Source of the DNA: a virus
Virus record (IMG/VR): IMGVR_UViG_3300023278_002502
Coordinates: 1-29,457 of that record
Reading direction: 5' to 3' (one strand)
Length of the DNA stretch: 29,457 bases
Positions 1 through 29,457 of this stretch are shown piece by piece. The notes beneath the pieces are model-generated. The model made no database searches. It was given only the letters and a program-made list of their open reading frames with translations, and was not told where the DNA came from. How positions within the stretch are numbered: the stretch's first letter is position 1; each line of letters starts with the position of its first letter. Position numbers and translations under genes: made by a program.

Positions 1-725
1 GGTAGGTTCGTGAGTATGACCTCGAGAAAGGGCTCATCCCACACGAACCACGACGGATCATCCGTTGCGTTATAGAATTTCTCAATCTGAAACGCCGCGT
101 TTACGTGGGTCCACGCGATGCGGCGGTACCGTGTCGCATCGGTGAAATTGGCCGCTATGGCTGCGCCACTCGCGAAGAAATTAGCCGCCGCTACGTCCGT
201 GTCCCAAACTAGGTCAACCGCGCTCCCGTTCGCATTCGCTACGAGGAATAGCCGGTACCACGTGAGCGGGCTCAGCCCCAACCCCGCAGCCATGCCGCCA
301 GTCCCGTCCCCGAGCGCCCACGTGGCACTGATGTCCTTTGTTATGCCGGTAGGCAGTATCAGATTAGAGGTGTTCGCGCGGTCACGCGCGGCGCCTGCAT
401 CCACGTCGAGCAGCGTCGTAGTGCCCCACGTGAGCGCGAGCCCGCTTTTGTGATCCTTCGGGAGCGCCGATAACCGCGGCGACAGCATCGCCTCGAGGAT
501 CTGCGAGGACAACGCAGTATCCGGCACGCCGGACGGAACGATTCCAGTCTGCAGGAACACGGCTTGAATGAACCCCCACAAATCATTATGGAAATCTTGT
601 TCCATGGGCGTTCCGGTATTGTCGCCTGGTGTCGTGATGTCCCGCGCCTGACCGTTGGGGTAGTCAGCACTAGGCGCAATAATCTTGCCGACATACCCGG
701 CGTGGGTTGAGGGGTTGATAGCCAT
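1..725 (-). CDS. Tail fibre-like protein, paralogue 2 (partial, runs off left edge)
   Basis: An open frame starts with ATG at 725 and stays open to the window edge, giving 241 visible residues with no stop; the 3' end lies outside. The start overlaps the stop of the preceding gene by one base (TAATG), so translation is probably coupled. It is clearly a paralogue of that 341-residue neighbour: both begin with a short segment ending in a GTP-containing turn followed by a D/H-rich helix, both have a NLILP/TLILP block before KDI(S/T)A, then DLVWDT or DLCWDT, AANFFA, and FTDAT.YRR or YTDATLYRR. In Mu-like phages the genes after the gp48 counterpart encode tail fibres or tip proteins, so a distal tail role is inferred from position; no receptor-binding domain is recognised. 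Confidence 0.7.
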   Translation of the reverse strand, partial: MAINPSTHAGYVGKIIAPSADYPNGQARDITTPGDNTGTPMEQDFHNDLWGFIQAVFLQTGIVPSGVPDTALSSQILEAMLSPRLSALPKDHKSGLALTWGTTTLLDVDAGAARDRANTSNLILPTGITKDISATWALGDGTGGMAAGLGLSPLTWYRLFLVANANGSAVDLVWDTDVAAANFFASGAAIAANFTDATRYRRIAWTHVNAAFQIEKFYNATDDPSWFVWDEPFLEVILTNL

Positions 726-1750
726 TAGGGGACCACCAGCGTGTCGCGCCAGCCGTGTGTGCGCATCGACAACAGATTACCCGCGCCCATCGTTGACCGC
801 GCAAACAACTGTTGATTGACGTCTACCTCAAAACGGTCCTTGATCATGTCGTGCGCGCCGGCCACGGCCAGTCGGATAGTGGCGTTAGTTGACGTGACAG
901 CCACGTCTGCCTGGGCTGCAGTAGTGAGCAGCACAGAATCGGCGCTCCCCGCATTCGCAAACGAGAGCGAGAAATCCCCGAAACAATCTGGCGGGACGGC
1001 GCTCAAAAACGTCAGCGCAGCACGCGCCCCGCTAGGCGGCACAGCGACTTGCTGTAGACCTGCGGATAGCGCGTTCCAATAGTATCTGTCGGGGTCCTGC
1101 ACGCTGTTTATGAAATCTTGAAGCGCCAGCCCGGCGTCAACATATACCCACCCGTAACGCCTGTACAACGTCGCGTCAGTGTAGCCCGCGGCGATCGCTG
1201 TGGCATCCGCAAAAAAATTGGCCGCCGTGACGCTTGTGTCCCAACACAGATCAGTGGTGCCGTCCGGCTTGCCAACTATGAAACGCCTCCACCAGCCAGT
1301 AGCAAGCGGGAGCGCAGTCGGGCGACCGCCACCCGCGCCCACAACCCACGCGGCAGTAATGTCCTTTTGTATCGACGCCGGGAGTATGAGAGTCCTCGTC
1401 CCTGCCTGATTCGCGATAGACCCCAAAGCTGTCGTCATGAGCGAAACGGAATCTCGCGTAACGTGCAGACCCGACCGCCGTCCGCCCGCAACCGAGTTAA
1501 TGACAAGTAACAGCGAGTCGAAATAGTCCGACGCAACGACAGTGTCGGCGACGCCCGACTCGTTACCGACGCCTATGCCGTCTACAATCAACCGCTGGAA
1601 TAGCGCGGACTGATCCTTTATCAACTCCTGCTGCCACGGGGTGCCGGTGCCGTCTAGCGGTACGGTGACGTCTTTAGCGCGGCCAAGCGGATAGTTCGCC
1701 GGGTCCGCGACAACGCGTCCGGGGTAAGTCGCATTCCAGTCTAGGGCCAT
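725..1750 (-). CDS. Tail fibre-like protein, paralogue 1
   Basis: This 341-residue protein starts at ATG 1750 behind a good ribosome site (AGGTGACACC before ATG). It sits directly after the Mu gp48 counterpart, where Mu-like phages carry fibre genes, and is followed by a paralogue. The first 60 residues, including YPLGRAKDVTVPLDGTGTP, resemble N-terminal segments that attach fibre-like proteins to baseplates. The middle is rich in aromatic and beta-forming residues (GWWRRFIVGKPDG, RYGWVYVD). No collagen repeats, coiled coil or chaperone domain are seen. The role in host contact is inference from position and duplication; the family itself is not recognised. Confidence 0.6.
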   Translation of the reverse strand: MALDWNATYPGRVVADPANYPLGRAKDVTVPLDGTGTPWQQELIKDQSALFQRLIVDGIGVGNESGVADTVVASDYFDSLLLVINSVAGGRRSGLHVTRDSVSLMTTALGSIANQAGTRTLILPASIQKDITAAWVVGAGGGRPTALPLATGWWRRFIVGKPDGTTDLCWDTSVTAANFFADATAIAAGYTDATLYRRYGWVYVDAGLALQDFINSVQDPDRYYWNALSAGLQQVAVPPSGARAALTFLSAVPPDCFGDFSLSFANAGSADSVLLTTAAQADVAVTSTNATIRLAVAGAHDMIKDRFEVDVNQQLFARSTMGAGNLLSMRTHGWRDTLVVP

Positions 1751-1759
1751 GGTGTCACC

Positions 1760-2560
1760 TCACACATAGTTTATCATAAGCCCGAGCCATTGCTGACCTG
1801 GGCAATAGTAGAGCAGCATATCCTCAAATTCCTCCTGCCGGCTCGCGTCCACGTTGGCAAAAGTGCCCCCCGTGGGGCCGCCAAAATACAGAAAGAAGCG
1901 CCACTCTACGACGGCCACAGGGATGGTGTAGGGCACACGGCCGCGAACGATATCTAGGAGCTCGCCAGAGGTGGACCGCTGCGCGTCGATCCACTGCGCC
2001 GGAGTCCACGCCCCGTCATCCGGGTCGGTTGACTCCATGCCCACGTCACCCGCACCGTAAAAGAGCGTCTGCGTGGTGGCTATCTTGTTGACCAGTATCT
2101 GCGAGTCGACCAGATGCAAACCCGGGTCTCGAGGTGCTGGCGCGGGGACGCCCTGTGTAGTGCCTGCACCGCCAGCCGGGTCCCACCATTCATGGATGAA
2201 GATATCGCTAAAGCCAGCCGCCGCGGTGAACCCTCGCGCCGCGATTAGGTCCTGCAGGTACCGCGGCGACTGGCCCCCTTGCGCCTTCCACAAGCCGTCA
2301 AGCCGCGTGCGCCGCTCCGCTGTGGTGAGTCCCTGGTCTACGATGCCGAATTGATCTTCCCATAGCGCGAGCTCGCGCGTATCGTCCGGGAAAATGTCTA
2401 GCCAAATCTCATCATAGAATGCCTTGACGTCCGCCGGGAGCTCGGTCAGCCCCTCGAAAAACTGGCGCAAATGGAGCTCGCCAATTTTCATAGCCCAAGT
2501 CTTGGCACCCTGCGGCAGCAAGTGCTCGTAGACTCGAAGGAAGAAAGGAGAGACAGCCAT
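1760..2560 (-). CDS. Mu gp48-like baseplate/tail protein
   Basis: A 266-residue protein in the slot after the J-like gene. In Mu this slot holds gp48 (DUF2313, YmfQ family), which connects the baseplate to the fibres, comparable to P2 gpI. The N-terminal half shows the expected pattern: LLPQGAKTW near residue 15, then an all-helical stretch with LPADVKAFYDEIWLDIFPDDTRELALWEDQFGI, followed by LTTAERRTRLDGLWKAQGGQSPRYLQDLIAARGF at about 78-111, which is typical of the family. The C-terminal half is longer than in Mu and ends in WLGLMINYV. Start ATG 2560 overlaps the previous stop as TAATG. Confidence 0.75.
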   Translation of the reverse strand: MAVSPFFLRVYEHLLPQGAKTWAMKIGELHLRQFFEGLTELPADVKAFYDEIWLDIFPDDTRELALWEDQFGIVDQGLTTAERRTRLDGLWKAQGGQSPRYLQDLIAARGFTAAAGFSDIFIHEWWDPAGGAGTTQGVPAPAPRDPGLHLVDSQILVNKIATTQTLFYGAGDVGMESTDPDDGAWTPAQWIDAQRSTSGELLDIVRGRVPYTIPVAVVEWRFFLYFGGPTGGTFANVDASRQEEFEDMLLYYCPGQQWLGLMINYV

Positions 2561-3777
2561 TAGGTGAATACCACCGAGTCCGCCTTAGCCTTCTCGCCTT
2601 GAGTAATAGAGCCTACGATATACTCGAAAATGTTATCCCCACCGGCGGTCAACTTGAATTGCACGGACGTAAACACCCCACCAGCCGCAGTGACCAAATC
2701 GGACACTAGACCCGTTAGTGTGTTGCGTGCGAGAATGTCTGCCCGGGGAAGCGGCGACACGCCGGGAATGAAAGGTGCCCGGCTGAGAAAGAACGTCTCG
2801 ACCTCGGCGGTGATGCTGGTCTGTAGCGCGGCGAGGCCCTCGAGCGGGTCACCGTCCGCGTCAAGAATACCGTCGACTGTCACAGTGAACGCGGTCCGAG
2901 TAATGGGAAACACGTTGGGGAACGCGTTGGCCGGTCGCCTCGAGGCCAACCCACTGTCGTCTAAATTGATGTCATCGAGAGCTTGCTGCAACTGCGCCGG
3001 CGTGGGGATCCCGTCCACCTCAGTGGCCGACTCTACATAGTTGTCCGTCTCGCCGCCCACGGCGCCTGTGTAGGGGTAGATATTCAGGACGCCGGCGCTC
3101 TCTTCCCCCCACAGTTCATAGTCAAGCAGCGCCCCGCCCTGCGGCCTCTTCTGAAAGAAGTCCAAAACCCGCTGACGGTACACTTCCGTGTCTTCCTCAT
3201 CGGCACCCGTGGCTGCTTGCGCGGTAACAACCGCCTCCCGCTTTACGTTGGCCAGCGCGTTGGCCAGCTTGATCTCTTCCCCGATCTCGAGGTTTCCGAT
3301 CACCCCCGAACCGTCGCCGCCCCCCTCGTCACCTTTGGCGGTGACGGTGCCGGGCACGACGCCAGCCACAAGAGCAACCGTGACGTTGAGCAGATACGTA
3401 ACCCCGCTATCCACGCCGATGAATTGCGTCCCGGCGTCAAGGTTTCCGCCCGTGGTGAATACTGTGATGTCGATATCAAGCTGCGCTTGCTCCGCGGCCG
3501 CCGGGTCCCCAACGCCGATGAGCCGCCCCCACTCTTTGAGCGGGCTGACCGTGCGCCCGAAAATCTCCACCTCTTCAATTGTGGCGGTCCGGACAAAGAC
3601 TTGCAGATATATGGAGCCGCCATACTTCCACAGAATCACATAGAGCGCGGCCAAGACTTTCGCCAGGACCCGGTTAAATGCTTTGGGGAGCAGCGGGATA
3701 GTTTGGCTCAGCGAGATCTCGAGTTGCGCAATGATGGCGGCGTTGATCTGCGCGGTGGTCGGAGTTACTAGACTCAT
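2560..3777 (-). CDS. Baseplate wedge protein, J-like (Mu gp47 family)
   Basis: This 405-residue protein belongs to the baseplate J-like family (P2 gpJ, Mu gp47, T4 gp6 core), which builds the wedge ring that switches shape to trigger sheath contraction. Family features include the N-terminal helical part, the acidic motif GADEEDTEVYRQRVLDFFQKRPQGGALLDYELWG near the middle, the next segment VLNIYPYTGAVGGETDNYVES, and a C-terminal FLSRAPFIPGVSPLPRADILA region. The true start is ATG 3777, which overlaps the previous stop as ATGA; a longer in-frame start 18 bases upstream is less likely. Identification is by recognisable family pattern and by order between the gp46 and gp48 counterparts. Confidence 0.88.
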   Translation of the reverse strand: MSLVTPTTAQINAAIIAQLEISLSQTIPLLPKAFNRVLAKVLAALYVILWKYGGSIYLQVFVRTATIEEVEIFGRTVSPLKEWGRLIGVGDPAAAEQAQLDIDITVFTTGGNLDAGTQFIGVDSGVTYLLNVTVALVAGVVPGTVTAKGDEGGGDGSGVIGNLEIGEEIKLANALANVKREAVVTAQAATGADEEDTEVYRQRVLDFFQKRPQGGALLDYELWGEESAGVLNIYPYTGAVGGETDNYVESATEVDGIPTPAQLQQALDDINLDDSGLASRRPANAFPNVFPITRTAFTVTVDGILDADGDPLEGLAALQTSITAEVETFFLSRAPFIPGVSPLPRADILARNTLTGLVSDLVTAAGGVFTSVQFKLTAGGDNIFEYIVGSITQGEKAKADSVVFT

Positions 3778-4262
3778 GGTGTCGCCGCCTTCCAATTGGG
3801 CGTAAAGGTGAATTCCTCCTCGAGGCCCTCAGCCTTGACACTGACCTTGATTTGGACCCACCCAAACCGAACGATTGAAACCGTCACGTCTACAGAGTTG
3901 GCTACATTGAGCGCAAGCATCCAAGCCAAGTCCGCCTCAGCCGCAGCCTTGACCCGGAGTAAGTTGGCTGTGGTGAGCGGCAGATTATCCAGCGCCCACT
4001 GTGTCCGGCCACGATACGTGAATGCCTCTTCTGTCTCCGTCAGATTGCCCCACCACTCGAAGACATTTCCCGGAGTCCCGTCATCCTGATCAGCGCCCCC
4101 AAACATTGACAGGCTGACCGCAGTTTCAAAACCCTGGTCCATCTGCATCAGACCGGCAGCAACCGTGACGTCAAAGGACCCGCCACGAGGGAATGCCAGC
4201 GTGGCCGTCAGCGAGGCGTCAATCACCGTGAGTTTGGGGTCCCCCTGCAACCGGTCGGTCAT
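3774..4262 (-). CDS. Mu gp46-like baseplate protein (gp25/W-like)
   Basis: A 162-residue protein of the phage GP46 family, the Mu counterpart of P2 gpW and T4 gp25, a small wedge component that links sheath and baseplate. The family pattern is seen: a GLMQMDQGFETAVSLSMFGG stretch (residues about 37-56), then WWGN and, after a short gap, RTQWALDNLPLTTANLLRVKAAAEADLAWML, and a C-terminal beta strand region. It overlaps the spike gene before it and the J-like gene after it by four bases (ATGA at both ends), the same arrangement as in Mu-like baseplate operons. Confidence 0.85.
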   Translation of the reverse strand: MTDRLQGDPKLTVIDASLTATLAFPRGGSFDVTVAAGLMQMDQGFETAVSLSMFGGADQDDGTPGNVFEWWGNLTETEEAFTYRGRTQWALDNLPLTTANLLRVKAAAEADLAWMLALNVANSVDVTVSIVRFGWVQIKVSVKAEGLEEEFTFTPNWKAATP

Positions 4263-4801
4263 GTCGGTATCGGAGCCCCTGTGGTCCCCGGCGCTGAGGT
4301 CACCGGGTGCATATGGAAGTTGAGACTCACGCCGAGCAGAGACTCGACGTCGCCGAGCGTGGTAATTTGCACCCCATTTATCGTGACCAGCCCGTCCGCC
4401 GCGATCTCGAGGGACCCGGCCGCGTTACTGACCGAAAAGGCCCCGTCCGCAGCCAGAGAGAGCGAGCCTGCCCCGTTCGAGAGCTCAATGGCCCCGTCAT
4501 CCCTGAGGCGCAAACGGGCCTGCACAGCGGCTCCTGCATCGCGAGAGTAGCCACCCCACTCCCCAGGTCCGGACAGCCCTGCATTGACGGGGTCCGCGTA
4601 GGCTGGCGCGACGTACCGCCCGGACCCATCAACCGGCACACAAAGCACCGTATCCGTCTCGAGAGGCGCGCTATCCGTCCCTGCCGGCGCCATATGCTCG
4701 GGAGTCAACCCGTCAGGGGCGGACACCTGGACGTCAGCCACAGCGGCTCCTGCGCGCGTTACGCGCGTGAAGGATCGGACTGCAGCTAGGAAGCTTCCCA
4801 T
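4259..4801 (-). CDS. Central spike / baseplate assembly protein (Mu gp45-like)
   Basis: A 180-residue spike-type protein in the Mu gp45 (P2 gpV) slot. It is expected to form the trimeric needle at the centre of the baseplate that pierces the outer membrane. After an N-terminal OB-fold-like part, residues about 105-140 hold three short beta repeats (ELSNGAGSLSLAADG, FSVSNAAGSLEIAADG) suited to a triple-stranded beta helix. The extreme C-terminus reads NFHMHP with histidines 163 and 165; an HxH pair that coordinates iron is known from the tips of P2-type spikes. The start ATG 4801 has AGAGG six bases upstream and overlaps the preceding gene by 16 bases. Confidence 0.85.
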   Translation of the reverse strand: MGSFLAAVRSFTRVTRAGAAVADVQVSAPDGLTPEHMAPAGTDSAPLETDTVLCVPVDGSGRYVAPAYADPVNAGLSGPGEWGGYSRDAGAAVQARLRLRDDGAIELSNGAGSLSLAADGAFSVSNAAGSLEIAADGLVTINGVQITTLGDVESLLGVSLNFHMHPVTSAPGTTGAPIPT

Positions 4802-6006
4802 GGTAGCCTCTCTGGTATCTGGCCCTCGAAGGACCCCGGTAGCACGAGCCCCAGCCGGGTGCGGCCCTCGCTTGGCGTCCCTGCCAGATCCACGGACCGG
4901 ATCAAGAATTCCGTGGGATTATACACCATGGCCCGGGGGGCGAGAAGCCGCACCCGGGTGTTAGGCCGCCAGAGGGCCCCCGCCGGGTCCACCCAGCCCG
5001 CGAGCTCCACATCGTAGCCGATCGCGTTGGCAAACATGCGGCCCAAACGCGCAGCCGCGGCGCCGGGCGCGTCGCCCGCGAAAGTGTCTGAAGCAGTGAA
5101 CGTCATCGGGCGCAACACGTCCGGCAGCCGCGGGTTAGTCAGCGTGCTCTGCGATGGGTCTGTCCCGATGAAGCCTGGCGCGATCGCGGTGAGCGAGCTC
5201 CAATAGTTTTGGGGGTCAAAATTGGGCGTAACGCTCAGCACCGGGGACGCCTCGAGGTCCGCCACTGGGGCGCCGGGCGCGGTCTGCCAGAAGAGCAGTT
5301 GCCCCGCGGCGTCGTTGGTCAACACTAGCGTGTGCTGCTTGGCCTGCTTGGTAAGAAAAGAAAGGATCCGTTCGCTCGGCTGCGCAGCGATTCGTGTATA
5401 AGCGGCCCCCGCTTCAGCCTCAAACGTGGACGCCAAACCAAACGGCGCAACCATAGCATCAGTCACGGCCTGCAGATTCATGCCGTCATATTCGAGCAAG
5501 TCATTGCCTGCCGGCACCGCTACGTCGTTGAGCACACCACAGCGAGCGTACCCCGAAGCGGACACAGTACTATTAGCTGCGTCAGTCACAGGCACCACGT
5601 CAACCATGGTGCCGGTAAAGAGCGGCACACCCCCCACAAAAATGGACACGGGCGCGAATTTCATCGGCACGAACGACTCAACAAACAGCGCGTTTTCTGG
5701 ATCGAAAGGGGCTGTGAGCGAGAAGCGGTCTATTGTGTCCATCGAGAGGGAAAGGGAAACCGTACTCCAGAAGCGAAACCGCTTCCCGTTGATGGACACC
5801 GCCACCTCATCGACCGCCGCGGTGGGGACGTTGGACACCGGTAAGCTATTCGTGTCTGGAATGATTAGCACTGTGCCGGGGACTAGGCCGCTCGAGGCCT
5901 CCGGGTTGGCCGATCGAATCAGACTAGCGAAGCCTTCCGACCCGTATGACCTCCGGGAGATTAGATCGAAAGTGTCGCCAACGCCTACGAGGTAAGTCCG
6001 ACTCAT
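4786..6006 (-). CDS. Baseplate hub protein (Mu gp44-like) with N-terminal LysM domain
   Basis: A 406-residue protein in the slot of Mu gp44 (gpP), the baseplate hub related to P2 gpD and T4 gp27. Residues 5-50 form a LysM-type module: YLVGVGDTFDLISRRSYG, then LIRSANPE and PGTVLIIP. In P2-like phages a LysM-domain tail protein (gpX) is separate, so here it appears fused to the hub. The rest shows the hub pattern: VSINGKRFRFWSTVSLSLSMDTIDRFSLTAPFDPE, then F.G.PLFTGTMVDVVP, and a C-terminal WRPNTRVRLLAPRAMVYNPTEFLIRSVDL segment. Start ATG 6006 overlaps the previous stop as ATGA. Confidence 0.85.
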   Translation of the reverse strand: MSRTYLVGVGDTFDLISRRSYGSEGFASLIRSANPEASSGLVPGTVLIIPDTNSLPVSNVPTAAVDEVAVSINGKRFRFWSTVSLSLSMDTIDRFSLTAPFDPENALFVESFVPMKFAPVSIFVGGVPLFTGTMVDVVPVTDAANSTVSASGYARCGVLNDVAVPAGNDLLEYDGMNLQAVTDAMVAPFGLASTFEAEAGAAYTRIAAQPSERILSFLTKQAKQHTLVLTNDAAGQLLFWQTAPGAPVADLEASPVLSVTPNFDPQNYWSSLTAIAPGFIGTDPSQSTLTNPRLPDVLRPMTFTASDTFAGDAPGAAAARLGRMFANAIGYDVELAGWVDPAGALWRPNTRVRLLAPRAMVYNPTEFLIRSVDLAGTPSEGRTRLGLVLPGSFEGQIPERLPWEAS

Positions 6007-7256
6007 ACATAGTACCGGATAGCGGTGCCCTCGGGCACCTCGAGAATCTGGTCGACAACTAGATTGTTGTCTACGATCAGCCGATCCAAGTTAGTTCCTA
6101 CGGTCCGGTATAGCTCTGCCTCGAGATCAATCAGCGTGCGCGGGCGGTCGGTTACTAGCGTCCGCTCCTGCTTTAACGTGAAGCTGATCTCAACCAAGAA
6201 ACCCGCAGCCACGGCACAAGCCTCTTGCACTTGCTGATACGACTCTCCTGTGTCGACAACGCTGAGCGCGACTAGGTTGGCGTCCCTCCACGCAATGAAG
6301 TCCGCGCAGAACTCGAGAATCTGGTCAGCTGCGGCCAGGGCATCCGATCGGCTAGCGAATTCGGCCGCGAGAGTAGACACGATGGCGCCGATGATGGCGT
6401 TGGCTGCCGCTAGATCCTGTGTCCGAAAAGTGTTCTGCGGTTGCGAGTCATTGCCGGGGACCCCCGGTGATCCCGAACCGTCAGCCCCGACAATCGACTC
6501 TAGTAGATTCCCATACGCGGCCATCTTATCCGCGATGAGCGCGGCGGACTGAGCGGGCAGCTGCGCCAGTTGCTGCATCTGCGCGGCCAGCGTGAGCGGC
6601 GTCCCGACAAGTAGATCAATCGACGCAATGATGGACTCAAAAACGGTAGTGACCCGGCGTTGGATCTCAGCCGAGACCCGGGACACACGCGCAAGCGCGG
6701 TCCTTATGGTGTTGGCTGCAGCCACTGCCTGATCAGCCAGACTGGACTTCTCGACTTCGGTATCGAGGTCCGTCTTGTCTTCAAACTCCTTAGCGCCCTG
6801 CTCATTAGATTTTGTAACCGTAGCCTCGACCACGTCCGCCGGAGATGCGTCGGCCACCGGAAATAGCAGGTCATTAGTCTGGAAGAACAGGACGTCAAAG
6901 ACGGCCTGATTGGCGCCGCTCTTCAGTCGGTCAACACGGTTTACTTTTCCGAACGGGACCACGCTCAGCCCGACCCCATACATCGGGTGGTCTAGTTTGC
7001 CTAGGCCCGTCTCGCTGAGCATCTCGAAAAAATCGTCCGCATCCTGGTCGTAATCTTCACCACTGAAGATGGCTCGCACAGGAAGCCGCCAACCTGTGGC
7101 ACCGCGATCCTGTACAAAAGTCCCGCTCGCGTCCGAGAACTCAAAGGCTGTTGTCTTTTTGTCGAAGCTTACCGACACGTCTTCGTAAAGAAATGTAATC
7201 TCGCGGCGACTCGGGGACACGTACCGCGGCGTCTGAAGTCGATCCTCCCAGGACAT
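6003..7256 (-). CDS. DNA circularisation protein family (Mu gpN/gp43-like tail protein)
   Basis: A 417-residue protein whose first 110 residues match the DNA circularisation N-terminal family, found in Mu gpN and relatives: SWEDRLQTPRYVSPSRREITFLYEDVS at the start, then RGATGWRLPVRAIFSGEDYDQDADDFFEML and HPMYGVGLSVVPFGKVNRVDRLKSGANQAVFDVLFFQTND. In Mu this gene follows the tape measure gene and its product is a tail-tip component. The remainder is largely helical, alanine- and glutamine-rich. Start is ATG 7256, sharing one base with the tape measure stop (TGATG). The family name is historical; the structural role is the better supported one. Confidence 0.85.
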   Translation of the reverse strand: MSWEDRLQTPRYVSPSRREITFLYEDVSVSFDKKTTAFEFSDASGTFVQDRGATGWRLPVRAIFSGEDYDQDADDFFEMLSETGLGKLDHPMYGVGLSVVPFGKVNRVDRLKSGANQAVFDVLFFQTNDLLFPVADASPADVVEATVTKSNEQGAKEFEDKTDLDTEVEKSSLADQAVAAANTIRTALARVSRVSAEIQRRVTTVFESIIASIDLLVGTPLTLAAQMQQLAQLPAQSAALIADKMAAYGNLLESIVGADGSGSPGVPGNDSQPQNTFRTQDLAAANAIIGAIVSTLAAEFASRSDALAAADQILEFCADFIAWRDANLVALSVVDTGESYQQVQEACAVAAGFLVEISFTLKQERTLVTDRPRTLIDLEAELYRTVGTNLDRLIVDNNLVVDQILEVPEGTAIRYYV

Positions 7257-8986
7257 CAAAGACCCCCAGACGGCTCGAGCGAGATGCGCAACCCGCCGGC
7301 CACGGTGGGGCGCGTGTCGAGCTCGGCGCGGTCGGTGTCGCCTGTGATGCGCAACTCGTGCCGGGCCGTCTGCAACATTTCCGTAACACGCTCAGTAAAC
7401 GTCGCGCCCTCGCTGCGCGGCGCGGGTTGCGGGAACTCTGCCGGCTTGCGCTCCTCATCGCCGCCCAACTGACTAAGGCCGACGAAACCACTACCGGCAC
7501 CGCCGGAGATGAAGCGCGAAACAAGCGCCAATTTCTGCAGCAGCGAAGTCTCGAAAAAGTCCGTACCCAGCTTTTTAATTCTCTCGAGGTTTGCGAGTAG
7601 CAGCGCCGCGGCCGCGGCGGCCGCGCCAAGCGCAAGCGCCACAGGGTGCGCGAAAATGAACGCGACCCCGGCGCCGACCACGGCCGCAATCCCGCCCACC
7701 ACAAGAAAGGCCAGCCCCACCCCTGCGATCTTCTCAGCGGTCAGAATGATTTCAGGGTTGGCCTTTGCAAAAGCCGCGGCCTCCCGGGCCGCTTCAGTAA
7801 TTTGCGCGATGACTCTCGAGATGTCCTCCGAGTTGAGCTCGAACAGCGTCAGAGCCAGACTTTCAATCGCGCTATTCATAACGTTAAGCTCGCCTCGTGT
7901 CGTGTCGCGCAAAATCTTGGCCATCTCCCGGGTTGTCCCGGCGGCGCCCTCGATGGCCTCCCGGTACTTACGGAAGCCGTCCACCCCGGTGGCCAGAATG
8001 GTCGCCACTGCAGTGATGCCTCGCTTGCCAAACAACTGATCCAGAATGCCGGCCTGCGTGATCTTACTCTTGCCGCCGATACTCTCCTGCAGGTCGTCCA
8101 TGATGTCGGCAAAGTCTCGAAGCTCTCCCGTCTCGAGCTCCTTAGTGGCGACACCCAACCGGCCGAGATCTTTCTGCACACTGCCTTTAGCCAACTGCAG
8201 GAACACATTCTTTAGCGCCGTTCCCGCATCGGACGCCTTGAGACCCGCGTTAGACAGCTGCCCTGTGATCGCAAGGAAAGTCTCGAGCGGTACGCCCGCA
8301 GCTGTGGCTGCAGGTCCGCCTTTCTTGATTGTCTCGAATAGCTCTTCCATCCCCAGATTCGCGGTGTTGACTGTTTTAGCCATCTTGTCTGATAGGTCAA
8401 TAAAGTTTCGCTGCAGCTGGGTTGGATCATCGCTCCCCCTACCAAACGCCCCCAACGCGTCGGACGCGATATCTGCCGCGCGGGCTAGGTCGAGCTCGGA
8501 AGCGGTGGCTAGATCCACAATAGGGCCGAGCAGCTTTAGCGACGATTGCGCGCTGAATCCCGCTTTAGCTAGAAAATTCAAGCCGCCGGCCGCTTCGGTT
8601 GCGGTGAACTCCGTCACCTCCCCAACGCGCCTGGCCTCGTCGGCCAGCTCCTTAAACGCAGCTGTCCCTTTGACGATGGGCTTGCCTAGCTCATTCTTGA
8701 AGCGCGACCCCGCGCCTACGATCGCTTGCTCGAAGTCCGCCCCTTTGGTAACGACCGCCCCCATGGCGAGAGCTGCCGCCGCGATCGCGCCAGCCATACC
8801 TGCGACGCCAAACGTACTACGCGCGGTCTTCCCAACACGCTTGAGCGCCATGTTGGTTTTGCGCAGGGAATTGCGGATTCTGCGCTGGCTCTTCTGAATC
8901 TTGTTGGTCATCCGGGACACGGGAGCGGTGACCTTGTCAAAGGCCTTGAATACCGCCGCGATCGTAAACCTACCCCCCGCCGGCAC
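7256..8986 (-). CDS. Tail tape measure protein
   Basis: A 576-residue tape measure protein, which sets tail length and is held inside the tube until ejection. The N-terminus is basic and helical (NKIQKSQRRIRNSLRKTNMALKRVGKTARSTFG). Residues about 85-340 match the TP901-type core (GADFEQAIVGAGSRF, TEFTATEAAGGLNFLAKAGFSAQSSLKLL, ALKNVFLQLA). A hydrophobic Ala/Val/Gly stretch lies at roughly 423-467, as usual in this family. Start is GTG 8986 with GGAGG seven bases upstream. At the commonly used 0.15 nm per residue, a tail near 85 nm would be expected; that figure is inference. Confidence 0.9.
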   Translation of the reverse strand: MPAGGRFTIAAVFKAFDKVTAPVSRMTNKIQKSQRRIRNSLRKTNMALKRVGKTARSTFGVAGMAGAIAAAALAMGAVVTKGADFEQAIVGAGSRFKNELGKPIVKGTAAFKELADEARRVGEVTEFTATEAAGGLNFLAKAGFSAQSSLKLLGPIVDLATASELDLARAADIASDALGAFGRGSDDPTQLQRNFIDLSDKMAKTVNTANLGMEELFETIKKGGPAATAAGVPLETFLAITGQLSNAGLKASDAGTALKNVFLQLAKGSVQKDLGRLGVATKELETGELRDFADIMDDLQESIGGKSKITQAGILDQLFGKRGITAVATILATGVDGFRKYREAIEGAAGTTREMAKILRDTTRGELNVMNSAIESLALTLFELNSEDISRVIAQITEAAREAAAFAKANPEIILTAEKIAGVGLAFLVVGGIAAVVGAGVAFIFAHPVALALGAAAAAAALLLANLERIKKLGTDFFETSLLQKLALVSRFISGGAGSGFVGLSQLGGDEERKPAEFPQPAPRSEGATFTERVTEMLQTARHELRITGDTDRAELDTRPTVAGGLRISLEPSGGL

Positions 8987-9622
8987 TGGCTGACCTCCCC
9001 CTATCTACTAACTCATCCCACACACCGTGGTAGAAAAACCGAATTTCTGACAGCTCCATTGTGCGGACATCCGGAAGGCTCGAATACTCCCGGCACACCG
9101 CCCAAATCATGGACACTAGACCCGGCAAGCCCCGGACACGCACCTCCCGTCCCCCCTTGCCTACTAGGGGTGTTACGCAGAAGCCAAAAAAATCACAGCC
9201 AACGCCTGGCACACTTTCAGGTCCCGCCCGTCCATCTGCCCAAAGATCGCGTCAGGCTGCCCCGTGAAATTTCCCATGTAACTCATGATTTTGTGAATGT
9301 TGTGCGTGTCCTTGAACCGGTCGAAGTCGAGCAGCGCCTTTCCACCCGGAACACGGAAATCCAGCTGGCCCGTCTTCACGGTGGGCCAGCGCAGGGTATA
9401 GCTCGGGTCCCCTGTGTCACCCACAACCAAGTGTCCGGACATCATGACCCGAACTATGGTTCGTTTCCATTTGTTGAAGCCACTACGGTCGTCTTCCTCC
9501 ATGTCCGCTAGATCCGTGTCGATATCCCACGCCGCAGCAAACCGCTCGAACTCCGCCCGCGCGGTTTCCTTCTCAACACTCACACCCACATCAACCGGCG
9601 CCGTCTTTTCTTGCTTCGTCAT
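8970..9622 (-). CDS. Tail assembly chaperone, long frameshift product (GT-type)
   Basis: A second frame, open leftward of the short chaperone and ending with TAG at 8970, is joined to it by a -1 slip at 9191-9185. The fusion would be 146 residues of the upstream frame plus 71 from the second, 217 in all. The second frame has no good start of its own and contains SEIRFFYHGVWDELVDRGRS, typical of tail chaperone extensions. It overlaps the tape measure start by 17 bases. In lambda (G/GT) and nearly all long-tailed phages such a pair, made in a fixed ratio, loads tube protein onto the tape measure. Confidence 0.8.
9173..9622 (-). CDS. Tail assembly chaperone, short product (G-type)
   Basis: A 149-residue protein between the tail tube and tape measure genes, the standard position of the G-type tail assembly chaperone (Mu gp41). 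Residues about 30-75 (FAAAWDIDTDLADMEEDDRSGFNKWKRTIVRVMMSGHLVV) and 85-110 (KTGQLDFRVPGGKALLDFDRFKD) fit the helical plus small beta pattern of this family. It starts at ATG 9622 behind GGGGGCTAT and terminates at TAA three codons after the slippery run. It is not part of the virion in known systems. Confidence 0.82.
   Translation of the reverse strand: MTKQEKTAPVDVGVSVEKETARAEFERFAAAWDIDTDLADMEEDDRSGFNKWKRTIVRVMMSGHLVVGDTGDPSYTLRWPTVKTGQLDFRVPGGKALLDFDRFKDTHNIHKIMSYMGNFTGQPDAIFGQMDGRDLKVCQALAVIFLASA
9185..9191 (-). promoter_or_regulatory. -1 ribosomal frameshift site (T TTT TTG)
   Basis: On the minus strand the chaperone frame reads GTG ATT TTT TTG GCT. The heptamer T TTT TTG fits the X XXY YYZ rule, so both the P-site and A-site tRNAs can re-pair one base back; translation then continues GGC TTC TGC GTA into the downstream frame. 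The site is three codons before the zero-frame stop, exactly where tail chaperone genes carry their slip site. Confidence 0.82.
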
Positions 9623-9639
9623 ATAGCCCCCTCTTCACT

Positions 9640-10026
9640 CTAGCCTTGCTGTGTCAGCTTCCCGGGACCGGCCAGCCCCAGAGCTGTGGTGCCTGCCGCT
9701 GCGCTATACACCGGCTCGCCCACAATCTGGCCCGTCCCGTTGTGGACGGTCCCATCGGTCAGCGTGATCGCGACGGAAAAATTGCCTTTCTGGTCTGCCA
9801 GATTTTGGATGAACTCCGGATCCCCGTTGATGTTGTCCGTGTCAACGGCCACATCAGCAACCGACCACGCGACACGGGTCTTAATCAGACGCGCGGACCC
9901 GTCACCGTTGGGTGACTGCTCGTTCTCCCACCCGCCGCGCTTGGTCTGCGCGTCAGAATCGGCAGCCACGGAAAAATTCCGACCCGCCAAGTTGAGCGCC
10001 AGGACACTCCCGCCGATTGCTGACAT
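9640..10026 (-). CDS. Tail tube protein
   Basis: A 128-residue protein placed after the sheath genes and before the chaperones, the position of the tube gene (Mu gpM/gp40). The sequence is mostly short beta strands (GSVLALNLAGRNFSVAADSDAQ, NFSVAITLTDGTVHNGTGQIVGEPVYSAAAG) as expected of the beta-barrel that stacks into the inner tube through which DNA passes. Length is close to that of Mu gpM. Start ATG 10026 follows a strong ribosome site (TAGGGGGTCAAT). Identification rests on position, size and fold pattern rather than a diagnostic motif. Confidence 0.75.
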   Translation of the reverse strand: MSAIGGSVLALNLAGRNFSVAADSDAQTKRGGWENEQSPNGDGSARLIKTRVAWSVADVAVDTDNINGDPEFIQNLADQKGNFSVAITLTDGTVHNGTGQIVGEPVYSAAAGTTALGLAGPGKLTQQG

Positions 10027-10035
10027 ATTGACCCC

Positions 10036-11586
10036 CTATCCTGTGGTGAAGCCGAAACCGAGCTCCACCGATGTGATGTTAGCCACGCCCGAAATCTTGA
10101 CCGTGAGTCCCAGATCCAAGCGCTTATTGCTCGCCGCGTCGGCGAATATCGTGCCTTTGGCAAAACCCGGGTCTGTAATGATCGCGGACAGCGCCAAACG
10201 GTCGACTATGCTCGCGAGCGCCGTTTGCGCGGCGCCAACTGTCCGCGCAGCCGGGTTTACCGTAGCCTGATCGTCCGCAACAATCGGGGCGCCGTTCCAA
10301 TCCGCGGACTCGAACTCCTGCCGGATAGCGTAAATGCAATTGGCTAGTTTCATGATATCCGAAACATAACGAAACGCTGAGAGCTCCGCGTCAATGCCGA
10401 GCACCGCAACACCCGGCGGCGCGAGGAGCTCTGCACACTGCGCCAACGGCTCGCCACACTGCGCCAACAATTCGCCGCACGACATGGGGAACGTCAGAAC
10501 CTTAGTGTCTACCACATGGTAAAACGTGACCGTGTCGGATATCTGCCCCGCACCCGCAACGAGCCGCGTAGTAGACAAGCCCGCAGTCACTGCGGTGTCA
10601 CGGTCCCCGTAGCCAAACTGCTGCTCGGGCGTGCCTGGCGAGAGCGGTGCCAACGAGCCGCGGGCGAAATCGCGCGCCGGGTTCTCGTTGGCCACCACCG
10701 CCACCTGACTGGCGAACCCCGCCGCGATCGCCCACGCCGTCTCACGAGAACCGCCGTAGATCGGCATAGAGTTGGTACGATCCTCGAGGTGCTGCGCAGC
10801 AACCGCCACCGAATTGGCCAAGCTAGGGTCGTTCTGTCCCGTGAAGACAACCGCCGGCCGAGCGTCCACAGACCCCCAACGGGCAAGCCCCCACGCCTCA
10901 CAGGCGTCAAAAGCGGCAGAATCCCCGGGCTCGGACCCGTTTACCACAATCGTTTCCCACTTGTCGCCGATCGCGTCAAGCGCCGGTTGGACGTCGGCGT
11001 AGGGCGTCCCGCCCGATAGCGGCGTGGTGCTCCACGTCTTATCCCGGCCACCGCTCAGCACGTCCACGTGGACCGCCATCCCGTTGGCGCTACCACCTTT
11101 CCATTTCGCAGTTAGCGCTACGTTGGGGATGGCAAAACTCGGAGTGACTGGTATGTCGGGAAAATCAAGTATGAACACCCCGACAGATAGCAGCACCCCC
11201 ACAGCGGAGGTGCCTGCCGGTAGGGACAAACCCGATAGGACAAAGCCGCCGACCGTGATACGCAGCACCACGTCGTCCGCAAGCGATGTGAACGGGGCGA
11301 ACCCAAGCAGCCCCGCCGCAGCGACCGCGGCGGGTGGCTCCTGCAGCGCGTAGGCGGTGAGTGGGATACTGCCGAGGCCACCCCGATCGGGTGGCTTGAG
11401 AATTTCCGCCATACGGGCCAACGGACTGGAGCGGCCGTAAACCTGCCGGGCTTGCGCCGCGCTCGAGATGCCAGTGGCCTCGCTAGGGTACACCACCCCG
11501 GCGAGACCCTGCCCAATCATCGCGACACACTGCGGGAGAAAAGAGGAGCTCACGGCCGCCGGCCCCGGTTGGGCGGCGACGCCCAC
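10036..11586 (-). CDS. Tail sheath protein, second tandem paralogue
   Basis: A 516-residue sheath protein, homologous along its length to the gene before it: LPQCVAMIGQG versus LPQRVAIVGQG, LTAKWKGGSANGMAV versus LTAKWKGVSTNDLTV, WETIVVN versus WETMVVN, SDTVTFYH, and the C-terminal KRLDLGLTVKISGVANITSVELGFGF. It carries an insert at about residues 355-395 absent from the first copy, containing a cysteine-rich 21-bp repeat. GTG 11586 is the first accepted start, but conserved residues (ARVVGV) begin upstream of it in the same open frame, so the true start is uncertain. Whether it replaces or mixes with the first sheath protein cannot be told. Confidence 0.85.
   Translation of the reverse strand: MGVAAQPGPAAVSSSFLPQCVAMIGQGLAGVVYPSEATGISSAAQARQVYGRSSPLARMAEILKPPDRGGLGSIPLTAYALQEPPAAVAAAGLLGFAPFTSLADDVVLRITVGGFVLSGLSLPAGTSAVGVLLSVGVFILDFPDIPVTPSFAIPNVALTAKWKGGSANGMAVHVDVLSGGRDKTWSTTPLSGGTPYADVQPALDAIGDKWETIVVNGSEPGDSAAFDACEAWGLARWGSVDARPAVVFTGQNDPSLANSVAVAAQHLEDRTNSMPIYGGSRETAWAIAAGFASQVAVVANENPARDFARGSLAPLSPGTPEQQFGYGDRDTAVTAGLSTTRLVAGAGQISDTVTFYHVVDTKVLTFPMSCGELLAQCGEPLAQCAELLAPPGVAVLGIDAELSAFRYVSDIMKLANCIYAIRQEFESADWNGAPIVADDQATVNPAARTVGAAQTALASIVDRLALSAIITDPGFAKGTIFADAASNKRLDLGLTVKISGVANITSVELGFGFTTG
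10434..10475 (-). repeat. 21-bp tandem repeat inside second sheath gene
   Basis: Two adjacent 21-bp units begin with the same 14 bases (cacactgcgccaac) at 10434 and 10455 and are followed by a degenerate third. They encode the heptad-like repeat ELLAQCG / EPLAQCA / ELLAPPG. The block lies in a segment missing from the other sheath paralogue, so it expanded after duplication or was inserted. Confidence 0.8.
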
Positions 11587-11621
11587 GACCCGAGCTGTCG
11601 ACTGCGCGCCTACACTCCTCG

Positions 11622-13088
11622 CTACCCGCCGAAGTCAAAGCCGAAGTTGAGTTGCACGTCCATGATGTTGGCATTTCCGGACAGCTGCACCGTCACACCC
11701 ATATTGAGGCGCTTGGGACCCCCGAGAACCGCCGTGGTCTTGGGCTTCGCGATGTCCGGGTTGGTCAACACTGCATCTGCTGCCAGAGCGTCGATCATGG
11801 TGTTTAGTGCCGCGATCGCATCCTTGGGACTCTTCGCGTCCGGGTTGTTAGTGACTTGATCGTCCGCGATGAGCGGCGCGCCGTCCCACTCCTCACTATT
11901 GAAGATGAGCCCTGCGTTGTAAATCACCTGCTGCAGCTTGACGATGTCCACCACGTGGCGATAGGCCGGCGGCGTTTCTCCATCGGGGTGATAGAACGTC
12001 ACCACGTCCGACAGCACCGGAACGCCGTCGACAACCTTTCCGGTGGACACGCCGGCCGTAACCGCCGCGTCCCGGTCCAGATAGCTCCACTGCTGAGCAT
12101 CGGTCCCCGGATCGATCGTATTGAGCCTCAGGCGCGGATAGTCCCGGGGCGGGTTGGTGTTGGCCCGCTCTACGATGCGCGCGACACCTCGAGCCGCAAT
12201 CTGCAGCGGGAGACTGTTACTACCGACAACCGTGACGAGCGCGTTGACTCGATCGGACTTGCGCAAATCACCCGCCGCGGTCAGCGTGGCCAACGTCGCC
12301 TCATTCGTGCCGACGAACACCACCGCAGGCATTTGCGTGAGTGCATCCCAGCGCCCCTCACCCCAGGTCTCATAGAGATCGAGCGTGGTCGTGTCCGTGT
12401 ACTCGAGGCAATTGACGACCATGGTCTCCCACACGTCGACAATCTGCGCCAGCGTGGCGGTGACGTCCGGGTTGACCAGACCACCAACGGGGTCGGTAAT
12501 CGTGAACGTGATCCCGCTGATGGTCCCGATGACCGAAACCGTCAAGTCATTGGTTGAAACCCCTTTCCATTTTGCGGTGAGGTCGGTCACGTTGCCGATG
12601 CCTGCGACTGCGATCATCGGCATGGACACATTGCCGTTTATCGCGGCGACAATCTTGGGTGCGATCGTCGCCGGGAGCTCGCCGTCGTCAATCACAAACG
12701 GGGCGGACCGGACGCCGTTGATGTCAATGATGTAGCTGTCCGCGCCGACTTGAGTGCCAATCGGCTCGATATCGCCGAGCGCCGCAGCGCCGGCGCCATC
12801 GTCCACCATGGGGTAGAGCGTGACCGGAATCGAGCCAACCCCGTCCCCGTTGGACGGACGGACCTCGAGCATGGATAGGTGCAGGGGGCTGCCGAAACCG
12901 AACGTATTACCCACCTGGACCGCGGTCTGCACGACCACAGGGGTAGTCGCATAGGTGGCCAGCGTGTTGCCCTGGCCCACGATTGCGACACGCTGCGGCA
13001 GCTGCCTTGCTCCAGCGGCGCCTATGCTCGGATCGTAGACGGCCTCGACGCCAACAACGCGCGCGACTGCACTCGGACTAATTGTCAT
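11622..13088 (-). CDS. Tail sheath protein, first tandem paralogue
   Basis: A 488-residue contractile sheath protein of the Mu gpL type. Recognisable parts are the N-terminal handshake strand (ARVVGVEAVYDPSIG), LPQRVAIVGQGNTLATY, VGSIPVTLYPM, and the C-terminal domain: EEWDGAPLIADDQVTNNPDAKSPKDAI, and finally GPKRLNMGVTVQLSGNANIMDVQLNFGFDFGG. The C-terminal strand pairs with neighbouring subunits in known sheaths. Start ATG 13088 follows TAGGGGGTCACC. It ends in TAG, after which the second sheath copy follows within 36 bases. Confidence 0.9.
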   Translation of the reverse strand: MTISPSAVARVVGVEAVYDPSIGAAGARQLPQRVAIVGQGNTLATYATTPVVVQTAVQVGNTFGFGSPLHLSMLEVRPSNGDGVGSIPVTLYPMVDDGAGAAALGDIEPIGTQVGADSYIIDINGVRSAPFVIDDGELPATIAPKIVAAINGNVSMPMIAVAGIGNVTDLTAKWKGVSTNDLTVSVIGTISGITFTITDPVGGLVNPDVTATLAQIVDVWETMVVNCLEYTDTTTLDLYETWGEGRWDALTQMPAVVFVGTNEATLATLTAAGDLRKSDRVNALVTVVGSNSLPLQIAARGVARIVERANTNPPRDYPRLRLNTIDPGTDAQQWSYLDRDAAVTAGVSTGKVVDGVPVLSDVVTFYHPDGETPPAYRHVVDIVKLQQVIYNAGLIFNSEEWDGAPLIADDQVTNNPDAKSPKDAIAALNTMIDALAADAVLTNPDIAKPKTTAVLGGPKRLNMGVTVQLSGNANIMDVQLNFGFDFGG

Positions 13089-13097
13089 GGTGACCCC

Positions 13098-13775
13098 CTA
13101 TGGTGTGAAATCATATTCCACCTGCGCAACGACCATGCCGTCGGAGTCCCGCTTGATATCAAGCGCGATTTCCTCGAGCGGCGTTCCGGTCGCCTGCGGT
13201 GAAAACTCGTTAAAGTCCACGGCCACCGCCACACGGACGCCGCTAATGCTCTGCGCCTCATCGCTAGGCTGGCCTGGCAAAAAAGCGTTAATTGATTGGA
13301 TCCAGCGATTGCCGACGATGGGCAGCTGCAGATTGACATTCTGCGCAGCCATCAAAATGTCTTTCACGAACCGGACGCCGCGTTGCACCGTAAACGCCGC
13401 TTTTTCGTCGCCCGGATCCTGCCCACCCGCGCCGTTGTCCTTTGTGACGCCAAATCCAAGCACCTCAATATCGAAAATCCCGGAGTGTGTCTGGCGGTTT
13501 ACTGTATTGCCTCGAGCTCGATCGAACGTCCCCGAGTCATAGCGGACATTGAGTATCGGGGACTCATCCGACACCGGGCGGTTTAGGAACGCCTCCCAAG
13601 GCTTCGCCCGCTCGACGTACACCCGCATCGCCCATTCCTCAGGATTGGGCTTTGCTGCGGCCGTGGCCAGCGCCACCTGCGCGGCCTGGTTCTCCACGAG
13701 GATTGACGCAATCTGGTCTCGAACAATCTCGAAACCTGCAGGCGCGTCAATCAAGTCCGGTAGGACATCAGGCAT
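13098..13775 (-). CDS. Tail completion / terminator-like protein
   Basis: A 225-residue protein directly upstream of the sheath gene, the usual place for the tail terminator that caps the finished tail and docks it to the head (Mu gp37/gp38 area). The N-terminal PDVLPDLIDAPAGFEIVRDQIASILVENQ helix is followed by beta strands (NVRYDSGTFDRA, SGIFDIEVLGFGVTK) and a helix RGVRFVKDILMAAQN, a pattern that resembles phage terminator proteins with a central sheet and one helix. It overlaps the preceding gene by eight bases. Assignment is by position and pattern only. Confidence 0.55.
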   Translation of the reverse strand: MPDVLPDLIDAPAGFEIVRDQIASILVENQAAQVALATAAAKPNPEEWAMRVYVERAKPWEAFLNRPVSDESPILNVRYDSGTFDRARGNTVNRQTHSGIFDIEVLGFGVTKDNGAGGQDPGDEKAAFTVQRGVRFVKDILMAAQNVNLQLPIVGNRWIQSINAFLPGQPSDEAQSISGVRVAVAVDFNEFSPQATGTPLEEIALDIKRDSDGMVVAQVEYDFTP

Positions 13776-14148
13776 TCTGGTAGAACCCCAAAATACAAAC
13801 CAACACGTCTAACGTGCGATCTGGAATTGTGTGCAGAACATGCCACAGCTCGCCAGCCACGGACACTGTCCACGGTAGCGAGGTCTTTTCGGGGACACCG
13901 ATGGGGAAACTCGCGTAACCTGATACGGCCGTCAGCGTAGACAGCCGCAGCGTCACGGACGCAAAGCGGCCCGACACAAAGACGCCCGTCTCCGGATCCA
14001 AAATACGCCCGATGTCCTGCGCTTGTCCGAGTAGCGGCGCCACGCTGGTAAAGCCCGTCGGGTCGGTCAACACGATTGACTGGCCAAACTCCGTAGCCCC
14101 CTCGAGCGTAACGCCGAGGTCCGCCCGAGCTTGGGCCAGAATGCTCAC
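13768..14148 (-). CDS. Head-tail connector / neck protein candidate
   Basis: A 126-residue protein between the capsid region and the tail completion gene. GTG 14148 directly follows the TAA of the gene before it. The sequence pattern FGQSIVLTDPTGFTSVAPLLGQAQDIGRILDPETGVFVSGRFASVTLRLSTL, then LPWTVSVAGELWHV and TIPDRTLDVLVCILGFYQ, resembles small beta-sheet neck proteins such as lambda gpFII-type connectors found in this slot. No catalytic motif is visible. Function is inferred from location. Confidence 0.5.
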   Translation of the reverse strand: MSILAQARADLGVTLEGATEFGQSIVLTDPTGFTSVAPLLGQAQDIGRILDPETGVFVSGRFASVTLRLSTLTAVSGYASFPIGVPEKTSLPWTVSVAGELWHVLHTIPDRTLDVLVCILGFYQNA

Positions 14149-14523
14149 TTAGGGGCTCTCGGACGGCTCCGCGGTCACAGGCGCCGGTGCCGGGGGCGTC
14201 GGTGCCGGCGGCGCCGCGGGCGCCGTGGGCGGTGGCACAGCGCTCACCGCAGGATCCTGCGCGGCCTGCGCGCCGTCGGTGACCTCGAGAGGTCCGGGCG
14301 TCCGGGCGGCCTTCTCGGCCCGTGCGGCGGCGACAACGTCCTCCGGCAGCGTGCCGGGCATGACCCGCAGCAAAACACCCTTGTCCACAAGCACCTCGAG
14401 GCGCTTCTCGGCAACCTCCGGGTCGCTGATCCCGAGATGCCCGCCGGTGATCTCGCCAGCCTCGAACACCTTTCCCACACTACAGACAAGACTCCTGCCC
14501 GGCGCCACGTAATACTGTGCCAA
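14149..14523 (-). CDS. Small protein after capsid (Mu gp35 slot)
   Basis: About 124 residues if translation begins at TTG 14523. That start is chosen because it lies just after the capsid stop codon (14546-14544) and has AGGGGG eight bases upstream; longer readings would begin inside the capsid gene. The first 65 residues are folded-looking (AQYYVAPGRSLVCSVGKVFEAGEITGGHLGISDPEVAEKRLEVLVDKGVL). The C-terminal half is a disordered Pro/Ala tail rich in APPAPTPPAPAP. In Mu the gene after the capsid (gp35) also encodes a small protein with a short beta fold, so a head completion role is possible. Confidence 0.55.
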   Translation of the reverse strand: MAQYYVAPGRSLVCSVGKVFEAGEITGGHLGISDPEVAEKRLEVLVDKGVLLRVMPGTLPEDVVAAARAEKAARTPGPLEVTDGAQAAQDPAVSAVPPPTAPAAPPAPTPPAPAPVTAEPSESP

Positions 14524-14543
14524 AACTCTAGCCCCCTTTGTCG

Positions 14544-15626
14544 TTACACCCCGGTGTCGATTCGGCCGAAGGTATCGATGGCTGTCGGAATCGCGAGCGG
14601 CCGCGACTGCGCGCCTATCATGGTCTGCGTCCCGTCCGGAGTGGTCCATATGTTGGGCAGAATGTCGGCGGCCTGCGGGACGGTGATGCGCCCGGGCAGG
14701 AACGACGCGAATCGAGGATCCACGTTGACCGGCTGCGGGATGCCTGCAAAGACCATGTCCTTACGGCCGCGGCTCGCCATCACGATGCAGCTCTCGTCAT
14801 CGAGAAAAGGCGTATTGACCGAAGCGCCCGGAATCTCGCCCTCACTGGCGTAGGTCCATATCTGGTAACTGTAGGCACCAATCTGGATTTCACCGTAGAG
14901 CGTCGCGCCGCTGTCGAGCAGCCGCGGGTCGATGTTGGCCAGCAGCATACGCCGGCTATCCAGCCGCGTCTGCACGTCCGTGTTAGCCAGGAATGCCTCG
15001 AGCGTCGCGTCGCCCATGATGAGCATATCCGGATTGAGCTGCCCGTTGGTCCGAATGAGCTTGGCCACCGCGTTGATGTCCGCGAGTGGGGTACCGGCGC
15101 CACCAGTCCAGGCTACGCCGGCGGCCGGAAAGTGCGCCGCTTTGGGCTTGAAGTCGATGACGTAGGCGTCCACACCGGCGGCGTTCTTCAGCGTCAGCGT
15201 TCCGGTCTGCATGATCTGGCTACACTGGAGCTCCATGTTGCGCTTGATCATGTCCTCGAGCAACACGAGCTCGGTCAGGATCTGGCCGGCCAGCTCGGCC
15301 TGAAAGCCGATGTCGGTCGAATCGTACTCCGTCTCACCGAAACTCCGGTGCATGAGCCGGCTACAGTCGAAGGCCGCAGCCTCGGCCAGCGTGGGCGGCG
15401 TAAACAACTTGTTGGTGAAAACGTCCAGCGAGTTGATGTTGTGGCCGTTGCACGGATTGATAACCGACGCAATCTTCTCACCCGTGCGCCGCACGTCGAA
15501 GGTAACCTGCTCCCCAGGAAAAACGTTCTCGGGTGGCGTCTGAAACAGCGCACGAAAGAACATGTCGGGGCCGCGCCGCTGCGCGTAGGCCCGGATCATT
15601 CGTGTGCGCCAGGTACTGGGTGCCAT
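14544..15626 (-). CDS. Major capsid protein (lambda gpE family)
   Basis: A 360-residue capsid protein of the major capsid protein E family, which has the HK97 fold. Supporting segments are FFRALFQTPPENVFPGEQVTFDVRRTGEKIASVINPCNGHNI near the N-terminus (extended loop region), FQAELAGQILTELVLLEDMIKRNMELQCSQIMQTGTLTL (spine helix), DINAVAKLIRTNGQLNPDMLIMGDATLEAFL, and a C-terminal AGIPQPVNVDPRFASFLPG. It follows the decoration gene, as D and E do in lambda. Start ATG 15626 has TAGGGGGAAACC upstream. Confidence 0.9.
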   Translation of the reverse strand: MAPSTWRTRMIRAYAQRRGPDMFFRALFQTPPENVFPGEQVTFDVRRTGEKIASVINPCNGHNINSLDVFTNKLFTPPTLAEAAAFDCSRLMHRSFGETEYDSTDIGFQAELAGQILTELVLLEDMIKRNMELQCSQIMQTGTLTLKNAAGVDAYVIDFKPKAAHFPAAGVAWTGGAGTPLADINAVAKLIRTNGQLNPDMLIMGDATLEAFLANTDVQTRLDSRRMLLANIDPRLLDSGATLYGEIQIGAYSYQIWTYASEGEIPGASVNTPFLDDESCIVMASRGRKDMVFAGIPQPVNVDPRFASFLPGRITVPQAADILPNIWTTPDGTQTMIGAQSRPLAIPTAIDTFGRIDTGV

Positions 15627-15641
15627 GGTTTCCCCCTATTC

Positions 15642-16061
15642 CTACTGGTTGTCCAGCTGACCGAGCTCGGTCACATTGAGCGGAATGATCCCGAAGTCCC
15701 GGATCAGATCCTTCTGCGCCGGCGTGAGTACGCCAACCAGAGCGGGTGCGAAAATCAGCCGATCGAGGTTGACCTGCCCGCCTACGACGGCTTGAATGGG
15801 GATGTCCACCACGGGGTTGGCGGTGAGTGTATCCTCCGGCAGCACAGCCACCGGAATGGCGGTACCGTCGCCGGCCCCCACAACTGCCGGCGAGAGTTTG
15901 CCTGAGGCGGTCACGCGGCCGAGCAGCGTGCCTGCCGGGTAGGTCGTATCGACCGCAAGACCCAAGAACGTCTCACGAGTGTCCATGACCGTCCCGAATA
16001 GCTTGGGCGAGCCAACATCCTCATTGGTTACTGTCATACCGCCAGCGGGAAAACCACTCAT
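15642..16061 (-). CDS. Head decoration protein (lambda gpD family)
   Basis: A 139-residue protein with the head decoration family pattern: an AGTLLGRVTASGKLSPAVVGAGDGTAIPVAVLPEDT core at about 43-77, then QAVVGGQVNLDRL and a C-terminal helix TPAQKDLIRDFGIIPL. In lambda, gpD trimers bind the expanded capsid and strengthen it. The gene lies between the protease and capsid genes in the order C-D-E. Start ATG 16061 has AGGGG seven bases upstream. Confidence 0.9.
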   Translation of the reverse strand: MSGFPAGGMTVTNEDVGSPKLFGTVMDTRETFLGLAVDTTYPAGTLLGRVTASGKLSPAVVGAGDGTAIPVAVLPEDTLTANPVVDIPIQAVVGGQVNLDRLIFAPALVGVLTPAQKDLIRDFGIIPLNVTELGQLDNQ

Positions 16062-16076
16062 GCCGTGACCCCTTTT

Positions 16077-16451
16077 CTACGCCGTGGGCGGCGCGAATCC
16101 CATGTTTTGCTCGACCAGATCGAAGACTGCATCGGCCCGGGCGGCCTCATCGGGCGCGGTGCCGGCGGGAGCGGCGGGCGCCGGAGTACCCGGAGCGGCC
16201 CCCTCGAGCTCGGCAGCGTGCGCGGTCACCTCGGCAGCGTTGCGGCCGGCGGTCATGTACCCGGCCTGCACTTGCTGACTGGTGAGCTCGGCGCCGGAGA
16301 GGATATGCGACGCGGCCAGAATGCCCGCGGCGGGACTTGCGGCCCCCATGGTGACGTGAGCGCTGACCCGGTCGCGCTCCTGGTCTCGGCCAAACTGGAC
16401 GGCCTGCGCGTAAACCTCGGGATGTTGGGCCAGTAGCTCGGCAAGTGTCAT
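16077..16451 (-). CDS. Nested capsid scaffold protein (Nu3-like, internal start)
   Basis: An in-frame ATG at 16451, codon 269 of the protease gene, has a strong GGAGG ribosome site eight bases upstream (16464-16460). Translation from it would give a 124-residue protein starting MTLAELLAQHPEVYAQ, equal to the scaffold half alone. In lambda, Nu3 is made from an internal start in gene C in just this way. The site is within a coding sequence where such a strong match is not required, which supports real use; expression is not shown. Confidence 0.6.
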   Translation of the reverse strand: MTLAELLAQHPEVYAQAVQFGRDQERDRVSAHVTMGAASPAAGILAASHILSGAELTSQQVQAGYMTAGRNAAEVTAHAAELEGAAPGTPAPAAPAGTAPDEAARADAVFDLVEQNMGFAPPTA

Positions 16452-17255
16452 GTCGTGGGCCTCCGTCTGTGGTCCGGTGGCCCGCGGCCCCCCAACCGTC
16501 GTACTCTCCGAAATAGCATCGATCATACCAACCGCAAGCGCTGCGCTCGCAATCATCATGGCGCCCTGGCCGTAATTGGCGTTGACGTCAGCCACAGAAA
16601 CGCCACGCCCGCGGGCGATAATCCCAGCAAATTCAATATGTACCGCGTCCAGCTCCGCCTGGATCGCGGCCACACCTTCGGCCGTCCCTGCGTCCGGATT
16701 TTTCTTTGGCGCCGCCGAGCTCCGGACGGTAACTCGCTCCTCTGAAACAAACTGAGTCGTCTGGACACCCAAGCTCCCCACCATGGCCATCGGGTTGTTT
16801 ACCGTGATGGAGTCTGCCGCCGCAGCGATCGCAAAAGCCGCCGACGCGGCCACGTCCGTGACTTGCGCCTCAGTCGGTTTGGTCGCGCCCGCAACCGCGG
16901 CGGCCGCGTCGAAAAGCCCCATAATCTCGCCGCCCGGGCTGCTGACCTCGAGCACGATTCGCTTGATGCCCGGGTCACCCTCAGCCGCCTGGATGCCTGC
17001 GATAATGTCACCATAAACGGAATTGCGCTCCCCGATCATCGAAAAGAAAAAGTCCGGGCGCGCGGTCAGGACACCCACCACAGGAACGCGCGCCGTGTCA
17101 CCGTCCCGGACAAACACCTCACGCTCCCCGCGGTTGGACTCACGCTGTAGGAACGCCTCGAAGCGCCCGGCGTCCACCTCGAAGCGCGGATAGGCCTCGA
17201 GCATCCCGTCGAAAAATTCCGGGCTGCAAAGCCAATGCCCCTGTAGGTTCAACAT
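16077..17255 (-). CDS. Head maturation protease, S49 family, with scaffold domain
   Basis: A 392-residue protein combining a serine protease and a scaffold, as in lambda gpC. Residues 58-245 are S49/SppA-like: KRIVLEVSSPGGEIMGL at 98-114 (oxyanion loop), AASAAFAIAAAADSI at 136-150 with Ser138 as likely nucleophile, AMVGSLGVQ, and Lys184/185 in AAPKKNPD as candidate general base. Residues 265-392 are Ala/Gln/Glu-rich and helical, expected to act as scaffold during procapsid assembly and then be cut. Start ATG 17255 has GAGGGG five bases upstream. An internal start for the scaffold part is annotated separately. Confidence 0.88.
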   Translation of the reverse strand: MLNLQGHWLCSPEFFDGMLEAYPRFEVDAGRFEAFLQRESNRGEREVFVRDGDTARVPVVGVLTARPDFFFSMIGERNSVYGDIIAGIQAAEGDPGIKRIVLEVSSPGGEIMGLFDAAAAVAGATKPTEAQVTDVAASAAFAIAAAADSITVNNPMAMVGSLGVQTTQFVSEERVTVRSSAAPKKNPDAGTAEGVAAIQAELDAVHIEFAGIIARGRGVSVADVNANYGQGAMMIASAALAVGMIDAISESTTVGGPRATGPQTEAHDMTLAELLAQHPEVYAQAVQFGRDQERDRVSAHVTMGAASPAAGILAASHILSGAELTSQQVQAGYMTAGRNAAEVTAHAAELEGAAPGTPAPAAPAGTAPDEAARADAVFDLVEQNMGFAPPTA

Positions 17256-17265
17256 GGTTTCCCCT

Positions 17266-18591
17266 CTAACTCACCGCGATTTTGAGGCCCGACGCGATGA
17301 TGTTGGCTGTGTCGGTTTCGTTCGTCACGAATAGCTGAAGCGTGTCCGCCGGGTCAAGTGACTGGATTTGCCAAATCACTGTGACGTTCCCATAGTCGGT
17401 CGTCGTCGCCCGGATCAAGGACGCGCTATTCACAATCGCCGTCCCATTTAGCGCGATGCCAACCGTCAGATTTCTATTGAGCGCGCCGCCCGACGCCATG
17501 AGCAATTTCATGTTGGCGACGATACTCGTCCGCCGCTCGATCAGTCCGTCATAGGTGATGGTGCCGCCGGCACTCGCGGAGAACTTGCAATCGCTACCCG
17601 ACTCAACCGCGAACGTCCCCACCACCGCCGCGGGCGTACCTGGTGTAACGATGACACTTTCCGACACATTTGTGGGCATCGTCACGGTTATGCCCGGCGC
17701 CGTGTCCGAAACCGACAAATCCCCGACGTTCCCCATAAACAGCCACTTGGGGTCACATCGCGTAATAGTGGCCACCGGCGTACCTGCACCGGTAAACGAC
17801 GATCCTGAAATGCCTGCGCTGTCGTTGACGTTGGCCCCAGCGGCCGCGCCGTCAAGGAACGAGTCCCCCGCGCCGATATCACCCGCAGCGTTCACAATCT
17901 GGACACTATCCCAAACGGACGCCCCTAGATCAAACGCCGCGCCCGCGGTGTCGCCCACTTCGACAAAGCTAAGCGCGAATCGGTGATTTGTCGCGCCGGT
18001 AAACGTAAACCCGCTTACGCTCGGCCCCGTGAGTTGGCACTCCGTCATGACGAAGAAGTCCGCACCTGCCACGGACCCGTAGGCGAGGCCACCGACTAAA
18101 ACGCACTGCTGCATGATGCAGCTATCCGCGCCGCCCGCACTGGTGAAATCGAATAGACTCCCCACCGGCGCCGCTAGTAAAAGGCTGGACACGAAAACCG
18201 CGTCGCCCACCGAAGTGAACAGCGCCCCGACACCACCGTAGAGTAGCGTAGCGTTCTGCGTGGGGGTGCCGAACATGCCGGCCGCACCGTTCCACGCAAT
18301 GCGGTCCGTCCCGATATTGACTGTCCCGCTAATGTGGTAGGTCTTGCCGGCCTCGAGGGTAATCACGCCAGCAGCGGGCGCGGGGAAATCCGCCGCGGAC
18401 TGGATCAGCACCACGTTGGCGTCGAGCAGCACACCACTATCTTGAATAAACTTTCCTGTGGTGCCGCTAAATAGCGCGATGGCGTCCGCAACCGATGACG
18501 CCGGACCGGTCACGTCGCCACCCCCACCACCAGCGGGAGCCAGTAACGACGTAGCCAACCGCGTCGCTTTACTAAGACGGACCAACCCCAT
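17266..18591 (-). CDS. Fibre-like beta-rich protein within head gene cluster
   Basis: A 441-residue protein of unknown family lying between portal and protease genes. After a short N-terminal segment and a Gly-rich linker (LLAPAGGGGGDVTGP) comes SVADAIALFSGTTGKFIQDSGVLL, a phrase common in phage fibre and adhesin proteins. Residues about 90-270 are short repeating strands suited to a right-handed beta helix (FFVMTECQLTGPSVSGFTFTGATNHRFALSF). The last 130 residues look like a jelly-roll (SIVANMKLLMASGGALNRNLTVGIALNGTAIVNS, DTLQLFVTNETDTANIIASGLKIAV). Start ATG 18591 shares a base with the previous stop (TAATG). A capsid or neck fibre is the best guess. Confidence 0.6.
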   Translation of the reverse strand: MGLVRLSKATRLATSLLAPAGGGGGDVTGPASSVADAIALFSGTTGKFIQDSGVLLDANVVLIQSAADFPAPAAGVITLEAGKTYHISGTVNIGTDRIAWNGAAGMFGTPTQNATLLYGGVGALFTSVGDAVFVSSLLLAAPVGSLFDFTSAGGADSCIMQQCVLVGGLAYGSVAGADFFVMTECQLTGPSVSGFTFTGATNHRFALSFVEVGDTAGAAFDLGASVWDSVQIVNAAGDIGAGDSFLDGAAAGANVNDSAGISGSSFTGAGTPVATITRCDPKWLFMGNVGDLSVSDTAPGITVTMPTNVSESVIVTPGTPAAVVGTFAVESGSDCKFSASAGGTITYDGLIERRTSIVANMKLLMASGGALNRNLTVGIALNGTAIVNSASLIRATTTDYGNVTVIWQIQSLDPADTLQLFVTNETDTANIIASGLKIAVS

Positions 18592-18833
18592 TACAGATCC
18601 ATAACCACAACCCAACCGGTGCCGGAAGGCTTGGCGTAAAGTGTGTCACCAACGACATTTTGGGCTACCTGCTCGGCCAAACTACCCGGCTGAAACCGCT
18701 CGGCTGTAGCGTCAACCTGTGCCGTGTTGACGCGCAAAATCCCCTGGCCCACATCGGAAATAGTCATAACACCGACACCGGTGCCTAGGTCCGTCCACAC
18801 GTCCGCGGCAAGGGCAAACTGTGTCCTAGCCAT
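18591..18833 (-). CDS. Small protein coupled to fibre-like gene
   Basis: An 80-residue protein, MARTQFALAADVWTDLG at the start and VWVVVMDL-like VVVMDL at the end, with alternating hydrophobic residues that suggest an all-beta fold. ATG 18833 is preferred over GTG 18842 because AGGAGG lies nine bases upstream of the ATG. It overlaps the portal stop by eight bases and its own stop shares a base with the fibre-like gene, so the two are likely translated together and may form one structure on the head. The family is not recognised. Confidence 0.6.
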   Translation of the reverse strand: MARTQFALAADVWTDLGTGVGVMTISDVGQGILRVNTAQVDATAERFQPGSLAEQVAQNVVGDTLYAKPSGTGWVVVMDL

Positions 18834-20478
18834 AAAGCGCACCCTCCTCTTGCACCAGCGCTACTACGTTATCCGTCTGCGCTTCGGTCAAGCCTGTAGC
18901 CGGGTCCGCCGTTGCCGGCTCCGCGGGCTCTGGCCCCGTAAGCAAGTCCCCGTATAGCGCCCGCTCTTTGCGCAGCCGGCTGGCCACGACACTACCGCGC
19001 ACGCCAAAGAGCCGCTGTGAAGCAAAGTCCCGATGAATCAGACTGGCCTCAATGGCTTGAGTCATCGCCTTCACATCCTTGCCCAAGTCGATAGAAGGCT
19101 TGATTACCCCGCCCCAAGCGGTTTTAGTCCACGCGCCAAAAGCAACGTACTCCTGCGGGTTGCTGCGTGACTCGAGGAAGCCGGGCGCGTCAACGCGACC
19201 GGTGAGCGTCTCGGTCGTCAACCATTCCAGATAGGTGTGCTGGCAAAAGCTACCGCCGAACTCGCTTCGGAATCGGGTCAGGTACATATTGAACTCGGAG
19301 CTAGCCGCCTTGCTGGCGCTGTAGTTGTTACTGAATTGCAAAATGAGAATTTCCGGCGGCACCTCACTGGCCCACGCGATCGCGGACAGCACCGCATCTT
19401 GGAACACGCCTAGGTTGACGTTAGGCCGCTTGGTATCGAAGCTGACCGGCTCCTCCCCAATCTGCAAATTCTCGAAGACGAGACCCGGAACTTGCTTACC
19501 AATTCGGAATTCTCGCGTCTCGTTATCCGGGCCGGTGCTTTGCGTCCGGGTTGTGAGCGTCGCACCACCCTCGAAGGGGCGAGACGGAAGCTTATCAGCG
19601 TCGCGCTTGATGTATGTCGCTAGAATCGAGTTGACGACCGCCGCGCGCATCTCCGAGTCACGGTACCGGTCGAGCTCCTTAAGGCTCTGCAGCATGACAG
19701 AAAGGAGCGGGGTGCCCCGTACCTCGTTAGTGCGCTTGGCTGTCCCGTACTGCAGCCACGCAATGCGCCGCCCGGTACTCGTCTTAGCCGGAACGCGCGT
19801 CCACTCGTTGGCCTCATCAAAGACGTAGAACGCGACGTGCCGGCCTCGAGCATCGCGCTCGACCCCCTCCACAATACGCGGGTCACCTATCTTCTCCATC
19901 GGCGTACGGACGTTACCACCCGGAATCAAATCGATCTGCGGAAGTCCCGTACTCTGCGCGCCCCCCTCCACATGGTGGCGGACGAGAATATCCCCCTCGA
20001 TGAGAGATTCGCGCCGGGCCTCGGCCTGTAGCTGCGCGTAGGTTTGGCGCTGCTGATAGTCACACAGATCCGGATTGTCGGCCCAAATCTGAAAACGCTT
20101 TTCTACGTTCTCGGACCACTCCTGCGCGGCCTCTTCGCTGAGTCCCGCAATGAGGTCCGGGTCGGGCATCGCCTCGAGCTGCAATCCCGTGTTGATCTCG
20201 TTGGTGATGAGGCGCCCAATCAGGCCCTTAGCAAAAATGTTTTCGGTGAATAGCTGCGCCGAATTGGCCCGCAGTGTCCAGTAATCCGGTTGATAAAGCT
20301 TGGTACTCCCGAAGCCCCCGAAAAACTTGTCCCCAGTCCACGCGGTGGACGTGGCGCCCCACGCCCCGTAACCGGTATTGCTCGCCGTGATTTGCGGCTG
20401 GATCATGCGAGCCACTACCGCCGGGTCAGGCGCGGACACCAGCCGCATAGCGAGCGCTGACGGGTCGGCCACTACCAT
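18826..20478 (-). CDS. Portal protein (lambda gpB family)
   Basis: A 550-residue portal of the lambda family; twelve copies would form the ring at the capsid vertex through which DNA enters and leaves. Family segments include LRANSAQLFTENIFAKGLIGRLITNEINTGLQLEA near 90, RESLIEGDILVRHH, PQIDLIPGGNVRTP, HVAFYVFDE, LLSVMLQSLKELDRYRDSEMRAAVVNSILATYIKRD, and PPEILILQFSNNYSASKAASSEFNMYLTRFRSEF. The C-terminus is a Glu/Pro/Ala-rich tail. Start ATG 20478 overlaps the preceding small gene by seven bases; its ribosome site is weak, consistent with coupling. Confidence 0.9.
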   Translation of the reverse strand: MVVADPSALAMRLVSAPDPAVVARMIQPQITASNTGYGAWGATSTAWTGDKFFGGFGSTKLYQPDYWTLRANSAQLFTENIFAKGLIGRLITNEINTGLQLEAMPDPDLIAGLSEEAAQEWSENVEKRFQIWADNPDLCDYQQRQTYAQLQAEARRESLIEGDILVRHHVEGGAQSTGLPQIDLIPGGNVRTPMEKIGDPRIVEGVERDARGRHVAFYVFDEANEWTRVPAKTSTGRRIAWLQYGTAKRTNEVRGTPLLSVMLQSLKELDRYRDSEMRAAVVNSILATYIKRDADKLPSRPFEGGATLTTRTQSTGPDNETREFRIGKQVPGLVFENLQIGEEPVSFDTKRPNVNLGVFQDAVLSAIAWASEVPPEILILQFSNNYSASKAASSEFNMYLTRFRSEFGGSFCQHTYLEWLTTETLTGRVDAPGFLESRSNPQEYVAFGAWTKTAWGGVIKPSIDLGKDVKAMTQAIEASLIHRDFASQRLFGVRGSVVASRLRKERALYGDLLTGPEPAEPATADPATGLTEAQTDNVVALVQEEGALYG

Positions 20479-20729
20479 CCGGGTTGCACCGTCATCGGCC
20501 CGTCACCGGACACTAAAGCTTGCAGCATATAGAGACGATTGTACATCGTGTCTAGCGACGCCTGGATCTGGTCAAGGTCCTGGCGTCGCGCCGTCTGCGT
20601 ACTCTGCCCTGTGTCCAGAGTGTACATTTGCAGCGTGGGGTCGAGCGCAAAGGCGAGAATCGCGTCCTCGTAGAGGGCGATCATCGTCTTAGTCCGTGTA
20701 ATCCTCTCTTGCCAAAATGCGACATCCAT
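20472..20729 (-). CDS. Head-tail joining protein, gpW-like
   Basis: An 85-residue protein between the large terminase and portal genes, the place of gpW in lambda. The pattern of two helices around DTGQSTQTARRQDLDQIQASLDTMYNRLYML at about 40-70 is typical of small connector proteins of the gpW type, which bind below the portal after packaging. Start ATG 20729; the stop overlaps the portal start. Assignment rests on size, position and the TGQS plus helix pattern. Confidence 0.6.
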   Translation of the reverse strand: MDVAFWQERITRTKTMIALYEDAILAFALDPTLQMYTLDTGQSTQTARRQDLDQIQASLDTMYNRLYMLQALVSGDGPMTVQPGW

Positions 20730-20738
20730 CCGTCCAGT

Positions 20739-22784
20739 CTAGCGCACTACCTCCTGGGGGTGGTAGGAGTAAGGGGAGGGGAACCATTTTTCCTCATGAT
20801 TTCGCTTAGGTATGACCACGTCGGCGAAAGCATCGTAGTCAATTTTCTCGAGCTCGAGGCACTTGGTGCAGTACTCGTAGACCAGCATATCGAAGGCGCA
20901 CATATTGTAAATCCGGCAGTCCCAGGCGTGATTCGGGCGTTGGCCAATTTGCTCCCAGACATAGCCGATATGCCGCTTCGACACCCGATCGAGTAGCTTG
21001 ATTTTCTCCTCAGCCTCATACTGCGCGAAGAATTCTCCCGGTCGATTCTGCGGATAGTTGGGGTACCCAACCGGCTGACGCTGCGTCGTGTCGTCCCAAC
21101 GCTGCTCAAGCCACGCGCCCATTCTGTTCTTGTAAATCGTCGCGGTCACGTTGTAGAACGGACTGCCGGTGGACGACTCACCCAGGCTAAACTCCTTTAT
21201 GGCAGACTCGCGAATGGACTGGGCGCGCCCCATTACTGGATAAACCCAGCCTTGGAACGGCCGACAGAATTCGTGCACCACATCCGACATGAATCCCACG
21301 TCAATCAGTGTGTTGGCTAGCCGGTATAGCCGGCCGTCGTCCGCCTCCCAAACCTTGTCCAGAATCAAGTGCCTTAGCGGCTCCCACGGCCCCTGTGCCG
21401 AGAGGTCCGTGATGGGGTGGTCGGGGGTCGCCTCGAAGTGCAGCCACTCAATAGAGTAGGTCTGGCGGTCACGACACCACCCGACCACCTCGACGTCGAG
21501 CCGATCCCCGTGGACGTCCACCGCACAAGTCAACAGAATTACCGGCGCGCCAGTCTCGAGCTCCGCAACCTTGTTAGGAATCTCGCCCTCACTGTACACC
21601 GCGCGGCGATGCAGCTCGACCCTCTCTTTCTTGGGTGACACTCCACGTTCTTCCCAAGGACGGCCGAGCTCGAGATTGTAGAATGTCTGTAGTTTTTCAT
21701 GATCCCGAGCGTGGCCGGCGTCCACATCCCATGCCTTTAGCCACTTGTACACCATAGCGTGCCACGGGTACATTCCAGCCGGGCTGAGCAACGCGGGAAT
21801 GTGGTAGCTCGTGAGCCCCTTTTCCTCCGGCTCCGAATGAGCCCGCCACTCTCCACGCTGCAAAAACCACGTCTTGTCGTAATTGTAAAACGCCTTCTGA
21901 CAGTACATGCACACATAGCGGACCGACTCCTCTACGAGGTGCTTATGGTCGTCCAGACTCCACACGATGCCGTAGGGCTGACCGGCCGCGTTTACTGCGT
22001 GCCATTCAAGGTGCTGCATCTCCCCGCAGTGTCGGCAAGGCACGTAGTAGCGGCGCTGATCGCCCGCCATAAAGAGCGGATAAATCTGGCTGGTCTGCAT
22101 GAGCAGCGGGCTGGACAAGTAGAGAATTTTCCGCATCGCGTTGTAGACGTCGGTCCGCTTCTCTACGAGCTCGAGCACCCCACCCTCCTCTTGCCCCTTG
22201 CCGCCGAGGATCAAAGGGAACGCATCGAGCTCGTCTATCAGCGCGATCGGTACCGACATCTGGCGCATCTTCCCGGGGTTACGCGCACCGATGCCAAGCA
22301 AAAAGCCGCCTGGGAATTCCTTACGCTCACTGGTGTCACCGCTGCGTTTGGACGTCCCGCCCGGCGCGCCGAGCAAATGGCGCAGCCCGCAGCTATCTAG
22401 CATACGGTCAATCTTGAGCTCCATGCCCATACGGGCCAGCTCTTTGTCCGCGGTCATATACAGCACGGAGCGGGGTGCGTGCGAGATTGTGTAACCTAGT
22501 GTGTTCTCGAGCAACCCCGTAGTGGCGCAGACCTGGCCGGCCTTCATGACAGCACACTTGCGCGTCGGATCGTCCACGCTCATGGTGTCCATAATCTCAG
22601 TTAGGTACGGCGCATAGAGGTTGTCCCAAAATCCCGGCTTAGGCGTGAGCTCTCGGGGCAGGTAGCGGTGCTTTTCGGCCCACTCCGAGACTTTCATGAG
22701 CAGCCGTTTGGTCTGGATTTGCTCGAGTTGCTCGAGCACATAGGCCGCGTCAGCCGCGTCGATGCGTGCCGGGAGTTTGGTCAC
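20739..22784 (-). CDS. Terminase large subunit, GpA family
   Basis: A 681-residue packaging motor and nuclease of the lambda GpA type. ATPase motifs, counted from GTG 22784: a deviant P-loop KAGQVCATT at 81-89 aligned with the lambda form KSARVGYSK, and Walker B ALIDELD at about 181-187. Then come LSSPLLMQTSQIYPLFMAGDQRRYYVPCRHCG, a second CxxC (CMYC), and the nuclease-side pattern CAVDVHGDRLDVEVVGWCRDRQTYSIEW. GTG 22784 overlaps the small subunit stop as GTGA and has GGGAG eight bases upstream, so it is preferred to TTG 22826. Confidence 0.93.
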   Translation of the reverse strand: MTKLPARIDAADAAYVLEQLEQIQTKRLLMKVSEWAEKHRYLPRELTPKPGFWDNLYAPYLTEIMDTMSVDDPTRKCAVMKAGQVCATTGLLENTLGYTISHAPRSVLYMTADKELARMGMELKIDRMLDSCGLRHLLGAPGGTSKRSGDTSERKEFPGGFLLGIGARNPGKMRQMSVPIALIDELDAFPLILGGKGQEEGGVLELVEKRTDVYNAMRKILYLSSPLLMQTSQIYPLFMAGDQRRYYVPCRHCGEMQHLEWHAVNAAGQPYGIVWSLDDHKHLVEESVRYVCMYCQKAFYNYDKTWFLQRGEWRAHSEPEEKGLTSYHIPALLSPAGMYPWHAMVYKWLKAWDVDAGHARDHEKLQTFYNLELGRPWEERGVSPKKERVELHRRAVYSEGEIPNKVAELETGAPVILLTCAVDVHGDRLDVEVVGWCRDRQTYSIEWLHFEATPDHPITDLSAQGPWEPLRHLILDKVWEADDGRLYRLANTLIDVGFMSDVVHEFCRPFQGWVYPVMGRAQSIRESAIKEFSLGESSTGSPFYNVTATIYKNRMGAWLEQRWDDTTQRQPVGYPNYPQNRPGEFFAQYEAEEKIKLLDRVSKRHIGYVWEQIGQRPNHAWDCRIYNMCAFDMLVYEYCTKCLELEKIDYDAFADVVIPKRNHEEKWFPSPYSYHPQEVVR

Positions 22785-23527
22785 TGCGCGCGCTCCCTGA
22801 TTTGCTCGGCCATACTGCTGACGCAAGCGGTGAGAATCGTACTCACCTCACGCCGGTAGATGTCCACCACGTCAAGGCGCAGTGAGTCCCCGCCCGACTG
22901 GACGCGCGCGACAACCTGATCCGTGATTGCGTCCGGCACCTCTTCCACAAGCCGGCGGAAAGCGGTGTTGACGATCGGCACGAACACGCTCGGAATGAGC
23001 TTGCGGTCAATGAGCTCGCTACGCCGCTTGGCTGCGATGCCCTCCTGGTTGCGCATCTGAGCGTACTCTTTCAGGCTCTTCACTGCGTCGCGCAACCCAG
23101 GCAGATCGCCGCAACTCTCCACAACCTCCCGCAGCGTCAGCGTCCCCAGGTCCTCGAGGTCTTGGGGCAGCCGGCCTTCCCCAGCAAGCCGGATATCGGC
23201 AAGCGCCTGCGCGATCTTGTTGGCGTCAGCCCCGGACGACGGGGCTACGTCGCCGCCCGGGGCGTCAGCCTCCCCCCGAAATGCCTGCCGGCCCTGCTCG
23301 AGCATGAGCCTAGCACGCTCCCCGGCGGACTTATCGGGGCGCCGGCCTGGCCGGACCCCATGCATTCTCGACGCGTAGGCCCGGGCCGCCGCGTGTTCGC
23401 GATCAATCCGGCGACCGTCAGGCGAAAGCGCGGCCTCGAGCGGCCTGCCCTTGTGACACGCGCGATAGACGGTGCTGGGCGAGACCCCGAGTCCCCTGGC
23501 GTAGGCTGCCTTTTGTATAAAATCCAA
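22781..23527 (-). CDS. Terminase small subunit candidate
   Basis: A 248-residue protein directly upstream of the large terminase gene. Residues 8-32 form a helix-turn-helix (AAYARGLGVSPSTVYRACHKG), as in DNA-recognition subunits that select the packaging site. The middle is a charged helical region and residues about 150-245 are helical (LRDAVKSLKEYAQMRNQEGIAAKRRSELIDRKLIP), fitting oligomerisation. The start is TTG 23527, with GAGGGG four bases upstream; no ATG or GTG lies near the helix-turn-helix. It is the first gene after the candidate late promoter. Confidence 0.75.
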   Translation of the reverse strand: MDFIQKAAYARGLGVSPSTVYRACHKGRPLEAALSPDGRRIDREHAAARAYASRMHGVRPGRRPDKSAGERARLMLEQGRQAFRGEADAPGGDVAPSSGADANKIAQALADIRLAGEGRLPQDLEDLGTLTLREVVESCGDLPGLRDAVKSLKEYAQMRNQEGIAAKRRSELIDRKLIPSVFVPIVNTAFRRLVEEVPDAITDQVVARVQSGGDSLRLDVVDIYRREVSTILTACVSSMAEQIRERAQ

Positions 23528-23877
23528 TTTGCCCCTCGATCCCCGATAGCCCCGGGCTTGATTTAAGCTAGCCTAAATTGAAATATGCAAATTATGGCCT
23601 AAGTATGCGAAATTGCTAAAAAATTTCCGTTTGAAAAATTTCCAAAAAGGGTGCGGCTGAATCTAAATCCCCCTGGGTAGCTGAGAGTCCACAGGACCCG
23701 TCTTAGACTAATTACACAGCCTCGCCCCGGGGATCTACCCGCGGGCGCGTGGGTAATTTGTATAATATCCAGCAGATTGCCCCCCTCTGGTGTAGCTCGG
23801 TGTACTAGAACATTAGCACCCTTGCACAGATGCTGGCCCGCGCGGTAGGCTACGCGCTTGGGATCAGGGTGAGGCCA
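23528..23877. other. Intergenic region upstream of terminase genes
   Basis: No convincing gene is seen here. The part next to the terminase gene (23560-23650) is sharply richer in A+T than its surroundings and holds the candidate late promoter. It contains AAAAATTTCC twice, at 23619-23628 and 23634-23643, 15 bp apart. The remainder is mixed sequence. A 97-codon minus-strand open frame crosses it but lacks protein-like character. Confidence 0.6.
23591..23619 (-). promoter_or_regulatory. Candidate late promoter for the structural operon
   Basis: On the minus strand TTAGCA (23619-23614, 4 of 6 matches to the -35 consensus) and CATAAT (23596-23591, 5 of 6 matches to the -10 consensus) are separated by 17 bp. 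Immediately upstream are two A/T tracts that could act as an UP element. Transcription would begin near 23584, about 57 bases before the small terminase start. It is the only good candidate between the terminase and the gene before it. Confidence 0.5.
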
Positions 23878-23910
23878 GAGGGCCCGGGACATCGACCACC
23901 CCGGGCCCTC
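23878..23910 (-). terminator. Strong G+C-rich hairpin after morphogenesis gene
   Basis: GAGGGCCCGGG (23878-23888) and CCCGGGCCCTC (23900-23910) are perfectly complementary over 11 bp with an 11-base loop. It begins 14 bases past the stop of the minus-strand gene ending at 23925. No run of U follows, so it is not a textbook intrinsic terminator; it may end transcription less efficiently, protect the 3' end or bind protein. Confidence 0.45.
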
Positions 23911-23924
23911 GCTACGTCAGGCAC

Positions 23925-24650
23925 TCACCGGGCAAAGATTCGATTCCTCTGGAGCTCCTGCTTGAGCTTTTTCTTGTAGATCCCAGCCATGCGTAGCTTC
24001 ACTCGAGCCACCGCCGGCATGAGCCAGGGGTTGGCCGGGATCGTAACATGCCGCTCGCTCATGTCCTGTACCAGCTTGACCTTGGGCTTGCGCTTGCCCC
24101 CGGTGACCCGGACGATACCCTTACGCTTGCCTAGGTCCACATAGGCGAAGCGCCGCTTGCCCCCCGCCCGGACCGCAGCCCCCACACGCTGGGCGTTGCG
24201 CCGCTTGCGGCTGCCGCTGGTCGGCACGCTCTGCAGCCGGATGCCCCGCACGCTGGCAATAGGCCTCGCCACCCGGGTGCGCGGTCTGGCCTGATCGCCC
24301 TCACCGCTGGCCCGGGGCGTGGTCCTGGGGATACCCACACGGCCCTCAGCCGTCCTCGAGCCGCCGAACTCCTGCACCTCCATGGCTGGGTTGATGGAGC
24401 CCGCCAGCGCCTCCTGGCGGCGCACAGCGGTCGCTGCGCTCGTCTTCTCCGTCCGCAGGGAGTTGAGCATCCACCTATTGCGCAGCGTCATCCCTTCGCG
24501 CATATTGCGCTCTGCCTCCTCGAGGGCGGCATCCGCTGCGCGATTGAGCGTGAACTGTGTGACTCTCGGGTAGGCCTTGGCAGCAAATCGATGCAAATCA
24601 CGCTCGAAGCGCTGCAAGTCCTTGTCGCCGTAGGTGATGAAGCCAGCCAT
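23925..24650 (-). CDS. Putative phage morphogenesis / tail completion protein
   Basis: A 241-residue, very basic protein starting at ATG 24650 (MAGFITYGDKDLQRFERDL). Its pattern of an N-terminal helix with TQFTLNRAADAALEEAERNM, then RNRWMLNSLRTEK, a GSINPAMEVQEFGGS strand, and a C-terminal NPWLMPAVARVKLRMAGIYKKKLKQEL helix resembles phage neck or tail completion proteins (HK97 gp10 or virion morphogenesis type). The middle, residues 105-190, is Arg/Gly-rich and probably flexible. It stands alone upstream of the terminase genes, next to the inverted duplication, rather than with the neck genes. Start choice has only weak ribosome-site support. Confidence 0.5.
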   Translation of the reverse strand: MAGFITYGDKDLQRFERDLHRFAAKAYPRVTQFTLNRAADAALEEAERNMREGMTLRNRWMLNSLRTEKTSAATAVRRQEALAGSINPAMEVQEFGGSRTAEGRVGIPRTTPRASGEGDQARPRTRVARPIASVRGIRLQSVPTSGSRKRRNAQRVGAAVRAGGKRRFAYVDLGKRKGIVRVTGGKRKPKVKLVQDMSERHVTIPANPWLMPAVARVKLRMAGIYKKKLKQELQRNRIFAR

Positions 24651-24690
24651 AATTAGCAGCCTAGCACACGCCCCGCGGGTTGCTGAATGC

Positions 24691-24742
24691 AAATGGCCAG
24701 TAAATGGCCAGTAAATGGCCAGTAAATGGCCAGTAAATGGCC
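24691..24742 (+). repeat. Left array: five 11-bp repeats (AAATGGCCAGT)
   Basis: Four complete units of AAATGGCCAGT begin at 24691, 24702, 24713 and 24724, followed by a fifth partial unit (AAATGGCC) at 24735. Each contains the palindrome TGGCCA and the 11-bp period places the cores on nearly the same face of the helix. The units are identical, so the array is recent or under strong selection. It is the reverse complement of the array at 24953-25007. Confidence 0.95.
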
Positions 24743-24828
24743 TCGTCTAACCCCGCGTCCCCATTCAACATCTTGAATAACAGACGCCCTCTAGGCCCGC
24801 ATTGCCCCCAAAACTCCCCCCACGGCCC

Positions 24829-24864
24829 TAGCACGTATTACATAATTATAGGTACTACGTGCTA
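24829..24864. repeat. Central 9-bp inverted repeat around CATAATTATA
   Basis: TAGCACGTA (24829-24837) and TACGTGCTA (24856-24864) form a perfect 9-bp inverted repeat around an 18-base A/T-rich core that includes CATAATTATA (24841-24850). It occupies the centre of the larger palindrome. The core is the most easily melted stretch of the region, and on the minus strand it contains TATAAT without a matching -35 box. Confidence 0.85.
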
Positions 24865-24952
24865 TCCCCACAGCCACAGTTACGCGCACACACTCGTGGC
24901 CTACCCTACCTCTATTATTCAAGAATAGTAGTAGTAACAAGGGGTTAAGTGC

Positions 24953-25007
24953 GGCCATTTACTGGCCATTTACTGGCCATTTGCTGGCCATTTGCTGGCC
25001 ATTTGCT
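24953..25007 (+). repeat. Right array: five 11-bp repeats (GGCCATTTACT / GGCCATTTGCT)
   Basis: Five complete 11-bp units begin at 24953, 24964, 24975, 24986 and 24997. The first two end in ACT and the last three in GCT. Together they are the reverse complement of the left array, whose outer flank (GCAAATGGCC) shows the same A/G variant. The array ends 46 bases before the -35 box of the rightward promoter. Confidence 0.95.
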
Positions 25008-25038
25008 CTCTCATAATTATAGAGCACCCCGGGGCGTC

Positions 25039-25048
25039 CATAATTATG
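25039..25048. promoter_or_regulatory. Perfect 10-bp palindrome CATAATTATG, operator candidate
   Basis: CATAATTATG is its own reverse complement and lies five bases upstream of the -35 box of the rightward promoter. Related CATAATTA sequences occur at 24648, 24841 and 25012. A site in this place could bind an activator or repressor; the product of the next gene is one candidate. Confidence 0.4.
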
Positions 25049-25053
25049 TGGGC

Positions 25054-25081
25054 TTGACAGCTGCCAAAAGTCCTATATGGT
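25054..25081 (+). promoter_or_regulatory. Rightward promoter of accessory operon
   Basis: A perfect -35 hexamer TTGACA (25054-25059) is followed after 16 bp by TATGGT (25076-25081, 4 of 6 matches). The start of transcription would fall near 25088, just before the ribosome site AGGGG (25091-25095) and ATG 25104, giving a very short leader. An alternative -10, TATATG at 25074, would leave only 14 bp of spacing. Confidence 0.55.
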
Positions 25082-25103
25082 GCACCTCAAAGGGGAACAC
25101 TAC

Positions 25104-25310
25104 ATGCGAAGGACCTATACGCACCGGATCGAAGAGACTCTATTGGACGACGTCAGGACCGCGGCCAGCTTGCGGCAGGAGCACATCGTCGATCTCATGG
25201 AGCGCGCCCTCGAGGCCGAGCTCGCCCGCCTCATCGAGACCAGCCCCGACAGCTACGGCGAGGCCATGCGGGCCGCGGGTGTCTTGCGCCGGGAGGTCCG
25301 GGACTCATGA
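25104..25310 (+). CDS. Ribbon-helix-helix DNA-binding protein
   Basis: A 68-residue protein with the Arc/CopG/ParR-type fold: a basic N-terminal strand (RRTYTHRIEE) followed by two helices (TLLDDVRTAASL and QEHIVDLMERALEAELARLIE). Such proteins bind as dimers, often cooperatively, to arrays of short palindromic sites. ATG 25104 is used because AGGGG lies eight bases upstream; ATG 25077 has none. It is the first gene right of the inverted duplication, so it probably regulates the adjacent promoters or acts as the adaptor of a partition system. The short C-terminal tail (SPDSYGEAMRAAGVLRREVRDS) is smaller than that of plasmid ParR proteins. Confidence 0.75.
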   Translation: MRRTYTHRIEETLLDDVRTAASLRQEHIVDLMERALEAELARLIETSPDSYGEAMRAAGVLRREVRDS

Positions 25311-25813
25311 GCGAGCCCACCCTCACCATTGCGCACGGGCCCATCTCGCTCACACTGACGCGTCTGGACGGCAAGCTACAGGTCGTCTCCACCAACGGCG
25401 CCCACAAGGTCACTGTGGAGCTCCGAGCCCATGACTCGACCTACGAGGCGATCCGCGAGTGGGCCACGCCCCCAGTCCCCCCGCTCAGCCTCGACGAGCA
25501 GGTTGCGCGGGAGGTGATGGGCTACGAGCGGTCCGTGCCCCGCGGTGACTACTGGCGCAGACCTGGACTAGTCAGCATCCGGGTCGCCGACTACACCCCC
25601 TCCACCGATTTCATCGCCGCGCAGCGGGCCCTCGAGCACGTGATGCCTGACGGCGCCGAGTGGAACGCCGCGCGCATGATCCACCACAATCATGACGCCT
25701 GCGGGTGGCGCGTGTGGCTCACTACGGGCCCGACTGGTGACGTTGACGCCCCCACCCTACCTGAGGCGCTCTGCCTCCTCGCACTGGAGATCGCACGCAA
25801 TGCGCATATGTGA
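25307..25813 (+). CDS. ABA-sandwich-domain protein 1
   Basis: A 168-residue protein, first of six tandem relatives. Residues 1-55 form a small beta-rich module (LTIAHGPISLTLTRLDGKLQVVSTNG). Residues 64-166 match the repeated domain: DEQVAREVMGY, then a variable strand region, VADYTPSTDFIAAQRALEHVM, a tryptophan-rich strand pair, and the closing helix APTLPEALCLLALEIAR. This arrangement resembles the Pfam Phage ABA sandwich domain, whose function is unknown. ATG 25307 overlaps the previous stop as ATGA, with GGGAGG ten bases upstream. Confidence 0.65.
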   Translation: MSEPTLTIAHGPISLTLTRLDGKLQVVSTNGAHKVTVELRAHDSTYEAIREWATPPVPPLSLDEQVAREVMGYERSVPRGDYWRRPGLVSIRVADYTPSTDFIAAQRALEHVMPDGAEWNAARMIHHNHDACGWRVWLTTGPTGDVDAPTLPEALCLLALEIARNAHM

Positions 25814-26258
25814 CGGATTGGAATTCATCGAGAAGAGCACGCATGTCCGCCTCGAGGCCGACGGACCCGGCCAAGTGGTAGGCCTTTTCGAGCCGGACGT
25901 GGAGGTTTTGCGTGACGCGCTCACCGCCTGGCTCGAGCGCCCCGCGCCCATCATTGACGAGCAAGTAGCGCGGGAGGTGATGGGGTGGACCGGCGCCATT
26001 GCTGGAGCGGATAGCCCGCCTGTTTGGCTGACCACTGAATTTCAGGAGCTCCCGCAAAACGCCTACACCCCCTCGACCGACGCGGGCCAAGCGCTCACCG
26101 CGTACCTGCACGCTCTGGACGGCGACACCCGGGTCCACGTGGTCTACGTGCACTCGTGTCGGGTCACGAGCAGGGACGGGACCATTGGCACCGGCGACAC
26201 TCTGGCTGAAGCGCTTTGCAACGCTGCGCTCCACGTGGTGCGCAACCGTGCCCGATAG
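25800..26258 (+). CDS. ABA-sandwich-domain protein 2
   Basis: A 152-residue protein starting at ATG 25800, within the last codons of the previous gene (14-base overlap). Residues 1-48 form an N-terminal module, FIEKSTHVRLEADGPGQVVGLFEPDVEVLRDALTAWL, almost shared with protein 4 of the set. Residues 53-150 carry the repeated domain (DEQVAREVMGW, AYTPSTDAGQALTAYLHAL, LAEALCNAALHVVRN). No catalytic signature is evident, and the conserved residues are mainly hydrophobic and aromatic, suggesting binding rather than catalysis. Confidence 0.62.
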   Translation: MRICDGLEFIEKSTHVRLEADGPGQVVGLFEPDVEVLRDALTAWLERPAPIIDEQVAREVMGWTGAIAGADSPPVWLTTEFQELPQNAYTPSTDAGQALTAYLHALDGDTRVHVVYVHSCRVTSRDGTIGTGDTLAEALCNAALHVVRNRAR

Positions 26259-26553
26259 CATCGACGAGCGCGTAGCAACGCGGGTCATGGGGTGGACGCG
26301 AGATAAGACGTCCTACTGGGTAAAGCCCGACGGTTTCCAGCCGGCGTCGCTCTACCTTCCGTCGCGCAACCCCACGCAAGCGATCGAGGCTATCGCCACG
26401 GCCACGCGCGGCAATTGGTCATACGAGACGCGCGGTGACGGAGTGCACCACGTCCGCGCCGGCACACACCGCCTCGAGATCGACGGAGGCGCCATGGCGG
26501 CCGCCTTGTGTCTCGCGGCGCTACACGTGAGAGGGGATACAAGTAATGGGTGA
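26248..26553 (+). CDS. ABA-sandwich-domain protein 3 (single domain)
   Basis: About 101 residues from GTG 26248, which overlaps the stop of the previous gene by 11 bases; the homology begins at once with DSIDERVATRVMGW, so no N-terminal module is present. The rest follows the family pattern (LYLPSRNPTQAIEAIATA, then AMAAALCLAALHVRG). A start further upstream would add residues with no similarity to relatives. The ribosome site is weak, so translation probably relies on coupling. Confidence 0.58.
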   Translation: MPDSIDERVATRVMGWTRDKTSYWVKPDGFQPASLYLPSRNPTQAIEAIATATRGNWSYETRGDGVHHVRAGTHRLEIDGGAMAAALCLAALHVRGDTSNG

Positions 26554-26968
26554 GCTATACGGCACCGCCGAAATGCGTGTGCGCAGCGCAGATACGCACC
26601 TGACTTTCGACACCGACGGCCATGGTGTCGCAGTACTCAACCGCGCCGAAACCGAAGCGCTCCGCGACGCGCTCACCGCGTGGCTCGCCGGCCCCACCGA
26701 CGAGCAGGTTGCGCGGGAGGTTATGGGGTGGGCGCCGGAGCGCGTAGTCAACTACACCCCCACAACCAACGACACGCAAGCGCGTGAAGCGCTGGAGCGC
26801 GTCACGGGGTCGGGCGGGGAGTGGGGTTTGCACGCTCATCCCGCAGGGGGTTACTACGCGGCGTACGGTGGCCCGCCGGCCAGCGGGGAAACCGCGACAG
26901 CCACACAGCCAACCGCAGCGCTCGCCATGTGCGTCGCAGCCCTCGAGATCGCAAGGAGTAGGTCATGA
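26546..26968 (+). CDS. ABA-sandwich-domain protein 4
   Basis: A 140-residue protein at ATG 26546, with GAGGGG nine bases upstream and an eight-base overlap with the gene before. Residues 5-47 are the N-terminal module, including EALRDALTAWL as in protein 2. Residues 50-138 are the repeated domain (DEQVAREVMGW, NYTPTTNDTQAREALERV, TAALAMCVAALEIARS). The phrase NDTQAREAL recurs in the second domain of protein 5 with nearly identical DNA. Confidence 0.62.
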   Translation: MGELYGTAEMRVRSADTHLTFDTDGHGVAVLNRAETEALRDALTAWLAGPTDEQVAREVMGWAPERVVNYTPTTNDTQAREALERVTGSGGEWGLHAHPAGGYYAAYGGPPASGETATATQPTAALAMCVAALEIARSRS

Positions 26969-27519
26969 CCAACGAACAGGTCGGGCGCGACGTGATGGGG
27001 CATCAGCATCGTCTCGCCGGCTACACCCCCCTCACTGACACGGATCAAGCCATAGAGGCGCTCGAGCACGTGCTGCCTGCCGGCATAGCATGGAATCTAA
27101 CCCGGCTACCTGAGGGTGGGTATAGGTGCCTCACCCCCGACACGGCCCACGGCACCACCCCCGCCGAGGCCATCTGCGCCGCAGCGCTCGCGCTGACCGA
27201 GCCGACCGACGAGCAGCTCAACGCCGCCGTGGCCCTCGAGGTATGGGGGTGGGCGCGGACCGTGCCCCGTGGCACCGCTTGGGTTGTAGACAGCTCCTTA
27301 ACCTGTATCCGGGTCGCCGACTACACCCCCGCCACCAACGACACGCAAGCGCGTGAGGCCCTCGACTACGCGACACGAGACTACGCCAGCCCCCGCTGGC
27401 AGCTCGCCCGTACCGGCCTCGAGGAGTACAGTGTGAGCCCGCGCAGCGGTGGCGGTGCTGTGGCCAACACCGCAGCCCGCGCCATGACCCTGGCGGCGCT
27501 CGAAGTGGCGCGCCGGTAA
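26965..27519 (+). CDS. ABA-sandwich-domain protein 5 (two domains in tandem)
   Basis: A 184-residue protein with two copies of the domain. The first, residues 2-77, starts with NEQVGRDVMGH and includes GYTPLTDTDQAIEALEHVLP; the second, about 80-183, starts TDEQLNAAVALEVWGW and includes IRVADYTPATNDTQAREALDYA. No N-terminal module is present. ATG 26965 overlaps the previous stop as ATGA and has AAGGAG upstream. This gene looks like a fusion of two ancestral single-domain genes. Confidence 0.62.
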   Translation: MTNEQVGRDVMGHQHRLAGYTPLTDTDQAIEALEHVLPAGIAWNLTRLPEGGYRCLTPDTAHGTTPAEAICAAALALTEPTDEQLNAAVALEVWGWARTVPRGTAWVVDSSLTCIRVADYTPATNDTQAREALDYATRDYASPRWQLARTGLEEYSVSPRSGGGAVANTAARAMTLAALEVARR

Positions 27520-27842
27520 TGGGCGTCCCCCTCGAGCTCGGCCGGCTGCATCACACCCACCTCAACGCCATGGTTGCGTCCATCGCCATGGGGTGGCCCG
27601 CACGGCCCCGCACGTATACGCCGGTCACCAATATCTGTCAGGCCGTGGCGGCCCTCGAGCACGTGTGCGGGGAGGAATGGGACTGGGGTGTAGCCTGGCA
27701 CAAGGGCGCTTATGTGGCCAGCACGTTCCACCCGACCACCGGACAGCGCGGCATCGGGTCAGGCTATACCGTCGCCCACGCGCTCTGTAGCATGGCTGTG
27801 TCGCTCGCTGAGCGCCTCGAGGCACAAAGTGACCCGGGCTGA
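27519..27842 (+). CDS. ABA-sandwich-domain protein 6 (divergent copy)
   Basis: A 107-residue protein, the last and least similar of the set. The opening is LNAMVASIAMGW rather than DEQVAREVMGW, followed by TYTPVTNICQAVAALEHVCGEEWDW and a closing helix YTVAHALCSMAVSLAERLE. Start ATG 27519 shares a base with the previous stop (TAATG). Its end overlaps the GTG start proposed for the methyltransferase fragment. Confidence 0.58.
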   Translation: MGVPLELGRLHHTHLNAMVASIAMGWPARPRTYTPVTNICQAVAALEHVCGEEWDWGVAWHKGAYVASTFHPTTGQRGIGSGYTVAHALCSMAVSLAERLEAQSDPG

Positions 27843-28320
27843 CCACCTGCACGATATGCCGCCTGCCGTAAAGGGGGCGCTAGATCGGTTCAATCGCAAG
27901 TTAGCTGAGGCGAAGGTCAAAAAAGACATCATGCTATGCCGAGGCGATTGTCTCGAAGTCATGAAACAGCTAGAGCCAGCTTCGGTAGACATGGTTTTAA
28001 CTGATCCACCTTACGGCACAACCGCCTGCAAATGGGACTCAATTATACCACTGGAGCCGATGTGGGAGCAGCTCAAACGCATCACCAAACCCAACGCCGC
28101 CATTGTGTTGATGGCTGCGCAGCCTTTCACGAGCGCTCTTGTGATGAGCAACACTAAGATGTTTAAGTATTGCTGGGTGTGGAACAAGAAGAAGGGCGGC
28201 AACATCCAAGTTCTAAAGTGGCAACCCTGTCAAGTATTACCCTCTAAAAACGCCACAGAAAGAGCGCACAGGAAAAACCTACTCAGCCGGCGAAGCTGGT
28301 GGGATAAAGCATTATGGTGA
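27829..28320 (+). CDS. DNA methyltransferase (DPPY type), N-terminal part of a broken gene
   Basis: A 163-residue fragment of an amino-methylating (N6-adenine or N4-cytosine) DNA methyltransferase. The catalytic motif DPPYG is at residues 59-63 after VDMVLT, followed by TKPNAAIVLMAAQPFTSALV and FKYCWVWNKKKGGNIQVLKWQP. After about 28227 the sequence leaves the family pattern and reads unrelated residues to a stop at 28320. GTG 27829 is chosen for its GAGG at six bases; ATG 27856 is possible. Base composition is clearly lower in G+C than in the genes around it, suggesting separate acquisition. Confidence 0.7.
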   Translation: MTRADHLHDMPPAVKGALDRFNRKLAEAKVKKDIMLCRGDCLEVMKQLEPASVDMVLTDPPYGTTACKWDSIIPLEPMWEQLKRITKPNAAIVLMAAQPFTSALVMSNTKMFKYCWVWNKKKGGNIQVLKWQPCQVLPSKNATERAHRKNLLSRRSWWDKALW

Positions 28321-28321
28321 T

Positions 28322-28609
28322 TTGCGAAGTTACAAAGACAAACATCCTAAGAGTATCCTTGAAATCAGTAACGCTAATCAACGCGGTAAGGTACACCCAA
28401 CCCAAAAACCCGTTGCACTGATGGAGTACCTCATCAAGACCTACACCAACGAGAAAGAAGTTGTGCTCGACTTCACAATGGGCAGCGGCACAACCGGAGT
28501 CGCATGCAAGAACACCGGGCGCAAGTTCATAGGTATTGAGCTCGACGAAACGTATTTTGGCATCGCGCAAAATCGAATAAACGGTCAGTCCGGAAAGATG
28601 GCCCCATGA
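28322..28609 (+). CDS. DNA methyltransferase, C-terminal part of a broken gene
   Basis: The continuation of the methyltransferase in another frame. It contains KSILEISNANQRGKVHPTQKPVALMEYLIKTYTNEKEVVLDFTMGSGTTGVACKNTGRKFIGIELDETYF, including the AdoMet-binding motif DFTMGSGTTG at residues 50-59 from TTG 28322. Motif order (catalytic first, AdoMet-binding last) is that of the beta class. The frame is open from 28217 and family-like residues (KYYPLKTPQKERTGKTYSAG) already begin near 28232, before any usual start codon, so this is more likely the tail of a damaged gene than an independent one. It may still be expressed by reinitiation at TTG 28322. Confidence 0.65.
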   Translation: MRSYKDKHPKSILEISNANQRGKVHPTQKPVALMEYLIKTYTNEKEVVLDFTMGSGTTGVACKNTGRKFIGIELDETYFGIAQNRINGQSGKMAP

Positions 28610-28785
28610 CCCGAGCTGAGCTAATCGCCCTGGCGGGCCACCTGCGCAGCATAGCCGCCGGCCGTGTCGGCCTCGAGCGCTACCACCTCACCACCGCTGC
28701 GGGTCTACTCGAGGCCGCAGCCCACGACATGGCCGACGGGGAGCGCCCCGCCGACGCCATAAGGAGAATTGCCGATGCCGACTGA
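28606..28785 (+). CDS. Small helical protein, 59 residues
   Basis: Starts at ATG 28606, overlapping the methyltransferase stop as ATGA, and ends at TGA 28783-28785. The sequence is MTRAELIALAGHLRSIAAG followed by RVGLERYHLTTAAGLLEAAA and HDMADGERPADAIRRIADAD, mostly amphipathic helix. Base composition returns to the high-G+C style of the operon, and a CTCGAG is present. The family is not recognised. Confidence 0.55.
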   Translation: MTRAELIALAGHLRSIAAGRVGLERYHLTTAAGLLEAAAHDMADGERPADAIRRIADAD

Positions 28786-28984
28786 TATGACTGGGCTAAT
28801 AGCCGTCCACATGAATGAAAGCGAGGAGCTGGCCACCCTGCGTGAACGAATCGAACACCTCGAGACGGGAATGGCGGCGCATCTCGAATTGTTGCGCCGG
28901 GTTAACGAGGTCATGGAAAACGTGGCCGCATGGCCGAACAGCGAGTTAGGGTTGGCGGTTCAAGGGGCAATCCGTGCCGACTGA
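28775..28984 (+). CDS. Small coiled-coil protein, 69 residues
   Basis: Starts at ATG 28775 with AGGAG eight bases upstream, overlapping the preceding gene by 11 bases. Residues 14-50 (NESEELATLRERIEHLETGMAAHLELLRRVNEVMENV) show heptad spacing of hydrophobic residues typical of a short coiled coil. It may form an oligomer; function unknown. Confidence 0.6.
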   Translation: MPTDMTGLIAVHMNESEELATLRERIEHLETGMAAHLELLRRVNEVMENVAAWPNSELGLAVQGAIRAD

Positions 28985-29204
28985 CAAACGACACGACCGC
29001 AAGCGCCCCGCGGACTATGTGAGCGGGCCGGGTAAGCCCCAGAGTGGGGACCGCGTCCTACGCGTTTCGATTGACGCGGGGGTACTCGCCCTATTCATCG
29101 TCGACAACGTGGGGCACACCTACCTCAACCGCGGCCAGCTTCGGGCGCTTCGGGACTGGGCGAACCACGCGCTCGAGTACATGGCGCAGGGGGACGACGC
29201 ATGA
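28974..29204 (+). CDS. Small hypothetical protein, 76 residues
   Basis: Starts at GTG 28974 inside the end of the gene before it. The first 25 residues are basic and polar ([22 protein letters not shown]), then come beta strands [22 protein letters not shown] and a helix [17 protein letters not shown]. No family is recognised. Both this gene and its predecessor begin RTG CCGACTGA, where the TGA ends the upstream frame. Confidence 0.55.
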
Positions 29205-29457
29205 GCCGAATACACTGCCTGAAGACATGGCCCGAACCGTTCGCGGCGGTCGTGTCGGGGCTCAAAACCTGGGAATTCCGAAAGGACGATCGCGGGTTTT
29301 GCGTCGGGGATATGCTGCGCCTGGAGCTATGGGACCCGGCACCGCGCAGCAACACCCCAAGCCCCACCCCCATCGGTTACCGCCACAAAGTCAACGCGGA
29401 ACGCGAACACATCGAGCGCCGCCCTGTTGCGCCTTTGCTCCGCTGTCGAAGAGCCAA
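29201..29457 (+). CDS. ASCH/DUF3850-like protein (partial, runs off right edge)
   Basis: The frame starts at ATG 29201, overlapping the previous stop as ATGA, and is open to the window end (85 residues seen). The opening [43 protein letters not shown] strongly resembles DUF3850, a member of the ASCH group related to PUA domains, thought to bind RNA or modified nucleobases. After residue 48 the sequence ([22 protein letters not shown]) departs from the usual pattern, which could be a divergent end or a local frame change. Confidence 0.6.

Follow-up and report, generated by a model that had tools for sequence, protein, structure and literature searches.

What could a tailed phage gain from a near-mirror-image stretch of about 415 bases, set in non-coding DNA and flanked in each half by a short repeat in five identical copies? 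The question is raised by an IMG/VR record, and the window analysed here is that complete record of 29,457 bases. It is linear and represents part of a tailed phage genome, roughly a third of the typical 42-49 kb being absent. An earlier, sequence-only reading of the locus had proposed a partition site, a replication origin or a packaging site, kept by selection in blocks. The region proved to be real, well above chance and unusual in form, and the place in which it sits is repeat-prone throughout a group of phages.

Anatomy of the mirrored region

On one side of the region is the neck/terminase operon and on the other a 68-codon gene that is divergent from it, with which the plus-strand genes to the right begin. 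The structural genes are on the minus strand and end on the right with the large terminase (GpA type), the small terminase, assigned from a weak phrog_57 match, and the neck gene. The right flank holds small genes and a methylase, at the place where the initiator gene of the relatives might be; within the 29.5 kb of this incomplete genome no primase was found. Among the right-flank genes, at least three small proteins encoded at 25307-27519 gave weak matches to Phage_ABA_S (PF18066) and are apparently duplicates, and the DNA methylase is apparently split into two adjacent frames (27859-28317 and 28322-28606), possibly by a frameshift or a sequencing error. The features of the window are as follows.

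23653-23697, minus strand: cos-like packaging end (GGTCCTGTGG...GATTTAGATTCAGCCG), on the far side of the neck gene from the palindrome
23925-24650, minus strand: gene of the neck or minor tail protein (phrog_4688), the synteny anchor with relatives
24643-24684, plus strand: left outer mirrored segment (CATAATTA, ACGCCCCG, GGGTTGCT), overlapping the start of the neck gene and the putative -10
24658-24668, minus strand: TGTGCTAGGCT, which may be an extended -10 for the neck operon; relatives have the comparable TGCTAGACT / TGTGGTATTAT
24691-24742, plus strand: left array, five AAATGGCC units with an 11-bp period (AAATGGCCAGT)
24748-24797, plus strand: left inner mirrored blocks, TAACCCC (24748-24754), CTTGAATAA (24772-24780) and TAGGCC (24792-24797)
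24829-24864, no strand: central imperfect palindrome TAGCACGTATTACATAATTATAGGTACTACGTGCTA, 36 bp, 16-nt arms, 88%
24842-24849, no strand: ATAATTAT, one of three copies in the window (the others at 25013-25020 and 25040-25047; expected 0.03)
24898-24947, minus strand: right inner mirrored blocks, GGCCTA (24898-24903), TTATTCAAG (24915-24923) and GGGGTTA (24941-24947)
24911-24940, no strand: the 30-bp stretch with the highest AT content in the region (77%, within the top 0.04% of the window); a candidate site of unwinding
24953-25004, minus strand: right array, five inverted AAATGGCC units with an 11-bp period (GGCCATTTRCT on the plus strand)
25023-25051, minus strand: right outer mirrored segment, counterpart of 24643-24684
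25054-25081, plus strand: sigma-70-like promoter TTGACA-16-TATGGT before the 68-codon gene, just beyond the mirror
25104-25310, plus strand: gene of the 68-residue protein, divergent from the neck operon, with no detectable relatives

When the 29.5 kb were scanned for AAATGGCC, all 10 copies were found inside the two arrays, at this one non-coding locus: five on the plus strand (starts at 24691, 24702, 24713, 24724 and 24735) and five on the minus strand (starts at 24953, 24964, 24975, 24986 and 24997). The chance expectation is 0.84 copies, and none of the shuffles reached 10. The two arrays are inverted and 210 bp apart, with offsets of -156.5 to -105.5 and +105.5 to +156.5 from a common axis at 24847.5; the two equidistant sets of five 11-bp repeats that had been reported from the sequence alone are confirmed. 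Complementarity between the arrays is 98% over the first 43 bases counted from 24689, and over some 54 positions the arrays differ in two or three, whereas the neighbouring DNA has diverged. The arrays and boxes have therefore been kept, either by selection or by copying between the arms.

Further mirrored elements lie inside and outside the arrays. Four inner pairs had been proposed, and three of them (TAACCCC, CTTGAATAA and TAGGCC) occupy exact mirror positions; the fourth, TAGCACGTA at 24829-24837 and 24856-24864, is part of the 36-bp central palindrome and has its own axis at 24846.5, 1 bp off. The palindrome had been given as 24691-25007, which captured a real mirror and understated its extent, since CATAATTA, ACGCCCCG and GGG-TGCT are mirrored outside the arrays as well and carry it to about 24643-25051. 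The inner blocks are mirrored even when tested alone, without the arrays (p ~1/2000), and the same is true of the outer blocks (p ~3/2000).

The mirror as a whole stands far outside its controls. In the region, 98 bases fall within mirrored 6-mers; the highest value was 47 among 220 other 500-bp windows from this record and 39 among 200 dinucleotide shuffles. The gapped alignment of the two arms scored 73, where 661 control windows gave a 99th percentile of 37 and a maximum of 52. Folded as a single strand, the 416-nt stretch reached -114.9 kcal/mol, compared with -52.3 +/- 4.0 for its shuffles (z = -15.8), and an Rfam search of the region gave no match.

The same place in related phages

No close relatives of the DNA were found. 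For the neck protein there were 13 homologues among named phages, which include VP16T/C, SFCi1, SppYZU01, CKB-S1, OsaM_PD0307, PY6, Scuro and AeroV_348, and searches with the neck alignment brought in 38 IMG/VR loci and afterwards 68, some of them in both sets. The hosts of the relatives include Vibrio, Shewanella, Oceanospirillum, Aeromonas, Acinetobacter and Pseudoalteromonas. Across about 80 phages and contigs with the neck gene, a repeat-prone non-coding region occupies the equivalent spot; where the record extends past the 5' end of the neck gene, the region follows immediately and is typically several hundred bases long, repeat-prone and mostly non-coding. Different phages use different repeat words: GTGCACC in VP16T and SFCi1, GTTGTGCCCC in 1.009.O and CKB-S1, GTAGT in OsaM, TACCCC in three further relatives (L057, L066 and L068) and TACCACT in another (L169), and the upstream region of L070 has ten GCGGCTACAA units.

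In 18 of 60 relatives, where 0.6 would be expected, tandem arrays of 9-13 bp scored higher than the 99th percentile of the controls. Mirror scores were above the 95th percentile in 12 of the 60 (expected 3) and above the 99th in five (expected 0.6), and in the first set of relatives 11 of 29 loci scored above all of their own control windows. Two relatives show what a mirrored region looks like: ATACCCCGCAT...GTACGGGGTG.CTTGAAACCCCCTA is present in each arm in L068, and AAGTCATTGATTT in each arm in L057. Most of the relatives' regions are not significantly palindromic, some are not above control at all, and the central palindrome was not seen in relatives when these were judged by eye. The window is the extreme case, and the mirror is a tendency of the phage group, not a rule. 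The absence of mirrored blocks from related phages had been named among the outcomes that would speak against a function, and it did not occur: a minority are significantly mirrored. With repeat-rich and in some cases mirrored DNA at the equivalent position of relatives, the proposal of a functional nucleoprotein site kept in blocks is also supported.

Another repeat, GTAGCGGC, is found in contigs L061-L070, L132, L143 and L152 as tandem arrays of 10-11 bp period, both upstream of the neck region and a second time close to the contig ends; it seems to be a dispersed non-coding repeat of these phages.

Searches for the array itself led elsewhere. An exact array search of IMG/VR returned 26 matches, about the chance level, none of them with an AGT/AGC spacer. 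In bacterial genomes, the exact 24-mer was found in three contigs, which represent two homologous Spirochaetales loci and one proteobacterial locus, all of them single unmirrored sites. These were judged to be chance members of a common class of 11-bp tandem repeats, with an exact-match count that is still above the naive random expectation. In the Spirochaetales contigs (L102 1611-1860 and L103 734-895) the 11-bp unit of the window (CAAATGGCCAG) occurs in several arrays directly behind an AlbA_2-like gene, at one locus per genome.

Neighbouring primases and a coordinated change of repeat word

In the 51 loci with a primase match, the distance from the region to this primase-polymerase/helicase gene is no more than about 6 kb. 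Two fixed layouts were found. In 23 of the 51, a Prim-Pol/D5-type primase is divergent and usually stands behind a small HTH_17-like gene; in the other layout (28 of 51) an NrS-1-type primase is codirectional, with other genes between. The domains detected in these primases were Prim-Pol, PriCT_2, D5_N/VapE, a weak Pox_D5, the NrS-1 HBD and DUF5906. The gene orf63T of VP16T (L049 3012-5387), which is labelled a putative integrase, matches Prim-Pol/PriCT_2/VapE profiles and is a primase-helicase; the genes with the same label in L051 and L053 are homologues of orf63T by tblastn and are read likewise, the profiles having been run for orf63T.

AT-rich DNA accompanies the repeats. Among 20 relatives, the 50-bp segment of the region with the most AT ranks in most cases in the top 0.2% of the locus, L057 and L068 reaching the top 4% only; these segments lie mostly 130-180 bp upstream of the neck start. 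The GC skew, which the sequence-only reading had put forward as a check, gave a divided answer: a minimum lies near the region in SppYZU01, OsaM, CKB-S1 and 97.13, but VP16T and SFCi1 have no turn there, and the measure, which shows no consistent turn at the region, is confounded by gene direction. The window itself has the clustered short repeats in one non-coding locus and the AT-rich segment that are looked for in an origin, and the AT-rich segments of relatives are comparable to its own or stronger. As it contains no primase, its link to an initiator is one of synteny only.

An indication of how the repeats are used came from a pair of Vibrio phages, 367.14 (PP179307.1, L045) and 97.13 (PP179306.1, L052). 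At some 300 bp from the neck gene, on its upstream side, one phage has GTTGT in all eight copies of the repeat, in both orientations, and the other has GTAGT. Otherwise the two are nearly identical in the core of the region, with differences at only 16 of 240 other sites. It is implausible that eight copies would be switched as a set by independent substitution, and this points to a single sequence-reading protein that would use all of them in this pair. The primases of the two phages are about 95% identical, with amino-acid changes clustered around residues 55-85 and within the final 85, and the divergent small gene that neighbours the region has been replaced between them. Both were considered as determinants of the repeat word across four phages, with L046 and L069 added, and both were set aside: the type of the small gene did not correlate with the word, and no single residue of the primase C-terminus tracks it.

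A proposed origin and its alternatives

We propose for the region an iteron-type replication origin, a dyad of two opposed arrays that probably doubles as promoter control, and we would put the probability of this reading at about 0.5; a replication origin is also the best fit among the functions that had been offered before. In such an origin, a sequence-specific initiator would form a complex with both of the opposed 11-bp arrays and with the mirrored inner boxes, the AT-richer DNA between the arrays would open, one helicase would be loaded per arm, and forks would leave both ways. The initiator would probably be the phage primase-polymerase/helicase or a small accessory DNA-binding protein. 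Its occupancy would probably also control the neck/late promoter and the promoter of the 68-codon gene, and a dual role is likely, since the arrays are placed to affect both flanking promoters.

The main rival takes this last point as the whole function. A repressor or activator filament on the 11-bp arrays, with the DNA looped from one array to the other, would switch between the late (neck/structural) operon and the divergent one and have no role in replication. The flanking genes are indeed divergent, a good sigma-70-like promoter stands at 25054-25081, the left array is directly upstream of the putative -10 at 24658-24668, and motif copies crowd the neck promoter in relatives too. However, the relatives with the NrS-1-type layout have a codirectional gene and a terminator on the other flank and still have the repeats, which speaks against a purely divergent-promoter operator; an operator would also leave the primase proximity in 51 loci and the AT-rich segment unexplained. 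We hold this account to be doubtful, though it deserves to be kept in view. A site of recombination, attP-like or for dimer resolution, is considerably less probable. It would make the 36-bp central palindrome the crossover core and the arrays the arm-type sites, and the geometry does recall a lambda-type attP, in which a central core with inverted half-sites is accompanied by outlying arm repeats, here about 100 bp off on each side. The record, itself a fragment, contains neither a tyrosine (PF00589) nor a serine (PF00239) recombinase, though, the relatives lack the central palindrome by eye, and orf63T of VP16T, labelled an "integrase", is identified by Pfam as a primase-helicase. A miniature transposable element that was inserted here, or an old inverted duplication that now has no function, seems improbable to much the same degree. 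The overall inverted-repeat form would suit either, the collinear mirrored blocks with small gaps suggest one inverted duplication, and the 11-bp unit forms a tandem array in three bacterial contigs; in those contigs, however, there is one site per genome, without an inverted partner. A search of 50,697 phage records found no copy, and none of IMG/VR recovered an exact array; the arrays of the two arms are near-identical while their flanks have diverged, which indicates constraint, and relatives carry functional-looking repeats of unrelated words at the equivalent site.

The comparison from which the sequence-only reading had started, that with the centromere parC of plasmid R1, suggested a site of partition to which a small ribbon-helix-helix protein would bind. 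In parC, direct repeats flank a short promoter beside parM/parR. Two clusters of five 11-bp repeats are indeed common to parC and the window, and the likeness ends there: the arrays of the window are inverted and 210 bp apart, and no partition genes are present in the sequenced part. The adjacent 68-residue protein fits the ribbon-helix-helix pattern when this is laid on by eye, but it gave no ribbon-helix-helix match and no match in Pfam, PHROG, NCBIfam or PDB, a search for its relatives found none, and its single-sequence AlphaFold2 model is an all-helical hairpin, which is uninformative for an obligate dimer. No ParA-type ATPase was found in the record, which is a fragment, and the annotated relatives report no partition gene; the search for ParM carries no weight, since nothing was detected in its control genomes. 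Partition is a very unlikely function. Packaging, the last of the functions first proposed, is hardly credible for this site, despite its neighbourhood of packaging genes. In 44 loci the record ends near AGGTACTG or AGGTTCTT, in many continuing to ...GTTTTGATTC, and this conserved cos sequence lies across the neck gene from the palindrome, between neck and small terminase, with its counterpart in the window at 23653-23697. The cos-like end AGGTACTG...GTTTTGATTC is common to dozens of uncultured phage contigs (L061-L067, L118-L169).

The origin that we favour can be set beside several known replication systems. In the satellite phage P4, the repeats of ori and crr are bound by the alpha protein, a primase-helicase initiator, through its C-terminal domain. 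Short repeated sites read by a primase-helicase initiator would be common to P4 and the proposed origin; the P4 repeats do not form one large mirror, however, and its ori and crr are kilobases apart, whereas the window has a single mirror. The D5-type Rep helicases of SaPIs and SCCmec bind short iterons next to the gene that encodes them, seemingly in the form of two hexamers (PMC7581432, citing Ubeda 2007). Short repeats in non-coding DNA near a D5-class primase/helicase gene are a trait which these elements share with the window group, and their repeats are read by one specific protein, as we propose for the group. The window differs in having two opposed five-copy arrays, spaced by 210 bp inside an imperfect palindrome of 415 bp; its initiator gene lies outside the sequenced part, and its sites are putative. 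For the phage NrS-1, two opposed 8-nt polymerase sites have been proposed as the origin (PMC7102993). A primase related to one with the NrS-1-type helix-bundle domain is found near the region in 28 relatives of the window, but NrS-1 has two single sites where the window has arrays (PMC7102993, PMC8718748).

Iteron origins are a known kind, and it is the two-array mirror arrangement that would be new. We would go further only tentatively, to an origin of previously undescribed design, in which opposed five-unit, helically phased iteron filaments may be combined with mirrored inner boxes and a central hairpin-forming palindrome. The group would then keep the place and layout of the origin while the repeat word varies freely, giving each phage, possibly, a private origin code.

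We found no mapped origin for this primase-polymerase phage group in the literature. The region is a pointer to the origin used by a large set of tailed phages, most of them uncultured, that rely on primase-polymerases, and the natural pair of 367.14 and 97.13 offers a direct way of identifying the reader of the repeats and of following how origin specificity evolves.
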